Below, one piece after another: positions 1 through 64,000 of a stretch of 64,000 nucleotides of DNA (the first letter of the stretch is position 1; each line of letters begins with the position of its first letter). The notes below the pieces were generated by a model. That model saw only the letters and a program-made list of their open reading frames with translations. It was not told the origin of the DNA and did no database searches. The DNA is from Prochlorococcus marinus str. MIT 0917 (GTDB taxonomy: Bacteria; Cyanobacteriota; Cyanobacteriia; PCC-6307; Cyanobiaceae), in contig NZ_CP114784.1 in assembly GCF_027359575.1 (NCBI RefSeq), positions 1,735,819 through 1,799,818 of the forward strand. Reading direction: 5' to 3'. Position numbers and translations under genes: made by a program.

Positions 1-600
<600 letters not shown>

Positions 601-767
601 CAGGGAGACAATTAATTGATTGTGATGTCTAAGTAATTTATCTTAGGCCGCAATCCTGTCACCTTAAGGTCGATCGGTACCTCAGATTTTCGAATTAATT
701 TTATAAATTAATCCTTTAATTTCAGTTCCTAAACTTGTCTAGGTCACACCCAACAAGGGTTTCTCCT

Positions 768-841
<74 letters not shown>

Positions 842-850
842 TTCGTTGTT

Positions 851-923
851 GGGGGTATAGCTCAGTTGGTAGAGCGCCTGCTTTGCAAGCAGGATGTCAG
901 CGGTTCGAGTCCGCTTACCTCCA
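851..923 (+). tRNA. tRNA-Ala (TGC)
   Basis: A 73-base tRNA 9 bases after tRNA-Ile. The acceptor GGGGGTA pairs with TACCTCC (one G-T pair), the anticodon is TGC in a TTTGCAA loop, and the T arm has GTTCGAGTC. CCA is not encoded. The Ile-Ala pair in the spacer is typical of cyanobacterial rrn operons. Confidence 0.97.
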
Positions 924-1071
924 CTGAAACCTACCCTGGTAACTAAATTTCCGGAGGAAAATTGTAGATGTGACTTAGATTGTCTATTTGAAAAGAACCT
1001 AGCTTCTTATCATCTTTTTTAAGTTGATAACATGCTGGGCTCACATGGATTTATTCCATGAGAATTCAGTA

Positions 1072-1090
1072 GAACCTTGAAAACTGCATA
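1072..1090 (+). promoter_or_regulatory. boxA-like antitermination element of the rRNA spacer
   Basis: GAACCTTGAAAACTGCATA is seen between tRNA-Ala and 23S. This matches the conserved block known from cyanobacterial 16S-23S spacers, where it is read as the boxA antiterminator and part of the 23S leader processing stem. The role is inferred from position and sequence. Confidence 0.6.
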
Positions 1091-1229
1091 GATTAGAAAG
1101 AATAAAGCATCTCATGGATGCATAATTCTGAACAAATAATGTGGCCTTAAAACCAAATTATTTGTTTATGGAATTCATGTTTAATTCTTGAGTAATAGCC
1201 GAGCACAATTGATTTTGTGATTGTATTAA

Positions 1230-4103
<2,874 letters not shown>

Positions 4104-4194
4104 TTCTTTTGCTTTTACTCAAATTAATGCTTTGTTTTTTCTGATTATTTTTTAATAATTTCTATGCAGTCTTCAGGGTTCTTAAATAACACTA

Positions 4195-4312
4195 TCCTGG
4201 TGTTCATGGCGATGTGGAACCACTCCGATCCATCTCGAACTCGGTTGTGAAACGCATCAGCGGCGACGATATTTGGGGGGTAGCCCCCTGAGAAAATAGC
4301 TCAATGCCAGGT
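4195..4312 (+). rRNA. rrf: 5S ribosomal RNA
   Basis: A 5S rRNA of about 118 bases whose ends TCCTGGTGT and ATGCCAGGT pair. It contains the conserved CCGATCCATCTCGAACTCGG segment. It lies 91 bases after 23S and is followed directly by a strong terminator. Confidence 0.95.
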
Positions 4313-4323
4313 AAAAATATTTC

Positions 4324-4351
4324 AAAAGAGGGTCCTTTTGGACCCTCTTTT
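4324..4351. terminator. Bidirectional terminator between rrn and mutM
   Basis: A perfect inverted repeat AAAAGAGGGTCC-TTTT-GGACCCTCTTTT. It has T-runs in both directions, so it can end the rRNA transcript on the plus strand and the psaE-mutM transcript on the minus strand, whose last stop codon is 10 bases away. Confidence 0.85.
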
Positions 4352-4360
4352 AATGGAAAA

Positions 4361-5209
4361 TTATTTTTGGCAATTAGGACACCAGTGAGTGCTTCTGCCA
4401 CAAATTTTTTCTCGCAAAATCTTCCCTCCACATTTTTTACAGCTTTTACCACTTCTTCTATATACCAATGCTTGTCCCCCATAATTTCCATTAATTCCCT
4501 CTAAATCTCTAAAGTCACTAAAAGTTGTACCTCCCTCTCCTATACTTATATTTAAAATTTTGACCAGACTATTGCAAAGTTTTTTTAATTCAGAGTTTTT
4601 TAAATTCCTACTTTTGGTTTTTGGATTAATACCTGCATCAAATAATGTTTCATCTGCATATATGTTTCCAACACCAGCAACAGTTTCTTGATCTAATAAA
4701 GCAGATTTAATCGAGCGAGTTTTTTTCTTCAAGTATTCTTTTAAATAATGATTATTAAAATCAGAACTAAACGGCTCTGGACCTAATCTTTTAATTCCAG
4801 ATACTATCTCTGGGACTGATTTCGATGGTGGTACGTACCACATTTGTCCGAAATTTCTAATGTCTATAAAACGAAGCTCTTTTCCTCTCTTTGCAAAAAA
4901 CCTTACTCTAGTATGTTTGCATGGGGGTATTTGTTTATTTATTAATTTGAATTGACCGGTCATCCTAAGGTGAACAACCAAAAAACCTTTACTAATTTTA
5001 TCTTTCGTATTTAGTGAACCTATTAAATATTTCCCTCTTCTTTCCCATTCCCCTAAATAACTATTTTTAATATTACTTTTGAAACTTTCAGATCCACCAA
5101 TACTTGCAATTGATCTTTCTTTTAATACTTCTATTCTTTCAATAAAAAAACTATTGAGAAGTTTATTAAGTCCCTTTCTAACTGTCTCAACTTCTGGTAA
5201 TTCAGGCAA
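4361..5209 (-). CDS. mutM: Formamidopyrimidine-DNA glycosylase (Fpg/MutM)
   Basis: Bifunctional base-excision-repair enzyme that removes 8-oxoguanine and other oxidised purines and cuts the abasic strand. The protein is 282 residues, a normal family length. It starts MPELPEVETV, giving the catalytic Pro2 and Glu3 after Met removal. A beta-hairpin lysine lies in RGKYLIG, and the C terminus is a four-cysteine zinc finger (CKKC ... CPNC) that binds DNA. It lies 14 bases after psaE on the same strand, so the two are probably co-transcribed. A repair enzyme for oxidised bases beside a photosystem I gene is conserved in picocyanobacteria as far as I recall. It is transcribed toward, and ended by, the shared terminator at 4324-4351. 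Confidence 0.97.
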   Translation of the reverse strand: MPELPEVETVRKGLNKLLNSFFIERIEVLKERSIASIGGSESFKSNIKNSYLGEWERRGKYLIGSLNTKDKISKGFLVVHLRMTGQFKLINKQIPPCKHTRVRFFAKRGKELRFIDIRNFGQMWYVPPSKSVPEIVSGIKRLGPEPFSSDFNNHYLKEYLKKKTRSIKSALLDQETVAGVGNIYADETLFDAGINPKTKSRNLKNSELKKLCNSLVKILNISIGEGGTTFSDFRDLEGINGNYGGQALVYRRSGKSCKKCGGKILREKICGRSTHWCPNCQK

Positions 5210-5223
5210 AAGTAATAATGCAG

Positions 5224-5442
5224 CTAATTTGATGCAGCTTCTAATTCTTTTACTGAAAATTGACTGGTATTGGCACCACCATCAACACCACTGAAAGCTT
5301 TGAAATCACATTTTTCAAATTTGACAGTCACTGGGTACCTCATCGCTGGAGATTTATCGATAGAAACTATTTCTCCAATTTGATTGAACCAGTATGATTC
5401 TTGTCGCAAGATGCGAACCTTATCTTTTCTTGCAAAGCTCAT
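5224..5442 (-). CDS. psaE: Photosystem I reaction centre subunit IV (PsaE)
   Basis: Stromal-side photosystem I subunit of 72 residues. PsaE caps the PsaC/PsaD ridge, helps dock ferredoxin or flavodoxin, and supports cyclic electron flow. The family signature RILRQESYWFNQIGEIVSID near the N terminus is plain, as are YPVTVKFEK in the middle and the SH3-like length. It has no membrane segment. The start is the ATG giving MSFARKDKVR. It heads a minus-strand unit with mutM. The 200 bases upstream (5443-5645), shared with a divergent gene, must hold its promoter. Confidence 0.97.
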   Translation of the reverse strand: MSFARKDKVRILRQESYWFNQIGEIVSIDKSPAMRYPVTVKFEKCDFKAFSGVDGGANTSQFSVKELEAASN

Positions 5443-5645
5443 CTGACTTCTCTAATGATTAATATCATTATTATCCATCAGAACAGGAAATATTTGTATT
5501 TGTGTCACAGACTGTCGCTGGTATTTTAAAAAAGTAGATCGTCTTTAAATTATTTTTAGCTTCCAGACAAAAATAATTCATATTGATTTTCGGGCTAATT
5601 TTCAATTAGCTTTGAAGTGTTGAACCTTAAAAGATTTTATTTTTT

Positions 5646-6695
5646 GTGATATCAAAGTCATCTTTAGACCCCTCTTCTCTTAGTTTTGATTTGCCTGATC
5701 CTGAGCAAGACGACTTAAGTAATATTGATTTCATTGAGAGATTAGAAAATGCATGGTCTATTTGCGAGCAGTTTGATTTACAAACCGAAATTTGGAGAGG
5801 AAGGATTTTACGCGTTGTAAGAGATAGAGAAAAGAGAGGCGGGGATGGTAGGGGTACAGGCTTTTTGCAGTGGTTAAGGGAGATGGAAATCAGTAAAAGC
5901 AAAGCATATTCGCTTATTCAATTAGCTGATTCGTCAGATAATCTTGTGGTGGATGGAATTCTTGAAGAATCAAGCGTAAATAATTTTTCAAAAAGAGCTT
6001 TTATCGAAACGGCACATGCTGAACCTGAGATTCAACATATGATTTCTGAGGCTGCGAATGAAGGGAAGGACATAACAAGAAGACAAGTAAAGAGTTTAAC
6101 TGATCAATTTATGGCCGCAACAAGCTCTCTTTTGCCAGATGAAATTAGAGAAAAAACGCAATCGAATTTGTTACCAGCTAAGTTTGTTGCGCCATTGGTA
6201 AGAGAATTATCTAAGTTGTCGCCTATACAGCAAGAAGAAATCTGCCAAACTTTAAGAGAAAACCCTGAAATTGATTCAGTAAAAGACATGACGAATACTG
6301 CTAAATGGATGGGAAAGTCTTTAGATGCTTCTCTAGCTTTAAGAGCTTTTCAAAATAAGAATTTAAATTTAGATAAAGCCACTCAAGAAGCTCTCAGGTT
6401 GGATTCTTTAGGATTACTTTCAGATGCTTTTGGGCAAGCAAAAACAATAGAGAGTTCTATTCTAAAGTTTCATTCCGCTTGGAAAAGATTAGAAGGTTTG
6501 CAAGAGAGGCTATGGGTCGAGTCTGGGAGTAGTACGCCTTATTTAAGAGAGCTTTTAGACACTCTGCAAACGCTAACTGGTTCAACAATAAGAGTTTCTC
6601 TTGGAGAACTTTCAGGAGGGAAAAGGTTGAGATTGCAACTTGTTGAGGAAGACTCTGAAAGATTGGAACCTCCATCTCTTGAAATGAATAAATAA
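5646..6695 (+). CDS. Hypothetical protein, 349 residues
   Basis: I do not recognise this gene. It is a soluble, mostly helical, acidic protein with no signal peptide or membrane segment. An early stretch (about residues 60-95) reads like a helix-turn-helix or KorB/ParB-type segment (EISKSKAYSLIQLADSSD), followed by a long helical middle and a basic-acidic tail. The start is GTG at 5646; I see no clear ribosome binding site. It is divergent from psaE, and its stop codon lies one base from the stop of the convergent LysM gene, so there is no room for a separate terminator. Codon use resembles its neighbours. DNA binding is only a guess. Confidence 0.85.
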   Translation: MISKSSLDPSSLSFDLPDPEQDDLSNIDFIERLENAWSICEQFDLQTEIWRGRILRVVRDREKRGGDGRGTGFLQWLREMEISKSKAYSLIQLADSSDNLVVDGILEESSVNNFSKRAFIETAHAEPEIQHMISEAANEGKDITRRQVKSLTDQFMAATSSLLPDEIREKTQSNLLPAKFVAPLVRELSKLSPIQQEEICQTLRENPEIDSVKDMTNTAKWMGKSLDASLALRAFQNKNLNLDKATQEALRLDSLGLLSDAFGQAKTIESSILKFHSAWKRLEGLQERLWVESGSSTPYLRELLDTLQTLTGSTIRVSLGELSGGKRLRLQLVEEDSERLEPPSLEMNK

Positions 6696-6696
6696 T

Positions 6697-7557
6697 TTAA
6701 AAATTAAAATCCTGATCACAAAAGTCATTAATTAATTTAAATTCAAAATCAGTTTCAGGGAAATACCATCTTGTCCAGTAAGCATTATTTAATGTATTGT
6801 TTAATGCTCTGTTTTGGCAGCTAAGAGCTAAATAGAAATTTTTATTTTTTTTTGTTTTTGCTTGAGCAATATATTTGCCATCAAAATATGTCCAGTCTGA
6901 CCAATTGATCATTAATGAGCCATATTTTAGCCATTTTGAAGGTTTATTCTCTCTTAATTTTAATTTGATATTAGGCTTGATTTTTATAGGATCATTTAAT
7001 GTATTCAAAGTCTTAATTTCTTCTATTGGTATTTTGTGTATATATGCGATCGTTGAAAGATCTTCTGTCTTAGATGTTTTATGATAAAAAACTTTTTTAC
7101 TGGCTAATTTAATATCTTCTTCATTAATTGCTTTTTTATATTTAGCTCCCTTTGGTAATAAAATAATCTGATTAAGCTTAAGATAAGAATCATTTGTTAG
7201 ATTATTTATGTAAATAATATCTTTTATATTTACGTTGTAATCTCTTGCAATCTTATAAAGAGTATCTCCTTCAAGAACTTTATAAGTTAGATGTTCATTC
7301 TTTTTGTATTTAGTAATGTTTTTATCAGGTATTACTATAACTTCTCCTTCTACTATTTTTGTCGCATCATTGAAATTATTTTTATACATTAGTTCTTTCA
7401 AGGGAACTCTATATTGCTTGGATATCTTGACAAGGGTATCACCACTTTTTGCAATAATCTTTGTTTCTGCACTAGCTTTTAAAGTAAATATTGATAAGAG
7501 AAAGATAACACTATTAATGCAAAATAAAACTATTGGTATTTTTTTCTTTGTAATCAT
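6697..7557 (-). CDS. Secreted LysM-repeat protein
   Basis: Probable periplasmic or cell-wall-associated protein that binds peptidoglycan glycan chains. The first 31 residues form a signal peptide: MITKKK, a hydrophobic core, and a cut near ASAE. Two clear LysM domains follow at about residues 34-77 (SGDTLVKISKQY) and 92-135 (EGDTLYKIARDYNV). A third, weaker one is at about 156-200. The C-terminal 80 residues contain several Trp and Tyr (WSDWTYFDGKYIAQ) and match no enzyme fold I know. No peptidase or amidase motif is visible, so it may be an adaptor or an unrecognised hydrolase. Convergent with the 5646 gene, one base apart. Confidence 0.85.
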   Translation of the reverse strand: MITKKKIPIVLFCINSVIFLLSIFTLKASAETKIIAKSGDTLVKISKQYRVPLKELMYKNNFNDATKIVEGEVIVIPDKNITKYKKNEHLTYKVLEGDTLYKIARDYNVNIKDIIYINNLTNDSYLKLNQIILLPKGAKYKKAINEEDIKLASKKVFYHKTSKTEDLSTIAYIHKIPIEEIKTLNTLNDPIKIKPNIKLKLRENKPSKWLKYGSLMINWSDWTYFDGKYIAQAKTKKNKNFYLALSCQNRALNNTLNNAYWTRWYFPETDFEFKLINDFCDQDFNF

Positions 7558-7599
7558 CTCAAGCCTAAATTAATAATCTATCTTGTCGATAAAATTATT

Positions 7600-8979
7600 T
7601 TAACCTAATAATTTGTTAAGTAAAGATATATCTAATTTATACGGAGGGTATCTGAAATTTAGATCTAGCCAAAAAGGTCTTTTTAGGACTGATTTGTAAT
7701 GAGTAAAGTTATCAAAACCTGCTTTGCCATGATATTTTCCCATACCACTTGTTCCAACACCTCCAAATGGAAGTTCTGGAATTCCTGCTTGTAATACAAC
7801 ATCATTAAAACAAACGCCTCCTGATGAGGTCATTGAAAGTACTTTTCCTTGTTCTTTCTCGCTCCCACCAAAAAGATATAGAGCAAGTGGTTTAGGCAAT
7901 AACTTTAAGTCTGAAATGGCTTGGTCGAGATTTTTAATACATAAAATAGGTAGCAATGGACCAAAAAGTTCTTCCTTCATTAGTGGATCATTTCTATTAT
8001 CGATTTTGATGAGAGTAGGGCTAATTCTTTTTTCTTTTTCATTGCTATCTCCTCCATAGATAATCTGGTTATTCTTTTTTGCTTGTTTTAATAAATTATT
8101 AAGTCTATCAAATTGATTTTGATTGATAATTCTCCCCATATGTTTTGAATCTAATGGTGTATTTCCATAAAAATCATTAATCGAATTTTTTAAATTAATA
8201 ATTAAAGAATCAAAAAGTTCATGCTCAACCAATAAATAATCCGGCGCAATACATGTTTGACCAGCGTTTAGACTTTTTCCCCATGTAATTCTCTTGGCAG
8301 TTACTTCTATATTGGCACCATCGATTACAATGGCTGGGCTTTTGCCCCCAAGCTCTAAAGTAACGGGAGTAAGGTTTTTTGAGGCGGCTTCCATTACTTT
8401 TTTTCCTATATTTTCTCCACCCGTAAAAAAGACGTGATCAAATTGTTGAGTCATTAAATCAGCAGCAATACTTCCATTTCCTTCAAAGACTTGTGCGATC
8501 TCTGGTGCAAAATATTTTTCTATAAGTTTTTTTATTAGAGAAGATACATGTGGTGCATGCTCAGATGGTTTTAAAACAGCTGTGTTCCCAGCGGCTAACG
8601 CTCCTACAAGTGGTTGAAGAGTAAGTGAAAAAGGATAGTTCCACGGACCAATTATCAGAATGCAGCCCAAAGGATCTGGTTGGACCAATGCTTGAGCAGG
8701 TCTAAGAGAGACAGGAACGTTGATTTGCTTTGTCTTCATCCAATTGGATAAACTTTTTTGCGCCAGTTTGATTTCTTGTTTAACAGCAATAATCTCAAAG
8801 AAGGCTTCTGTGGCAGGCTTTCCTAAATCCTGATTTAAAGCATTTAAGATTTCTTTCTGATGGTTTTCTAATAATTTTGATAAAGCATCGAGTTGTTTCC
8901 TTCTCCACTTCTCGTGCCTTGTTTTACCAGATAAAACGGGATCTTGTAATTGATTAAGTACGAAATTTTCTAATGACAT
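7600..8979 (-). CDS. Aldehyde dehydrogenase, class 3-type
   Basis: NAD(P)-dependent oxidation of an aldehyde to a carboxylate. The 459-residue length and lack of an N-terminal extension fit the ALDH3 family, whose cyanobacterial members act on fatty or apocarotenoid aldehydes. Visible residues are the PWNYPFSLTLQPL cofactor loop near 112, catalytic Glu209 in TLELGGKSPA, and nucleophilic Cys243 in NAGQTCIAPD. The C-terminal segment (GGVGTSGMGKYHGKAGFDNF) is the family substrate-side motif. There is no transmembrane tail, so it is probably soluble. It lies 42 bases from the LysM gene start; co-transcription is possible but functionally unexplained. The exact substrate cannot be read from sequence. 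Confidence 0.93.
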   Translation of the reverse strand: MSLENFVLNQLQDPVLSGKTRHEKWRRKQLDALSKLLENHQKEILNALNQDLGKPATEAFFEIIAVKQEIKLAQKSLSNWMKTKQINVPVSLRPAQALVQPDPLGCILIIGPWNYPFSLTLQPLVGALAAGNTAVLKPSEHAPHVSSLIKKLIEKYFAPEIAQVFEGNGSIAADLMTQQFDHVFFTGGENIGKKVMEAASKNLTPVTLELGGKSPAIVIDGANIEVTAKRITWGKSLNAGQTCIAPDYLLVEHELFDSLIINLKNSINDFYGNTPLDSKHMGRIINQNQFDRLNNLLKQAKKNNQIIYGGDSNEKEKRISPTLIKIDNRNDPLMKEELFGPLLPILCIKNLDQAISDLKLLPKPLALYLFGGSEKEQGKVLSMTSSGGVCFNDVVLQAGIPELPFGGVGTSGMGKYHGKAGFDNFTHYKSVLKRPFWLDLNFRYPPYKLDISLLNKLLG

Positions 8980-9186
8980 TGTTGTTTCCGATTTTCATTC
9001 CTTCTAACAAAATAAATCATTAATTGAGCTTAGGGCCTAAGAAGACAGCTCCATAAGTATTTTGACTCGGTTCTTGGCTCTAAGGCTCTGAATGGCAACT
9101 ATTTGATCTGAAAATTATTAACAGTGGCTATGAAAATATTCAAAGGTAATAATCACTATTTTAAGTAAAAAAAAAGAAAAAGGGTT

Positions 9187-9510
9187 TTGAGTATTATTTA
9201 CGAGTTACTTTATTTGGATATTAGGACTATTGTATTAATCCCTAGAATAGAAAGATTGATTAATCATTTGTTTGTCGTTTTGGTATTCTCCCTTGCTTTT
9301 GTAGGTGTTGCCGAGGTGATGTACTGGTTATATAAAAAAGAATATCTTAGGGCCAAAGCTAAATATCTAAGAGAATTAATAGATCAAAAAAATGATTTAA
9401 GTAGTTTAAATGAACCTTTTTATACATGCGTATATGAGAAATGGAACTCCGGAGAAATGCCTTTAACAGAGGCTAATACAATGTGTAGCTTAAAGTTTGA
9501 ACAGAATTAG
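9187..9510 (+). CDS. Small membrane protein of unknown function
   Basis: 107 residues with one clear membrane segment (about 31-50, VVLVFSLAFVGVAEVMYWLY), a charged helical stretch rich in Lys and Glu, and a short C-terminal part with two cysteines (YTCVYEKW, MCSLKF). The start is TTG at 9187; AAAAAGGG just upstream could serve as a ribosome binding site. I recognise no family. It is separated from the ALDH promoter region by about 200 bases. Confidence 0.6.
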   Translation: MSIIYELLYLDIRTIVLIPRIERLINHLFVVLVFSLAFVGVAEVMYWLYKKEYLRAKAKYLRELIDQKNDLSSLNEPFYTCVYEKWNSGEMPLTEANTMCSLKFEQN

Positions 9511-9589
9511 TGATCTCTTTACGAATTTTTTAATAATCTGATTACTATAATTTAAAGATTGAATTAGATTTCCATTGTAAAAATATTTT

Positions 9590-10339
9590 ATGACTAATAA
9601 TTTTATCATTAGTAAATATTTTAGGTACGTAATAATAGCTTTCTTTGTTGTTGTTGTATGTATTAATATTTTTCTGTTGGATGTTAATAGTATTAGTGAT
9701 TTCTTTTATGACATTGTTAGCGGTTTAAATTCGAATAACTTTTTTAGCTTAATATTAATATTCTTATTATTTTTATTAAGATCCATTAGTATAATAATAC
9801 CAGTTTTACCTGGAACAATATTTTCCGCTGCTGCTGGATTTCAGTTTGGCTTTACGCAGGGGCTAGTTATTATATTTTTTGCAGATTTTTTCTCTTGTTC
9901 AATATCATTTCTACTTGCTAGAAAATTAGGAAGAAATTACATTAGTAGATTACTTGGTTCAAGACAAATGCGAAAAGTCGAAAGCATTAGTCAAGATTAT
10001 CTGGAAAATAATTATTTCCTTATGACAGCTCTTTTGATGTCAGGGTTCTTTGATTTTGTTTGCTATGCAATTGGACTAACGAAAATTACATGGAAAAGGT
10101 TTATGCCTGCTTTGATTTTTAGCATAATAATCTCAGATTCACCTTTTGTTGCTAGTGGTTTTGCCGCAAGAAAAATCAAAGATATTGGATTAAAAAATTT
10201 CTTACAAAAAATATTGAATGGAGAATTAGATATGATTTCTGGTAATTACCTTTTTTTATTCTTAATATCTTTTTTAATAATTTTCACCTTGGCAATGATA
10301 AATTTATATTTCAATAAAAGATCTAATATTATTAAGTAA
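9590..10339 (+). CDS. TVP38/TMEM64 (DedA-like, VTT domain) membrane protein
   Basis: Inner-membrane protein of 249 residues with five or six hydrophobic segments. The VTT/SNARE-associated core is recognisable around residues 60-130: PVLPGTIFSAAAGFQFG followed by a helix and FFSCSISFLLARKLGR. Members of this superfamily are linked to lipid scrambling or proton-coupled transport, but the substrate of cyanobacterial TVP38 proteins is not settled. It is AT-rich even for this genome. The start at 9590 follows a short leader after the 107-residue gene, and the two may share a transcript. Confidence 0.85.
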   Translation: MTNNFIISKYFRYVIIAFFVVVVCINIFLLDVNSISDFFYDIVSGLNSNNFFSLILIFLLFLLRSISIIIPVLPGTIFSAAAGFQFGFTQGLVIIFFADFFSCSISFLLARKLGRNYISRLLGSRQMRKVESISQDYLENNYFLMTALLMSGFFDFVCYAIGLTKITWKRFMPALIFSIIISDSPFVASGFAARKIKDIGLKNFLQKILNGELDMISGNYLFLFLISFLIIFTLAMINLYFNKRSNIIK

Positions 10340-10361
10340 TTTAAAAGTTTGCAAAAAAAAA

Positions 10362-10378
10362 CCCTTAAAAATTAAGGG
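10362..10378 (-). terminator. Terminator of the DUF4278 gene
   Basis: Stem CCCTTAA-AAA-TTAAGGG preceded on the plus strand by nine A, which makes a U-run after the stem on the minus strand. It sits 22 bases beyond the stop of the minus-strand microprotein gene. Confidence 0.7.
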
Positions 10379-10400
10379 CAAATAGAAATTGTAATTGTAT

Positions 10401-10502
10401 CTAGCTTTGGTATAACTTACCTCGATATGTAAGTTGTACATGCTGCTTTTCTACAATTGCTTTATGCTGGTTGTACTTAAGACCTCTGTAGGTTAAAGAC
10501 AT
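10401..10502 (-). CDS. DUF4278-type microprotein, 33 residues
   Basis: A very short gene encoding MSLTYRGLKYNQHKAI and then a second near-copy of the same motif (VQLTYRGKLYQS). The L-T-Y-R-G-x-x-Y pattern is the hallmark of DUF4278 proteins, which are frequent in cyanobacteria and of unknown function. GGAG lies 6 bases before the ATG, and a minus-strand terminator follows. The doubled LTYRG motif suggests a small beta-rich fold. The leader contains two short hairpins (CTCAAG ... CTTGAG at about 10520-10545). Confidence 0.75.
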   Translation of the reverse strand: MSLTYRGLKYNQHKAIVEKQHVQLTYRGKLYQS

Positions 10503-10763
10503 TTTTTATCTCCGAAATATGCTCAAGTCCCCGTTCCTTGGCTTGAGTCAAACTGCGGCTCATCATTGGATGAGTTGAACGTTTTTGGTAGTTGTTGCTA
10601 CAGATTTACTATAAACAGAATATTGTTTTGTCGATGTTCATCTTGTTACAAAAAGCTGATTGTCTTTGCTGAAGCAAAACTTTTTAATCCTTATGATCTG
10701 TGACAGTTTAAAAACTTTACTTCTAATTGCTCTTTTTACTGTAAATCAGCTTATTTTTGTTTT

Positions 10764-10856
10764 GTGAGGAGTAGAGATCCTCAGCAGTGGAAACAAGGAA
10801 ACACTTGCGCCTGATCTCACAAAAAAACCGCCTTGTTCTGAACGGGCGGTTTTTTT
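10764..10856 (+). ncRNA. Yfr2-family (Cyano-1) small RNA
   Basis: The segment GTGGAAACAAGGAAACAC at 10787-10804 carries the doubled GGAAACA motif presented in a loop between short pairing arms (GCAGTG / CACTTGC). This is the defining feature of the Yfr2-5/Cyano-1 RNAs of picocyanobacteria. The 5' part GTGAG can pair with CTCAC at 10816-10820. A strong terminator ends it: ACCGCC, an 11-12 base loop, GGCGGT and seven T (10827-10856). There is no open reading frame. The 5' end is estimated. These RNAs are thought to regulate by pairing through the loop; the targets here are unknown. Confidence 0.72.
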
Positions 10857-10863
10857 GTGCCTA

Positions 10864-11010
10864 TTAATATTTCTCGTAACCAATATTATTTTCTGAATTA
10901 GTAATAAAGAGAATCAGTTGAAATACTAGGTTTGCAGGTAATGAAATTTTTTTAAGCAGCAAAAGAGTCATACCCTGATTCACATTGAACTTCTCCGTCT
11001 TTTTAATCAT
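10864..11010 (-). CDS. Possible 48-residue protein
   Basis: An open frame MIKKTEKFNVNQG... with a hydrophobic stretch (LPANLVFQLILFI). It ends just beyond the Yfr2-type terminator on the opposite strand. AGAAG lies 3 bases before the ATG, which is too close for a good site. No homologue is recognised, and it may be chance. The rest of 10857-11289 shows nothing else convincing. Confidence 0.25.
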   Translation of the reverse strand: MIKKTEKFNVNQGMTLLLLKKISLPANLVFQLILFITNSENNIGYEKY

Positions 11011-11289
11011 GTCTTCTATCCCAAAAGAGAGTCAGTTTGTCGAATCAATTGTTTGCGCATTTCAGCAATAAATGCATAAGTAGGATTTACTTCCTTTGGG
11101 TAATTAGGAATTTTTTTTGATGCAGACTCTTTGTGGATTTGAGTGAAAAAGGAAAGCAGAGAAACCACTCACACAATCCGTTCTATAAATAAAGACACGG
11201 ACTCAAGGTTGATGAATCATTAGGGCCCCTCTCTTAATGCAATTTTTAATTAGTTAAATCAGTCTCCTTCGGCGAGAATATCTCCTGAA

Positions 11290-11430
11290 TTAGATTGATT
11301 TCCAAACCCTTATGGGTTGATTATTCGTGAAGTCATCAACTAAAGCATCTGCCATGCTAGTAAAAAGTTTAGAAAACCATTGACTATTAGCAATGATTGT
11401 TGTCCAAATCTTGGCTCTTTTTTTAATCAT
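11290..11430 (-). CDS. Small basic hypothetical protein, 46 residues
   Basis: MIKKRAKIWTTIIANSQWF..., basic at the N terminus, with a possible amphipathic helix and a C-terminal RVWKSI. The frame is open further upstream to 11547, but I chose the ATG at 11430 because GAGG stands 8 bases before it, and no such site precedes the longer start. No family is recognised. Confidence 0.62.
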   Translation of the reverse strand: MIKKRAKIWTTIIANSQWFSKLFTSMADALVDDFTNNQPIRVWKSI

Positions 11431-11650
11431 AAAGATACCTCGTAAGTAGCAAGGGAATGTTTGATTGCCCCCTTCGAGGCCATTACCCCAGAGATAGAAG
11501 TGTTTTGACTCCTGATCTTGCTTCACGCCTCTTGAATGGAAATTCATAGTGGTGAGAACATCAAGGTATTTCTACAGTTGGGTTCTCTGTATAGATATTT
11601 TTGGTTTGTAGGAGTAGAAATAAATCAAGACACTATTAGGAGGACAAGCC

Positions 11651-11836
11651 ATGTCATGCGGTAATCCTTTTAAACATGCAATCGAAGACGTAAAGGAAAC
11701 ATTCTCTAAATCTTGTGGGGTTCCTATCCAAGGGAACGATTGGTGCAATCTGGTTTCTAATTATGAAACTGATTTTGATGAGGTCGATTACGAGAATGAA
11801 TGCGTGCAGTTTGGTAACTGCTCAATGGACTACTAA
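11651..11836 (+). CDS. Acidic cysteine-rich small protein, 61 residues
   Basis: MSCGNPFKHAIEDVKETF..., with five cysteines (positions 3, 22, 32, 51 and 57) and a strongly acidic middle (ETDFDEVDYENE). It is preceded by a perfect AGGAGG 7 bases before the ATG, one of the best ribosome binding sites in the window, so it is probably well translated. There is no signal peptide or membrane segment. Metal binding or disulphide pairing is conceivable but unproven. Function unknown. Confidence 0.8.
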   Translation: MSCGNPFKHAIEDVKETFSKSCGVPIQGNDWCNLVSNYETDFDEVDYENECVQFGNCSMDY

Positions 11837-11865
11837 AAAACATTGAACTAACCGGATGTGTGATC

Positions 11866-12000
11866 ATGCAAGCGACTCGTAGTTTCAGGTCCAATGGGTC
11901 TAATACTCTTTCATCAATCTTTCTTTGGCTATCTATCCTATTGATTTCCTTTGAAATGCTTCCACATCTAATTCCTTATTACTTTCAGTTGAAATATTGA
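11866..12000 (+). CDS. One-helix membrane microprotein, 44 residues
   Basis: MQATRSFRSNGSN followed by one hydrophobic helix (SSIFLWLSILLISFEML) and a short polar tail ending FQLKY. It starts 30 bases after the stop of the acidic cysteine-rich gene, so it could share its transcript. A weak GGATG lies upstream. It is plausible but supported only by composition and position. Confidence 0.5.
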   Translation: MQATRSFRSNGSNTLSSIFLWLSILLISFEMLPHLIPYYFQLKY

Positions 12001-12085
12001 GTTAATAACAACGATTTTCGATCTTTTAAAATTGATTATCAGAAAGCACAAAGATTATTAGGTCGCTGATTAAACAGGAATTTGT

Positions 12086-12244
12086 TCTCATGTTCACTTT
12101 GTCCAGATTTGCTGGAAATGAATTAGGCGTACTAGTACTTACTTGCCAGTAGATGGTTGGGTTATTCAAGGTGGAAAGTTCAGTTAAATACATTAGTGCT
12201 GAACTCAAAGGGGGTTACCAAAATCTCACCCACCCCCTTTTTTT
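12086..12244 (+). repeat. Repeat copy A with terminator, candidate sRNA
   Basis: First copy of a 155-base unit that recurs at 12656-12813, on the other side of the DUF1651 gene. Shared blocks include TCTCATGTT, GAAATGAATTAGG, CTAG-ACTT, GTGCTGAACTCAAAGGGGGT and AATCTCACCC. It ends in a hairpin (AAAGGGGG at 12207-12214 with CCCCCTTT at 12233-12240) and a T-run to 12244. The frame open on the minus strand here is broken by a stop in the other copy, so coding is unlikely. A small RNA or duplicated 3' UTR is inferred. Confidence 0.6.
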
Positions 12245-12315
12245 ATCGCGACCTCTTTGCTTGACTATCTAGGCAGGGATAGTATATTTGTATTAGTTAA
12301 ATCCTCGTCGTAAGC

Positions 12316-12353
12316 GGCAAAGAAGCCATCATTGAGGAGGAGGTTTCTTTGTC
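12316..12353 (+). promoter_or_regulatory. Hairpin with Shine-Dalgarno-like loop before the DUF1651 gene
   Basis: A 12-base-pair stem GGCAAAGAAGCC / GGTTTCTTTGTC (two G-T pairs) with a loop containing GAGGAGGA, followed by ATTTT. It ends 14 bases before the ATG at 12368. The only good ribosome-binding-like sequence sits in the loop, too far for direct use. This could be an attenuator or a translation control element. A possible -10 box (TATATT) is near 12280. Confidence 0.5.
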
Positions 12354-12367
12354 ATTTTAATTAAGAA

Positions 12368-12643
12368 ATGAACCAACCAATAAAAGAAGCATTGTCGACT
12401 CCAGCAGGATGGTTAGTCGCTCCTGCAAGAGATTTTTGTTTGTTCTTTATTCGTGATCCGAAATCGGTCATGGTTACACCGACTGTCTTAACTCAACTTT
12501 GGTATTGCACGGAAAAAGGTATCCCAACCCAATTGAAAAACACAAGAAGACTGGATTATGAATCCGCTTATGAAACTTGGAATGAACTGCTGTCTAATGA
12601 TTGGGAGTTAGTGGAGAATCAGATAAATGATGCTGTCGCTTAA
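12368..12643 (+). CDS. DUF1651 family protein, 91 residues
   Basis: Short soluble protein with the pattern of DUF1651, a family found in Prochlorococcus and marine Synechococcus. It has a GWLVAP segment near residue 14, an FxRDPKS segment, the basic TRRLDYESAYETWNELL helix and a tryptophan-containing end (NDWELVEN). Function is unknown. Genes of this family are often found in variable regions and are present in several copies per genome. It is framed by the two repeat copies and preceded by the hairpin at 12316-12353, so the whole 12086-12813 block may have moved or duplicated as a unit. Confidence 0.8.
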   Translation: MNQPIKEALSTPAGWLVAPARDFCLFFIRDPKSVMVTPTVLTQLWYCTEKGIPTQLKNTRRLDYESAYETWNELLSNDWELVENQINDAVA

Positions 12644-12655
12644 TCAGGTGTTTAA

Positions 12656-12813
12656 TCTCATGTTTCTTTAATACATATTTGTTAGAAATGAATTAGGAGT
12701 TCTAGCACTTCCGTTCCATTGGGTCGAAGTTAGAAAGTCGGGGTGAAATGTTCATTTGGATACAAAAGTGCTGAACTCAAAGGGGGTGACCATAATCTCA
12801 CCCCCTTCTTTAA
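12656..12813 (+). repeat. Repeat copy B with terminator, candidate sRNA
   Basis: Second copy of the unit at 12086-12244, starting 13 bases after the DUF1651 stop. Its end is a cleaner terminator: AAGGGGGTGA (12780-12789) pairs with TCACCCCCTT (12798-12807), then CTTTAAT. The two copies differ most in the middle and match best in GAAATGAATTAGG and the last 50 bases. Confidence 0.6.
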
Positions 12814-12951
12814 TGCAATTTTTGTCGGGAACATTTGTATTCTTGTCTGGAACAAATCGGGAATATTTAGTTTTCAGTTTTTGATTTATCCTGAAAGTTC
12901 CTGCTAAGTATTTTTTCGCAAATCCTCATTATTCGCAGTGCATCAGCATTT

Positions 12952-12980
12952 AAAAAGAGACCCTTTGAGGTCTCTTTTTT
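12952..12980. terminator. Terminator beyond the tRNA-Tyr/tRNA-Thr unit
   Basis: Stem AAAAAGAGACC / GGTCTCTTTTT with a six-base loop and T-runs on both strands. It closes the minus-strand tRNA transcript 32 bases after tRNA-Thr and could also stop plus-strand transcription coming from the DUF1651 region. Confidence 0.8.
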
Positions 12981-13012
12981 GCGGTTGAATCTCTTTGATG
13001 TCCCTCCGACGA

Positions 13013-13084
<72 letters not shown>

Positions 13085-13095
13085 TTGTGGAAAGA

Positions 13096-13177
13096 TGGGC
13101 CGGGTTGGATTTGAACCAACGTAGGCGTAGCCAGCGGATTTACAGTCCGCCCCCATTAACCACTCGGGCACCGACCC
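13096..13177 (-). tRNA. tRNA-Tyr (GTA)
   Basis: An 82-base class II tRNA with a long variable arm. The acceptor GGGTCGG pairs with CCGGCCC, the anticodon loop CTGTAAA gives GTA, and the T arm contains GTTCAAATC. It is first in the minus-strand Tyr-Thr unit and divergent from aroQ. Confidence 0.97.
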
Positions 13178-13285
13178 GATCCACGTCATGAGATTAACAG
13201 TAAATGGTGCCACTTTTCTCGAATTTGTTGGTCCTTTGAGGTTGTAATGGATACGATCATGAAAGATGTTTAATTCCTAAGGAGT

Positions 13286-13723
13286 ATGGATCTTTTACTT
13301 GTTAATGGTCCTAATTTAAATCTTCTTGGAAAAAGGGAACCATCTTTATATGGATCGCAAACTTTAGAAGACATTCAGGAAGAGTTATTGAATTTAGCTA
13401 GTGAGCTTGATGCAAAGCTCAAATTCTTTCAGAGTAATTCAGAGGGCGAGATGATTGATTGCATTCAGAATTGTGTTGGTTCAATTGATGGAATTTTAAT
13501 TAACGCAGGTGCTTATACACATACCTCTATTGCTCTTAGAGATGCTTTGTTAGGAGTTTCTATTCCTTATGTAGAAGTACATTTAAGTAATATTTATTCT
13601 AGGGAAGAATTTCGACATAAATCATTCCTTTCAGATAAAGCAGTGGGTTTAGTTTGTGGCTTTGGAGCAAATAGTTATCAACTTGCTTTGGAGGGGATAG
13701 TTTCTTATTTAAAGCAAGCCTGA
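13286..13723 (+). CDS. aroQ: 3-Dehydroquinate dehydratase, type II
   Basis: Third step of the shikimate pathway: trans-dehydration of 3-dehydroquinate to 3-dehydroshikimate, in the cytosol as a dodecamer. The 145-residue length is typical of type II enzymes. The catalytic Tyr22 is in LYGSQT, the N-terminal [12 protein letters not shown] is the flexible lid, [10 protein letters not shown] forms the substrate pocket, and His99 is in VEVHLSN. GGAG precedes the ATG. It heads a plus-strand run with miaE 7 bases downstream. Confidence 0.97.
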
Positions 13724-13730
13724 GGAACTT

Positions 13731-14345
13731 ATGGATAATTCAAAATCTCAAGTTTTTGGGCAATCAAAGATTCGCTGGCTAGTAAATAAAACTACTGAAG
13801 ATTGGGTAGATCTTGCAATTTCTAATCCAATGGAAATACTTTTGGACCATGCGCATTGTGAGAGAAAGGCTGCTGGAGTGGCGTTGCAACTTATGTTTCG
13901 TTATGTAAGTGAACCTGGGCTTTCAGAGGTCTTAAGCCCTTTAGCAAGAGAGGAGCTTGAACATTTTGAGAGGGTTTTGTCTATTTTGAAGTCGCGTGGA
14001 AAAAAACTTCAAAAATTAGCCTCACCTCCTTATGGAACAATTCTGGCAAAAAATATTTCTAAAGATGAACCATTTCGAATGTTGGATAGTTTTCTAGTCG
14101 CGGGCCTTATTGAGGCAAGGAGTCATGAAAGAATGAAATTATTGTCTATACATTCTACTGATATTGAACTTCGTAATTTATATGCCGACTTACTAAAAAG
14201 CGAGGCTAGGCATTTTGGAATTTATTGGAAGTTGGCAGATGAACGTTTTGATCGAAATCTTCTTACTTCTAGGTTAGAAGAATTAGCTAAGGTTGAATCT
14301 GATGCTTTATTGGAAATGCATCATGAACCAAGAATGCATAGTTAA
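13731..14345 (+). CDS. miaE: tRNA 2-methylthio-N6-isopentenyladenosine-37 hydroxylase (MiaE)
   Basis: Non-haem di-iron monooxygenase that hydroxylates the isopentenyl side chain of ms2i6A at tRNA position 37. The ferritin-like four-helix fold is shown by metal-ligand motifs in order: DHAHCERKA near residue 43, REELEHFERV, EARSHERMK and a SEARHFG segment. Together these give the paired Glu and His ligands. At 204 residues it is a usual length. It starts 7 bases after aroQ and probably is translated from the same mRNA. It needs O2 and iron. Confidence 0.93.
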   Translation: MDNSKSQVFGQSKIRWLVNKTTEDWVDLAISNPMEILLDHAHCERKAAGVALQLMFRYVSEPGLSEVLSPLAREELEHFERVLSILKSRGKKLQKLASPPYGTILAKNISKDEPFRMLDSFLVAGLIEARSHERMKLLSIHSTDIELRNLYADLLKSEARHFGIYWKLADERFDRNLLTSRLEELAKVESDALLEMHHEPRMHS

Positions 14346-14381
14346 TTATCTCTTTTAAGTAGACAAATGTTACTCAACTAA

Positions 14382-15110
14382 ATGAAAGTTTTGACTATTA
14401 CTGGCGTAGGCCCAGGTGATCCTTCTTTATTAACTTTGGCAGCAGTTGATGCCATTCAAGAATCAACTGTTGTTTCTTATCCTGTCTCGACTTGGGGAGG
14501 AGAGAGTCTTGCTGCAAAAATTGCTTCAAAATGGATAACCAAAGATAAAAAAAAATTACCTTTACATTTCCCCATGGTTGACGATCAGAACACTTTACAA
14601 AGTGCATGGCGAGTCGCTGGGGATGAATTAATGAAGATGGTTGAGAAAGGTGAAAGAGTTATTTTTCTTGCTCAAGGAGATATCTCGATTTTTTCGACAG
14701 GGTCGTATCTTTCAAAGGAGTTAGAAAAATATCATCCAGAGTGCGTTGTTAACTTGATTCCAGGTGTTACATCTTTTTCTGCAGCTGCCGCGAAAAGTAG
14801 ATTACCACTTGCTTTTAAAGAGGAACAATTACTTGTTTTGCCCGTTCCAGACTCATCTGAGGAGTTGAAGGTTGTTTTGTCTAATGCGGCGTCTAAGAAA
14901 AGGGTAGTTGTTTTGCTAAAACTTGGTAAAAAATGGGAATGGGTCAAACCTTTGCTTCAAGAACTTGATCTAATAAAAAAGTCTATATTCGCAGAAAGAA
15001 TAGGATTTTCAGCTCAACAAATTCTTAGGGCATCTGATCTACCCGCAGGGACTAGGCCATATTTTTCTTTACTGTTGATTAGACAAAGTTGGCCGTTGAT
15101 AATGCCCTAA
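14382..15110 (+). CDS. cobI: Precorrin-2 C20-methyltransferase (CobI/CbiL)
   Basis: SAM-dependent methyltransferase of corrin-ring synthesis, adding the C20 methyl group of the B12 pathway. The N-terminal GVGPGDPSLLTLAAVDAI is the classic precorrin methylase signature. A second loop AQGDISIFSTGSYL binds SAM and tetrapyrrole, and LIPGVTSFSAAAA follows. At 242 residues it is full length. Picocyanobacteria make pseudocobalamin de novo, which fits. It is 36 bases after miaE and convergent with dus, whose stop codon is 6 bases away. Confidence 0.94.
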   Translation: MKVLTITGVGPGDPSLLTLAAVDAIQESTVVSYPVSTWGGESLAAKIASKWITKDKKKLPLHFPMVDDQNTLQSAWRVAGDELMKMVEKGERVIFLAQGDISIFSTGSYLSKELEKYHPECVVNLIPGVTSFSAAAAKSRLPLAFKEEQLLVLPVPDSSEELKVVLSNAASKKRVVVLLKLGKKWEWVKPLLQELDLIKKSIFAERIGFSAQQILRASDLPAGTRPYFSLLLIRQSWPLIMP

Positions 15111-15116
15111 AACTTT

Positions 15117-16109
15117 TTAGTTGAATTTCATTAGTTCGTCTTCGAGTAGTTTTATTGCGTCTTTTGGAGTGCTTGCTCTAACTAATTTGTGGCGAAGAGT
15201 AGAGGCGCCTTCAAAACCTCTACAAGTCCAATTCATATGTTTCCTAGCAATCAAAAGTCCATGAGTACCTTTCTTTGAAACAAGTAATTTTAGGTGTTCT
15301 AAAGATAAGCTTACTTTCATCTTTGCGTCAGGTGGTTCAAAAGTTTTTTGTTTTTTAATTTCTTCATCAATTTGCCCAACTAGCCATGGGGCACCCATGC
15401 TTGCCCTGCCTATCATCACCCCATCGGCATTAGTAATATTTAGGCATTCAATAGCATCTCGAGAGTTTTTAATATCACCATTAGCAATGACAGGGATATC
15501 TAATGACTTTTTGATTTTTGAAATAGCTTCCCAGTTTGCATTCCCAGAGAATCCTTGCCTTCTCGTTCGCCCATGAACAGTTATCAGTTGTGCTCCAGCC
15601 TCCTGTAGCCCTAAAGCAAAAGATACTGGATTACTTGTGGTCTCACACCACCCCAACCTTATTTTTACTGTTACTGGAATTGATATCGCCTTGGAAACCT
15701 TTTTGACAATTAATTGAGCAAGTTCTGGTTCTTTTAATAGAGCACTGCCGCCTCCTTTCCTGGCAATTTTTTTTACTGGGCAACCCATATTGATATCTAT
15801 AAGAAATGCACCAGATGATTCGGCTTGGATTGCAGCTTCTATCATTGAATTTGGCCTATGGTCAAAAAGTTGAACACCAATGGGTCCACTCTCTTCTGAA
15901 AGCTCAATTACCTTCTCTTTTCCATGACCTAATTCAAGACTTTTTGCATTTACCATTTCGGTAAAAAGTAAAGCTTTTGGAGACCATCTGCGAACAAATT
16001 TCCTGAATATTTGATCGCTTACGCCTGCTAGTGGGGACTGAATAATGGGACATTCCAAAGATCTAGAAGTACCATTTCCTGCTAAAAAAATCGGAGATAA
16101 CTCTTTCAT
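15117..16109 (-). CDS. dus: tRNA-dihydrouridine synthase
   Basis: FMN enzyme that reduces uridines in tRNA D-loops. It is a TIM barrel with N-terminal SPLAGVSDQIFRKFVRR, the catalytic Cys110 in INMGCPVKKIARKGGGS, FMN-binding segments GRTRRQGFSG and IANGDI, and DGVMIGRASMG. At 330 residues it fits the DusA/B-like bacterial group (nifR3-like). The subclass, and so the exact position modified, cannot be assigned safely. Convergent with cobI. Confidence 0.93.
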   Translation of the reverse strand: MKELSPIFLAGNGTSRSLECPIIQSPLAGVSDQIFRKFVRRWSPKALLFTEMVNAKSLELGHGKEKVIELSEESGPIGVQLFDHRPNSMIEAAIQAESSGAFLIDINMGCPVKKIARKGGGSALLKEPELAQLIVKKVSKAISIPVTVKIRLGWCETTSNPVSFALGLQEAGAQLITVHGRTRRQGFSGNANWEAISKIKKSLDIPVIANGDIKNSRDAIECLNITNADGVMIGRASMGAPWLVGQIDEEIKKQKTFEPPDAKMKVSLSLEHLKLLVSKKGTHGLLIARKHMNWTCRGFEGASTLRHKLVRASTPKDAIKLLEDELMKFN

Positions 16110-16436
16110 CTTTAAAGTAATCTTGGATTTATATCAGTTTTTACAAAAAAACAAAGTTTTATTTGCTTCGCCGGTTTCAGAAAATAAGCAAAAAATACTT
16201 AATGATGCTTGTAAGGAAATTGGTACTTGCAGAAAAGCTATCAAAACCAGAAGGATTGTTTTTAAAGATGGTTTGCTAGTAAATGAATCCCTTTTCCTTT
16301 GGGTCAATCTTTTTAGGGAAGTTTGATTTCTAAATTTCATTTTGGAATCGAACTCTTTGCTCATACTTGTAGTATGAAGAATGAATCTTGATTTTGACCT
16401 ATAAAGGGTAAATAATCTTATGAAAGGTAGAGAAAT
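16110..16436. other. Spacer between dus and der with two competing weak ORFs
   Basis: Two frames overlap here. The plus strand (to 16326) gives a 60-90 residue basic frame, and the minus strand (16134-16364) gives a 76-residue frame with one hydrophobic segment (LLVLIAFLQVPISLQ). Neither has a ribosome binding site or a recognised homologue, and at most one can be real. The minus frame could be an upstream partner of dus, 24 bases away. The der promoter must lie in the last 100 bases. Confidence 0.3.
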
Positions 16437-17807
16437 TTGGCGCTACCAATAGTTGCAATAATTGGACGCCCAAATGTTGGGAAATCTACATTGGTGAATC
16501 GCTTATGTCAGAGCAGAGAAGCCATTGTTCATGATGAACCAGGTGTAACTAGAGACCGAACTTATCAAAATGGATTTTGGAGGGATAGAGATTTCAAAGT
16601 TGTAGATACTGGAGGCCTGGTTTTTGACGACGATAGTGAGTTCCTTCCTGAAATTAGAGAGCAGGCTAATCTTGCACTTGAAGAGGCAGTGGTTGCATTA
16701 GTCATTGTTGATGGCCAGGAGGGAGTTACTACCGCAGATGAATCGATTGCTGAATTTTTAAGGTCTCATTCTTGTAAAACACTCGTGGTGGTCAATAAAT
16801 GTGAATCTCCCGAACAAGGGTTAGCGATGGCAGCTGAATTTTGGAAGCTTGGTCTTGGTGAGCCCTATCCAATTTCTGCTATACATGGAGTAGGTACAGG
16901 CGACCTGCTTGATAATGTAGTCAATTTGTTTCCCTCTAAAGATTTAGATGAAGTTAGTGATTCTCCTGTCCAATTAGCAATTATTGGGAGACCAAATGTA
17001 GGCAAGTCAAGTCTTCTTAATTCTATTTGTGGAGAGACAAGGGCAATTGTTAGTTCTATTAGGGGTACAACTCGAGATACGATTGATACTCGAATTACTA
17101 ATAAGGGTAAGGAATGGAAATTAGTTGATACGGCGGGTATACGTAGACGTAGAAGTGTTAATTATGGCCCAGAATTTTTTGGTATTAATCGCAGTTTTAA
17201 GGCAATAGAAAGAAGTGATGTCTGTGTGTTGGTTATAGATGCTTTGGATGGCGTCACAGAACAAGATCAAAGGCTTGCAGGTAGAATTGAGCAGGAAGGA
17301 AGAGCTTGTTTGATTGTTATTAATAAATGGGATGCTGTAGAAAAAGATAGTCACACAATGTCTGCAATGGAAAAAGACATTCGTTCAAAACTATACTTTC
17401 TCGACTGGGCTGAGATGATCTTTACATCTGCGCTTACGGGACAAAGAGTAGATGGAATTTTTGCATTAGCTACTTTGGCAGTTGATCAGAGTAGAAGAAG
17501 GGTAACCACATCAGTTGTTAACGAGGTACTGACTGAGGCATTGAAATGGAGAAGTCCTCCTACAACGAGAGGTGGAAAGCAAGGGCGTCTTTATTACGGT
17601 ACTCAAGTGGCTATTAATCCTCCAAGTTTTACTCTGTTTGTGAATGAACCTAAATTGTTTGGGGAAACATATCGAAGATATATTGAGAGACAAATTAGAG
17701 AGGGTCTTGGTTTTGAAGGGACTCCTATAAAATTGTTTTGGAGAGGGAAGCAGCAACGCGATGCCGAAAAAGATTTGGCACGCCAACAGAAAGGGGGGCG
17801 AAATTAG
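16437..17807 (+). CDS. der: Ribosome-associated GTPase Der (EngA)
   Basis: Essential double GTPase needed for 50S subunit maturation. Two tandem G domains are visible: [12 protein letters not shown] near residue 10 with DTGG and NKCE, and [12 protein letters not shown] near residue 185 with DTAG and NKWD. A C-terminal KH-like domain follows (about 360-440, [12 protein letters not shown]). At 456 residues it is standard. The start is TTG (TTGGCGCTACCA), with a GGTAGAG-type site upstream. It heads a plus-strand run with ecfT, pipX and pipY. Confidence 0.97.
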
Positions 17808-17816
17808 TAACTATTT

Positions 17817-18731
17817 ATGGATTGGCTAAAAAAGATTCCAATTGGTCAATATGTCTCTGGCAAATCTAGCTGGCTTCGTGGTATTGATCCTAGAATCAAA
17901 CTCTCTTGGATCCTGTTGTTTTTGTTGACTCCAATCTTAGCTAACTCCATGTGGAGAATTTCAACGGCTTTTGTTCTTTTATTAATTACATTTCTTAGTT
18001 TGCTTCCTCCACGTATTTGGTGGCGATCTCTACTCTTTTTATTAGCTTTCTCTTTGCTTATTGGCTCCTTATCTATTGTTTTACCTGCTAGTGAATCATC
18101 ATTTGCATTGCCCATAAGAGCACCTGATGAAATACCTGGAGCAATTGTTTTGACTCGATCATGGGAGATTTTTAGGTTGGGACCATTTAACTTCGGAGGG
18201 ATTTCATTAGGACCATTAGTTGTCGATCGTCGCTCTGCAGAATTAGGTATTAAAACTTCGACCTTGATTTTTACTGTTATTCACAGTGTGAATTTGATGT
18301 TAATTACAACACCTCCTGAAGACCTTGTGTGGGCAATAAGGTGGTTTTTTTCTCCTTTAGCATTATTGGGATTTCCCTTGGAAAAAATATCATTTCAACT
18401 GCTTTTGGCTTTACGCTTTTTACCTTTAGTTCAAGAGGAGTTCCAAAATCTCTTTCGTTCAATTGCTGTGAGGGCAATTGAATTTAGAAAATTGGGACTC
18501 AAAAGTTCATTGGGTTTATTTATTACTTTAGGGGAAAGACTTTTATCAAATATCTTGCTTAGGGCTGAACAGGGGGCTGATTCTTTAATGTTAAGAGAGG
18601 GGCTGTGGCTATCATCACAACAATTAAGACCTAGTATTATTGGTAATCCTAAACATTTGTGGATTAATTTAAATTCGATTCTTTTGCTTTTGATAGCTAT
18701 TATCTTACGTTGTCTGTATGGTACGTCTTAA
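17817..18731 (+). CDS. ECF transporter transmembrane component (EcfT/CbiQ family)
   Basis: T component of an energy-coupling-factor importer, the membrane scaffold linking ABC ATPases to a vitamin or metal-binding S component. The N-terminal GIDPRIKLSWILLF is the CbiQ family signature. Five hydrophobic segments follow, and the cytoplasmic coupling motif appears around residues 215-230 (SIAVRAIEFRKLG). 304 residues. No ATPase or S component lies in the window, so the substrate cannot be deduced. It starts 9 bases after der and is followed 16 bases later by pipX. Confidence 0.88.
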   Translation: MDWLKKIPIGQYVSGKSSWLRGIDPRIKLSWILLFLLTPILANSMWRISTAFVLLLITFLSLLPPRIWWRSLLFLLAFSLLIGSLSIVLPASESSFALPIRAPDEIPGAIVLTRSWEIFRLGPFNFGGISLGPLVVDRRSAELGIKTSTLIFTVIHSVNLMLITTPPEDLVWAIRWFFSPLALLGFPLEKISFQLLLALRFLPLVQEEFQNLFRSIAVRAIEFRKLGLKSSLGLFITLGERLLSNILLRAEQGADSLMLREGLWLSSQQLRPSIIGNPKHLWINLNSILLLLIAIILRCLYGTS

Positions 18732-18747
18732 TTAAAAAAAATCAGAT

Positions 18748-19014
18748 TTGAACGCTGAACGCTATCTAAATCACCCAACTTTTGGAATGCTATATCTAGT
18801 CTCACCAGCAAGTAATGGTAGAGATGTATATGCAACATTATATGCACAGAAAATATTTTTCTTAGTTACTTTGCAACCACGGGGAGCAACTTTTGAAGTT
18901 ATTCCATATATGGATGCTCGACATCATTCTGAAATGAATTTGTCTAGATGTAAGAGAGAAAAATCCTCAGATATGGATGTTTGGCAAGAATTATTTAATC
19001 AAACTTTTATGTGA
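18748..19014 (+). CDS. pipX: PII-interacting coactivator PipX
   Basis: Small coactivator of the nitrogen regulator NtcA that is also sequestered by PII (GlnB) according to 2-oxoglutarate and ATP/ADP. It has the Tudor-like family pattern: YLNHPTFGMLY at the N terminus, then ATLYAQKIFFLVT and FEVIPYMDAR, and a helical C-terminal half. At 88 residues it has the usual length. The start is TTG. It lies 7 bases before the PLP-binding pipY, the conserved cyanobacterial arrangement that confirms the call. Confidence 0.93.
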   Translation: MNAERYLNHPTFGMLYLVSPASNGRDVYATLYAQKIFFLVTLQPRGATFEVIPYMDARHHSEMNLSRCKREKSSDMDVWQELFNQTFM

Positions 19015-19021
19015 CTAGATT

Positions 19022-19663
19022 TTGATTGACTCTAATGAATTTAAGATAATTAAAGACTATTTGCCCATAGGGGTAAATTTACTTGCTGTAAGTAAGGGCC
19101 ATCATCATAAATCGATACGTAAACTTTCTAGTTATGGTCAGTTGGATTTTGGAGAAAGTCGCTTGCAAGAAGCTATTCCAAAAAAAATCGATCTGAATGA
19201 TCTAAAGCAACTTCGATGGCATTTTGTTGGGAGATTGCAGAAAAATAAAGTTAGGGGAGTTGTAAAAGAATTTGACTTTATTCATTCTGTTGATTCTTTG
19301 CCTTTGCTTGAACGAATCTCTAGAATTTCACAGGAAGAGCAAAAAACTCCGAATATATTTTTACAAGTTAAATTTCAAAATGACCCCCACAAGGGTGGAT
19401 TTATAAAACAAGAGCTTATGAAAAGTTGGTCCAATATTATTTCTCTTGAAAATATTAATTTGGTAGGACTAATGACAATTCCACCAATAGCTCTCAATTT
19501 ATATCAAAGAAAAGATTTATTTTCTGAATGTAGAAACTTTGCAAATTATTTGGGATTAAAGGATTGCTCAATGGGAATGAGCAATGATTGGCAAGAGGCT
19601 ATTGAAGGTGGTGCTACATGGATTAGATTAGGATCTCTTTTATTTGGCAAACGTCAAGCTTAG
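19022..19663 (+). CDS. pipY: PLP homeostasis protein PipY (YggS/PROSC family)
   Basis: Pyridoxal-phosphate-binding protein involved in PLP and amino-acid homeostasis rather than catalysis. It is the fold-type III barrel only. The PLP lysine is Lys25 in LAVSKG. The family motifs DFGESRLQEA, RWHFVGRLQKNK, GLMTIPP and the phosphate-binding end GMSNDWQEAIEGGATWIRLGS are all present. 213 residues; TTG start 7 bases after pipX, so translation is probably coupled. PipX-PipY co-operation is known in cyanobacteria. Confidence 0.94.
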   Translation: MIDSNEFKIIKDYLPIGVNLLAVSKGHHHKSIRKLSSYGQLDFGESRLQEAIPKKIDLNDLKQLRWHFVGRLQKNKVRGVVKEFDFIHSVDSLPLLERISRISQEEQKTPNIFLQVKFQNDPHKGGFIKQELMKSWSNIISLENINLVGLMTIPPIALNLYQRKDLFSECRNFANYLGLKDCSMGMSNDWQEAIEGGATWIRLGSLLFGKRQA

Positions 19664-19817
19664 ATGATTGTCAAAGATATGAAAAAACTAATAAAAAAGC
19701 TTGCCCCTTAAGATAAGGAACGTTATTTAAGTATATGGTTCATACTTCATGTCATTGAAGATGTATCGATCGTTGGCTTGTCCAACCTTTAACAAATCAT
19801 CCCGAGAGGATTAACTG

Positions 19818-20393
19818 GTGTCGCTTATTTCCCGTCTTCGTGCTGTCGTCGCTGGCGATGACTTTTTAGATAGTGATTTTGATGAGCTCGATTACGATAC
19901 AAGTGATGACTTTGAGAATTTCAATAGAGGCAATAAAGAAGGAAGTGGAGAGATGGCAACTATCTCTCAGACCAATCCTTTTGATGGAAGGAGTGGTTTT
20001 AAATCTTCAAATGTTATTGGTATGCCTGGGATCTCAACAAATGATTCTGAAGTTAGTTTGATGGAACCTCGTAGCTTTGATGAAATGCCAAGAGTGATCC
20101 AAGCTTTACGGGAGCGTAAAACAGTTATTTTAAATCTCACCATGATGGAGCCTGATCAGGCTCAAAGAGCAGTTGATTTTGTTGCAGGTGGGACTTTTGC
20201 TATTGATGGACATCAAGAAAGAGTTGGAGAAAGTATTTTCCTTTTTGCACCTTCTTGCGTAACTGTGACTAATTCATTTCAAGAGGAAGCCTCCCCTTCA
20301 AGTATGAGTAGTCAAGGTAATGATTTGATTTCCAAGGGAACCTCTCCTGCTCCAGAGCCGGCTTGGGGGGAGACTGTAGCTACAGCTCTTTGA
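19818..20393 (+). CDS. sepF: Cell division protein SepF (Cdv2)
   Basis: FtsZ-binding septum protein that tethers the Z ring to the membrane in cyanobacteria and Gram-positives. The start is GTG ([11 protein letters not shown]), giving an N-terminal amphipathic helix for membrane attachment. An acidic linker ([15 protein letters not shown]) follows, then the conserved C-terminal domain at about 90-150 ([32 protein letters not shown]). 191 residues. GAGAGG lies upstream. proC follows 13 bases later, an arrangement also seen elsewhere in cyanobacteria. Confidence 0.93.
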
Positions 20394-20406
20394 ATGATTA
20401 AATAGC

Positions 20407-21249
20407 TTGGAAATTTCTATTGGGATAATTGGCCTTGGCAGTATGGCGAAGGCTATTGTTTCACCTCTTTTGGAAAGAGGTGAATATCATCCTCAACATG
20501 TTTTAGGAATTGTTGGTAGTAGCTCAAGTATTAAATCTGCATTGAATGATCTTCCCAAGGAAATAAAAGTTGTATCTAGTGAAGATTCTTCCTCCAGAGA
20601 AGTATGGAAAGCTCCTTTGAAAATATTGGCTGTAAAACCTCAACAATTCAGCAAAATTAAAGAATCTGTCTCATCATTTCAATCGAGTGATCAGTTCCCT
20701 AAACCATTAATAATTTCAGTTTTAGCTGGAATAACCTTAAAAAGTCTTAAGAAATCTTTCCCTGGACACACGTGTGTAAGAGCAGTGCCAAACACCCCTT
20801 CTCTTGTTGGCCAGGGTCTTACTGGTTTGGCTTGGGATGATGACATAACTTTGGATCAAAAGAAAGTTGTTAGAAAGATTTTTGAACCCATTAGTGAACT
20901 GTACGAATTAGAAGAGCAAAAGCTTGATTCTTTTTTGGCTTTAACTTCTTCAGGACCTGCATATATAGCTTTAGTGGTTGAAGCAATGGCTGATGGGGCT
21001 GTTGCCGCAGGATTGCCACGACATTTATCTAATCAATTAGCTCACAAAACACTTTCAGGTACAGCAACGCTTCTTAGAGAAAAGAGCTTGCATCCTGCTG
21101 AACTTAAAGATATGGTTGCTTCTCCTGCGGGTACCACAATTAGTGCTCTTCGACACCTTGAACTTGCGGGGTTGAGATCCGCCTTAATTGAAGCAGTTGT
21201 TTTGGCAGCTCAGAAGAGTCGTCAATTGGCTGAGGATGTTTCGAGTTAG
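20407..21249 (+). CDS. proC: Pyrroline-5-carboxylate reductase
   Basis: Last step of proline synthesis, NAD(P)H reduction of 1-pyrroline-5-carboxylate. A Rossmann start GIIGLGSMAKAIV, then VKPQQF, RAVPNTPSLVGQG and the C-terminal signature SPAGTTISALRHLE are seen. 280 residues, TTG start. The last 110 bases overlap the 3' end of a convergent glycosyltransferase gene, an unusually long tail-to-tail overlap. Confidence 0.95.
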   Translation: MEISIGIIGLGSMAKAIVSPLLERGEYHPQHVLGIVGSSSSIKSALNDLPKEIKVVSSEDSSSREVWKAPLKILAVKPQQFSKIKESVSSFQSSDQFPKPLIISVLAGITLKSLKKSFPGHTCVRAVPNTPSLVGQGLTGLAWDDDITLDQKKVVRKIFEPISELYELEEQKLDSFLALTSSGPAYIALVVEAMADGAVAAGLPRHLSNQLAHKTLSGTATLLREKSLHPAELKDMVASPAGTTISALRHLELAGLRSALIEAVVLAAQKSRQLAEDVSS

Positions 21250-22414
21250 ATGACTTGAGTACGTTTGCATATAGAGTTTCAAGTGAGTCAATATTTTGTT
21301 GAAGTGTATATTTTTCTTCTACTCTCAAACGTGCACGTCTACCTAATTCGTGGGTAAGTACTGGTTGATCTCGTAAAACAGGTAAAAGGGTCCTTAATTG
21401 TGAAGTGACCCCCTCAGTGTTAAGTATTATTCCTGCTCCATTCTTAAGCACTTCACCATCTGCTCCAGCATCTGTTGCGACACATGCTGTTCCAGTTGCC
21501 ATGGCTTCGAGTAAGGCGATAGATAATCCCTCTACCAGGCTTGGAAGTAAAAAAACCTCAGCGATTTGAAGAAGAGCGACTCTTTTATTTTGATCGGCTT
21601 CGTATCCCCACCAAACCACATTATCTTCTTTATTAAAGATTGAATGATTTTCTAGTGTTGGCCTCAATGGTCCATCTCCTACTATTACTAGTTGACATCC
21701 TTTTGGCTGGACAAATCTCCATGCACGCAGTAAAGCTTCAACATTTTTTTCTGAAGCTATTCGACCCATATAGATAAATATTCTTTCAGAACCTAGCTTT
21801 TCCCTTATTTCAAGTTGAAGCTCATTTTGTGAATTATTTGGTTTAAGGGGACTCCATTTCTTTATGTCAATTCCATTAGGGATTACTTCGAGTCGACTCT
21901 CTTTTACTCCTAGTTTTGCAAGAACCTCGGCTTGTAAATCTGAAAAAACAATTACTTTGTCATATTTAGCTAATGATGGTGCATAAAGTTGGTATGTAAG
22001 TTGCTGTGTATTGGCTGTAAGATTTCTAAGTTTTGAATCGAAAGCAGGGTGAAAAGTTGCGATCAAAGGTAAATTAAGTTGATGGCAAAGCTCAGGTAAT
22101 CGGAAATCTAATGGAGAGAGAGTCAGACTTGCATGAACTAAATCAGGTTTAAGTCTTGAGAGAGATTCTCTAAGCTCTCTTTGAGCATTTAAAGAAGGGA
22201 TTGTATAAACCTGAGATTTAATTAAATAAGGAAGACTCACATCAGGATCATTGGCTAGTAGGGAAGTTTTATTATTCCCATCTCTCATTGGGTTATCAAA
22301 GTGAATAAAACTTGTTTGATATCCTCTTTCTTTAAGCTCTTCCGTTGTGCTAAGTCCATAACAGACGTTCCCGCAAAATGGTGTTTTTTTGCCTAGCCAG
22401 GCGATATGGGTCAA
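21140..22414 (-). CDS. Family 4 glycosyltransferase
   Basis: Retaining GT-B glycosyltransferase of 424 residues. The N-terminal domain starts HIAWLGKKTPFCGNVCYG. The C-terminal nucleotide-sugar domain has GRIASEKNVEALLRAW and the EGLSIALLEAMATGTACVAT motif with its Glu pair. There is no signal peptide or membrane span. The N-terminal pattern is one I associate with cyanobacterial galactolipid or glycan GT4 enzymes, possibly a digalactosyldiacylglycerol synthase of the DgdA type, but that is a suggestion, not an assignment. The last 35 or so codons overlap proC in antisense and look non-conserved. recO lies upstream on the same strand. Confidence 0.88.
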   Translation of the reverse strand: MTHIAWLGKKTPFCGNVCYGLSTTEELKERGYQTSFIHFDNPMRDGNNKTSLLANDPDVSLPYLIKSQVYTIPSLNAQRELRESLSRLKPDLVHASLTLSPLDFRLPELCHQLNLPLIATFHPAFDSKLRNLTANTQQLTYQLYAPSLAKYDKVIVFSDLQAEVLAKLGVKESRLEVIPNGIDIKKWSPLKPNNSQNELQLEIREKLGSERIFIYMGRIASEKNVEALLRAWRFVQPKGCQLVIVGDGPLRPTLENHSIFNKEDNVVWWGYEADQNKRVALLQIAEVFLLPSLVEGLSIALLEAMATGTACVATDAGADGEVLKNGAGIILNTEGVTSQLRTLLPVLRDQPVLTHELGRRARLRVEEKYTLQQNIDSLETLYANVLKSSNSKHPQPIDDSSELPKQLLQLRRISTPQVQGVEEH

Positions 22415-22531
22415 ACTCTAAAAAAATCGGTATTTCAAACTAGCAGCTACCCTATATTTCTTTTCAAACTATTGTTAATAGTTAAATAATTTATAAATAA
22501 GATTTTCTAATAAAAATTAAAATATAAGGCA

Positions 22532-23332
22532 CTACTTGGTATTTAGATCATTACTAATTATTACTTCTCTCATCATTTGAAGAGATGTAATTTTTTTTTG
22601 TAAATGAGTTTCAATCCAGGTTTCAACAATTCTTAGTAGTTTTAACCAGACATTCTTAGGACCTAATAATTTCCCATTACTGTGAAAAGGCACTTTTTCA
22701 AGTAATAGTCTCTGGAGTAAAGCAAGTTCAGATGGATTCAGCTCTGAGCTTGAATTGACTATTTTTCCAATAGCAAAACCTTCTTCAGGGATAAAGCTGC
22801 ACTTCCAGTTCCATTCGCCAATAGGGGGTATCAGCCTGGCACCAGAATGACAACAGTTTTGAAGTGGTAAGCAATATCCACCTAGAGCCAATAAATGAAC
22901 ACACGATTGAACGCTTATTGCTAAAGCTTCTAATGAATCAAATTCAGTTTTATGTAAGTCATTTAGTCTATTTAAATGGATTAAAACCAATTTAAGTAAA
23001 TCTTTTTGAGGATCTTCGTTCCCAACCATAATCATAATTAGCTCTGAAATAGCTTGTGCTGCTGAGAGTGTTTCGATGTTTTTTCCAAGATTCCCATAAC
23101 TTTTAAGAATCTTTATTTGTGTAACTCGCCTAAGATTTTTTTTTCCGACTATGTGTAAGTCTAAAAAATTAAAAGGTGATGTTGCTCCAAGTCTACTTTT
23201 GGGTTTTCTTGCTCCTGGTATGGCAAGACGAGATATTCCATTTTCTTCACTAAGTATGGTTAATAGCCTGTCATTTTCACCTAGAGGTCCAATTTTTAAA
23301 GACAGTCCTTTCATTCTTTGATTTAAACTCAT
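22532..23332 (-). CDS. recO: DNA repair protein RecO
   Basis: Recombination mediator that helps RecA load on SSB-coated gaps. It has an N-terminal OB-fold (LKIGPLGENDRLLTILSEENG, then GARKPKSRLGA) and a helical body with cysteines that may bind zinc (LPLQNCCHSGARL). 266 residues. Its ATG overlaps the deoC stop (TAATG), so it is translated by coupling from the hpf-deoC-recO unit. Confidence 0.9.
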   Translation of the reverse strand: MSLNQRMKGLSLKIGPLGENDRLLTILSEENGISRLAIPGARKPKSRLGATSPFNFLDLHIVGKKNLRRVTQIKILKSYGNLGKNIETLSAAQAISELIMIMVGNEDPQKDLLKLVLIHLNRLNDLHKTEFDSLEALAISVQSCVHLLALGGYCLPLQNCCHSGARLIPPIGEWNWKCSFIPEEGFAIGKIVNSSSELNPSELALLQRLLLEKVPFHSNGKLLGPKNVWLKLLRIVETWIETHLQKKITSLQMMREVIISNDLNTK

Positions 23333-24015
23333 TATTTCTTTTCCTTTTGTTCTTGGGTAATCTCAAAACCAAAACTTGTCCCTATATATGTAGATCCTGC
23401 TTCAATCATTTCTATTGCTTGATCAAAAGTTTTAATACCACCAACAGTTTTAATTGAGCAGCGATTTTTAACAATCTTACAGACATGATTAGTTTGATCT
23501 TTTGAGGCAGATGGCCCAAAACCATTACCTATTTGAATTCCAATTGCGCCCGCATCAATTAAGGCATCAATTGCCAAGGAAAGTTTTGATAAGTCTAAGA
23601 GTATATTTGCATCAATTATTACTCTTACTGGAATACCAAGTTCACTTATTTGATTTATTTCCTCAGCAAATAGTTCTATTTTTCCTTCTTTTAATGCAAA
23701 ATAATTTGGAACAAGATCTAACTCTTCTGCTCCTTTCTCTATTGCATACTCGGCTTCTTTTCGTTTGTTAGAAGTTGGGATAAACCCAAAAGGGAAGGCG
23801 ATTACTGAGATTAATTTTGTACTACTTTTGCTTCCTAACCTTTCACGTGCAATTGATAGATTGGAAAGACTAGTACATAAACCTGCAAAGCCAGTTTGCT
23901 TAGATGCATCACAAACTTGAACAATCTTTTCTTTATCAAAATGAGGATTTAGGACTGCTTGATAAATCACACTAGCAATATTGGCATGAGCTTCTTCCAA
24001 TCTGTTTTTACTCAT
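23332..24015 (-). CDS. deoC: DeoC-family aldolase homologue lacking the Schiff-base lysine
   Basis: Related to 2-deoxyribose-5-phosphate aldolase, which splits deoxyribose 5-phosphate to glyceraldehyde 3-phosphate and acetaldehyde. It is a TIM barrel of 227 residues with the family blocks QTGFAGLCTSL, VIAFPFG, GAEELDLVPNYFALKEGK, VRVIID and SIKTVGGIKTFDQA (the second active-site lysine, Lys189). The segment that normally carries the Schiff-base lysine, AGADFIKTSTG, reads AGAIGIQIGNG here, with Gln at the lysine position (about residue 162). Classic aldolase activity is therefore doubtful. It lies between hpf (14 bases) and recO (1-base overlap). The gene symbol reflects homology only. Confidence 0.85.
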   Translation of the reverse strand: MSKNRLEEAHANIASVIYQAVLNPHFDKEKIVQVCDASKQTGFAGLCTSLSNLSIARERLGSKSSTKLISVIAFPFGFIPTSNKRKEAEYAIEKGAEELDLVPNYFALKEGKIELFAEEINQISELGIPVRVIIDANILLDLSKLSLAIDALIDAGAIGIQIGNGFGPSASKDQTNHVCKIVKNRCSIKTVGGIKTFDQAIEMIEAGSTYIGTSFGFEITQEQKEKK

Positions 24016-24029
24016 TTGGCTAGTACTAT

Positions 24030-24614
24030 TTAAATTTTTTCCTGGATTACGCCATATCCTCCATGATTTCTCTTGTATATAACTCGCAAAGCTGACCCTT
24101 CTTCCTCTCTAAATAAATAGAAATCATGATCAATCAAGTCTAATTGGACTCTTGCTTGCTCAATAGTCATCGGAGTCATCTCAAAATATTTGCGTCTTAC
24201 TCCTGGGCTAGGTAGATGTGGTTCTTTACCTTCAATGAGAGAATGATCCGAGGAAGAAAAATTTTGAGTTTCTTCGTTTTGGACTGATTTCGTTGACTGA
24301 TTATTATGAGGATTATGACTGTTATGTCGCTCTTTGTACTTACGTAATTGTCGTGCAAGTTTATTTGCTACTAAGTCGATGCTTGCATATAGATTTTCAC
24401 TTCTTTCTTGGGCTCTTATCACTGTTCCATTTGCAAAAACAGTCACCTCAGCTGTCTGTTGTGGCACGCGAGGATTTCGAGCGACTGAGAGGTGGACATC
24501 AGCTTCTTGGACCATTTCTTGGAAGTTGTGAGTTGCTTTATCAATTTTTGTTTTGGTGTAATCACGAAGTGATGGAGTTAATTCAAGATTGCGTCCATGG
24601 ATAAGAAGCTTCAT
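24030..24614 (-). CDS. hpf: Ribosome hibernation promoting factor, long form (LrtA)
   Basis: Binds the 30S decoding region and promotes 100S dimers or ribosome preservation in the dark or at stationary phase. The S30AE domain occupies residues 1-95 (MKLLIHGRNLELTPSLRDYT, ARNPRVPQQTAEVTV). A polar linker with Asn and His repeats follows, then the C-terminal dimerisation domain (KYFEMTPMTIEQARVQLDLI, FREEEGSALRVIYKRNHGGYG). 194 residues, the long cyanobacterial type known as light-repressed LrtA. Its start overlaps the divergent lipB start by 18 bases. Confidence 0.93.
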   Translation of the reverse strand: MKLLIHGRNLELTPSLRDYTKTKIDKATHNFQEMVQEADVHLSVARNPRVPQQTAEVTVFANGTVIRAQERSENLYASIDLVANKLARQLRKYKERHNSHNPHNNQSTKSVQNEETQNFSSSDHSLIEGKEPHLPSPGVRRKYFEMTPMTIEQARVQLDLIDHDFYLFREEEGSALRVIYKRNHGGYGVIQEKI

Positions 24615-25319
24615 TCTGTTTCGCCTGAATCAGGGCCTAATAGCAACTTAGATCTAACCCCTCAACTTGCACAATCTTCTTCCGCTTTTCTTTTTGAACC
24701 TAAAAATATTGTGCCATTTGAGACTGCCTTAGGTTGGCAGAAGAATTTTCAAAAAAGCCTTATTGAGGAACCGTTCTCACCCCAAGCAGTATGGCTTCTT
24801 GAACATTTTTCTTGTTTCACAATGGGTAGAGGTAGCGATAAAAAAAATTTGTTGTTCGAAGAAAATAAATCTCCTTTACCAGTTTTTAGTATTGAGAGAG
24901 GAGGTGAAGTCACGCACCACATGCCTGGGCAGATCGTTGGATATCTGGTTTTAAATTTAAGTCTGCACAAAAAAGATTTATCTTGGTATTTGAGACAATT
25001 GGAACAGGTTCTGATTGATGTTCTTTACTTGTTGGGAATCGAGGGGAAGAGGTGCGATGGCTTAACAGGAGTTTGGTGTGAAGAAAAAAAGGTTGGATCA
25101 ATCGGAATTGGTTGCAAGAGGTGGGTGACTCAACATGGATTCTCACTAAATGTAGATTGTGATCTTATTGGTTTTGAGAATATAATTCCTTGTGGACTGG
25201 ATAAAGTTAAATTAGGTAAATTGAGTGATTGGATACCTGGCATCAAAGTCTGTGACGTTAAACCTCTTTTAAGGGAATCTGTGAAAAGACGTTTTAAATT
25301 GAACTGGGAAAACATATAA
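24597..25319 (+). CDS. lipB: Octanoyl-[ACP]:protein N-octanoyltransferase (LipB)
   Basis: Transfers octanoyl from acyl-carrier protein to lipoyl domains, here probably including the E2 encoded by pdhC at 28052 and glycine cleavage H protein. The catalytic pair Lys165 (EEKKVGSIGI) and Cys199 (ENIIPCGL) is seen, with RGGEVTHHMPGQIVGYLVLN and TQHGFSLNVDCDL. 240 residues, with about 30 extra N-terminal residues before the core. The ATG chosen overlaps the divergent hpf start, so a later start cannot be excluded. Confidence 0.94.
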   Translation: MDKKLHSVSPESGPNSNLDLTPQLAQSSSAFLFEPKNIVPFETALGWQKNFQKSLIEEPFSPQAVWLLEHFSCFTMGRGSDKKNLLFEENKSPLPVFSIERGGEVTHHMPGQIVGYLVLNLSLHKKDLSWYLRQLEQVLIDVLYLLGIEGKRCDGLTGVWCEEKKVGSIGIGCKRWVTQHGFSLNVDCDLIGFENIIPCGLDKVKLGKLSDWIPGIKVCDVKPLLRESVKRRFKLNWENI

Positions 25320-25362
25320 ATTGACCTTTAAGCTTTACTAAAAAAAATAAAAAATTATTTTT

Positions 25363-27345
25363 TTGGATATGACAAAAACTAACTCACAAAAAAATATATT
25401 AGCTTTTAAAGATGCTTTAGCTTTTTGGATCCCAAATAGTAAAGAAGAAAAGGCAATTAATAGAAGATCTCATCTTGAGAAGATCACTCAAGTTGATGAG
25501 ATTTGGGAACTATTAAAAGTTCAGTTGGGCAATGTATTAGCAGTTGATTCACCACATACTTTCCACCCAGAAAGATTTACATATGAAGAACTTGCTGAAA
25601 ATATTTCTAAGGCAGCATCTTCCTTTGCTCATATCGGGATAGGACCTGATGATGTGGTCGCTCTTTTTGCAGAAAATAGTCCTAGATGGCTCATTGCCGA
25701 TCAAGGACTTATGCGAATAGGTGCAGCAGACTCTGTTAGAGGTGCGACTGCTCCTCCAAGTGAGCTTAGATATATTCTTGAGGATTCAAATGCGGTTGGA
25801 CTGATTGTTCAAAACTCAGATGTCTGGGACAAACTTGCGCTTAATGATGATCAAATAAAAAATTTGAAATTTGTTCTTCAACTTGAGGGTAAAGCTTGTG
25901 AAGGCGTTTTTGAATGGGAGGGTTTTTTGAAGACAGGGTTGAATACAGAAGAATATGTAAGTAAACGGGAGAAAATAATTGAGAGGAAACCAACAAGAAT
26001 AGCAACCATTTTATATACTTCTGGAACGACAGGTAAACCAAAGGGCGTTCCACTAACACATTCTAATTTATTGCATCAAATTAGGTCTCTCGCCTGCGTA
26101 GCAAACCCTTCTCCTGGTGCGCCAGTTTTAAGCGTTTTACCAATTTGGCATTCATATGAACGTAGTGCAGAATATTATTTTTTTTCTTGTGGTTGTACTC
26201 AAAGTTATACATCAATAAGGTATCTAAAAGAAGATTTGCCAAGGGTTAAGCCAATTGTAATGGCAACAGTTCCAAGGCTTTGGGAGTCAATAAAGTTAGG
26301 CTTTGATGACGCTGTTGATAAAATGCCAATGCTGAGAAAGACTTTGATAAAAGTTGCGATTTCTAACAGTAAGGCATATAAATTGGCACGACGAAAATTT
26401 TATTCTTTAACTATAAATAGTGTTTCTAGTTTAGAACAAACCATCTCTCTGATAGAGATTCTTATACGGTACCCAATCCATAGAATTTCTTCTATTTACT
26501 TATGGCCAAAAATCCTTACCAAGATTTGTGGAGGAAGATTGAGATTCCCGATTAGTGGTGGAGGTGCAATTGCTCCGCATATTGATTCTTTCTTTGAAGC
26601 TTTAGGTGTTGAATTATTGGTTGGTTATGGCTTGACGGAGACTAGTCCAGTCCTCACATGTAGAAGACCTTGGAGAAATATACGTGGAGGTGCAGGCCAA
26701 CCTTTACCAGAGACTGAGATAAAGATTGTAGATCCAGAAACATTCCAAATCAAAAAGCTGCTTCAAAAAGGTTTGGTTCTTGCTCGTGGTCCTCAAATAA
26801 TGGCTGGTTATTTAGGAAAACGATCAGAATCGAAGAAGGTTTTAGATGCTGATGGCTGGTTTAATACTGGAGATTTAGGGATGTTGCTTGCTGATGGATC
26901 CTTAATCCTGACTGGAAGAGCAAAAGATACGATTGTGCTAAGTAGTGGAGAAAATATTGAGCCTGGTCCTCTAGAGGAATGCTTGATTGCAAGTCCATTG
27001 ATTGAACAAGCTTTGCTACTGGGTCAAGATCAAAAACATCTTTCTGCTTTGATTGTTCCAAGAATTGATCACGTAAAAGCATGGCAGGCAGAAAGAGGTG
27101 TGAATTCACAAGTTGTTCTTGGACTATCCCCTGAAAATCATGAATTAAGACAATCTCTAAGATTGGAAATGAATAAAGTTCTTGCAAATCGTTTTGCATC
27201 TCGAAGAGAAGAGAGATTATTTGAAATTGCTTTAGTAGAGCCATTTACAATAGAAAATGGCTTGTTAACGCAAACTCTTAAGCAAAAACGTGAAAAAATT
27301 ATTCAACGTGATTTTAAACTTATAGATGAAATATATGGTTTGTAA
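25363..27345 (+). CDS. AMP-forming long-chain acyl-CoA/acyl-ACP synthetase
   Basis: Activates free fatty acids as acyl-AMP and then thioester. In cyanobacteria the enzyme (Aas) recycles free fatty acids, often onto ACP. Motifs are the P-loop YTSGTTGKPKGVPLTH near residue 218, the gate region GGGAIAPHIDSFFEALG, GYGLTETSPVLTCRRP and the hinge GWFNTGDLGMLLADGSLILTGRAKDTI. 660 residues, normal for this class. Placed 43 bases after lipB, consistent with a shared role in acyl metabolism. CoA versus ACP preference cannot be read. Confidence 0.93.
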   Translation: MDMTKTNSQKNILAFKDALAFWIPNSKEEKAINRRSHLEKITQVDEIWELLKVQLGNVLAVDSPHTFHPERFTYEELAENISKAASSFAHIGIGPDDVVALFAENSPRWLIADQGLMRIGAADSVRGATAPPSELRYILEDSNAVGLIVQNSDVWDKLALNDDQIKNLKFVLQLEGKACEGVFEWEGFLKTGLNTEEYVSKREKIIERKPTRIATILYTSGTTGKPKGVPLTHSNLLHQIRSLACVANPSPGAPVLSVLPIWHSYERSAEYYFFSCGCTQSYTSIRYLKEDLPRVKPIVMATVPRLWESIKLGFDDAVDKMPMLRKTLIKVAISNSKAYKLARRKFYSLTINSVSSLEQTISLIEILIRYPIHRISSIYLWPKILTKICGGRLRFPISGGGAIAPHIDSFFEALGVELLVGYGLTETSPVLTCRRPWRNIRGGAGQPLPETEIKIVDPETFQIKKLLQKGLVLARGPQIMAGYLGKRSESKKVLDADGWFNTGDLGMLLADGSLILTGRAKDTIVLSSGENIEPGPLEECLIASPLIEQALLLGQDQKHLSALIVPRIDHVKAWQAERGVNSQVVLGLSPENHELRQSLRLEMNKVLANRFASRREERLFEIALVEPFTIENGLLTQTLKQKREKIIQRDFKLIDEIYGL

Positions 27346-27425
27346 TTTGTTTGTTTGGCCAATTAAATTGACCAATACTCTCTTTTACTGAGAGCCTATG
27401 GATCTAATCATGATTTATTGATCAG

Positions 27426-27860
27426 GTGGACTCAATTTCTATAAAACGTTCAATAACGGTAAGAGCAGTTGTAACACCTTCATGGAAAGAGGAGGCTGAG
27501 CGCGAATTAAGTAATGCAATTTCAGCAATAGATCAGCAACTTGGTGAATTAGAAAAAGAAGGACAACAAATTGTTGATGGTATTAGACGTCAGAGCTCTA
27601 ATCCCCTTGATCCAAGAGTTCAAGAGCAAGTAGCTCAAGTTCAGAATCAAGTGGCTTCTAAGAGATCAGAATTTGAAGAACAAAAAAGAAATCTTCTGTT
27701 ACAGCAATCTCAAGTTCGTGAGTTAGAGATGGAACAAATCGTCGAGCAAGGACAAATTGACAGTTTTTGTGATTTAAAAGTTGGTGATAACTTAGTCAGT
27801 AAAATGGGTGTGAGTATTTTGGTAAGAGATGGAGTTGTAGAGGCAATTGATCAAGTTTGA
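27426..27860 (+). CDS. YlqD family protein
   Basis: Coiled-coil protein of 144 residues. The N-terminal part (SIKRSITVRAVVTPSWKEEA) is followed by a long heptad region at about 25-105, rich in Gln and Glu (QEQVAQVQNQVASKRSEFEE), and a small beta domain (CDLKVGDNLVSKMGVSILVRDGVVEAI). This is the pattern of the YlqD family, whose function is unknown. The start is GTG. Possibly a membrane-surface or cell-division associated scaffold; that is inference. Confidence 0.8.
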   Translation: MDSISIKRSITVRAVVTPSWKEEAERELSNAISAIDQQLGELEKEGQQIVDGIRRQSSNPLDPRVQEQVAQVQNQVASKRSEFEEQKRNLLLQQSQVRELEMEQIVEQGQIDSFCDLKVGDNLVSKMGVSILVRDGVVEAIDQV

Positions 27861-28051
27861 AATCGGGTCGAACTACAATTTATCCAATAAAGAATTTTTG
27901 AAATTAAGAAGAAATCCACACAAAAAAAACTATCGTTGTAAGGACACTCATGTAGAACTAACATTGGTATGTATTGATACTTGCAAAGCTTCTAGATAGA
28001 AAATTTTGAAGCCTTGCTACAAACTCTCCATAAAAGAAATAGGAACAAATT

Positions 28052-29422
28052 ATGGCCACTCATGACATTTTTATGCCTGCTTTAAGTTCAACAATGACTG
28101 AGGGCAAAATAGTTGAGTGGCTAAAAAAACCTGGAGATAAAGTTGAGAGAGGCGAGTCGGTTTTAGTTGTTGAGTCAGATAAAGCTGATATGGATGTTGA
28201 GTCTTTCCAAGATGGCTTTCTTGCATCGATTGTGATGCCTGCTGGAAGCTCTGCACCTGTTGGAGAGACAATTGGATTGATTGTTGAGACAGCAGATGAG
28301 ATCGCAGCGGCTCAAGCCAATGCACCTTCTCCTTCCCCCCAACCATCTAGTCAAGAAAAAGAGAGTTCATCGACTCAAGTTCAAGAAAAACAAGCCTCTG
28401 TTGACTCTCCTAAAGCAACAGTAATTACAAATACATCTCCTGCACCTCTTGTTTCAGAATCCTCTGTAAATCAGGATCAGTTTTTAAATGATGGTCGAAT
28501 AGTCGCTTCCCCAAGAGCTAAAAAACTTGCTTCTCAAATGGGAGTAGATTTGGCAACTGTTAGGGGCTCAGGACCTCATGGACGGATACAAGCTGAGGAT
28601 GTTCAAAGTGCAAAAGGGCAACCCATAAGCGTTCCTTGGATTGCTGAAAGTAATGCTCCAGCGAAAATTGTTTCTGATGTGCCTCCCATAGAAAAAAAAT
28701 CTGTTGACTCTGAGAAGCCACCTGCTCAAGGAAAAAGTTTTGGATCCAGAGGGGAAACAATTGCATTCAATACTCTTCAACAAGCTGTAAATCGGAACAT
28801 GGAGGAAAGTTTAAATACTCCTTGTTTCAGAGTCGGATATTCAATTCTTACTGATGAATTAGATGATCTTTATAAACAAGTTAAACCTAATGGAGTAACT
28901 ATGACTGCTTTACTTGCTAAAGCAGTTGGCTTAACCCTCGCTAGACACCCCCAGGTGAATGCAGCTTTTAGTTCTGAGGGGATTGCCTATCCTTCACAAA
29001 TAAATGTAGCCGTTGCAGTTGCGATGGAGGACGGAGGATTGATAACTCCAGTGCTTCAAAATGCTGACAAGACCAGTCTTGCTGATTTATCCCTGCAATG
29101 GGCTGATCTTGTTAAGCGTGCGAGGAATAAGCAATTAGAACCTCAAGAATATAGCAGTGGAACGTTTACACTCTCGAATCTAGGTATGTTTGGTGTGGAT
29201 CGTTTTGATGCAATTCTGCCCCCAGGGACTGGAGCAATTTTAGCGGTAGGGGCTTCTTTGTCTAAAGTTGTTGCTTCTAAAGATGGTTCGATTTCAATCA
29301 AAAAACAGATGCAAGTAAATCTTACCGCTGATCACAGAGTGATCTATGGGGCTGATGGAGCACTATTCCTGAAGGATTTGGCATACTTAATCGAAAAGAA
29401 CCCTTATAGTCTCTCGTCTTGA
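28052..29422 (+). CDS. pdhC: Pyruvate dehydrogenase E2 (dihydrolipoyl acetyltransferase)
   Basis: Core of the pyruvate dehydrogenase complex. One lipoyl domain spans residues 3-77, with lipoyl-lysine Lys44 in VESDKADMDVES. A Pro/Ser/Ala-rich linker follows, then a peripheral-subunit binding domain near 150-185 (SPRAKKLASQMGVDLATVRG) and the catalytic domain to 456. The active-site His428 is in DHRVIYGADG; the usual HRxxDG aspartate position is Tyr, which I believe is normal for cyanobacterial and plastid E2. GGAAC lies upstream. The lipoate would be supplied by LipB (24597). Confidence 0.95.
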   Translation: MATHDIFMPALSSTMTEGKIVEWLKKPGDKVERGESVLVVESDKADMDVESFQDGFLASIVMPAGSSAPVGETIGLIVETADEIAAAQANAPSPSPQPSSQEKESSSTQVQEKQASVDSPKATVITNTSPAPLVSESSVNQDQFLNDGRIVASPRAKKLASQMGVDLATVRGSGPHGRIQAEDVQSAKGQPISVPWIAESNAPAKIVSDVPPIEKKSVDSEKPPAQGKSFGSRGETIAFNTLQQAVNRNMEESLNTPCFRVGYSILTDELDDLYKQVKPNGVTMTALLAKAVGLTLARHPQVNAAFSSEGIAYPSQINVAVAVAMEDGGLITPVLQNADKTSLADLSLQWADLVKRARNKQLEPQEYSSGTFTLSNLGMFGVDRFDAILPPGTGAILAVGASLSKVVASKDGSISIKKQMQVNLTADHRVIYGADGALFLKDLAYLIEKNPYSLSS

Positions 29423-29475
29423 GATTTAATTAGTCGAACAACAAGTGATTTTTTCTTACTTTAATCTGATTTAAT

Positions 29476-30573
29476 GTGTTAGATCATAAAGATAATCTTT
29501 TAAGCTCATATAACTATGATTTACCAAATGACTTAATTGCTCAATCACCTACCAAGAGTAGGCATGATGCCAAATTGATGATTATTAAAGATGGCCTAGA
29601 TGATTCTTTAAACCTTGTGCATGCAAAGGTTTGGGACATAAAGGATATCTTGAAGACTGGTGATCTTTTAGTTGTTAATAATACGCGAGTTGTTAAAGCA
29701 AGATTGCAAATTCGATTGTCAGGAGGAGGTTTAGGCGAATTATTGCTAATGGAGCCGAGGGGTAATGGCCGATGGCTTTGTCTTGGTCGTCCTGCTAGAC
29801 GTATGAGAGGAGGTGATCAATTATGGTTAGATACGTCACCAGATAATTCTTTAACCTTAAAAGTTATTGATAAGGATGAGAGAACAGGCGGAAGAATTAT
29901 TCAATTTTCAAATGAGTTTACTAGTTGGATGGAAATTGAAAATTTACTTGATTTATGTGGAGAAGTACCATTGCCTCCTTATATAGATAAAGACAAATCT
30001 AGTGGTCATGAGGAAAGCTATCAGACTAGATTTGCTTCGAAACCAGGAGCTATAGCTGCTCCCACGGCGGGCTTACATCTAAGTGATGAACTTATAGAAA
30101 TTTTAAAAATCAGAGGTATTAGAATTGCACAAATCACTTTGCATGTCGGCTTAGGAACTTTTAGACCATTAGAGAAAGAAGATCTATCTCAGTTGCATTT
30201 ACATAGTGAGTGGGTAGAGGTTACTGAAGAGACCACCAAAGCGATAACTAATTGTAAGGAGGATGGGGGAAAAGTCTTTGCTGTTGGCACTACAAGTGTG
30301 AGAGCCCTTGAGGCTGCTTACCTTTCAGGGAAAGGAACTTTGAAGCCGTATGAGGGCAAAGTAGATTTGGTAATTAAACCAGGATTTAAATTTTCCGTCA
30401 TTGATGGATTGCTCACTAATTTCCACCTACCTAAAAGTTCCCTATTACTTTTAGTTAGCGCTCTAATTGGTCGAAAACGTTTGTTGAAACTTTATAAACA
30501 TGCTATTTCTAACAAATATCGATTTTTTTCTTATGGAGACGCGATGTTGATAACGCCGGAGTCAGTTATATAA
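29476..30573 (+). CDS. queA: S-adenosylmethionine:tRNA ribosyltransferase-isomerase (QueA)
   Basis: Makes epoxyqueuosine in the wobble position of GUN anticodons by transferring the ribose part of SAM to preQ1 in tRNA. Motifs are [21 protein letters not shown] at the N terminus, [12 protein letters not shown], the substrate block [24 protein letters not shown], and [19 protein letters not shown] near the end. 365 residues. The GTG start is most likely. Convergent with cysK, 9 bases apart. The tRNA-Tyr (GTA) in this window is one of its substrate type. Confidence 0.96.
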
Positions 30574-30582
30574 AGTCAAAAG

Positions 30583-31569
30583 TCAAGCTAATGATGGTTC
30601 TTTGATAACGCCTGTAGGAACATTCTCAAACATTACGGATGAGATATATCTTTCGGCAAGGTCAGGTAGAACTACAACGATTGTCTTTCCAGAGAACTCT
30701 TCTTTTTCGGCCAGTCTTAAAGCCACAGCTGCAGCGGCACCACATGAGATGCCTACTAGTAGACCCTCTTCTTGCGCCAAACGTAATGCCATTGCGATAG
30801 ACTCATCATTAGAGATTTGCTCAACTTTATCAACTACAGATAAGTCAAGATTTTTAGGAATGAACCCAGCTCCAATACCTTGGATTTTGTGAGGGCCGGG
30901 CTTTATTTCTTCTCCATTAAGAGTTTGTGTTATCACTGGACTATGAGTAGGCTCTACGGCAACAGATAATAATGAATGATTTTTTTCTTGCTTTATGTAA
31001 CGAGAAACACCTGTGATTGTTCCACCTGTGCCGACTCCAGAAACTAAAACATCAATTTTGCCATCAGTATCATCCCAAATTTCAGGACCTGTTGTCTTGA
31101 AATGTATTTCTGGATTCGCTGGATTATCAAATTGTCCTGGCATGAAGTATTTTTTAGGGTCACTATCTGCGATTTCTTTCGCTTTTGCTATTGCACCAGG
31201 CATGCCTTTTGCTGCTTCAGTAAGTATTAATTCAGCGCCGAGAACAGCCATCATTCTCCGACGTTCAATTGACATGGACTCAGGCATCGTGAGGATTAAC
31301 TTATAACCTCGAGCAGCAGCTGTATAAGCAAGTGCTATTCCTGTGTTTCCAGATGTTGGTTCAATAATAACTTTTTCTTTATTGAGTAAACCTTTCTTCT
31401 CAGCATCCCAGATCATATTTGCTCCAATTCTGCATTTAACGCTGTAGGCAGGGTTACGACCCTCTATTTTTGCGAGTACTGTTGCTTTTGCGTTTTTTGT
31501 AATCGAATTAAGCTTGACCAATGGTGTACGACCAATAGCAAAACTATTGTCTTCATAGATTCTGGACAT
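30583..31569 (-). CDS. cysK: Cysteine synthase A (O-acetylserine sulfhydrylase)
   Basis: PLP enzyme joining O-acetylserine and sulphide into cysteine. The PLP lysine is Lys45 in [12 protein letters not shown]. The PLP loop [16 protein letters not shown], the phosphate-binding [15 protein letters not shown] and the C-terminal [15 protein letters not shown] are clear. 328 residues. It neighbours two Cys/Met-metabolism PLP genes on the same strand, making a small sulphur amino-acid cluster, though separated from them by an 87-base gap. Confidence 0.96.
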
Positions 31570-31656
31570 TTTTAAATGACTTAATTAGCTAATACACTAA
31601 ATCTATATAAAAATCTCGGTAATTGGTTATTTAGATAATCATTATTAGTGATTTTT

Positions 31657-33123
31657 TTAGATTACTGAATTAAATCTTGACCATAATTCATCTTCATTTT
31701 CTAACCCTACAGATACTCTTAATAAGTGTTCTGGGACCCCACAGCTTTCAGCCCATTTTAATTCTTTAAAGTGAGCTAACTGAACATATGGACAAACCAA
31801 TGTAAAATTTGTACCTAAACTTGGTCCTTTGTTTACTTTTAATGAATCATAAACTCTTTTTGATTCTTCAATTCCCCCTTTAAGTTCAAACGATAATAGA
31901 CACCCATAACCTCCTCCTTTCTTCAATAGCGAATTAAAATTTTTACAATATTGAGGATGTAAAACCTTTGAAATTTCTTTTTTTGTTTCTAATTTTTCTT
32001 TCAGCTTTAAGCAAGATATATTTAACCTTTTCAAGCGATATTCTACATCTCGACTAGTTTTTTCTAACTCGATAGCATCTGAATCGGATAGGGTAGATAA
32101 TGCAACTTTAGGAATCATCTCAGCTAATTCTTTTTCCCATTTGGAATAAGGACTTATGACAGTACTGCCAGCAAGAATATCCCCTCTTCCAGCAAAACTT
32201 TTTGTAAGTGAACTAAAAACTATATCTGCATAAGGAGTTAGATGAACATTTAGAGACGAACCGATGGTGTCGTCAACGATGATTGGGATATTTTTTTCTT
32301 GAGCTAATTTTGAAATAGATATGAGGTCAACACATTGCAATAAAGGATTACTAGGTATTTCTATGATTAATGCAGCTGGATTTTTTTTATCCAGCTCTTC
32401 TTTTATATGACTTAATTTTGTTTTAACAATGAGATCGCTTCCTTGGAAAATAATCTGAGGGAGTTTAAGCACATCAACATATGGGAAGCCAATTTGAAGT
32501 ATTGAATTGCTCCCTTTGATACACTTTATCGCTTTAAGAATAGTCGTTAAGGCAGCCATGCCTGATCGATGTAGTCGTATTAAACTGCGATCACAATTAT
32601 ATATATTAGCTAAACGATTAAGTAGTTTAGCTCGAGCACAATGACCATCTGAAGTGGAGGGCTTTTTCTCTCTCCCAAGCGCAATTGCCGCCTCACGTGA
32701 TGACAATCCAAGCCCAGTGTGTTGCCAGAATGCTTTTGCTGAAGGAGTATTTCTTTGATCAACAATTAGACAGGAGATACCAAGAAAATCTTTTATTGTT
32801 GAAGAACAATCAGAATCTTTTCGATGACAATATTTTTGGGCACTCAAAGCTGAAGCTCTATTGGGAAAGGGCCAACTACTTTGCTGTGATTCATCATCAA
32901 ATTCAAGTGATTTACGAGACACCTCAGCAACAAAAGGATTAAATCCGAATCTTGGATAAATTGCTTTTAATGAATTGATACAGGCTGGAACCTTCTCTTC
33001 GTAGGCGATTACGTCTTTCCATCTAGGTAAGGCAACAGATACGGCATGTGGCCTACTTGGGAGAGGCTCTCCTAAGTCTTTAGCGCTCCAGCAAGGATCA
33101 TTTAGTAAATTTCTTTCAGTCAA
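31657..33123 (-). CDS. metB: Cys/Met-metabolism PLP enzyme with long N-terminal extension
   Basis: Fold-type I PLP enzyme of the cystathionine gamma-synthase family, 488 residues, about 100 longer than typical. The first 150 residues have no recognisable PLP motif. After that come the cofactor pieces (SGMAALTTILKAI, IEIPSNPLLQ, VDDTIGS) and the PLP lysine Lys308 in FSSLTKSFAGRGD. The end (LLRVSVGLENEDELWSRF) is canonical. Its TTG start overlaps the stop of the upstream gene (TTGA), so both are translated together. A role in cystathionine formation or trans-sulphuration is likely, but which of the pair is synthase or lyase cannot be decided. Confidence 0.85.
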   Translation of the reverse strand: MTERNLLNDPCWSAKDLGEPLPSRPHAVSVALPRWKDVIAYEEKVPACINSLKAIYPRFGFNPFVAEVSRKSLEFDDESQQSSWPFPNRASALSAQKYCHRKDSDCSSTIKDFLGISCLIVDQRNTPSAKAFWQHTGLGLSSREAAIALGREKKPSTSDGHCARAKLLNRLANIYNCDRSLIRLHRSGMAALTTILKAIKCIKGSNSILQIGFPYVDVLKLPQIIFQGSDLIVKTKLSHIKEELDKKNPAALIIEIPSNPLLQCVDLISISKLAQEKNIPIIVDDTIGSSLNVHLTPYADIVFSSLTKSFAGRGDILAGSTVISPYSKWEKELAEMIPKVALSTLSDSDAIELEKTSRDVEYRLKRLNISCLKLKEKLETKKEISKVLHPQYCKNFNSLLKKGGGYGCLLSFELKGGIEESKRVYDSLKVNKGPSLGTNFTLVCPYVQLAHFKELKWAESCGVPEHLLRVSVGLENEDELWSRFNSVI

Positions 33124-34289
33124 GAGATTGTTCCCAATGCTTGATTTAAATCAGCACTTAAGTCCTCAATATCTTCACATCCGACAGAGAATCGGATAAG
33201 TGAATCAGTAATTCCAATCTTTAATTTTGTTTCTTTTGGGACTGAAGCGTGTGTCATTGTTGCTGGGTGGCAAACAAGGCTTTCAATTCCTCCCAGACTT
33301 TCTGCCATTTTGAAATAATGAAGACTTTTGCAAAATGAATAAGTTTGGTCTTGAGTTCCGTTAACTGTGGCAGTAACAATTGCTCCCCCCATAGCCATTT
33401 GTTTTTTTGCCAACTTCCATTGTGGATGATCACTTCTAAAGGGATATCGAACGGATTTTATTGCTGGATTGTTGGCTAATTGATTAGCTATTTTAGATGC
33501 ATTATTTATTTGTCTTTCTAATCGTAGTGGAAGAGTTTTGATCCCTCGAGTAATAAGCCAACAATCAAAAGGAGAAGGATTTAGGCCAAGAGATTTTTGG
33601 GCGAAATTTAACTTGTCTCTCCATGCAGTATTCTCGGTGCAAACAGCACCTCCAAGTGCATCTGAATGACCATTTATATACTTGGTCGTACTAGTTAAGG
33701 ATAAGGTCGCTCCAAGTTTAAGAGGTCTTTGTATTAGAGGCGTTGCAAAAGTATTGTCTACGACAACAGGAATTTGCATTTTATTTGAGAAATTACAAAT
33801 CCCCTCAATATCAATAACTTTTAGGAGTGGGTTAGTCGGACTTTCGAGCCAAATCATTGTGGGGTTGTGATTTGAAATGACTTCTTGAAAATTGGGCTTA
33901 GTAAAGTCTATCCATAGAGTTTTTAATCCAAAACGATTAAAAACTTGTTCAAATAATCTCACCGTACACCCATATAGGTTCTCCTCGCAAAGTATTAAGT
34001 CTCCAGCCTTAAGAGAGGAAACTATTGCTGTAATTGCTGCGACTCCAGAACTGAATACACTTGCAAACTGACATTCTTCCAAATCAGACAAAACTGATGC
34101 CAGTATTCGAAAGTTTGGATTTCCTGAACGAGTGTAGTCAAAGCCACCCTCATTTCCATGTGCGAAAGTTGAGGTTGGGAAGATGGGAGGCATTATTGAC
34201 CCGGTTTCTTCAGAAAAATTTTCTTTGTGATGAATAACTCTTGTGTTTACTCCAGTGTTGAACTCCTTATCTCTTTTTATTGATCCCAT
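33120..34289 (-). CDS. metC: Cystathionine gamma-synthase / beta-lyase family enzyme
   Basis: PLP enzyme of normal family length (389 residues). Visible are the substrate entry segment PPIFPTSTFAHGNEG, YTRSGNPNF, SSGVAAITAIVSSLKAGD, LESPTNPLLKVID, DNTFATP and the PLP lysine Lys203 in STTKYINGHSD. The C-terminal ESLGGIESLVCHPATMTHAS is typical of synthase/lyase members. It leads the two-gene unit and ends in a TTGA overlap with the next gene. The synthase and lyase activities of methionine synthesis are probably shared between the two; gene symbols are provisional. Its promoter lies next to the left border of the accessory island. Confidence 0.87.
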   Translation of the reverse strand: MGSIKRDKEFNTGVNTRVIHHKENFSEETGSIMPPIFPTSTFAHGNEGGFDYTRSGNPNFRILASVLSDLEECQFASVFSSGVAAITAIVSSLKAGDLILCEENLYGCTVRLFEQVFNRFGLKTLWIDFTKPNFQEVISNHNPTMIWLESPTNPLLKVIDIEGICNFSNKMQIPVVVDNTFATPLIQRPLKLGATLSLTSTTKYINGHSDALGGAVCTENTAWRDKLNFAQKSLGLNPSPFDCWLITRGIKTLPLRLERQINNASKIANQLANNPAIKSVRYPFRSDHPQWKLAKKQMAMGGAIVTATVNGTQDQTYSFCKSLHYFKMAESLGGIESLVCHPATMTHASVPKETKLKIGITDSLIRFSVGCEDIEDLSADLNQALGTIS

Positions 34290-34333
34290 ATCCTTTGAGT
34301 TGTTTTTCTATAGGCTATAGAAAAACATGAAAA

Positions 34334-34352
34334 AGCCCCTAAAAAAAGGGCT
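34334..34352 (-). terminator. Minus-strand terminator hairpin
   Basis: AGCCC / GGGCT stem with an A-rich loop; the plus-strand A-run before it becomes a U-run on the minus strand. No coding frame of more than 14 codons precedes it on that strand between 34353 and 34440, so it may end a short minus-strand RNA. The rest of 34290-34597 shows no gene I can support. Confidence 0.5.
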
Positions 34353-34597
34353 ATATAATTAAATTTAATGAGAAAGAAGCTATGTGTACTCTCATACCTT
34401 GCTTGAGTAATACTTGAATTCAGCTATAGCAGTTAATTCTAAAGAAAATTAAGATGGACTTTGATTTGACTGATTATTCCACAGATCGCACAATACACGC
34501 GCAATTTATCTGAGTGGCTATCCGTACAAACTCATTATCACGACTATCTTATTTAGAAGCGAGCATTAATGAAACTAAGTAACCAAATTAGTTTGTG

Positions 34598-34768
34598 ATG
34601 AATCTATTCGAAAGTATCTTTCATAATCAAGTCTTGATGACTTTCCTGATTGCATCAATATGGATCGTTCCAGGTTTTGTATTTACCAGAATGACAAATC
34701 AAAAATTCAAGCGAAGAGAACTTGCAAGACAATCTAAGAGAGTGTCAAAACTTTATCCTTCCTCATAG
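34598..34768 (+). CDS. Small membrane protein, 56 residues
   Basis: MNLFESIFHNQ, one hydrophobic helix (VLMTFLIASIWIVPGFVF), then a strongly basic tail (KFKRRELARQSKRVSKL). This N-out/C-in one-helix layout with a basic cytoplasmic tail is typical of picocyanobacterial microproteins. No clear Shine-Dalgarno sequence. Function unknown. Confidence 0.65.
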   Translation: MNLFESIFHNQVLMTFLIASIWIVPGFVFTRMTNQKFKRRELARQSKRVSKLYPSS

Positions 34769-34830
34769 TTTGAGAAAGGTCAAAAGTAATAGTACATCGT
34801 CCTGAAAAAAAATTGCGAGCTTAATCATTG

Positions 34831-34926
34831 ATGAAAGACTCTCAAGATATCAAGCAAAACCCCTTAGGTGATTGGTATAACCCAAGTATTTATCGCACTA
34901 ACTTTTACAACAACCTAATTAGGTAA
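34831..34926 (+). CDS. Possible 31-residue protein
   Basis: MKDSQDIKQNPLGDWYNPSI followed by YRTNFYNNLIR. It is polar and aromatic with no membrane segment. There is GAGC but no strong ribosome binding site before the ATG. Supported only by composition and the density of similar genes around it. Confidence 0.4.
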   Translation: MKDSQDIKQNPLGDWYNPSIYRTNFYNNLIR

Positions 34927-35031
34927 AAACAACCCGAACTGGTTAGCCCTACATCGACCGACCTATGAGAAAAAAGAACTAACTTCTATATTATCAACAT
35001 CCTCACATAAGTAACTAGAAAACGATTAGCT

Positions 35032-35142
35032 ATGCACGCAATAACTAGAATTACTGCTACTAAGCTGTTGCTTCTTTTTAATTTGCCGGCAATCCTTTTA
35101 TTGGCCGGGGCTTTCGAAATTGGTTCTTCAGTACTTGCATAA
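35032..35142 (+). CDS. One-helix microprotein, 36 residues
   Basis: MHAITRITATK then a hydrophobic helix (LLLLFNLPAILLLAGAFEIG) ending SSVLA. It may be a membrane anchor or a signal-peptide-like product. First of three closely spaced genes: the next starts 2 bases after its stop. Function unknown. Confidence 0.55.
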   Translation: MHAITRITATKLLLLFNLPAILLLAGAFEIGSSVLA

Positions 35143-35144
35143 TT

Positions 35145-35261
35145 ATGACTTCATTTCAGGAAAGATTTATTGAATCAAAAATTAAAAAGTATATTCCTCT
35201 TTTTGTTGTTGGAAAACTAGCAATATTTACTGGGTTTCTTCTCTACATGATGCAGGGGTAA
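35145..35261 (+). CDS. One-helix microprotein, 38 residues
   Basis: A basic amphipathic start (MTSFQERFIESKIKKYI) followed by one hydrophobic helix (PLFVVGKLAIFTGFLLYMM). It starts 2 bases after the preceding stop and ends 3 bases before the next ATG, so the three genes form an operon. No homologue is recognised. Confidence 0.6.
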   Translation: MTSFQERFIESKIKKYIPLFVVGKLAIFTGFLLYMMQG

Positions 35262-35264
35262 GAA

Positions 35265-35351
35265 ATGACAACACAAGAAAGAATTAAAGCTGCTGAACTA
35301 CGAATTAAAGAACTACAAACTCTTATTCAATACTTGAAGAACGAGAAGTGA
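35265..35351 (+). CDS. Helical microprotein, 28 residues
   Basis: MTTQERIKAAELRIKELQTL followed by IQYLKNEK: one charged amphipathic helix with heptad spacing of Ile and Leu, possibly a coiled-coil partner. AGGGGTAAGAA precedes the ATG inside the end of the previous gene, a good ribosome binding site. Third member of the 35032-35351 operon. Confidence 0.6.
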   Translation: MTTQERIKAAELRIKELQTLIQYLKNEK

Positions 35352-35419
35352 AATCTATTAAGAAGTTTTTCCAAACACTGAAAATTTTTTGATAGGTTTT
35401 TTAAGAATTTAAGTTACTT

Positions 35420-35521
35420 TTACCACTCAGAGTCTTCTAGAAGATTTGAATACTCATGATAATCAAAGAAAATATCCTCTTCTAAGACTTCTTCCAAAGC
35501 GATTCGATTGAAATATGTCAT
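35420..35521 (-). CDS. Acidic microprotein, 33 residues (paralogue of 35993-36103)
   Basis: MTYFNRIALEEVLEEDIFFD followed by YHEYSNLLEDSEW. It is very acidic (ten Asp/Glu) and aromatic. It is about 75 percent identical to the protein at 35993-36103, which proves the frame. GGAAAG lies 6 bases before the ATG; an in-frame ATG five codons earlier is possible. No membrane segment. Function unknown. Confidence 0.75.
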   Translation of the reverse strand: MTYFNRIALEEVLEEDIFFDYHEYSNLLEDSEW

Positions 35522-35735
35522 GGTTGTCTTTCCCATAACATAAATAATCGAGTAATTAAAATAGAAGTGTGAGTGATCGATTTTTGAGTTGCTTTAGGAG
35601 TAAGAAAAGTGGCTTGATGCCCCTAAAGAGACTTCTCGCAAATTTTCACTTTTAGTTTTTCACTATGAACCAGAGCATAAAAAAACATTTGCAAGATAAC
35701 TCTTAATTATTGGTGTTTGGCCTAATCCAAACAGA

Positions 35736-35870
35736 ATGAATATTGATGATGTCAACGTAATAGCGATCTTGGAGCCTTTATTCAGCTTGAAATTTGTCGC
35801 TTTAGTTAGAACAGAGTTCATGACGGAATCTTATGTTATAGATAACTTAAGACCGGAATTGATTATTTAA
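35736..35870 (+). CDS. Possible 44-residue protein
   Basis: MNIDDVNVIAILEPLFSLKF continuing to DNLRPELII; acidic, with alternating hydrophobic residues and no membrane span. It lies between the two minus-strand acidic paralogues. No ribosome binding site is obvious. Supported weakly. Confidence 0.4.
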   Translation: MNIDDVNVIAILEPLFSLKFVALVRTEFMTESYVIDNLRPELII

Positions 35871-35992
35871 GTAACAAAATATACGTTATAAGTAGAGGCT
35901 ATTAGCCAAGCAAAATACATTTACATCTTCCAATGCTGAGACCTTCTCCTTCAGATGATATCCCAAAAAAATTGGTAATCTATTTTAGAAGA

Positions 35993-36103
35993 CTATGCTT
36001 GTTTCCAATCAGAGTCTTCTAGAAGATTTGAATACTCGTTGTAATTAAAAAATAGGTCTTCCTCTAATACTTCTTCCAGAGTGATTCGATTAAAATAATT
36101 CAC
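35993..36103 (-). CDS. Acidic microprotein, 36 residues (paralogue of 35420-35521)
   Basis: MNYFNRITLEEVLEEDLFFN then YNEYSNLLEDSDWKQA. The start is GTG, preceded by GAGGTGAA, a good site lying inside the end of the upstream gene. The stop codon of the upstream gene and this start overlap as GTGA, so translation is coupled. Same fold and charge as its paralogue, with three extra C-terminal residues. Confidence 0.78.
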   Translation of the reverse strand: MNYFNRITLEEVLEEDLFFNYNEYSNLLEDSDWKQA

Positions 36104-36240
36104 GCTTCACCTCGAAAAGGTGAGTTGTAATAAGCCTTGTTAACTGTATAAAGTGTGTAAAGAGATACAGCGATCCCTAAAAAACCTACAACTAGGATTG
36201 GAGAGAATGATGGAAAATCATAAGTAGGAATTGAAGTCAT
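36100..36240 (-). CDS. One-helix membrane protein, 46 residues
   Basis: MTSIPTYDFPSFSP, then a helix (ILVVGFLGIAVSLYTLYTV) and a short tail ending NSPFRGEA. Its TGA overlaps the GTG of the acidic microprotein, so the pair forms a membrane plus acidic-soluble module. Function unknown. Confidence 0.65.
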   Translation of the reverse strand: MTSIPTYDFPSFSPILVVGFLGIAVSLYTLYTVNKAYYNSPFRGEA

Positions 36241-36334
36241 AATGATATAAATGATGACAATTATGTTCTAAAGCATCTGCATGCTTTTTGATTGAGGCTT
36301 GTACGACAAATTTTTACGCTTAACACGACAAAGG

Positions 36335-36865
36335 CTAAGCATTAAAAAACTCAGTAAGTGATAAATCATTTCTTTTTAACAAAGCAAAAGTTGTACCCTT
36401 GTAACCTTTGCATATACGTAAGTCGGGAGATAATACAGTTGTATCTAGCCAACCTTTTTGAGTCTTTTTTATTTCTGATAGGAAACTAATCTTTTTAGTT
36501 AGTAACTTTGGACCTATTATTCCTGCTTTTATAAAGCTAACGTTTATACGTTTCTGATCAATAATTTCTAAGCTAGCAAGAATGTTAGTAGAAAATAGCT
36601 TTCCTGCAAAACCTTTTGGTCTTAATAAATTTAGTCCTCTACTTCTCTTTGGCTCAAGTATCTGTAAGTTATCTAATAGCGGTGAATAATTTAAAAGAGG
36701 TGAGTTAGAAGTACTCCATCTAAGTTCCCATACACCTGTGAGAAGATCAATTTGCTTTGTTATGTCTACAGAGGATTCGCTTGCAGCTATTTTAATGAGC
36801 TCGACGATCTGATTTGATTTAGGGGTATGTTTAAGAACTTTTATCAATTTTGATATTGAACTCAT
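36335..36865 (-). CDS. PAP/fibrillin (plastid-lipid associated) family protein
   Basis: Lipocalin-like protein of the fibrillin family, which binds lipids or quinones at thylakoids and plastoglobules. 176 residues. The family start LLTGVWELRWSTSNSPLL is at about 42-59, then a beta-rich body and the typical C-terminal STYDLxR-like segment, here DTTVLSPDLRICKGYKGTTF. No signal peptide. Fibrillin-like genes occur in several copies in cyanobacteria; this one sits in the island rather than a core locus. Lipid partner unknown. Confidence 0.8.
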   Translation of the reverse strand: MSSISKLIKVLKHTPKSNQIVELIKIAASESSVDITKQIDLLTGVWELRWSTSNSPLLNYSPLLDNLQILEPKRSRGLNLLRPKGFAGKLFSTNILASLEIIDQKRINVSFIKAGIIGPKLLTKKISFLSEIKKTQKGWLDTTVLSPDLRICKGYKGTTFALLKRNDLSLTEFFNA

Positions 36866-36885
36866 GATTATTATTTGTTTAAAAT

Positions 36886-37083
36886 CTACAGTTGTTCAAT
36901 ATTTATCTGGTTGGCATAAAGAACGTGTGGCTGGTCTTTACTACCCTCACTTGCTTGAATCCATTCTTTGTACTCTTCTTTAAGAGCTTTTTTATCAAGC
37001 CCATCAAGTTCCATAAGTCTCTTTGAAGCATCATTCATTGTTATTTCAAGAGTCCTTTTTAAGCTGATAGTTGGAATTTTCAT
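36886..37083 (-). CDS. EYxEWxQ-family microprotein, 65 residues
   Basis: Soluble helical protein MKIPTISLKRTLEITMNDAS ... LKEEYKEWIQASEG ... The EEYKEWIQ segment matches the proteins at 45621-45824 (QEYREWIQ) and, more loosely, 46377-46592 (QEFCEWTT), so it belongs to a small island family. Its ATG overlaps the stop of the upstream 33-residue gene as ATGA. Function unknown. Confidence 0.75.
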   Translation of the reverse strand: MKIPTISLKRTLEITMNDASKRLMELDGLDKKALKEEYKEWIQASEGSKDQPHVLYANQINIEQL

Positions 37084-37181
37084 ACAAAGTTACCAATTAG
37101 AGAGTCAGCTAAAAAATTACAAACAACAAAAGCGAAAGTCATCGCTAGTGGTTTTTGAAATAAATCATTAGAAGAGTTCAT
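37080..37181 (-). CDS. One-helix microprotein, 33 residues
   Basis: MNSSNDLFQKPL followed by a hydrophobic stretch (AMTFAFVVCNFLADSLIG). Its TGA overlaps the ATG of the EYxEWxQ gene (ATGA), and its start lies 9 bases after the stop of the 38-residue gene at 37191. These form a three-gene minus-strand operon. Confidence 0.6.
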   Translation of the reverse strand: MNSSNDLFQKPLAMTFAFVVCNFLADSLIGNFV

Positions 37182-37190
37182 TGGATTTTA

Positions 37191-37307
37191 TTAGTAGTGA
37201 CCAATTGAGCTAACGAAGCATGCTAAAGCTCCGCAATAGATAAAAAACAAACTCATTTCTAATGGTCTACGACTAAAGAATGAGAGGTAGAAAGTAGTTG
37301 ACTTCAT
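37191..37307 (-). CDS. One-helix microprotein, 38 residues
   Basis: MKSTTFYLSFFSRRPLEM then a hydrophobic helix (SLFFIYCGALACFVSSIG) ending HY. First of the minus-strand operon leading to the EYxEWxQ protein. No strong ribosome binding site is visible. Confidence 0.55.
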   Translation of the reverse strand: MKSTTFYLSFFSRRPLEMSLFFIYCGALACFVSSIGHY

Positions 37308-37315
37308 GTGGATAG

Positions 37316-37423
37316 CTAAAACAATTTAAAATGATTGTTTGCTTTTTTCTTTGCTGCTTTTTGTATACGGCAAAGTTCAGTCATCTCTGGTTTAGGGATG
37401 CTGAAAGGGGTAAACAATTTCAT
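37316..37423 (-). CDS. Small basic protein, 35 residues
   Basis: MKLFTPFSIPKPEMTELCRI then QKAAKKKANNHFKLF; basic C-terminal half. The frame is open to 37510, but GGGAG 7 bases before the ATG at 37423 decides the start. It ends 8 bases before the next minus-strand gene, so it is probably co-transcribed. Function unknown. Confidence 0.6.
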   Translation of the reverse strand: MKLFTPFSIPKPEMTELCRIQKAAKKKANNHFKLF

Positions 37424-37875
37424 AAAAATCTCCCTTTTACTCCTATGTTTTAGGGCATTCGGAGGTTCTTTAGATGTGTAGAACCCCCTAATAGAAAGTA
37501 GTACTTGCACTACAACCTTCGATCATCAAATCTCTCTAAATTTTTTTTTTCGGGATCCTGATAATAATTAGCTCAGCCTTAATTGTTCAAATGTCTACAG
37601 CAGAACCTAGTTAGTCATAACAAGTTTAACTAATATTGTTCAGATTCATTTTCATTTATCCTTACTTATCTAGACACGAATAGGTCAAGAAAACTAAATA
37701 CATTTAATCATTTTGTAGTTCTAATTCTGGAAGATGCGAAACAGCTTTCATATGCAGAAAGGGAATCAATGGGTAAAAGAATTCTAAAATCGTCTTATTT
37801 TTATAGTTAACCGAACGATTGAATCTCACGAAACTCATTTGATTCTCTGATCATATATATATTCGATATAAATCA
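37424..37875. other. Intergenic region without a supported gene
   Basis: About 450 bases, AT-rich, between divergent gene sets. I see only a 17-codon open frame near 37733 and a T-run near 37540. It must hold divergent promoters; none is clear enough to name. Confidence 0.5.
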
Positions 37876-38049
37876 ATGAAGAAATTAATTCCGTTATTAC
37901 TCCTTTCATCTGCAACTCTTTACTCCACGATTGGTACATTGCCTATGAATGCTATGGGCTGCAATTCATCTACCAACAAAGCCGAGGTGGTTTGTGCTGA
38001 AGGTGATATTGATTGTGAAAAGAAACTAATAGAAGATCGAATCAATTAA
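37876..38049 (+). CDS. Secreted small cysteine protein, 57 residues
   Basis: MKKLIPLLLLSSATLYSTIG is a signal peptide, with a cut probably near MNAMG or just before. The mature part has three cysteines (GCNSS, VVCAEG, IDCEKK) and an acidic-basic tail. It could be a periplasmic peptide with a disulphide. Followed 1 base later by the next gene. Confidence 0.65.
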   Translation: MKKLIPLLLLSSATLYSTIGTLPMNAMGCNSSTNKAEVVCAEGDIDCEKKLIEDRIN

Positions 38050-38050
38050 A

Positions 38051-38182
38051 ATGTCAATTCACACTCCTGATTTTTACGAATCAATTGTCGAAGCCTGTGA
38101 ACGTGGTGAGCTCTGGGGGGTTGAATTACCTTCTAATACTCCTACTCAGTTAGAAATTGATTTTAATCTTAATAATGCTTAG
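38051..38182 (+). CDS. Small acidic protein, 43 residues
   Basis: MSIHTPDFYESIVEACERGE continuing LWGVELPSNTPTQ. Acidic and soluble. It begins 1 base after the secreted gene's stop and overlaps the next gene by 8 bases, so it is the middle of a three-gene operon. No family is recognised. Confidence 0.6.
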   Translation: MSIHTPDFYESIVEACERGELWGVELPSNTPTQLEIDFNLNNA

Positions 38183-38315
38183 CCAATTAATTGTTATTTG
38201 TTCAGCGGGTTTGCTTGCCCTGGGTGGTATATGGGTATTGATTTCTGGTTTTGATGATGACGATAATGATGGTGATGGTATGACTTTCCCAGAGTTGCAA
38301 GGATTGGGGACTTAG
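38175..38315 (+). CDS. One-helix protein with calcium-loop-like motif, 46 residues
   Basis: An N-terminal hydrophobic helix (LIVICSAGLLALGGIWVLIS) is followed by GFDDDDNDGDGMTFPELQGL. The DNDGDGM run has the spacing of EF-hand or thrombospondin-3-type calcium loops, though the final Glu is one position early. It overlaps the previous gene by 8 bases. A membrane-anchored metal-binding peptide is an inference. Confidence 0.65.
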   Translation: MLSQLIVICSAGLLALGGIWVLISGFDDDDNDGDGMTFPELQGLGT

Positions 38316-38392
38316 TCACGGAAATAATCTTTTTTAACGGTCTACTTAATGATGCTTTTTCTCATGAAGTGAAAGCAAAAGAAAAGGCCCTT

Positions 38393-38536
38393 ATGGTTGA
38401 TATTAAATTAAATTCTGATTCAGATGATGTAGGAACGATATTCAAGATCATTGTAATTTCAGTTACATTGGGTTTAAATGCAATCGTTTTTTTTGGTATT
38501 TTTTCTGTTCAGGTCTTACCTAAGCCTTGTCTTTAA
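38393..38536 (+). CDS. One-helix membrane protein, 47 residues
   Basis: MVDIKLNSDSDDVGTIF, then a hydrophobic helix (IIVISVTLGLNAIVFFGIF) ending VQVLPKPCL. AAAAGG lies 6 bases before the ATG. The frame continues upstream and a GTG at 38369 is an alternative. Function unknown. Confidence 0.55.
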   Translation: MVDIKLNSDSDDVGTIFKIIVISVTLGLNAIVFFGIFSVQVLPKPCL

Positions 38537-38576
38537 TCGATTTTTGTCTATAGATATAGAATGGTGATTTAAAAAT

Positions 38577-38750
38577 GTGGTCAAAGAAATTACTATCTAC
38601 GAAACTTTTGATGGGTCAAGGTTTGACTCTCTTCATGAAGTCAATAATCACGAAGATCGTTTAAAGAATCAGGCTATAAGATCGTTATGCAATCACGACT
38701 ATGACGAATGGGAAGACTATATGTTTAAGCTATCTAAGGAAACTAATTAA
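38577..38750 (+). CDS. Small acidic soluble protein, 57 residues
   Basis: MVKEITIYETFDGSRFDSLH continuing to NHDYDEWEDYMFKLSKETN. The frame starts at GTG; an overlapping ATG frame one base earlier is shorter and less protein-like. The start of the protein (ITIYETFDGSRFDSLHEA type) resembles the helical phage-like EcsA/DUF-type small proteins only loosely, so no family is claimed. Confidence 0.55.
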   Translation: MVKEITIYETFDGSRFDSLHEVNNHEDRLKNQAIRSLCNHDYDEWEDYMFKLSKETN

Positions 38751-38813
38751 AAAAGATATTCAATTACTCCATCGCCGAATAGTTGTAGGACCAAAGAACG
38801 ATAGGATCTAGTT

Positions 38814-39011
38814 ATGAGAACAAAGATGTCCGCTAGAAGAGCTTGTCTTACAGCGGCAATTATGTCTTTACCGCCGACTCTTCTATTCGCTATTAATTCA
38901 GGAAGATTTTCTACTTATTTAGTTCTGATTGTATCCATACTCATTAATTGGCCTCTAATTAGATGGCTTGATGATCGCCAGTGGTACAGAGAGTGGAAAA
39001 GGGAAGAATAA
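38814..39011 (+). CDS. Small membrane protein, 65 residues
   Basis: MRTKMSARRACLTAAIMSLP with two hydrophobic segments (about 12-26 and 33-49), then WLDDRQWYREWKREE, a charged tryptophan-rich tail. Basic start and tail suggest both ends are cytoplasmic. No family is recognised. Confidence 0.65.
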   Translation: MRTKMSARRACLTAAIMSLPPTLLFAINSGRFSTYLVLIVSILINWPLIRWLDDRQWYREWKREE

Positions 39012-39111
39012 AGAGATCTTTTTAAGCCCTAGACTATCTCCTGACACTAGTAGGACTTACTCCATATATTTGAGCGATCTTTTCCCGGCTCAATTAAAAC
39101 TTTTATAGCTT

Positions 39112-39414
39112 TTAACTCTTTAAATCTACAAATTGGCTGATAACTGCTTTAAAACTTGAAATCCATCTACCTATTCTTGATGAAGAAGTAAGTGATTTAG
39201 TTAAAAGTTCTATTTGTTCTTGTCTCTCTTGATATTTAAGATCTAGTTCGTTTTTTGCAATAGCAAGGTTTTCTTGTTGAATAGAGCAATCATTCTTTCC
39301 TTCCCAGTCGTTGATACTTGCTTCTAATTCTTCAATATCCATAGTCCTGTACTTGCTTATAAGTATTTGTATATCATCAGGTTCGGGACGCATGAAAAGT
39401 GATTTATTGACCAA
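39112..39414 (-). CDS. Coiled-coil hypothetical protein, 100 residues
   Basis: Charged helical protein with heptad-like stretches (about 30-75: NLAIAKNELDLKYQERQEQI). An in-frame ATG at codon 8 (MRPEPDDIQ) is an alternative start. No membrane segment. It lies opposite the hli operon promoter region. Function unknown. Confidence 0.65.
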   Translation of the reverse strand: MVNKSLFMRPEPDDIQILISKYRTMDIEELEASINDWEGKNDCSIQQENLAIAKNELDLKYQERQEQIELLTKSLTSSSRIGRWISSFKAVISQFVDLKS

Positions 39415-39651
39415 CGGAATCTAACTCGTAAAAAAAATATCAAGGATGGGTAAACACACTCGTGTTTGGGTTATTTATACTTATCAGGATCATCAGTGGA
39501 TCTAATCATTGAATAAAGATCTCTCTAATTAGTTGCTGTCATTAGTGTTTGAGGTCTATATCTATCAAGGATTAGAAGAAGCCGTACCGGACCGAATCTT
39601 TACCCTAGAAAGCTGATGCTTTACATTTCTTTACATAAATTATTTTCAGTA

Positions 39652-39861
39652 ATGACTTCTTCTTCTTCTTCTTCTCAGGTAATCACTGAGTACGGCAAGC
39701 AAAACATCTTTGGCCGTGAAACACAGCCCCAGCTTGTCGAGGATTACACAAGTTATCCAGAAGAAGCAGAAAAGACAAATGGTCGTTGGGCGATGATTGG
39801 CTTTTTTAGTCTTCTCGTTTCTTACTTCACAACTGGTCAAATCATTCCTGGAATCTTTTGA
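39652..39861 (+). CDS. hli: High-light-inducible protein 1 of operon (Hlip)
   Basis: 69-residue one-helix Lhc-like protein. The chlorophyll-binding core EKTNGRWAMIGFF keeps the ExxNGRxAM pattern, and it ends with YFTTGQIIPGIF, the tail typical of multicopy Prochlorococcus Hlips. The N terminus contains six serines encoded by a TCT repeat. The frame is open upstream, but the ATG at 39652 fits the family. Hlips bind chlorophyll and carotenoid, protect photosystem assembly and respond to light and nutrient stress. First of six overlapping hli genes. Confidence 0.92.
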   Translation: MTSSSSSSQVITEYGKQNIFGRETQPQLVEDYTSYPEEAEKTNGRWAMIGFFSLLVSYFTTGQIIPGIF

Positions 39862-40022
39862 CTTCTGAATCACCTTCAGCATCTGGCAACTACGTCAACG
39901 TAGTTGAGAAGTTCAAACCAGAAGACGCCGAGAAAACGAATGGACGCTGGGCAATGCTCGGTATGATCGCTCTACTCGGTGCCTACTCAATAACCCACCA
40001 AATCATTCCTGGAATCTTTTAA
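39858..40022 (+). CDS. hli: High-light-inducible protein 2 of operon
   Basis: 54 residues with core EDAEKTNGRWAMLGM, the full ExxNGRxAM pattern, and tail SITHQIIPGIF. The start is a TTG that overlaps the stop of the preceding hli gene (TTGA), so translation is coupled. One membrane helix. Confidence 0.88.
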   Translation: MTSESPSASGNYVNVVEKFKPEDAEKTNGRWAMLGMIALLGAYSITHQIIPGIF

Positions 40023-40033
40023 AACAATTAATC

Positions 40034-40153
40034 ATGCAACCATCTAACAAAACAATCCTAGAAAGAAGCATCGGCAGACCAGCCATGATGGCATTCGTTC
40101 TATTAACAGGTATCTACCTAACAACCGGTCAACTAATCCCAGGTGTCGTTTAA
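40034..40153 (+). CDS. hli: High-light-inducible protein 3 of operon, short and divergent
   Basis: 39 residues: ERSIGRPAMMAFVLLTGIYL with tail TTGQLIPGVV. Compared with ExxNGRxAM the Asn is replaced by Ile, while Glu and Arg remain. It starts 11 bases after the preceding stop, the only non-overlapping junction in the operon. Confidence 0.85.
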   Translation: MQPSNKTILERSIGRPAMMAFVLLTGIYLTTGQLIPGVV

Positions 40154-40299
40154 TGACTACTCAAAACAACAACAACAGAAACATTGATCCTGAAAAGGTA
40201 ACTGCAGAAAGACTTAACGGCTATGCAGCATTATTTGGTTGCATCGCTCTAGTCGGTGCATATGCAACAACAGGTCAAATCATCCCAGGTTTCGTTTAA
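40153..40299 (+). CDS. hli: High-light-inducible protein 4 of operon
   Basis: 48 residues with core TAERLNGYAALFGC and tail ATTGQIIPGFV. The Arg of ExxNGRxAM is Tyr and the Met is Leu. The ATG overlaps the previous TAA as TAATG. Asn-rich start (QNNNNRN). Confidence 0.87.
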   Translation: MTTQNNNNRNIDPEKVTAERLNGYAALFGCIALVGAYATTGQIIPGFV

Positions 40300-40445
40300 T
40301 GAAAAGTCAAACCACTGAAACGCCAAGATTAGAAGAAGGCAAATTGTTTGCTGAACGACTCAATGGTCTAGCTGCTTCTGTTGGCTGTTTAGCTCTCATT
40401 GGCGCATACCTAACAACCGGTCAAATCATTCCAGGTTTTGTGTAA
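40299..40445 (+). CDS. hli: High-light-inducible protein 5 of operon
   Basis: 48 residues with core FAERLNGLAASVGC and tail LTTGQIIPGFV. The Arg of ExxNGRxAM is Leu and the Met is Ser. TAATG overlap with hli 4 and with hli 6. It is closest to hli 4, suggesting local duplication. Confidence 0.87.
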   Translation: MKSQTTETPRLEEGKLFAERLNGLAASVGCLALIGAYLTTGQIIPGFV

Positions 40446-40570
40446 TGAATAAAGAAACGAATTACTGGAAAACAGCAGAGCAAATGAATGGTCGCCTTGC
40501 GATGATGGGCTTCTTTGCTGCAGTCATTAACTACGGATTCACGGGTTGGATTGTTCCTGGAATTGTCTAG
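40445..40570 (+). CDS. hli: High-light-inducible protein 6 of operon
   Basis: 41 residues with canonical core AEQMNGRLAMMGFF, but a changed tail (FTGWIVPGIV instead of TTGQIIPG). TAATG overlap with hli 5. Last gene before a strong terminator, so the six genes make one transcriptional unit. Confidence 0.88.
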   Translation: MNKETNYWKTAEQMNGRLAMMGFFAAVINYGFTGWIVPGIV

Positions 40571-40593
40571 GAGTTAATTTACAATCTTTCTTT

Positions 40594-40627
40594 AGCCTCT
40601 CCTTTTATTGCAAGGGAGAGGCTTTTT
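40594..40627 (+). terminator. Terminator of the hli operon
   Basis: Stem AGCCTCTCCTT with AAGGGAGAGGCT (one bulged G), then TTTTTG. It lies 23 bases after the last hli stop codon. Confidence 0.85.
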
Positions 40628-40742
40628 GACTTTAGAAATTAAATACGTATTTTCAAGAGATCGATTAAGACATGATCGTCTACTTAAAACCGAACCTTCG
40701 CTTCTATTGTCGATCTCTTAGCATCTAAGAAATATTTGGACA

Positions 40743-40877
40743 ATGTTTAAAATCTTTCGTACAAAGTGGTTTAAGACCGCGCCAGTAGTCGCAACACTAT
40801 GGCTTTCTAGTACAGCAGTCATCCTGATTGGAGTGAATTATGTTGCTCCCGACTACTTATTTATGCCGATGAGTTAA
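40743..40877 (+). CDS. PsaJ-like photosystem I small subunit, divergent paralogue
   Basis: 44-residue one-helix protein [20 protein letters not shown] ... DYLFMPMS. The N-terminal half ([15 protein letters not shown]) and the PDxLFxPMS end match PsaJ, the photosystem I subunit at the PsaF side of the complex. In ordinary PsaJ the helix ends IEFNRF and the tail reads FHP; those Glu and His are thought to ligate chlorophylls. Here they are Gly30 (ILIGVNYV) and Met41 (FMPM). There is no psaF nearby. It follows the hli operon by 170 bases, and is read as a specialised paralogue, not the main PsaJ. Confidence 0.75.
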
Positions 40878-40933
40878 CTTGTGGTCGAAGGCTTGGAGGG
40901 ATGTTTATATAACTTGAACGATCTTCGACACTG

Positions 40934-41134
40934 TTGCGAAATTTATTTCTTCTTCCTTTTGCTATCTTGCTGATTGGATGTATCTCATCTGGAGGTGGCG
41001 CTGGAGGAAGCTATCCAGCAGGTTGGAATCCTTATCCACCGGGTAAAGCAGGGGACTACTCTTGCGAGGATGTTGGTAGTAATTCACTTGTTTATTGTGC
41101 CACAGGTGAACATCCGAACTTATGTGATTGCTAG
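40934..41134 (+). CDS. Small lipoprotein, copy 1 of tandem pair
   Basis: 66 residues with a signal peptide ending in the lipobox LLIGC (Cys16), a Gly/Pro/Ser-rich linker and a conserved end YCATGEHPNLCDC. Four cysteines besides the lipid-bearing one (SCEDV, YCATG, LCDC) suggest two disulphides. The TTG start is common to both copies. 46 bases separate it from copy 2. Probably outer- or inner-membrane anchored facing the periplasm. Function unknown. Confidence 0.75.
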   Translation: MRNLFLLPFAILLIGCISSGGGAGGSYPAGWNPYPPGKAGDYSCEDVGSNSLVYCATGEHPNLCDC

Positions 41135-41189
41135 GCTGTGGTCTATTTCTTAAACAGGTGGTTATATATGTGGACGAGCTTTGACACTG

Positions 41190-41381
41190 TTGCGTAATTT
41201 ATTTTTTCTATCGTTAGCAGTATTGCTAACCGCATGCACTAATCACGGTGGAGGTTTTGGATCCTTGCCAAAAGGATTTGCGATGGGTCCAGGGGTTCCA
41301 GAGGAGCGTACTTGTGAAAATACTTCATTCCATGATCACTATTGTGCTACTGGTGAACACCCCAATCTATGTGATTGTTGA
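41190..41381 (+). CDS. Small lipoprotein, copy 2 of tandem pair
   Basis: About 63 residues (a TTG at 41181 would add three). Lipobox LLTAC, then NHGGGFGSLPKG and the same ending YCATGEHPNLCDC as copy 1. DNA identity extends upstream of the start (CTTTGACACTGTTGCG against CTTCGACACTGTTGCG), so the duplication includes the translation start region. The linker has diverged while the cysteine-rich end is nearly fixed. Confidence 0.75.
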   Translation: MRNLFFLSLAVLLTACTNHGGGFGSLPKGFAMGPGVPEERTCENTSFHDHYCATGEHPNLCDC

Positions 41382-41651
41382 TGTTAGGTCCTACATGACC
41401 TAGGTATAAGCAGTCAGTGATTGCAACGTTTGTCTAGGTTGGTTTGGCCTCTATTCGTCTTGGGTTTGACAAGTCACTAGAAAGTATAATTCCAATTAAA
41501 TGCTCAAGATTTGAACAGGGAAGAATTAAATATTATCGATTGTATTAGCCGAATGTGAAAGGAACAAAAGTTAAATAAAAGAGTAAAACTTTCCAAATGA
41601 ATCACAGTCAGAACGTTAAGTCGCTAAAACATAATTCCCAACTCTACTGAT

Positions 41652-41822
41652 ATGAGTCATTTAATTTTTGGTGGTTTGTTATCAACCCCAGCTCCCACTG
41701 CTCCAATTGTAGGAATTGCTTTTATTGCTTTGTTTGCAATCGTTGGAGTTATGGTTGGACCTGACTATGACGGAATGAATGCGCCCGCATTAGGAGATTC
41801 CAAAGATATTAATCAAGGCTAA
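41652..41822 (+). CDS. One-helix membrane protein, 56 residues
   Basis: MSHLIFGGLLSTPAPTAPIV continues into a hydrophobic helix (GIAFIALFAIVGVMVG) and a tail with PDYDGMNAPALGD. It is followed by a strong terminator. The 270 bases before it show nothing else. Function unknown. Confidence 0.65.
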   Translation: MSHLIFGGLLSTPAPTAPIVGIAFIALFAIVGVMVGPDYDGMNAPALGDSKDINQG

Positions 41823-41860
41823 ATCATTTCTTGATTAGTATCTCAAATATTGGGTTGATT

Positions 41861-41905
41861 AAAAAATCAGTTAGTAGATTTTAAAAGTCTATTCACTGAT
41901 TTTTT
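41861..41905. terminator. Bidirectional terminator
   Basis: AAAAAATCAGT / ACTGATTTTTT outer stem with an inner TAGATTTTAAAAGTCTA hairpin and T-runs on both strands. It lies between the 56-residue gene (plus) and the seventh hli gene (minus). Confidence 0.75.
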
Positions 41906-41919
41906 ATTTTTAATTATTT

Positions 41920-42027
41920 CTAGAAAATACCTGGGATGAATTGACCAGTTGTTGCATAAGCGCCTATTCCGGCAACGATGCCTATCATCGCCATCAAACC
42001 ATTAAAACGTTCAGCACCAGAATTCAT
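41920..42027 (-). CDS. hli: High-light-inducible protein, minus-strand copy
   Basis: 35 residues, one of the shortest Hlips: MNSGAERFNGLMAMIGIVAG with tail ATTGQFIPGIF. The Arg of the ExxNGR motif is replaced by Leu, while Glu and Asn remain. It is close to hli 4 and 5 in the tail. AAAGAG precedes the ATG by 5 bases. Confidence 0.85.
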   Translation of the reverse strand: MNSGAERFNGLMAMIGIVAGIGAYATTGQFIPGIF

Positions 42028-42643
42028 GACTCTTTAGAAAAATAAATTTTAATCATTGTGTTGAGTGTTCGAGAGCGGAATACCGAACGATCATCAATCA
42101 GAGTAATAATGGAAAAATACTGAATTACGTATGCTTCAGCTAGTCAGTTATTGCAATGGTTTCTTAGATCGTTGTGACTCTTCTATCAAAGCTTTGACTC
42201 TAGTTGTCTTCTAGGAAATAGGTTTGAAACTGTCGTGGTTAATGATTCTAAACTTGCATTGAGATTAACCATTCCTTCTGCGATTTCTTCCATACTCGAA
42301 GATCGAAACTCTTGGCCCTTTGATATGTCTTTGCTATGTGCTGGAAAATAGAAGATCATATGCCTACGATTAGGAGTGCATTCAATTTTCTGAGCATATA
42401 AAACACTGGTCTATATGGATAGTCCCCTATGGATTGCTTATGTCAAGATATTGCCTGCTATAAGCCTGAACAGGCAAAGATGAGTTGATGCGAGTAGAGA
42501 AACTTGTTTCTCTTTTTCAATACCTTCATCGCGCTAACTTTTTTTAGAGGTTCGATTTATGTTTAATAGTGTTTCTATAAGTATTTATTATCTGGTTTTG
42601 TATTCACATATACGATAAACAAGCTTAATAGAAGACATTTAAG
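42028..42643. other. Long spacer with no convincing gene
   Basis: Only short frames are seen: 27 codons at about 42130, a 38-codon GTG frame at about 42238, and a 19-codon cysteine-rich frame (MDCLCQDIACYK) near 42430. None has a ribosome binding site or a relative in the window. The promoter of the minus-strand hli gene and that of the 42644 gene must lie here. A short RNA cannot be excluded. Confidence 0.4.
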
Positions 42644-43066
42644 ATGCCTGTGGCCACGTATCTGAAGGATAAGCAAAAGAAAATTGAATCAAAATATCAT
42701 CAAGTTGCCAAACAATTGGAATCGAAATATGAGTTAATTCATCGGAAGGTAACCTCAAGGTTTCATAGAGAAGTACCTGAAATAGAACTCGTTCGTTCAA
42801 GCCTTAATGATTTAATAGCAAAATCTACAGCATCTGTTGATAGGAAAATAAAATCAAAAAGTAAAACATCTATTTTCTCTAAAACGTCTACTAAAAAAGG
42901 ATCTAATTCTTATCAAGAAAATATTGATTGGACACGAGGTAGATTCTCAGGACAAACAATACAAATCGTTGTAAGGGATGGCAAAATAATGGAGAAGGTT
43001 TTCTTAACTCCTAAAGGAAATAAGATTTCTGTCAAGAGAAGCGAATTAGGACTACTGTTGAGGTGA
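42644..43066 (+). CDS. Basic hypothetical protein, 140 residues
   Basis: Lysine-rich soluble protein. Residues 5-60 look like a charged helix (QKKIESKYHQVAKQLESKY), then a Ser/Lys-rich linker (SKSKTSIFSKTSTKKG) and a small C-terminal domain (FSGQTIQIVVRDGKIMEKVF) that looks beta-rich. A nucleic-acid or membrane-surface role would fit the charge, but there is no motif. The 290 bases after it contain no supported gene. Confidence 0.75.
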   Translation: MPVATYLKDKQKKIESKYHQVAKQLESKYELIHRKVTSRFHREVPEIELVRSSLNDLIAKSTASVDRKIKSKSKTSIFSKTSTKKGSNSYQENIDWTRGRFSGQTIQIVVRDGKIMEKVFLTPKGNKISVKRSELGLLLR

Positions 43067-43358
43067 AGGCTGATTTGTAAAATACAGTCAAATTCTTACG
43101 TCTAAATTAATGCCGATTATACAACCTAGCTCAAGAATGTAATTATAGCAGTGGATTTAGAGAGTATTGATCAATGGGGTAACACTAAGGTAACAGTATT
43201 ATAAGATGTATAATCTTGCTATTAGAAGGGTGTATGGGGGACTCTAGATCCTCGCTCTATACGTAATACGCTTTCAAACATTTTTGTCAAAATTTGAGTA
43301 GCTATTAGACAACTGTTTCTATTAGTAGCTAAAAAGAAGTCCACTATGTTTTTATCTC

Positions 43359-43634
43359 TTGGCTATATCAGTAACTTCTCCTTGTCCTGAGAGCACTATT
43401 GAGGAATTAGGAATTAAAAACTGGCCAATTTGGACTTGTGATGCCAGCTCTTTTGATTGGACATATGATGACAAGGAAACTTGCTTGTTGCTTGAGGGAG
43501 AAGCCTCCGTCACTCCTGAGGGAGGAGACCCTGTGAAGTTTTGTGCAGGTGATTTAGTTGTCTTCCCCGCAGGAATGGACTGTAGATGGGATGTTCATAA
43601 GGCAGTCCGAAAGCATTATCGTTTTGGTGAATGA
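43359..43634 (+). CDS. Small cupin protein
   Basis: Single cupin domain of 91 residues, of the cupin_3 (DUF861, EutQ-like) type. It has IEELGIKNWPIWTCDASSFD, then the two cupin strands LLLEGEASVTPEG and FCAGDLVVFPAGMDCRWDV. The metal-binding His of classic cupins is largely missing (one Glu in the first motif remains), so metal binding is uncertain. The start is TTG. Stand-alone cupins of this kind are common in picocyanobacteria and unassigned. Confidence 0.85.
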   Translation: MAISVTSPCPESTIEELGIKNWPIWTCDASSFDWTYDDKETCLLLEGEASVTPEGGDPVKFCAGDLVVFPAGMDCRWDVHKAVRKHYRFGE

Positions 43635-43654
43635 TTGATTGATTTAGAAGTTGG

Positions 43655-43753
43655 ATGAATAACTTACCCCTTTACGTCTTAAGCCGATTATTACTCTTCT
43701 GTGTTGTGGGGGTGGTTATAAGGCAGATGCTGACTGTCTCTGGGGTGCTTTGA
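43655..43753 (+). CDS. Possible one-helix microprotein, 32 residues
   Basis: MNNLPLYVLSRLLLFCVVGV followed by VIRQMLTVSGVL. One hydrophobic helix flanked by Arg. It starts 20 bases after the cupin stop, so it may be co-transcribed. The ribosome binding site is weak. Confidence 0.4.
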   Translation: MNNLPLYVLSRLLLFCVVGVVIRQMLTVSGVL

Positions 43754-43758
43754 ATTTT

Positions 43759-43920
43759 TTAAATATTGATTCCATGCTGTCCAGCTATACCTTCTAGATT
43801 ATCCATGGAAAGATCATAAAAATAACTACGAATACATTGAAAGGCGTGAAAGCTTTCTAGCTTTCCTTTCCCTTTGTAGAACTCTCTAGCGATCTTTTGT
43901 GCACGCTGTTCTTTTGTCAT
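43759..43920 (-). CDS. Small basic hypothetical protein, 53 residues
   Basis: MTKEQRAQKIAREFYKGKGK continuing to DLSMDNLEGIAGQHGINI. The frame is open ten codons further, but the ATG at 43920 sits 4 bases after the stop of the upstream Cys/His-rich gene, suggesting an operon and the shorter start. Soluble and helical; no family recognised. Confidence 0.6.
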   Translation of the reverse strand: MTKEQRAQKIAREFYKGKGKLESFHAFQCIRSYFYDLSMDNLEGIAGQHGINI

Positions 43921-43924
43921 TTGA

Positions 43925-44206
43925 TCAAGCCGCCTCGGGACACCATCCAATCTTTTTCTCTAGTCGCTGCATCCAGCACTGACACTTTGAAGTCAGATGG
44001 TCTCCATGAGAAATAAGACGTTGGTGAAGATGACAAGTAAGAATCGTTCTGCAATGCCTGTCGCAGCAATAATTAAAATGTTGACATGTCATGCAAACGC
44101 TAGCTGAACGTGTGTGCTTAAGAGTGTCTTTTTCGAGATAGTCCCACTCCTCTGCTGGGTTGTAACGCTTCTGGAGTAGTACTTTTTGGGTGCGATACGA
44201 AGACAT
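43925..44206 (-). CDS. Cys/His-rich protein, 93 residues
   Basis: MSSYRTQKVLLQKRYNPAEE then a dense cysteine and histidine region: VCMTCQHFNYCCDRHCRTIL, TCHLHQRLI, SKCQCWMQRL, WCPEAA. The CxxC, CxxxC and CxxH pairs suggest one or two zinc sites. The frame is open to 44257, but the ATG at 44206 gives a more natural start. An overlapping frame on the same strand (44089-44319) is treated as a shadow. A nucleic-acid-binding zinc protein is a guess. Confidence 0.6.
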   Translation of the reverse strand: MSSYRTQKVLLQKRYNPAEEWDYLEKDTLKHTRSASVCMTCQHFNYCCDRHCRTILTCHLHQRLISHGDHLTSKCQCWMQRLEKKIGWCPEAA

Positions 44207-44355
44207 TGCCTTAATCCAATAGGTTCTGCTACAACTGACTTCCAATCTGATGCACAAAAAACGGCATAGGGTGAGGACGTTGGAGCCATGTGTCTATAGC
44301 AGTACACATGTACTAGCAATGGTAAGGAGGTGTTGTCAAGTATGAATGAAATATT

Positions 44356-44478
44356 TTAGTTATTAATCGTAAGATCCTTTTTTCTTAGCAGTACCTGCTT
44401 CGGATTGATCAAAAGAGACTTGTTTCTACTTATCTTCTTGCCAATCTTAAGATTGTTTTTATGGGTTGATCCTTTCAT
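44356..44478 (-). CDS. Possible very basic protein, 40 residues
   Basis: MKGSTHKNNLKIGKKISRNK then SLLINPKQVLLRKKDLTINN. Eleven Lys/Arg. It starts 26 bases after the stop of the 147-residue gene, so it could be its downstream partner. There is no ribosome binding site. Low support. Confidence 0.35.
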   Translation of the reverse strand: MKGSTHKNNLKIGKKISRNKSLLINPKQVLLRKKDLTINN

Positions 44479-44504
44479 GGTTGTTGATTGTGAATTAAAA
44501 GTTT

Positions 44505-44948
44505 TTATGAAATCGGATCAAATCCGTCTAATGAATTGAATGCAGGTTCAACGATATGCATGGAGAGTATGGCATTACCAACTTCAAGAATATGTATATG
44601 ACCTACAACTTGAACAAGCTTTCCGACTAGTTCATCGTCATAGGTTTTATCCATTAACTCTCCTTCTAATCGAGGTTCAATCGTTGTTTGGAAGATGACT
44701 TTGCAGCTATCGAAAATCTTGTCTGCAATGATCTTTGTTGGTGAATATGGAGTCTCAGCTTCACATTTCTTTTGATCTACTTGTTCTTGTAGCTCATCAA
44801 AAAACATTGGACTCTCTGGCTGTATGGCTAAGTAGTACCTGGGTAATTCATCAGTAAATAATTTTCGAGGATTAATTATGTTTGCTGTTGACATCCAGCC
44901 TCTGACTTGTATTGGTTGTTTCATGGGTGAGTTCTTAATGACCCACAT
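44505..44948 (-). CDS. Hypothetical protein, 147 residues
   Basis: Acidic soluble protein: RGWMSTANIINPRKLFTDEL, PRYYLAIQPESPMFFDELQE, and near the end VGKLVQVVGHIHILEVGNAI. The order of these pieces (a beta start with PRxF, YYLAIQ, then VGKLVQVVGH ... LSMHIVEP) loosely resembles phage single-stranded-DNA-binding proteins, but I would not rely on it. Start could be the ATG at 44948 or 44924; neither has a ribosome binding site. Confidence 0.7.
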   Translation of the reverse strand: MWVIKNSPMKQPIQVRGWMSTANIINPRKLFTDELPRYYLAIQPESPMFFDELQEQVDQKKCEAETPYSPTKIIADKIFDSCKVIFQTTIEPRLEGELMDKTYDDELVGKLVQVVGHIHILEVGNAILSMHIVEPAFNSLDGFDPIS

Positions 44949-45620
44949 TGGATAAGTTTTTCTGACTTGGATTCTTGTAGTTGCTTGGAAATCCAGCTTT
45001 ATAAAATTGTCTGAAAGTAAAGAAACCGAGTATATAAATTTAATGTCTTAGTGCTAGTTCAGATATGCGTGCTTATAGAATTTGGCTATGGAACGACAAG
45101 ATTAATTAATGAGGTTTTGATCTTTTGTAGTTAATCCAGTTTTGGTACGCATAGATGATAGGTAATAGTTAAAGGTAAATAGATATATACAAAGAGGTTC
45201 AACGTAAGTAATACGTATATTAGATATAGCCAATCAAGGCATATAAGTAATATTCACATTACGTTCGCTTATCCTCTTGTTGGTAATCAATTCGACTTAC
45301 CAATCGTCGGCTTACGCCTCGTCTTGGAGTCTCATTGACTTCTTCGCTAACGCTCAGAAGCTTGCAGCCTGTAGAGATCTGTTGTCTCTTTGCTAACCAG
45401 CCGCCGCCTAACACGGTTGGTAGATCAGGTAGTTACGTCTGATAGTTGATCAATTGTTAGGCAGAGTTTTATCTTTTCTCCCTGTATAGGGGACGACTCG
45501 CAAAGAAGGTAGTGATAGGAATAGTTTTTAGGCATCTCCCTGTATAAGCGTAGACTTGAAATCCTCAGTCAAAGACAAAGGTCTTAGGTCTTTCCCTGTA
45601 TCGATGACGACTCGGTCTCT
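44949..45620. other. Repeat- and hairpin-rich spacer
   Basis: No open frame of interest. 45280-45303 is an inverted repeat TTGGTAA / TTACCAA. 45339-45360 has CTTCT / AGAAG, and a further AGAGA / TCTCT hairpin lies near 45382. Three direct repeats follow at 45477-45614. The segment 45270-45420 is more GC-rich than its surroundings. A structured RNA, a recombination site or a remnant of another element are all possible. Confidence 0.5.
45477..45614. repeat. Three imperfect 24-base direct repeats, 56-58 base period
   Basis: Copies start at 45477, 45535 and 45591. The consensus is TYTCCCTGTATARGCGACGACTYG-like: copy 1 reads CCCTGTATAGGGGACGACTCG-type from 45480, copy 2 changes the end to GTAGACTTG, and copy 3 to GATGACGACTCG. 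The intervening 32-34 bases are unrelated. Copies are too few and too unlike each other for a CRISPR array. Confidence 0.6.
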
Positions 45621-45824
45621 CTATTGAAATTTCTTTCCAAAAGAGGAGGTGTTAATGAAGAGAATATCTTGTGGGATCAGTTCTCTATTCTTTACAGATT
45701 GAATCCATTCTCTATATTCTTGACCAATCGCTAATTGATCTCCAGTGTTTAGCTGATCGGTTCTTCTTAAGGCATGGCATATAACTTCTGACATTGTTTC
45801 CTCAATGGAATGAAGGGATTCCAT
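45621..45824 (-). CDS. EYxEWxQ-family microprotein, 67 residues
   Basis: Helical protein with an acidic start (MESLHSIEETMSEVICHALR), then LNTGDQLAIGQEYREWIQSV. The QEYREWIQ block matches EEYKEWIQ of the protein at 36886-37083, supporting the frame. GAATCCCTTC upstream is not a ribosome binding site; the ATG at codon 11 (MSEVICHALRR) is an alternative start. The three direct repeats lie just beyond its 3' end. Confidence 0.7.
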   Translation of the reverse strand: MESLHSIEETMSEVICHALRRTDQLNTGDQLAIGQEYREWIQSVKNRELIPQDILFINTSSFGKKFQ

Positions 45825-45971
45825 TGGCTAGAAGTAGCTACCCTAGGCTACCTACTTAGCTGAGTATGTAAAGAATCAGCCCTATGAGGTGCCTTTTGAA
45901 TCTATGAATAGACGTTATGAGGCTTCAGGAATTTGCGTTAAAAATTTGAGCCTTAATGGAGCAATTAAACG

Positions 45972-46136
45972 CTAAGTTCGAGAATCAATCCGAGGTGCAT
46001 TTTTAGACTTTTGACTAACTATTTGATGCCATAAAAGATTGGCTTCTTTCGCTAAATCAATATATTCACTTCTGCCTTCAGCCTTCTTCATCTTCAATAA
46101 TGTGAATGCGTATCGATAGGTGAGTTTTTTGGTCAT
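45972..46136 (-). CDS. Basic helical microprotein, 54 residues
   Basis: MTKKLTYRYAFTLLKMKKAE, then GRSEYIDLAKEANLLWHQIV and a basic tail. The LRYxxxLxxxxKxxGxxxxIxLxKEAxxLWxxL layout resembles the second half of the protein at 46709-46918 (LRYIQLMRDVHKTLGKEDAI, LIKESEGIWEKL), so the two are probably paralogues. An ATG two codons earlier (46142) is also possible. Confidence 0.6.
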   Translation of the reverse strand: MTKKLTYRYAFTLLKMKKAEGRSEYIDLAKEANLLWHQIVSQKSKNAPRIDSRT

Positions 46137-46144
46137 AACCATTA

Positions 46145-46363
46145 ATGTCGACTGACAAAAGGATCTATCAAGACGCGAAACCAGATTGTATTAAATGTAA
46201 CAACATGAACATTTTCTTCCGAAAAGCAAGTCATAGTTTGATTGCTTATCCATGGGTAGCCAGGTTGAAGTCTTATCGAATCTCTGAGGGGTTGTCTTTA
46301 TTTGATAGTTGGTTTCTCCATATTCATTTAAGAAGTTATAACCACAGTCCTTTCAGGGTTTAA
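46145..46363 (+). CDS. Doubtful 72-residue ORF
   Basis: MSTDKRIYQDAKPDCIKCNN, with one CxxC pair and several aromatic residues. There is no ribosome binding site and no relative. It starts 9 bases from the divergent microprotein gene, leaving no promoter space. It may be chance. Confidence 0.25.
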   Translation: MSTDKRIYQDAKPDCIKCNNMNIFFRKASHSLIAYPWVARLKSYRISEGLSLFDSWFLHIHLRSYNHSPFRV

Positions 46364-46376
46364 ATAAGTTAGATAC

Positions 46377-46592
46377 ATGAATATAAGTCAACGTATTACT
46401 ATTGCATGTGCGGCTCAGAGGGTTTCTTATCTCGATAGCCTTAAGAGGTACGAAGATAGCTACGCTGTTAGCCAAGAATTCTGTGAATGGACTACCTGTT
46501 TGAATGTCTATCCAGAAGGACTTAAAGCTGCAACGCTAAACGTTCCAGATTTCAACAAGGAAAACCGTACTAGACAATCAACGCAATCGTAA
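46377..46592 (+). CDS. EYxEWxQ-like microprotein, 71 residues
   Basis: MNISQRITIACAAQRVSYLD, then YAVSQEFCEWTTCLNVYPEG. The SQEFCEWTT segment sits where the other two members have EYKEWIQ or EYREWIQ, so it is probably a diverged third member. Three cysteines. It ends before the long hairpin at 46635-46681. Confidence 0.6.
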   Translation: MNISQRITIACAAQRVSYLDSLKRYEDSYAVSQEFCEWTTCLNVYPEGLKAATLNVPDFNKENRTRQSTQS

Positions 46593-46634
46593 AATCACTT
46601 AGCCAGAATATTTAAACGTTGGGATCAGCGCCAA

Positions 46635-46681
46635 CGAGAGATAGGAAGACTGTTCTGTCGAAAGCCAGTCTTCCTCTTCTC
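46635..46681 (+). repeat. Long inverted repeat between two microprotein genes
   Basis: CGAGAGATAGGAAGACTG pairs with CAGTCTTCCTCTTCTCG over about 17 bases with one mismatch or bulge and a 12-base loop. There is no clean T-run after it, so it may be a terminator without a tail, an mRNA-stabilising hairpin or a small RNA. Confidence 0.6.
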
Positions 46682-46708
46682 GCTAAGTAGTTATTGAAAT
46701 CTAGAACA

Positions 46709-46918
46709 ATGAGTCACCACAACGCCACCCTTAATTTCTCTCATGCACCATATAAGAACAAGGCTTCTTTAAGTGAATTAGACCGAGAAATAGAAATGGG
46801 AGAACTACGACTGAGATATATACAGCTAATGAGAGATGTTCATAAGACTCTTGGAAAGGAAGATGCGATTGAATTGATTAAAGAATCAGAGGGTATCTGG
46901 GAAAAACTTACTTCTTGA
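46709..46918 (+). CDS. Helical microprotein, 69 residues
   Basis: MSHHNATLNFSHAPYKNKAS then a charged helical region (SELDREIEMGELRLRYIQLM, DAIELIKESEGIWEKL). The frame is open five codons upstream with a TTG, but the ATG at 46709 is preferred. Probable paralogue of the minus-strand protein at 45972-46136. Function unknown. Confidence 0.65.
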   Translation: MSHHNATLNFSHAPYKNKASLSELDREIEMGELRLRYIQLMRDVHKTLGKEDAIELIKESEGIWEKLTS

Positions 46919-46957
46919 CTAGGTTTTAGTGCAAGGAAAATATATGAGTTTGTTTTT

Positions 46958-48385
46958 TTAATCCTCTAGATAGCTACCTATATTAGTCTTTCTTCGTCCT
47001 TTGATTCCATATTCAATTTCTGTTAGCTCCTTCGATTTTCTACCCATATCAAGCTTTGCGTAATATCTTTCGCAGACTGCAATGCTATGACCCGCAAGCT
47101 TAGCGACTTCAAAAATATCCTTGCCTTGCAAAATCAAATTGCAAATGAAAGTGCATCTTAAGCTGTATGGGGTGTAGTTCCTATATCTAAAGACATAGGG
47201 TTTCAATTCGTCTCCACATAGTTCGATCATCCTTATCCATATTGTATGGAACATTGAGTATGGAAATTGCTTCATCTCCTTAGCTGGGTTGCCAAAGATT
47301 AAATCTTTATCTTTAATCTTTTGACCTGGATAGTATCGACTTAAGTACTCTTTTTGTTCTTTCCTCCATTCAAGTAATTGACTATCCACTCCATTAGTGG
47401 GTACGGCTCTTTGTTTCCCAGTCTTAGTATCTTTCATATAAATAATTGCGTTCCATTTATCTTCTGTTTCCCTTTTGGACTTGCTCCATCGCCCTACGTT
47501 CTCTCTTTTGACATCACACAATCTCAACTTATTCAGTTCAATGTTTGGACGTAAGCCACTGTTTTTACAAATTAAACACCATCGATAAAACAACTGATTG
47601 AAGTAGACACCTCTACCTTTTACTGAATACTTGGCGGGACCTCTTCCTGTCTCTCTGTTTTTAATCATCTGCTTCAAAGTCTTTTCTACTAAATTCCAGT
47701 TCCCTTCTTCTATGAGAGGCGGGTTGGCATCTACTTCGGATTCTTTAATGACTATCTTTGGCATTAATCTTTTTTCATCTAGTGAGTTGATTAATAATCC
47801 TCTTGGTTTGCAGTAGCCAATGAGAAAATCTTTAAAGTAAATCAGTTCAATTCTTCTAGTCGACTTTTTTGCTTTTCTCCAAGTTATGTACTCATGAAAA
47901 GTGTTGTTATCTGTTTGGTGGGTTTTCTCGATTCCTTTGTCGCTGAGATACTTCTCGAGCTGTTTTAAACCTTGTGCTTTATTTTGTAGAGATTTTTCTT
48001 TTAACAGATCAGCATCTACTTTTTTTTGCTCTTCATCAAGGAAGTTATTGAGGCACTTTCTAATACTGACTTTCTTTGACCTAACCATATTCTCGGTAAT
48101 CATTCTTGCGCGTCTTCTTGGACTATTGGTTTCGATTTCATGCTGAGCTTTTCTGATCGCTACCTCTTGCGCATGCTCTAAGATCTCGCTTCTTAATGCG
48201 TTATATGCATCGAGTGAATTATCAATGGCAGCCTCTAACGTATTGGCTCCATCAATAACTTTGTATCTGTACTTCTTAATCCCTGGGATTAGCTCACGAT
48301 ATAAGAAAACGTCAGGAGCTCTTGTGAAAGACAAGACAACGCCTTTACTTCCGAAAACTTTTGATTTTCCTGCAATATTCGGCAT
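46958..48385 (-). CDS. Tyrosine recombinase / phage-type integrase
   Basis: 475-residue DNA-breaking recombinase. An N-terminal arm-binding part and a core-binding segment (about 120-200, with ITWRKAKKSTRRIEL) precede the catalytic domain at about 235-455. Visible are Arg I in SGLRPNIELNKLRL, the beta-hairpin Lys in KDTKTGKQRAVP, box II YTPYSLRCTF and GHSIAVCERYY with His and the nucleophile Tyr (the second Tyr fits the spacing). The first His of the HxxR motif is Tyr, a tolerated but uncommon change. It marks the right edge of the island. No att pair or excisionase was found by eye; it may be a resident integrase of a decayed element. Confidence 0.92.
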   Translation of the reverse strand: MPNIAGKSKVFGSKGVVLSFTRAPDVFLYRELIPGIKKYRYKVIDGANTLEAAIDNSLDAYNALRSEILEHAQEVAIRKAQHEIETNSPRRRARMITENMVRSKKVSIRKCLNNFLDEEQKKVDADLLKEKSLQNKAQGLKQLEKYLSDKGIEKTHQTDNNTFHEYITWRKAKKSTRRIELIYFKDFLIGYCKPRGLLINSLDEKRLMPKIVIKESEVDANPPLIEEGNWNLVEKTLKQMIKNRETGRGPAKYSVKGRGVYFNQLFYRWCLICKNSGLRPNIELNKLRLCDVKRENVGRWSKSKRETEDKWNAIIYMKDTKTGKQRAVPTNGVDSQLLEWRKEQKEYLSRYYPGQKIKDKDLIFGNPAKEMKQFPYSMFHTIWIRMIELCGDELKPYVFRYRNYTPYSLRCTFICNLILQGKDIFEVAKLAGHSIAVCERYYAKLDMGRKSKELTEIEYGIKGRRKTNIGSYLED

Positions 48386-48428
48386 GAAAAAAACTCTTGC
48401 CGTACTGAAAGCAGCGCAGCAAGAGTTT
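48386..48428 (-). terminator. rpsD terminator, abutting the integrase start
   Basis: On the minus strand AAACTCTTGC, an 18-base loop, then GCAAGAGTTTTTTT. The U-run ends one base before the ATG of the integrase at 48385, so the recombinase lacks a leader of its own. Confidence 0.85.
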
Positions 48429-48474
48429 GACTAAAGTTGGACTGAGGTTAAGAAAAGCCAGTAATAGACTAGTT

Positions 48475-49083
48475 CTAAACTTTTCTTGAGTAGTACTCAA
48501 CAACTAACAATTCATTGATTTCAATAGCAACCCATTCCCTATCTGTTTTTGCTGATATCTTTGCCGAGAGTTTGGTTTTATCAAGCTCAAGGTGTGGAGG
48601 AACATTCGCTAGACCTGGAAATTCTAAGTTGGCTTGAGCCAACTGCTTACTAGCTTTGTTATCTCTGATAGCAATAACATCTCCAGCCTTACATTGGTAA
48701 CTTGCAATGTCGGTGATCTTGCCATTCACAGTTACATGTCCATGGTTTACCAGCTGCCTTGCACCTGGGATGGCAGGTCCAAATCCAAGTCTAAAACAAA
48801 CATTATCAAGCCTATTTTCCAGAAGCTTTAAGAGATTTGTTCCTGTAGAACCCTCCTGAGCACGAGCTTTCTTTACGTAGCGAACAAGCTGGCGTTCGGA
48901 AATACCATAGTTGAATCGAAGTTTTTGCTTTTCTTCGAGTCGGATCGCGTATTCAGAGCGCTTGCGACGGGCTTGGCCGTGCTGACCGGGAGGGTGAGAC
49001 CTTTTTGCGGCCTTCCGGGTGAGACCAGGTAGGTCTCCCAAGCGTCGCGTGATCCTCAGGCGAGGTCCGCGGTATCTAGACAT
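48475..49083 (-). CDS. rpsD: 30S ribosomal protein S4
   Basis: Primary 16S-binding protein that organises the 5' domain of the small subunit and contributes to decoding accuracy. The N-terminal [20 protein letters not shown] and the long basic stretch are typical of cyanobacterial and plastid S4. The S4 RNA-binding domain at about 90-150 contains [15 protein letters not shown] and [14 protein letters not shown]. 202 residues. Divergent from yidD. Its 3' end borders the island. Confidence 0.98.
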
Positions 49084-49174
49084 AGGGGTTAATTTAGAAA
49101 AAGTTTACTGGAAAGGTTAGTCTGGACGTAAATCCATTGGTACCTTTTTTACCAGTTCATTATTCTATCTAAAG

Positions 49175-49414
49175 ATGCTTACAAAGATCAATAGAGCTAT
49201 TGCAGTTGTTTTTGTTGGTTTGATTTTCTTTTATCAGAAGTGGATTTCACCGTTGTTTGCCCCGAGTTGTAGATTTATCCCTAGTTGCAGTGCTTATGGA
49301 ATAGAAGCCGTTAATAAACATGGTCCTTGGAGAGGTGGTTGGTTGACCTTGAAAAGGTTAAGCAAATGTCATCCTTTTACTCCTTGTGGGTGTGACCCCG
49401 TTCCCGACAAATGA
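49175..49414 (+). CDS. yidD: Membrane protein insertion efficiency factor YidD
   Basis: Small membrane-associated protein helping YidC-dependent insertion. It has an amphipathic or hydrophobic N terminus ([20 protein letters not shown]), then the family cysteine pattern: [34 protein letters not shown]. 79 residues. Its TGA overlaps the next ATG (ATGA), an arrangement that suggests coupling with a glutaredoxin-like protein. Confidence 0.95.
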
Positions 49415-49722
49415 ACTCAGAGACATTGATTTTATATTCACGTAAAGGGTGCTGCTTGTGTCAAGCAGTTGAAAACAAATTGTCTAATATATGTCTAAAA
49501 AATTTAAAACCTTCTATTGTACTTTACATTATCGATATAGATAGCAAAAAAGTGTCATTAGATATTAAAATGAAGTATACAAATGAAGTCCCAGTAGTAG
49601 TTCTTGACTCAAATAGATTATCTAAAAAGATTGAATTACCTCGGGTTCCTCCACGTTTAAAGGAAGATATGCTTTTGTCTTGGATACAAAAGAATTTGAA
49701 TATTTTGTACAAAACATCTTAA
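49411..49722 (+). CDS. Glutaredoxin-like protein (DUF836 type)
   Basis: Thioredoxin-fold protein of 103 residues. The redox pair is Cys14-Cys15-Leu16-Cys17 in [13 protein letters not shown], and the cis-proline loop is NEVPVVVLD. The C-terminal helix [13 protein letters not shown] fits. It belongs to the short glutaredoxin-like family often found beside other small cyanobacterial genes. Substrate unknown. Overlaps yidD by 4 bases. Confidence 0.85.
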
Positions 49723-49803
49723 GAAAATAATCAATCCCTATTTTTAGTCAATTGCTTTATTCATTTCAAAGAGAAAGATATAATTTATTTTTTTTAAATA
49801 ACT

Positions 49804-49827
49804 AAAATTCTTTTTAGAAAGAATTTT
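49804..49827 (+). terminator. Terminator after yidD-glutaredoxin
   Basis: AAAATTCTTT / AAAGAATTTT stem with a four-base loop, then AAATTTCTTTTTAA. It separates the yidD unit from murE. Confidence 0.6.
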
Positions 49828-49941
49828 AAATTTCTTTTTAATTACTGAATCATAATTAGTGTTATTTTGTGGTGAAAATTATGCAGTTCTTTTTATACTT
49901 GAAGTGATCCTTCATTGATTTTTCATCATCAGAGGTTTGTT

Positions 49942-51471
49942 TTGTCGCGTTATCTACACACTTTATTGAAAGCAATTGATCTTCAAGTCCCTTCAGGGTT
50001 AGCGAATCCAGAAATAAAAAATCTCTCATGTGATTCTAGAGAAATTGAAAAGGGTGATCTGTTCTTAGGTTTAAATGGTGAAAAAATTGATGGAGGGACC
50101 TATTGGGTAAAAGCAATTGAAAGAGGTGCTTGTGCGGCCATCATTAGTAAAAAGGCTTCTTTTTTAAATCCACCATCTAACGAAGACCCCGTAGTTATTA
50201 TACCGGATCCCGTATCACTATTTATCGGCAAATTGGCTGCAGAATTTTGGGGTAAACCATCTAGTGAGACTTGTTTGATAGGTGTCACTGGTACTAACGG
50301 TAAAACGACTACATCATTTTTAATTGAATTTTTGACTGCATCGCTTGGCCATCCATCAGCTTTGTTTGGAACGTTAATTAATCGATGGCCTAATCATGAG
50401 GAAACTTCAAAATATACAACTACTTTTGCTGTCTCTTTGCAGGCACAACTTAGTAAAGCTGTTCAGGCAGGAGTTGAATATGCAGCAATGGAAGTAAGTT
50501 CACATGCTTTATCTCAAAATAGAGTTGCTGGTTGTGATTTTAGTGGGGCAATATTTACAAACCTTTCAAGAGAACATTTAGATTATCACGATTCTATGGA
50601 ATCTTATTTTGAGGCTAAAGCTAGTCTTTTTCGATCACATTTAATAGAAGATGATGCTCCTAGATCAGTAATTAATATTGATGATAAATGGGGTGCATTA
50701 TTAGCGAAAGAGTTAAACCAAAAATGTTGGACATGCTCATTAAAAGAGAACTCTCAATCCAGTGAGAAACCAGATTTATTTATTAGTAATCTTCAAATTT
50801 TGCAAGATGGCTATAAGGGTAAATTGCATACGCCTTTTGGGGATGAAAACTTTTTTTCACCACTAATAGGTGATTTTAATTTGATGAATATCTTGCAAGC
50901 AGTAGGAATTCTAGTTCAAAGAAGATTTCCTTTAAATGATCTTTTGGTCGCATTGGAAAAATTCCCCGGTGTGCCAGGGAGAATGCAACTGATAAATAAG
51001 GATGGATTTAAAGTCAAAGACGGCTATCCACTAGTGATAGTAGATTATGCGCATACACCAGATGGTTTGCAAAATGCTTTGATCGCATCGAGATCATTGA
51101 CGAAAAAAAAATTAATTTGTGTCTTTGGTTGTGGTGGTAATAGAGATAAAGGTAAAAGATCTGAGATGGGAAAAGTTGCTACTAAGTTTGCAGACTATGT
51201 AGTTGTGACATCTGATAATCCTCGACAAGAAGACCCAAATGAAATTATTAATGATATTAAAAAAGGTATAACTTTTGATTCCGAAATTTCTGTTGAGCTA
51301 GAGAGATCTTCAGCAATTCAACTGGCCATAGCAAAAGCCAAGAAAAACGACGTTGTTTTAATTGCAGGGAAAGGTCATGAGGATTATCAAATTCTAAAAG
51401 ATCAGACAATTTATTTTGATGATCGTGAGCAAGCAAGAAAAGCGCTATCTTTAAAAAAGGTTTTTACTTAG
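49942..51471 (+). CDS. murE: UDP-MurNAc-L-Ala-D-Glu:meso-diaminopimelate ligase (MurE)
   Basis: Cytosolic peptidoglycan step adding the third stem amino acid. The ATP P-loop GVTGTNGKTTTSFL is at residues 114-127, the UDP-MurNAc region DSREIEKGDLFLGL near 30, TNLSREHLDYH follows, and DNPR (in TSDNPRQEDP) marks specificity for meso-diaminopimelate. I chose the TTG at 49942, giving SRYLHTLLKAID, because AGAGG lies 7 bases before it; the frame is open nine codons further to 49915. About 509 residues. Convergent with the next gene, one base apart. Confidence 0.95.
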   Translation: MSRYLHTLLKAIDLQVPSGLANPEIKNLSCDSREIEKGDLFLGLNGEKIDGGTYWVKAIERGACAAIISKKASFLNPPSNEDPVVIIPDPVSLFIGKLAAEFWGKPSSETCLIGVTGTNGKTTTSFLIEFLTASLGHPSALFGTLINRWPNHEETSKYTTTFAVSLQAQLSKAVQAGVEYAAMEVSSHALSQNRVAGCDFSGAIFTNLSREHLDYHDSMESYFEAKASLFRSHLIEDDAPRSVINIDDKWGALLAKELNQKCWTCSLKENSQSSEKPDLFISNLQILQDGYKGKLHTPFGDENFFSPLIGDFNLMNILQAVGILVQRRFPLNDLLVALEKFPGVPGRMQLINKDGFKVKDGYPLVIVDYAHTPDGLQNALIASRSLTKKKLICVFGCGGNRDKGKRSEMGKVATKFADYVVVTSDNPRQEDPNEIINDIKKGITFDSEISVELERSSAIQLAIAKAKKNDVVLIAGKGHEDYQILKDQTIYFDDREQARKALSLKKVFT

Positions 51472-51472
51472 A

Positions 51473-52699
51473 CTATTTAGTAGAGATTAAATTTTTCAGA
51501 CCAGTAATAAGGTTATCGATCTCGTTTGAATCTGTAGTGATATGAACGCAAGCACGAAGCCATTTGGGATCTTCGAGAACTCTTATCCATAAATTCTTTT
51601 TGCCAAGGTAGTTGACAACCTCTTCAGGAGAATTGATTCCATTAATAGTAAAACTTATAATCCCTGCAGGTGGAGGACTGTTTAAAACAAGTTCAATGTT
51701 TTTGATTTTGTTTAGTTTTTTCCAAAGTATAGAGCTGAGGCTTTTAATCTTAGAAAAGCGCTCAGTCTCATGACCTTCATTGTTTAGCATTATTAGAGAG
51801 CTCCTGAGACCAGCTAAAAGAGGGACACAAGAAGTTGCTATCTCAAAACGTCTGCCATCAGAATGAAAAGGAGTTTTATTGTTGACATATATGCCTTCTT
51901 CAGCTTTTAAGCTTTTCCAGCCAATTAATGTTGGGGTTGACTCTTCTAGTACTCTTGTTGAAAGAGCAACAGCTCCCAGTCCCTCAGGCCCGTACGCCCA
52001 TTTATGTCCTGTAAATGCATAGATGTCCGCATGGTCACAAGCACCTTTAATTGGTATGTGACAAAAACTTTGAGCAGCATCAACTAATAAATAAGGTTTG
52101 CTTGAATGCCCTTTAAGTCTTTTGGAAATAAGTTCAATTGGCATAATTTGTCCTGTATTCCAAAGTAGATGTGAGAGGACAACGAGCTTTGTATTTTTTT
52201 TTAGATATTCATCTATCAATTTAAGTACTTCTTTATACGTCTCATCTTCCTTGTCGTTACCATTACATAATTTTGATACGGGAAGTATGGCGATTGTTAG
52301 ATTCTTTTTTCGAGCTAACTCTTTACATGCTGCGATTATCCCAGGATGTTCACAATCGCTAAGTAATAAATTATCACCATTAGAAAATGGCAGGCCTAGT
52401 AAAGGTAAGACACAACCGGAGGTAACATTTTCAGTAAAGGCAATTCTCTTGGGATGAATAGCACAAATCTCTGCTATAAGATTTTTCGTAGTTATGACTT
52501 CTTTAATAATGTATGGCCAAACGTTATTTGTAAATGGACCTAAGTTTTGAATTGTTTGCCAGCTCGAAGTTATTGCATTTAATGATTGATTTGGCAGTGG
52601 ACCTTGCCCTCCATAATTAAAATAGTCTTTATTTTGTAGAGCTGGCATATTGTCTTTGAACAATATTGGTGACATATCTTTTATCTTTTGGTGTGGCAA
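51473..52699 (-). CDS. Class V aminotransferase, cysteine/cystine lyase or desulfurase-like
   Basis: PLP fold-type I enzyme of 408 residues, NifS/SufS-like. The PLP site is His232-Lys233 in AFTGHKWAYGPEG, and VDAAQSFCHIPI carries the cofactor Asp. The region around ENVTSGCVLPLLG binds the phosphate. The typical catalytic cysteine loop of desulfurases (RxGxHCA) is absent near the C terminus; CVHITTDSNEID is there instead. That favours the cyanobacterial L-cysteine/cystine C-S lyase (C-DES) group over a SufS desulfurase. Possible role: sulphide release or persulphide supply, for example with the Nfu protein at 55043. Confidence 0.85.
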   Translation of the reverse strand: MPHQKIKDMSPILFKDNMPALQNKDYFNYGGQGPLPNQSLNAITSSWQTIQNLGPFTNNVWPYIIKEVITTKNLIAEICAIHPKRIAFTENVTSGCVLPLLGLPFSNGDNLLLSDCEHPGIIAACKELARKKNLTIAILPVSKLCNGNDKEDETYKEVLKLIDEYLKKNTKLVVLSHLLWNTGQIMPIELISKRLKGHSSKPYLLVDAAQSFCHIPIKGACDHADIYAFTGHKWAYGPEGLGAVALSTRVLEESTPTLIGWKSLKAEEGIYVNNKTPFHSDGRRFEIATSCVPLLAGLRSSLIMLNNEGHETERFSKIKSLSSILWKKLNKIKNIELVLNSPPPAGIISFTINGINSPEEVVNYLGKKNLWIRVLEDPKWLRACVHITTDSNEIDNLITGLKNLISTK

Positions 52700-52851
52700 C
52701 TAAGAATATCTTTTTTTTGCCAACTTACCAATTTAATTGTATCTTCTAGTTATGTTAACCTAGACGTCTACCATTTTTATTATGTTCTGGAGCAATTTAA
52801 ATTATTGAGCGCGTCATTAAAGTATGATGGTTTTTAATTTTTAATTGGTTT

Positions 52852-52986
52852 ATGAATATCAAAAAAGAACAAAAAATCAAAGCTCAAGAATGGGTGGTCA
52901 TGTTCGATGGGCAAATAAAAAAAAGTGAGAAAGAGATTGATGCTTATGAGCATCATTTGGAAGTTAACAATCAAAAGAGTGAATAG
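52852..52986 (+). CDS. Charged microprotein, 44 residues
   Basis: MNIKKEQKIKAQEWVVMFDG then QIKKSEKEIDAYEHHLEVNN. One Lys/Glu-rich helix. No ribosome binding site beyond AATTGG. The frame is clean and codon use matches, but no homologue is recognised. Confidence 0.5.
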   Translation: MNIKKEQKIKAQEWVVMFDGQIKKSEKEIDAYEHHLEVNNQKSE

Positions 52987-53121
52987 TGATTAGATTTTGC
53001 TCCTGTCGGGCAAATTAGTGACAATGATATTTCTATTGAGCTTTTGAATTATTTGCTATTTAAGCTGCTTCACTTTTTGTGGCTTTTTATATTAAGATGA
53101 AACTCCTAATTAAGTCTTAAG

Positions 53122-53220
53122 ATGAAAATTGATTTTGGCCCTGTAACTTTTAGCAGGATTGCTAGCATCCTTTTGATACTCGGTTTTTTTGGGCTTTTAG
53201 CTTATAATTCTACTCTCTAA
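53122..53220 (+). CDS. One-helix microprotein, 32 residues
   Basis: MKIDFGPVTFSRIASILLIL then GFFGLLAYNSTL: a single hydrophobic helix. AAGTCTTAAG precedes it, only a weak site. A photosystem-type small subunit shape, but no family match. 53221-53470 is a spacer with a long T-rich stretch. Confidence 0.5.
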   Translation: MKIDFGPVTFSRIASILLILGFFGLLAYNSTL

Positions 53221-53470
53221 TAATACTTTAATTAATTCTTTAATTATCAAACAATTTAATCTTATAGCTAGTAATTAAATTGGTTTACATAGTTAGTTGT
53301 CAATTTATCTCTAAAATATTTATTATTTAAAGATTACTTAAATATCAATTTTTTTTGATTTTTTGATTAATGAAAATAAAGATTATAATAAGACAATTTA
53401 AGTAGTTTCCATTTTCAGCTCTCGATGTCTTTATTCATACAGTAGGATTAGAAGAATTTGATTAATACAA

Positions 53471-53707
53471 ATGGAAACCTCAACTACTGATCCAACATTG
53501 TTGATGCTCATAGGTGGAATAGTTGTTTTACTAGCTGGCTCAGTAGCCTATGGAGTTTATTCAACATTCGGTTCAGGCTCAAAGGAGCTGAGAGATACTA
53601 TTGATGAACACGCAAAAATGCATGAATTAGGTATCGCTCATGGACATGGTGGAAGTTCAGAGGCCTATGAGATGTCTGGAAAACTTCAAAAGGATCAAAT
53701 TTCTTAA
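53471..53707 (+). CDS. PsbN-like membrane protein, 78 residues
   Basis: The N-terminal membrane helix (LLMLIGGIVVLLAGSVAYGV) is followed by YSTFGSGSKELRDTIDEHAK. The order YGVYxxFGxxSKELxDxxDEH is the same as in PsbN (FGPPSKELxDPFDEHED), a protein needed for assembly of the photosystem II reaction centre. The prolines of that motif are changed, and about 30 extra residues follow (GIAHGHGGSSEAYE). It is not next to psbH, its usual neighbour. I call it PsbN-like, perhaps a paralogue. Confidence 0.5.
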   Translation: METSTTDPTLLMLIGGIVVLLAGSVAYGVYSTFGSGSKELRDTIDEHAKMHELGIAHGHGGSSEAYEMSGKLQKDQIS

Positions 53708-53851
53708 AAATCAAGAAGTACATAAAAAATTTTCATCAAAACAATCAAACCCCTGAGATATACTATTAAAGGATTAAGAGGTTCTAGAATTGATTCTTTT
53801 ATATGTAGACAATATTTACTTGATGAAAATCAATTCATCTGATCAGTTCTC

Positions 53852-54535
53852 ATGTTGATCAGTGTATTAACTGGATTTGCTGCTGGGGCAGTACATGTAG
53901 TGAGTGGAGCAGATCATATGGTTGCAATGGCACCTTCCTCTATCCGAAAACCCCGAGTGGCTTTAATTGATGGCTTGGCATGGGGTATTGGACACTCAGC
54001 AGGGGTTTTAATCCTTTCAATATTAGGAATTTTAGCTAAGGATTTTATAAATATTGAATTAATGTCTTCTTTTGCAGAGTTTCTTGTTGGTATAAGCCTT
54101 TTGATTGTGGGGGGCCTAGCTATTAGGACTTCCTTAAAAGTAAACATTCACATGCATCAGCATATGCATGGAGAAGAAAAGTCTCATAAACATTTTCATT
54201 TCCATTCACCTGGAAATAACCTTCATAGAAGTCATACTCATGCTGCAACGGGATTAGGAGTTTTGCACGGGTTTGCTGGCGCTAGTCATTTGGTTGCAGT
54301 TATTCCTGCATTGGCATTGCCTTTGTTTGGAGCATTTGCTTATCTTGTTGCATATTTACTTGGATCAGTCTTCGCAATGGGATGCGTTGTCTTAGGTATA
54401 TCTTTCGCAACTAGTAAAGCTAATAAAATGTTTTATCCTTTCTTGATGCGATCAATAGGAGCACTATCAATAGTGACAGGAATATTTTGGCTTCAAAAGA
54501 CTTCATTTCTAACTTTTAAAAGTCTTGCTTCATGA
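53852..54535 (+). CDS. Nickel/cobalt-type permease (NicO / HupE-UreJ-like)
   Basis: Integral membrane protein of 227 residues with six hydrophobic segments. It begins GFAAGAVHVVSGADHMVAMA (first His/Asp metal motif) and has a long cytoplasmic or periplasmic loop very rich in His (about 103-135: NIHMHQHMHGEEKSHKHFHF), then the second half repeats the motif: GVLHGFAGASHLVAVIPALA. This layout fits NicO/RcnA-type nickel or cobalt transporters. Prochlorococcus needs nickel for urease and Ni superoxide dismutase, so nickel uptake is plausible; export is not excluded. Confidence 0.82.
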   Translation: MLISVLTGFAAGAVHVVSGADHMVAMAPSSIRKPRVALIDGLAWGIGHSAGVLILSILGILAKDFINIELMSSFAEFLVGISLLIVGGLAIRTSLKVNIHMHQHMHGEEKSHKHFHFHSPGNNLHRSHTHAATGLGVLHGFAGASHLVAVIPALALPLFGAFAYLVAYLLGSVFAMGCVVLGISFATSKANKMFYPFLMRSIGALSIVTGIFWLQKTSFLTFKSLAS

Positions 54536-54669
54536 ATTACACAGCTAGCCTTCTTGCTTTAGGTGGATTCTTTTTATGGGTTGTTATCGCGACGCTTATT
54601 TGGGCAAGAAGAATGAGAAAGCTTAAAAAAGAATATTCTCTGAATAAATCAAAATTCAAAAATAATTGA
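54532..54669 (+). CDS. One-helix membrane partner, 45 residues
   Basis: MNYTASLLALGGFFLWVVIA ... TLIWARRMRKLKKEYSLNKS. A hydrophobic helix with a basic tail. Its ATG overlaps the permease stop (ATGA), so it is translated together and may be an accessory subunit of the transporter; that is inference. The topology recalls CcmD or CcoQ-like small proteins. Confidence 0.65.
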   Translation: MNYTASLLALGGFFLWVVIATLIWARRMRKLKKEYSLNKSKFKNN

Positions 54670-54754
54670 TACATCATTTTTCATCTTTAGATACATATTT
54701 ATTAGTGAAATTGATTCAAGATTATGTATGATTATTCAACTATAAATAAGATTA

Positions 54755-55015
54755 ATGAAAGGTGTTTTGTTTTTCTTAGGTTCTATCTTTAGATGGCCTG
54801 TTCAAAATGCTAAAGAATTTTTGATTCTGCATGTTTATCTTTTAGGTATATATGGAATTACTTTTTTGTTAAGAAATATTGGTTTAGAATTGTCTAACCT
54901 TATTTTTACAGTTGGTTTAATAGCTCCAATCGGTTATCTCATTTATAATGGACTCCCTTTAGATTGTCTTAACTATAAGTCTGCAATTAAAAGGGAATTA
55001 AATTCTCTCAATTAA
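54755..55015 (+). CDS. Small membrane protein, 86 residues
   Basis: Two or three hydrophobic segments (LHVYLLGIYGITFLLRNIG; LIFTVGLIAPIGYLIYNGL), basic N and C termini. No known motif. ATTAATG start region without a strong ribosome binding site. Convergent with nfu, 27 bases apart. Confidence 0.65.
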   Translation: MKGVLFFLGSIFRWPVQNAKEFLILHVYLLGIYGITFLLRNIGLELSNLIFTVGLIAPIGYLIYNGLPLDCLNYKSAIKRELNSLN

Positions 55016-55042
55016 ATAAAAAAGGTTAATTAGAGAGTTAAT

Positions 55043-55288
55043 TTATAAAACTTGTATTACTTCGCTAACCTCTGGAATCATTTCCCTTAGCTTTCTTTCA
55101 ATTCCCATTTTTAGAGTCATTGTGCTACTCGGGCAACTTCCGCAAGCTCCCTGAAGTCTAACTTTGACGATAGGGCCATCTATTTCAGCTATCTCTACAT
55201 TTCCTCCATCGGCCATGAGAAATGGTCTTAATTCATCAAGAACCTTTTCAACGTTTTCTGTGGTCAGTGCAAGAGTTTCGTCGCTCAT
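55043..55288 (-). CDS. nfu: NifU-like Fe-S scaffold (Nfu C-terminal domain)
   Basis: Stand-alone NifU C-terminal domain of 81 residues that assembles and delivers [4Fe-4S] clusters; in cyanobacteria this protein is a main supplier of clusters to photosystem I. The two cluster cysteines are Cys49 and Cys52 in [12 protein letters not shown], and [14 protein letters not shown] is the family start. The CDS ends in EVIQVL. Divergent from mqo, 38 bases apart. Confidence 0.95.
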
Positions 55289-55326
55289 TTCGGTTTACTT
55301 AATTTAATTTTGCTTAGCTTAGTTAA

Positions 55327-56853
55327 TTGCAGGATAGTCTGTATGTAATCTTGATAAAGATTTTGTCTAATATCAGTTCCTCAGAGTCAGAAAATACTTA
55401 TGACGCAATATTAGTAGGAGCAGGAATTATGAGCTCAACTCTTGCAGTACTTCTGCATGAGCTTGATCCAGATTTACGATTACTGGTTGTTGAAAGATTA
55501 TCTTCTGCCGGTTTGGAAAGTAGTTGCGCCAAGAATAATGCTGGAACAGGACATGCAGCTAACTGTGAGCTTAATTACACTCCAATTCAAGAGGATGGCT
55601 CTCTTAGTACCACCAAAGCGTTTGAAATAAATAAATCCTTTGAGCAAAGCTTAGAGTTTTGGGCATCGTTGGCAGAAAGAGGGAAATTGATACCAAATCT
55701 TTTTTTAAATAAATTGCCACACATCAGCCTCGTCTTTGGTGAAAAAGATATTTCTTTGCTTAAAAAAAGGTTTTCTGAACTTAGTTCACGACCCGCTTTT
55801 GCTCAAATGGAATTCACCAAGGATCATAGTGAATTAAAAGATTGGATCCCATTGATTATGGATGGTAGGAAACAGAGTGAAAAGATTGCTGCGACTAGAA
55901 TTCAAAGAGGAACTGATATTGATTTTGGTAATTTAACTCGCTCATATATTAGTCAAATTGAAGGGGCAAAATCTATTCAGATTAACTACTCTACTAATGT
56001 TGAAAATCTTGAACAAGATAGCGAAGGAGATTGGTATTTATCTTTAAAAGGGCCAAAAAAAAATATAGTCGTTAGATCAAAGTTTGTCTTCCTTGGGGCA
56101 GGAGGAGGAGCTTTATCTCTTTTGCAAAAATCGGGAATTCCAGAAGGGTTGTCATATGCAGGGTTCCCTGTAAGCGGTAAATGGTTGATTTGTGATGAGG
56201 AGGAATTAACAAAAACACATAATGCAAAGGTTTATGGAAACGCAGCAGTTGGAGCACCACCAATGTCTGTCCCACACTTAGACACAAGATGGATAGACGG
56301 AAAAAGATCTCTTTTGTTTGGACCTTTTGCAGGCTTTAGTTCAAATTTTTTAAAATATGGATCAAAATTGGATTTGTTTAGATCCATTAAAACAACTAAT
56401 CTTTTCTCTATGTTGCAAGCAGGATTAGACAATATAGATCTAGGAAAATATTTATTAAATCAATTAATACAAACAAATGAGGATCGAATAAAAACTTTAA
56501 AAAGATTTCTTCCTAAGGTTTCAAACAATGATTGGAAGCTTTCAATTGCAGGGCAACGGGTTCAAATAATTAAACAAACATCTAAGGGTGGTGTTTTAAA
56601 AATGGGGACAGAGGTTGTTACTTCATCAGATGGATCTTTAGCTGCTTTGCTTGGGGCTTCTCCTGGCGCAAGCACAGCAGTAACAATCATGATTGAAGTT
56701 TTAAACCGGTGCTGGCAGGAAAAAATGAAATCAAGTAAATGGAAAAATAAAATGTTAGAGCTCTTTCCAAGTATTGGGACTGATATCAATTCAAATCAAG
56801 AAGCACTTTTGGCAATTCGCAAAAGAAACGATTTCTTACTTAAATTAATTTAA
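55327..56853 (+). CDS. mqo: Malate:quinone oxidoreductase
   Basis: FAD-dependent peripheral membrane enzyme oxidising malate to oxaloacetate with quinone as acceptor. The FAD dinucleotide loop is DAILVGAGIMSSTLAVLLHE near residue 27. Family motifs CAKNNAGTGHAANCELNYTP, RGTDIDFGNLTR, PVSGKWLICD, SVPHLDTRWIDGKRSLLFG and GASPGASTAVTIM follow. 508 residues. The TTG start near the divergent nfu promoter is uncertain by a few codons. Confidence 0.95.
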   Translation: MQDSLYVILIKILSNISSSESENTYDAILVGAGIMSSTLAVLLHELDPDLRLLVVERLSSAGLESSCAKNNAGTGHAANCELNYTPIQEDGSLSTTKAFEINKSFEQSLEFWASLAERGKLIPNLFLNKLPHISLVFGEKDISLLKKRFSELSSRPAFAQMEFTKDHSELKDWIPLIMDGRKQSEKIAATRIQRGTDIDFGNLTRSYISQIEGAKSIQINYSTNVENLEQDSEGDWYLSLKGPKKNIVVRSKFVFLGAGGGALSLLQKSGIPEGLSYAGFPVSGKWLICDEEELTKTHNAKVYGNAAVGAPPMSVPHLDTRWIDGKRSLLFGPFAGFSSNFLKYGSKLDLFRSIKTTNLFSMLQAGLDNIDLGKYLLNQLIQTNEDRIKTLKRFLPKVSNNDWKLSIAGQRVQIIKQTSKGGVLKMGTEVVTSSDGSLAALLGASPGASTAVTIMIEVLNRCWQEKMKSSKWKNKMLELFPSIGTDINSNQEALLAIRKRNDFLLKLI

Positions 56854-56937
56854 AACTTTAGTACTGGTGAGCTATATTTAATCTTTATTCAGAGTTGAAT
56901 TGATAAATGAAGATCTTGCTCCTTTGATTGCTTTCGT

Positions 56938-58749
56938 ATGACTAATGTGCCCATTTCTCGTTTGAGGAACTTCTGCATAATTGCTCATATTGACCATGGT
57001 AAATCAACCTTGGCAGACAGGCTTCTTCAGGACACTGGCACTGTCTCCTCTAGAGACATGCAAGAACAATTCTTGGACAATATGGACCTTGAGAGAGAGA
57101 GAGGAATAACTATAAAATTACAGGCTGCGCGAATGAATTATAAAGCGGATGATGGAGAGGAATATGTCCTGAATTTGATTGATACTCCTGGTCATGTTGA
57201 CTTTTCTTATGAGGTGAGTAGATCATTGCAGGCTTGTGAAGGAGCTTTGCTGGTTGTTGATGCTAGTCAAGGAGTTGAAGCTCAAACGTTGGCAAATGTT
57301 TATCTCGCCTTGGAAAACGATTTAGAAATTATTCCTGTTCTCAATAAAGTTGATTTACCGGGTGCTGATCCTGAGAAAATCAAAAATGAGATTGAATCAA
57401 TTATTGGTTTAGATACATCTAAGGCAATTTCCTGTTCTGCTAAGACAGGGGTTGGTATCCCAGAAATACTGCAAGCAGTAGTAGATAGAATACCTTCTCC
57501 GAGAGATAATGCTGATCAAGCGACAAAAGCACTTATATTTGATTCTTATTACGACCCTTATAGAGGGGTGATCGTCTATTTCAGAATCATGAGTGGTGGC
57601 ATAAGTAAGAAAGACAAAGTTTTACTTATGGCTAGTAAAAAAAGTTATGAGTTAGATGAAATAGGTGTTATGGCTCCTGATCAAGTAAAAGTAAATTCGC
57701 TTCATGCCGGTGAAGTTGGATATTTAGCTGCATCTATAAAAGCAGTTGCAGATGCGAGAGTCGGGGATACAATTACTTTGCAAGATAGACCTGCTGATGA
57801 AGCTTTGCCCGGTTATACCGAAGCCAAGCCAATGGTATTTTGTGGGTTGTTCCCAACTGATGCAGATCAATATCCAGATTTAAGAGAGGCTCTAGATAAA
57901 TTACAGCTATCCGATGCTGCATTGAAGTATGAACCTGAAACAAGTAGTGCAATGGGATTTGGCTTCCGTTGTGGCTTCTTAGGTTTATTGCATATGGAAA
58001 TTGTTCAAGAGCGTTTAGAACGCGAATATGATTTGGATTTAATTGTTACTGCACCCTCAGTTATTTATAAAGTGAAAATGACTGATGGAGAAATTTTGAT
58101 GATCGATAATCCCGCCACACTTCCAGACCCTCAAAAACGTGAAACCATAGAAGAACCTTACGTCCGAATGGAAATTTATGCTCCTAATGATTACAACGGA
58201 ACTTTGATGGGACTTTGTCAGGACAGAAGAGGAGACTTTATAGATATGAAGTACATAACGACCGATCGAGTCACTCTTATTTATGAAATACCTTTAGCTG
58301 AAGTTGTCACCGACTTCTTTGATCAAATGAAAAGTAGAACTAAGGGATATGCTTCTATGGAATATCACTTGATTGGTTATAGAGAAAATGATTTAGTTAG
58401 ATTGGACGTTTTAATTAATTCAGAGCGAGCAGATCCTTTAACTACAATTGTTCATAAAGATAATGCTTATGGTGTCGGGAAAGGACTTGTTGAGAAATTA
58501 AAAGAACTTATTCCAAAACAACAATTTAAGATTCCTCTACAGGCTTCAATTGGGAGTAGAATTATTGCAAGTGAAGGTATTAGTGCCTTACGAAAAGATG
58601 TTTTGTCTAAATGTTACGGAGGTGATATCTCTAGAAAAAAGAAATTATTGAAGAAACAGGCAAAAGGAAAAAAACGAATGAAGTCTATGGGGAAAGTAGA
58701 TGTTCCCCAAGAAGCTTTTATGGCTGTATTGAAATTAAATAATGATTAA
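56938..58749 (+). CDS. lepA: Elongation factor 4 (LepA)
   Basis: Ribosome-associated GTPase that back-translocates or assists initiation and 30S assembly. P-loop [14 protein letters not shown] at 16-29, [21 protein letters not shown], the EF-G-like domains and the LepA-specific C-terminal domain ([40 protein letters not shown]). 603 residues, full length. A 3' spacer separates it from the convergent small gene. Confidence 0.98.
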
Positions 58750-58765
58750 TAGATGTTTTTAAGAT

Positions 58766-58933
58766 CTATGTTTGTTTCGTATAGCTTATCTCACTTGAAT
58801 TGTTTATAAACATTGAGACTTCCTGATTCCCTTTATCTTTGGTTAGGTTTGTCCATATAAAACCTATAATTATTAATGCTGCAATGGTTATTGAGAGCTC
58901 CCCTACGGTGAGACCATCATTTTTTAAATGCAT
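58766..58933 (-). CDS. One-helix membrane protein, 55 residues
   Basis: MHLKNDGLTVGELSITIAAL with a hydrophobic helix (LSITIAALIIIGFIWTNLT) and a polar tail (NSSEISYTKQT). The pattern TVGELSITIAALIIIGFxWTxL is characteristic of a small conserved picocyanobacterial protein, as far as I recall without a name. It is convergent with lepA and divergent from the permease at 59025. Confidence 0.65.
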   Translation of the reverse strand: MHLKNDGLTVGELSITIAALIIIGFIWTNLTKDKGNQEVSMFINNSSEISYTKQT

Positions 58934-59024
58934 CTTGAATTGTATGTATTCATTTATTTAAGCAATTTTTTTTTTAATTTCTACCTTTTACCGCTAAATT
59001 TAAATAGGTCTTTTTATTTGACTA

Positions 59025-59882
59025 TTGAATCTGAGAGGTTTTTTAAGACGAAAGAATTTATCGACACGGTTATTGTTCGCTGGGCTGATAATTCTATCTG
59101 TATATATAGGCATCTCTATTGTTATGCCACTATTAATCTCTTTAAAGATCATACCTAATGGTGAATTTGGTTTAGGGAATCCGATTTTTTCAGCCCCATC
59201 CATAGATCACTTGTGTGGAACAGATCGATTAGGAAGAGATGTTTGTATTAGAACTTTGGCTGCGAGTGGGGTTGCGTTACAGGTTGTTTTTGTTGCCGTA
59301 TCTCTTGCGGTTCTCGTAGGAATCCCTTTGGGACTTTTGAGTGGCTATATTGGTGGGCTTTTGGATAGGATTTTAGTTCTTTTCATGGATACTCTTTATA
59401 CCATTCCTGTCCTCCTCCTTTCTGTGGTGATGGCATTTTTATTGGGGAGAGGCATATTAAATGCCTCAATAGCATTGTGTGTCGTTTATATTCCTCAATA
59501 TTTTCGACTTGTTAGAAACCAGACTTCACAAGTTAAATCAGAACTTTATATTGAGGCAGCAATATCAATGGGGGCTTCCCCTATTTGGGTGATAAGAAAG
59601 TACCTTCTTAAAAATGTCCTTACGTCTGTTCCTGTGGTCTTAACACTTAATGCCGCAGATGCTGTATTGGTTCTTGGGGGATTAGGATTTCTTGGATTAG
59701 GTCTTCCTGAGAATATTCCAGAATGGGGAAGTGATTTAAATATGGCATTAGTTGCATTACCTACTGGAATCTGGTGGACAGCGATCTATCCTGGCATGGC
59801 TATGTTCGTTTTAGTGTTGGGTCTGTCTTTTATTGGAGAAGGCTTAGAGAAATTTATCAGTGAAAGTGGTTTGCAGGATTGA
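59025..59882 (+). CDS. ABC transporter permease, DppC/OppC type
   Basis: Inner-membrane subunit of a peptide- or nickel-type ABC importer, 285 residues, with six membrane segments. N-terminal domain HLCGTDRLGRDVCIRTLA is the DppC/OppC signature. The coupling EAA loop is EAAISMGASPIWVIRKYLL. No partner permease, ATPase or binding protein lies next to it, which is common in these reduced genomes. TTG start with TGAGAGG-like sequence immediately after, so the exact start is uncertain. Substrate unknown. Confidence 0.92.
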   Translation: MNLRGFLRRKNLSTRLLFAGLIILSVYIGISIVMPLLISLKIIPNGEFGLGNPIFSAPSIDHLCGTDRLGRDVCIRTLAASGVALQVVFVAVSLAVLVGIPLGLLSGYIGGLLDRILVLFMDTLYTIPVLLLSVVMAFLLGRGILNASIALCVVYIPQYFRLVRNQTSQVKSELYIEAAISMGASPIWVIRKYLLKNVLTSVPVVLTLNAADAVLVLGGLGFLGLGLPENIPEWGSDLNMALVALPTGIWWTAIYPGMAMFVLVLGLSFIGEGLEKFISESGLQD

Positions 59883-59903
59883 ATTGTACTTGAGGTTTGG
59901 AAT

Positions 59904-60593
59904 TTAATACCTCATCTTTTCTGTTCTTGGTAGATCATCTATAATTTCACCTTTTTCATTAATTTCTGGATATTCTCTACCTTCGCTTTTACACCATTCG
60001 GCAACCTCTGGGTAAGCCCACTCAAAGATCTTTTCTTTGTATGTTTCTTCGCTCATACCTTCTCCAGATTCAGGAATTATATTTGCTACTTGTCGTTGCC
60101 TTAGCGCTTCAAATAATAATGCCGATGCTGCAACTGATACATTTAAAGATTCAACCATACCTCTCATTGGAATATGAATATGCTCATCCATTAGACTCGC
60201 TGCTTCTTCGCTGATACCCCATTTCTCGGCACCTAGTACAAATGCTGTTGGTCCCTTGAAATCACATTTTCTATAGTCAATTGATTTGGTATTCAAGTTT
60301 GTGCCATACAATTTAAATCCCTTGTTTTTAAGAACTTTTATTGCCTCAGTGGTTCCTTTATATTGGTTTATTTGTACCCATTTTTGACTTCCTTGAGCGG
60401 TACTATTAAATGTTAAAAATTTCTCTTTGTTGAAGATGGCATATGCCTCAAGAACACCAACTGCGTCACAACTTCGTATTATCGCTGATAGGTTATGAGG
60501 CTTTTCAACATTCTCAATTAAGACGGTGAGATTGGAAATCCTCCTATTTAGTACTGATTTTATACGTTCAAAACGTCTAGGTAGTAGAGGCAT
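59904..60593 (-). CDS. trmH: tRNA (guanosine-2'-O-)-methyltransferase, TrmH family
   Basis: SPOUT knot methyltransferase for Gm18 of tRNA. The three SPOUT motifs are visible: NLSAIIRSCDAVGV near 34, FVLGAEKWGISEEAA near 118, and IPMRGMVESLNVSVAASALL near 140. The C-terminal helix (ALRQRQVANII) is typical of TrmH rather than RlmB. 229 residues. Convergent with the ABC permease. Confidence 0.93.
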   Translation of the reverse strand: MPLLPRRFERIKSVLNRRISNLTVLIENVEKPHNLSAIIRSCDAVGVLEAYAIFNKEKFLTFNSTAQGSQKWVQINQYKGTTEAIKVLKNKGFKLYGTNLNTKSIDYRKCDFKGPTAFVLGAEKWGISEEAASLMDEHIHIPMRGMVESLNVSVAASALLFEALRQRQVANIIPESGEGMSEETYKEKIFEWAYPEVAEWCKSEGREYPEINEKGEIIDDLPRTEKMRY

Positions 60594-60703
60594 TTCTTAT
60601 GACTGATGGAATAGTTATAGCTCTTTGATGATGATAGTGGTATTTATTTCATATATAAAAAATACATATCAGTGATTTTTAAAAAATATTTGATAAAAAA
60701 TCA

Positions 60704-60742
60704 AGTAAAAAGCTCCTGCCCAATGGGCAAGAGCTTTTTACT
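60704..60742. terminator. Terminator of the porin gene
   Basis: AGTAAAAAGCTC-CTGCCC / GGGCAAGAGCTTTTTACT, a long near-perfect stem with A- and T-runs on both sides. On the minus strand it ends the porin transcript 30 bases after its stop. Confidence 0.88.
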
Positions 60743-60771
60743 TGTCTAAAAGAATTTAGTTTCTATTAAAT

Positions 60772-61782
60772 CTAGAAGCTAAATGCAGTTTCAAGAACAA
60801 CGCCTGTGTCATCATCACCAGTACTTGTATCTTCAACAGTGAAGAAGCCTGGAGTGAGTGTAACGTTGTCGTTCAATGAATAAGTGTAAGAAACTTCAAA
60901 TCCTGTTGAATCTTCAGAGTCACTACCATCAACATCAGTTGAGTTGTAAGCAGCACTTAATGTTCCTGGTCCAACTTCATAGTCAACGCCAACGAACAAG
61001 TCAGTTGCATCAGCACCTGTCTCTGGGTCTGTTGTGTCATAAGCAACGCTAAATGTTGCATCAATTGACTCTGGGCTGTAGTAGATACCACCACCAAATG
61101 TGTCGTATCCAGTTGTTCCACCTTCGCCGTCATTAGAAGCGATTACGAGACCGCCACCAAAGCCGTCGCCGTTATAGCCAAGAGTGAAAGTTGAAACATC
61201 ATCACCATCATCAGCGCCGATTCCTACAGTTGAAGAAGAACCACCGACAGAAACGAAACTTACAGAAGCAACTACGCCGTTGTCATTAGAGTAAGCAACA
61301 CCAACTCCAGGACCGGTTTCGTTACCAGCCAAAGAATAAGGCATGCTACCTAGTCTGAAAGCATCTGAGTAAGCAGAAGTTGTCGCAGCAACAACATCAT
61401 CCTGATCAACCAAAGGGCCAACAGTTACTGAAAGATCGCCAACAGGGAAGTTGTAGAAAAGAGAAGTAACGTTTAAGCCGTCACCACCTTCAACAGCGCT
61501 ATCCATACTTGCTAATGGACCACTTGCGTTACCAGCTTCAATACCAGCAGAGAAAAGGTCTTCGCCTGTGAAGCTAGAATTTATGTCAAGGCCATACGCA
61601 TACTGCATATATAGCTCTTCTTCTGTATCAGATGTTCCGCCATCTGCAACTGAACCTGTTGTGAAAAAAGCAGAACCAGAAAGAGTTGTTGTTGATGTAA
61701 ATGCAGTGTCTGCATTAGCTGCAACTGGAGCCATTAGGCCCAAAGCTGCAGGAGCTACTAATAAACGTGAAAAAAGCTTCAT
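60772..61782 (-). CDS. Outer-membrane porin
   Basis: Secreted beta-barrel protein. The signal peptide MKLFSRLLVAPAALGLMAPV ends at AANA-DTAF. The mature part is acidic, Gly/Ser/Asp-rich and built of alternating strands, ending in the C-terminal aromatic ETAFSF that BAM recognises. The ATG at 61782 is chosen because GAGG lies 5 bases before it, although the frame is open to 61839. It lacks the S-layer-homology domain found in many cyanobacterial porins. 336 residues. Its strong terminator and ribosome binding site suggest high expression. Pore specificity is unknown. Confidence 0.85.
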   Translation of the reverse strand: MKLFSRLLVAPAALGLMAPVAANADTAFTSTTTLSGSAFFTTGSVADGGTSDTEEELYMQYAYGLDINSSFTGEDLFSAGIEAGNASGPLASMDSAVEGGDGLNVTSLFYNFPVGDLSVTVGPLVDQDDVVAATTSAYSDAFRLGSMPYSLAGNETGPGVGVAYSNDNGVVASVSFVSVGGSSSTVGIGADDGDDVSTFTLGYNGDGFGGGLVIASNDGEGGTTGYDTFGGGIYYSPESIDATFSVAYDTTDPETGADATDLFVGVDYEVGPGTLSAAYNSTDVDGSDSEDSTGFEVSYTYSLNDNVTLTPGFFTVEDTSTGDDDTGVVLETAFSF

Positions 61783-61983
61783 AGTGTCCTCACACATTAA
61801 AGAAGTTGTATCAAATTTAACTATCTCAAGAGGATCCAAAAGTAGCTTATGTTACACCTCTTGAGTTGGCCTAGTCTCGACTAATCCTTTGAAAGTCACT
61901 GCAGTAAAAGACTTTTTAGGTGTTTTGAGCTATGATTATTTCAATAAACACTTTACTGTGAATTTAATTTTAAATGATCGCTT

Positions 61984-63342
61984 TTGAGTGAAGAACTGTC
62001 ATCCATAAAAGGCTTAGATGCCCGAAAAGCTGCTTGGGAGGTTATCCAAGCAGTGGGTGGAGGAGCATTCGCAGATGTGGCTTTGGAAAGGATTTTTAAT
62101 CTCTATTCTTTTAAATCATTAGATAAAGCCCTGATAACTGAACTTTCTTATGGAGCAATTCGCCAAAGATATTTCTTAGATTGTTGGATTGATTCTTTAG
62201 GGAAAGTACCGGCAAACAAACAACCTCCTTTATTGAGATGGTTATTACATCTTGGGCTTTATCAAATTTTGAAAATGAAGCGGATTCCTCCTGCTGCTGC
62301 AATCAACACAACTGTCGAGCTTGCGAAAACCCATCATTTAAAAAAGCTTGCACCTGTTGTTAATGGGATCTTGCGATCTGCTCTTAGAAGAAAAGAGAAA
62401 GGTCTTTTGCTACCTATATCAAATAATCCGAGTTTGGAATTGGCAAAAAACGAGTCTCTTCCTATTTGGTTGGCAAAGGAATTGATTTCTTGGAAGGGAG
62501 TCGAACATGCTAAGCAGATTGCTAAAGCATTCAACAGTGTTAGTCCTATTGATATAAGAGTAAATAAATTGCGTGCAGATTTAAAAGATGTAAAAGAACT
62601 TTTTGATTCCTGTGGTATTCAAAATCAAGTAATCCCAAACTGTCCTTCCGGATTGGAAGTACGAGCTGGTGGAGGTGAACCTAGGAAATGGCCTGGTTAT
62701 GAAGAAGGTAAATGGAGTGTTCAAGATAGATCTTCTCAGCTAATTGCCCCATCATTAGGTCCTTTGCCTGGAGAAAATATCCTTGATGCTTGTGCTGCAC
62801 CAGGTGGTAAATCAACACATATTGCTGAATTAATGAATAATGAGGGCAAGATTTGGTCGGTTGATCGATCATCCAGAAGATCTAAAAAAATCTTCGCTAA
62901 CTCAGAGAGGTTAGGGACTAACTGTTTGCATCTATTGGTCGCAGATTCCAATGAGTTATTAGTCAAATATCCAGAATGGAAAAATTTTTTTGATCGAATA
63001 TTAATAGATGCACCATGCTCAGGATTGGGTACTCTTGCTCGCCACCCTGATGCAAGATGGAGGATGAATAGGGATAATATCCAGCAGCTTGTTTTACTTC
63101 AAAGTCAGCTACTCAATTCGTTAGCCCCTTTATTGAAAAATGGAGGCACACTGGTTTATTCCACTTGTACAATTCATCCTGAAGAAAATTTTAATCAGAT
63201 AAAAAATTTTCTTCAATTAAAATCCGAGTTTTTATTGGAATATGAAAAACAAATATGGCCTGGTCAGGAAGGTAATGGAGATGGTTTTTATATTGCTGTT
63301 TTAAATAAATTAAAAAATCAATCAAAGGATATAGGGTTTTAA
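61984..63342 (+). CDS. rsmB: 16S rRNA (cytosine-967-C5)-methyltransferase (RsmB/Sun)
   Basis: SAM-dependent m5C enzyme of the 30S subunit. The N-terminal NusB-like domain (1-150, LSYGAIRQRYFLDCWIDSLG) precedes the Rossmann methyltransferase: LDACAAPGGKSTHIAELM, catalytic Cys in IDAPCSGLGTLARHPDARWR, and the second Cys in VYSTCTIHPEEN. 452 residues, TTG start. Convergent with chlG. Confidence 0.95.
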   Translation: MSEELSSIKGLDARKAAWEVIQAVGGGAFADVALERIFNLYSFKSLDKALITELSYGAIRQRYFLDCWIDSLGKVPANKQPPLLRWLLHLGLYQILKMKRIPPAAAINTTVELAKTHHLKKLAPVVNGILRSALRRKEKGLLLPISNNPSLELAKNESLPIWLAKELISWKGVEHAKQIAKAFNSVSPIDIRVNKLRADLKDVKELFDSCGIQNQVIPNCPSGLEVRAGGGEPRKWPGYEEGKWSVQDRSSQLIAPSLGPLPGENILDACAAPGGKSTHIAELMNNEGKIWSVDRSSRRSKKIFANSERLGTNCLHLLVADSNELLVKYPEWKNFFDRILIDAPCSGLGTLARHPDARWRMNRDNIQQLVLLQSQLLNSLAPLLKNGGTLVYSTCTIHPEENFNQIKNFLQLKSEFLLEYEKQIWPGQEGNGDGFYIAVLNKLKNQSKDIGF

Positions 63343-63389
63343 CCCTTTTAAAATAGTTATTACTCTATTTTTAGAATTAATAATTAATT

Positions 63390-64000
63390 TTATAAACTAA
63401 TTAATGAACTATGTCCTATGGCTATTGCAGTCACAAGCATTCCTAAAATTAGAAATGGTTGTGCACTCGCTTGGTATTTAACATCAAATTTTAATGGATC
63501 ACGTAATAGCCATATGTCTTGAAATGTGATTTGAGGAATTATTAGCAAAACCAGAATGACAGATGCAAAATGTTGTCCTATCGCTATTAAAACTACTACC
63601 ATCGCCAGCTGAAAGATATCTATCATTCCTGCGCTGATACGACTTGCATTTTTAATACCAAAAACAACAGGAAGTGATTCAAGTCCAAGGCTTTTATCCC
63701 CTTCCACGCTTTTAAAATCATTTATTACGGCAATTCCTAAGCCTGACAAGCTATAGGCAAGAGTAAGGAGAGCAGTTGTCCACGTTAAATGTCCAAATAG
63801 AGCCTGTCCAGCCCACCAGGGAAGAGCTATATAGCTTGCACCAAGTGCATAATTCCCAAGCCAGCCATTTTGTTTGAGTTTTAAAGGTGGTGCTGAGTAA
63901 ATAAAACTTACAAATGAACCTCCCAATGCCAAAAGAAGGACGGAAGGAATTGTGTGATGTGCCCACAAATCTAATAAATAGGCAACTCCAAGACCGGCAA
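63390..64000 (-). CDS. chlG: Chlorophyll synthase ChlG, C-terminal part
   Basis: Integral membrane prenyltransferase that attaches the phytyl or geranylgeranyl tail to (divinyl) chlorophyllide. The visible 203 residues hold six membrane segments, IYSAPPLKLKQNGWLGNYAL, and the second Asp-rich motif NDFKSVEGDKSLGLESLPVV. The N-terminal part with the first Asp-rich motif is outside; the frame runs to the window end without a stop (GLGVAYLLDL), so this is a truncation of the window, not of the gene. Confidence 0.96.
   Translation of the reverse strand, partial: AGLGVAYLLDLWAHHTIPSVLLLALGGSFVSFIYSAPPLKLKQNGWLGNYALGASYIALPWWAGQALFGHLTWTTALLTLAYSLSGLGIAVINDFKSVEGDKSLGLESLPVVFGIKNASRISAGMIDIFQLAMVVVLIAIGQHFASVILVLLIIPQITFQDIWLLRDPLKFDVKYQASAQPFLILGMLVTAIAIGHSSLISL

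Follow-up and report, generated by a model that had tools for sequence, protein, structure and literature searches.

A second PsaJ with altered chlorophyll-ligand positions in Prochlorococcus and its probable kinship with standalone cyanophage psaJ

A second form of PsaJ, which we designate PsaJ2, is encoded in a stretch of 64,000 nucleotides of the Prochlorococcus marinus MIT 0917 genome (the window, below), where it differs from PsaJ at two chlorophyll-ligand positions and coexists with a normal psaJ elsewhere in the same genome. We hypothesize, with a probability of about 0.42, that PsaJ2 is an alternative photosystem I (PSI) subunit IX of the phage psaJ lineage, which would be swapped in for PsaJ and would trim the PSI antenna. 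If so, one 44-residue subunit may tune the energy reaching PSI in a very abundant phototroph.

The PsaJ frame that the sequence-only reading of this region had recognized in the protein is supported by the profile search, since it scores 43.8 bits against Pfam PSI_PsaJ (cut-off 22.4), and it matches solved PsaJ chains with E-values down to 2.8e-7, so that the ORF is not a chance one. The cut-off of the NCBIfam equivalog NF002743 was missed (50.5 versus 69 bits), and we therefore consider the protein a divergent PsaJ relative and not an equivalog. Thr22, Glu28 and His39 were described as coordinating the three PsaJ chlorophylls (PMC7002129). In the alignment to T. elongatus PsaJ, which needs no insertion in the window protein, Glu28 corresponds to Gly30 and His39 to Met41, as had been read from the sequence, and the third ligand position, Thr22, is retained as Thr24. 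The earlier statement that both ligands are lost stands in so far as two of the three positions differ, and is too strong for Met41: methionine is able to ligate chlorophyll, as at the A0 sites of PSI, and one chlorophyll could remain bound there. The features of the locus are collected in Table 1.

Table 1. Features of the psaJ2 neighbourhood, in window coordinates
Feature	Coordinates	Strand	Remarks
46-aa membrane-type ORF	36100..36240	-	counterpart 72-77% identical inside phage hli/psaJ cassettes
hli1	39652..39861	+	high-light-inducible protein; ATG 39652 preferred over 39616; counterpart in phage contig L098
hli2	39858..40022	+	TTG start
hli3	40034..40153	+	
hli4	40153..40299	+	
hli5	40299..40445	+	ATG at 40299
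hli6	40445..40570	+	ends 172 bp upstream of psaJ2
intrinsic-terminator-like hairpin	40594..40623	+	between hli6 and psaJ2; 12 pairs, T run
psaJ2 leader	40625..40742	+	95% mean column identity, 8 genomes; presumed promoter/5'UTR
psaJ2	40743..40877	+	ATG to TAA, 44 aa, PsaJ-like; Gly30 and Met41; Thr24 and Asn32 kept
lipoprotein-like ORF 1, small	40934..41134	+	TTG start; ends GEHPNLCDC
lipoprotein-like ORF 2, small	41181..41381	+	TTG start
hli7	41920..42027	-	downstream of psaJ2; counterpart in psaJ-bearing phage contigs L098 and L118

The MIT 0917 assembly is a single contig of 1.92 Mb, and we take the strain, from its relatives, to belong to the low-light Prochlorococcus. Two PF01701 matches exceed the cut-off in this genome, PsaJ2 and a normal psaJ (protein ...IIVEFNRFVPDLLFHPMSF). 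The latter adjoins psaF, an arrangement that the sequence-only reading had named as a thing to look for, and PsaJ2 is hence not the only PsaJ of its genome. The psaF gene is present in a single copy and psaJ2, unlike the normal psaJ, lies away from it. A weaker third PsaJ match at about 499 kb (L094 3992-4147, G000:C1) is a decayed-looking second psaJ2, at the location called site B below; its reading frame is open, residues are missing and codon 30 specifies Glu. Among titles and opening abstracts, in a coverage outside which most subscription journals fall, we found no report of a second psaJ in Prochlorococcus.

We surveyed 41 Prochlorococcus genomes, 17 of them at least 90% complete, and distinguished three PsaJ classes: normal PsaJ (class 1), PsaJ2 in the form of the window (class 2) and a further form (class 3). 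The psaF-linked class 1 gene was found in 30 genomes and keeps both Glu and His in 30/30, which bears out the expectation that the change is not common to ordinary Prochlorococcus PsaJ. Class 2 is intact in 12 of the 41 genomes (G000, G001, G002, G004, G005, G006, G014, G022, G028, G029, G030 and G037). Met41 and Tyr38 are present in all 12 intact proteins, position 30 is Gly in 11 and Ala in one, and Thr24, Asn32, Trp9, Trp20 and Pro36-Asp37 are invariant over the 11 distinct sequences. A normal psaJ accompanies PsaJ2 in 11 of these genomes, none having been found in G037, which is 76% complete. Class 3 occurs in five genomes (G004, G016, G021, G026 and G039), with Glu replaced by Val or Ile and His kept; its proteins start with MKS or MES (L033 4835-4978, L042, L050, L096 and L097). 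Eight additional class-2 copies look decayed (G018, G020, G023, G031 and G033, and second copies of G000, G022 and G037), those of G020 and G023 mainly by a one-base loss near the start, where another start is possible. The 17 genomes that are at least 90% complete comprise nine with intact PsaJ2, three with decayed-looking copies only, one with class 3 only, three with normal psaJ only and one without any psaJ found. Since eight copies look decayed and the single-contig genome G003 has a normal psaJ only, psaJ2 is dispensable.

Beyond the genus, among the matches listed from 400 genomes of the family, all those above 55.0 bits to the window protein fall in Prochlorococcus, and the match at 55.0 bits is a psaF-linked PsaJ of another genus. 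A scan of named genomes returned ten loci, nine of which are class-2 copies of Prochlorococcus (single-cell genomes AG-402 and AG-311); the remaining one, from Candidatus Synechococcus spongiarum, is a psaF-linked PsaJ with Glu and His kept and was left out. In 40 psaF-linked PsaJ chosen from other genera of the family, Glu is present in 40/40 and His in 35/40, the five replacements being Leu, Tyr or Phe (L141, L143, L149, L151 and L153).

Two locations recur among the class-2 genes. At site A, that of the window, psaJ2 lies 298-301 bp past the start of hli6 in nine genomes (eight intact copies and the frameshifted one of G020), while site B places it beside genes for proteins of 184 and 56 residues in ten genomes (three intact and seven decayed-looking copies; for G037 the assignment is based on the upstream neighbours). 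In G000 and G022 the site-A copy is intact and the site-B copy decayed, and in G037 the site-B copy is likewise decayed, with an intact one elsewhere; such pairs of intact and decayed copies across sites fit relocation or redundancy. Codon 30 of the site-B copies of G000 and G037 is GAA (Glu), one transition away from GGA, and may be either ancestral or a reversal.

The intact genes carry the mark of constraint. Pooled dN/dS was 0.096 for the 12 intact PsaJ2, 0.086 for the eight at site A and 0.161 for the three at site B, as compared with 0.050 for 15 normal psaJ and 0.035 for 16 phage psaJ, figures that are descriptive, the pairs not being independent. In neutral simulations of five PsaJ2 sequence pairs, which used the observed numbers of transitions and transversions, the 2-7 amino-acid changes observed stood against neutral means of 6.9-17.8, and the observed count was reached in 0, 0, 5, 2 and 0 of 3000 simulations. 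PsaJ2 is thus, as judged from these substitution patterns, under purifying selection where it is kept, yet dispensable over evolution. These values weigh on the idea that PsaJ2 is a remnant, left by a phage psaJ after its entry into host islands and now drifting there with no present role. The eight decayed-looking copies, the lack of the gene in some near-complete genomes and the hli-rich surroundings would all fit a remnant; nevertheless, a dN/dS of about 0.1 with a strong shortfall of amino-acid changes, and the pairing of an intact with a decayed copy in each of the three genomes that have two class-2 genes, make this the least probable of the explanations considered.

The nearest relatives of PsaJ2 outside the genus were found in viruses. 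A search of 50,697 phage records returned eight marine virus records from single cells (AG-345 and AG-341), and the window protein is 66-73% identical to the psaJ product of seven virus records over 98-100% of its length (the partial match H18 of AG-341-P01, with 57% covered, and the Microcystis phage matches H9-H10, with an E-value of 7, were left out). Searching with the class-3 alignment added at least nine IMG/VR contigs with phage psaJ, and when viral contigs were scanned with the alignment of PsaJ2, eight pattern matches came up, none of them a relative. AG-345-E15, which proved the closest relative in the trees below, was considered as possible host contamination and this was ruled out by its matches to psbA, baseplate hub/tail lysozyme and purM. 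Viral psaJ as a single gene has been credited to Sharon et al. 2011 (PMC4511924), and it is with such standalone cyanophage genes that PsaJ2 shares most: they are its best tree neighbours, they are not fused to psaF and, in two contigs, hli genes and a counterpart of the ORF at 36100-36240 lie nearby. They differ from it in residing in virus genomes, mostly by ndhI, and in their ligands, as the 16 full-length phage psaJ that we read have Glu in 16/16 and His in 15/16, with Leu in AG-345-E15.

The surroundings of the phage genes were compared with those of the window. Phage psaJ has ndhI as a close neighbour, at most about 250 bp or one gene away, in 15 of the 16 loci (L098, L117, L102 and L106, among others); one phage NdhI was identified via NCBIfam, and a 44-residue neighbour in these loci might, as a guess, be ndhP. 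Contig L098 carries psaJ, ndhI, counterparts of six hli genes and of the ORF at 36100-36240, together with a ferredoxin gene; L118 (AG-345-E15) carries psaJ, counterparts of four hli genes and of the same ORF. The phage copy of this ORF matches phrog_14199 and has relatives in 30 phage records. A cyclic-electron-flow cassette, formed by phage psaJ and ndhI and, in L098, also hli and ferredoxin, is possible. The hli genes are near psaJ in 2/16 phage loci, where the gene order differs from the window's; no hli match was seen in the sequence stretch examined around psaJ in the remaining 14, so that proximity of hli and the 36100-type ORF is not a defining trait of the phage lineage. The best hli6 relative of AG-345-F15 and of AG-345-E02 lies at a distance of 14-16 kb from psaJ. 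On the host side, the six adjacent hli genes noted in the first reading were recovered as six hli-type ORFs upstream of psaJ2 (39652-40570), a seventh lying downstream on the minus strand; the three of the seven examined against PHROGs all match hli families, and hli6 shares 89% identity with hli of phages P-SSM2 and P-SSM5 across 35 residues. Given that hli genes are common, with as many as 22 matches per genome, we regard hli adjacency as a weak sign of joint function.

Maximum-likelihood trees with ultrafast bootstrap were built from 126 bases (75 distinct rows of 77) or 42 residues (58 rows), with 15 of the 30 class-1 psaJ and, from other genera, 29 of the 40 genes chosen, as selected by a single start-motif pattern. 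PsaJ2 branches among the phage genes, as sister to AG-345-E15 (bootstrap 100 on DNA and 99 on protein), within a clade of PsaJ2, class 3 and phage sequences (94 and 78), and normal psaJ of the genus joins its psaF-linked counterparts from other genera (98 and 90). The clade of phage sequences and PsaJ2 has a support of 85 on the 126 bases of DNA, with weak inner phage nodes (38-88). Approximately unbiased (AU) tests on DNA gave p 0.457 for phage monophyly, 0.406 for a monophyletic group each of phage and host accessory sequences, and 0.306 for phages without AG-345-E15 as one clade.

These tests also bear on a plain duplication of host psaJ, in which case the phage genes would be convergent or descend from it. 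Constraining PsaJ2 to group with normal psaJ of the genus gave p 0.109, which leaves this origin standing, at a likelihood 18.6 units lower; with class 3 included in the same group the constraint was rejected (p 0.008), and on this value we discarded the idea that both accessory classes arose from one host duplication. With the similar hli gene content of two phage contigs also against it, we find such a duplication improbable. On the evidence of these short alignments, membership in the lineage of standalone cyanophage psaJ is more probable for PsaJ2 than simple paralogy to host psaJ. The term paralogue used in the sequence-only reading is apt in that PsaJ2 coexists with a normal psaJ, and is less so as to origin. 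Since the alternatives at 0.109 and 0.457 stand, phage kinship is favoured and transfer may have gone in either direction. A photosynthesis gene appears to have passed between phage and host and to have had its pigment ligands changed in the latter, and the little-studied standalone phage psaJ (by ndhI, twice with hli) are tied to accessory host subunits.

Another phage-carried form of PsaJ is the PsaJF fusion of P-TIM68, which belongs to a psaJF-C-A-B cassette. The same variant, which had been envisaged in phage PSI cassettes, is not present in this one, as the PsaJ part, by eye, keeps Glu and is without the His end; PsaJF is also absent from the matches of the window protein in the 50,697 phage records. 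A PsaJF fusion was ruled out for the window, where the ORF stops after 44 residues. In engineered virus-like PSI the PsaJ/PsaF pigments were not traceable, and docking of the electron donor was described as the role of PsaF (PMC3903132).

Among known host systems, the closest likeness is with the PsaJ2 of FaRLiP organisms, which is also a second PsaJ beside the normal one and has also lost the Glu ligand (PMC7002129; PMC10694217). FaRLiP PsaJ2 is one of six swapped subunits of a chlorophyll f PSI; it is without Thr22 and Glu28, its His is displaced, it has an insertion of residues 39-43 that contains Tyr40, and the PsaJ chlorophylls were not observed (PMC7002129), which makes it a precedent for a pigment-free PsaJ. 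The window PsaJ2, unlike it, keeps Thr24, has no insertion and occurs in a genome with a single psaF. A FaRLiP isoform was ruled out by the single psaF and the missing insertion, the neighbours being hli genes and small ORFs (membership of a far-red cluster was judged on psaF copy number and on the neighbours of psaJ2). The His39 position is also replaced in Acaryochloris marina PsaJ, by Phe49, and the corresponding chlorophyll is reported as missing (PMC8058080); that change is in the PsaJ of purified PSI, and the one described here is in an accessory copy. Gloeobacter PSI was described as being without two PsaJ-side chlorophylls (PMC9000952), therefore PSI works without them.

Loss of pigment is not the only conceivable consequence of the substitutions. 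Chlorophyll might still be bound by Met41, and by Tyr38 or an Asn32-bound water, so that site energies would be shifted and no pigment-free edge would arise. The invariance of Met41 and Tyr38 in all intact copies goes beyond what pure loss needs, and the Met ligands of the A0 chlorophylls point the same way. FaRLiP PsaJ2 was proposed to act so through Tyr40, which is positioned to hydrogen-bond a neighbouring Chl f (PMC7002129). Nevertheless, Gly or Ala at position 30 provides no side-chain ligation, and Tyr38 arises by substitution and not by the FaRLiP insertion; such retuning is, in our opinion, unlikely, if the best placed of the competing explanations. Slightly less likely still is an assembly or repair factor, in which PsaJ2 would hold PsaF during PSI assembly or turnover until PsaJ replaces it and would have no need of pigment ligands: the residues kept in PsaJ2 are the shared PsaJ framework, and the invariance of Met41 is left unexplained.

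Replacement of PsaJ with an effect on the antenna, as raised in the sequence-only reading, is plausible from the PSI structures. A trimmed PSI antenna, the reading that we prefer, would come about as follows. The psaJ2 lineage would have been exchanged between phage and host along with hli genes, and its Glu and His positions altered in the host line. Under some condition PsaJ2 may be made instead of PsaJ and occupy its slot next to the sole PsaF, and the resulting PSI would be without the chlorophylls held by the Glu and His positions. Energy flow from an IsiA-like Pcb ring into PSI would then be weakened with PsaF still bound, the antenna being trimmed when light is in excess or under another stress. 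In Prochlorococcus, PSI is surrounded by rings of Pcb, and the nine genes of the CP43/CP47/Pcb/IsiA family in the MIT 0917 genome, seven of which are, by score, probably Pcb, make a Pcb antenna possible there. In the PSI-IsiA structure, distances of 4.6 and 5.8 A separate the carotenes of IsiA3 and IsiA4 from PsaJ Chl101 and Chl102, respectively, and these carotenes may hand energy to the PSI core (PMC7214436). We infer that Chl101 and Chl102 are the pigments held by Glu28 and His39, and it is because the IsiA carotenes approach them that the swap would be expected to weaken transfer from the Pcb ring. A more far-reaching version, in which hli and psaJ would be a domesticated cyanophage PSI-remodelling cassette, seems doubtful to us: ligand loss would have been selected, a one-subunit switch would detach PSI from the Pcb antenna and leave PSI intact, and the two forms would differ in use, that of phages, beside ndhI, in cyclic electron flow during infection and that of the host in photoprotection.

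As to expression, the terminator-like hairpin between hli6 and psaJ2, which can be aligned in the other seven intact site-A genomes, suggests that psaJ2 is probably its own transcription unit, transcribed separately from the hli genes. The region scan gave two terminator-like sites (1.8 in shuffles) and four promoter-like sites (5.1 in shuffles), counts that are uninformative because they resemble those of the shuffles, and the hairpin stands out by its 12 pairs and its conservation only. The leader may form an 11-bp hairpin (z -1.0), in which changes are, by eye, not compensatory; Rfam returned one match, far below its gathering score. Within the hli cluster, hli3, hli4 and hli5 (40034-40445) diverge from the usual chlorophyll-binding motif, ExxNGRxAM, and read SIGRPAM, RLNGYAAL and RLNGLAAS, with Asn or Arg replaced, so ligand-poor forms recur there. 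A phage search with ORF 41652 found no relatives. The ORF at 41181-41381 has relatives in 21 of the 41 genomes of the genus and in three AG-345 marine virus records (E-values of 4e-7, 0.01 and 0.2, the last two weak), one of which places it about 2 kb upstream of a phage psaJ, and it shares the ending GEHPNLCDC with the other lipoprotein-like ORF downstream of psaJ2.
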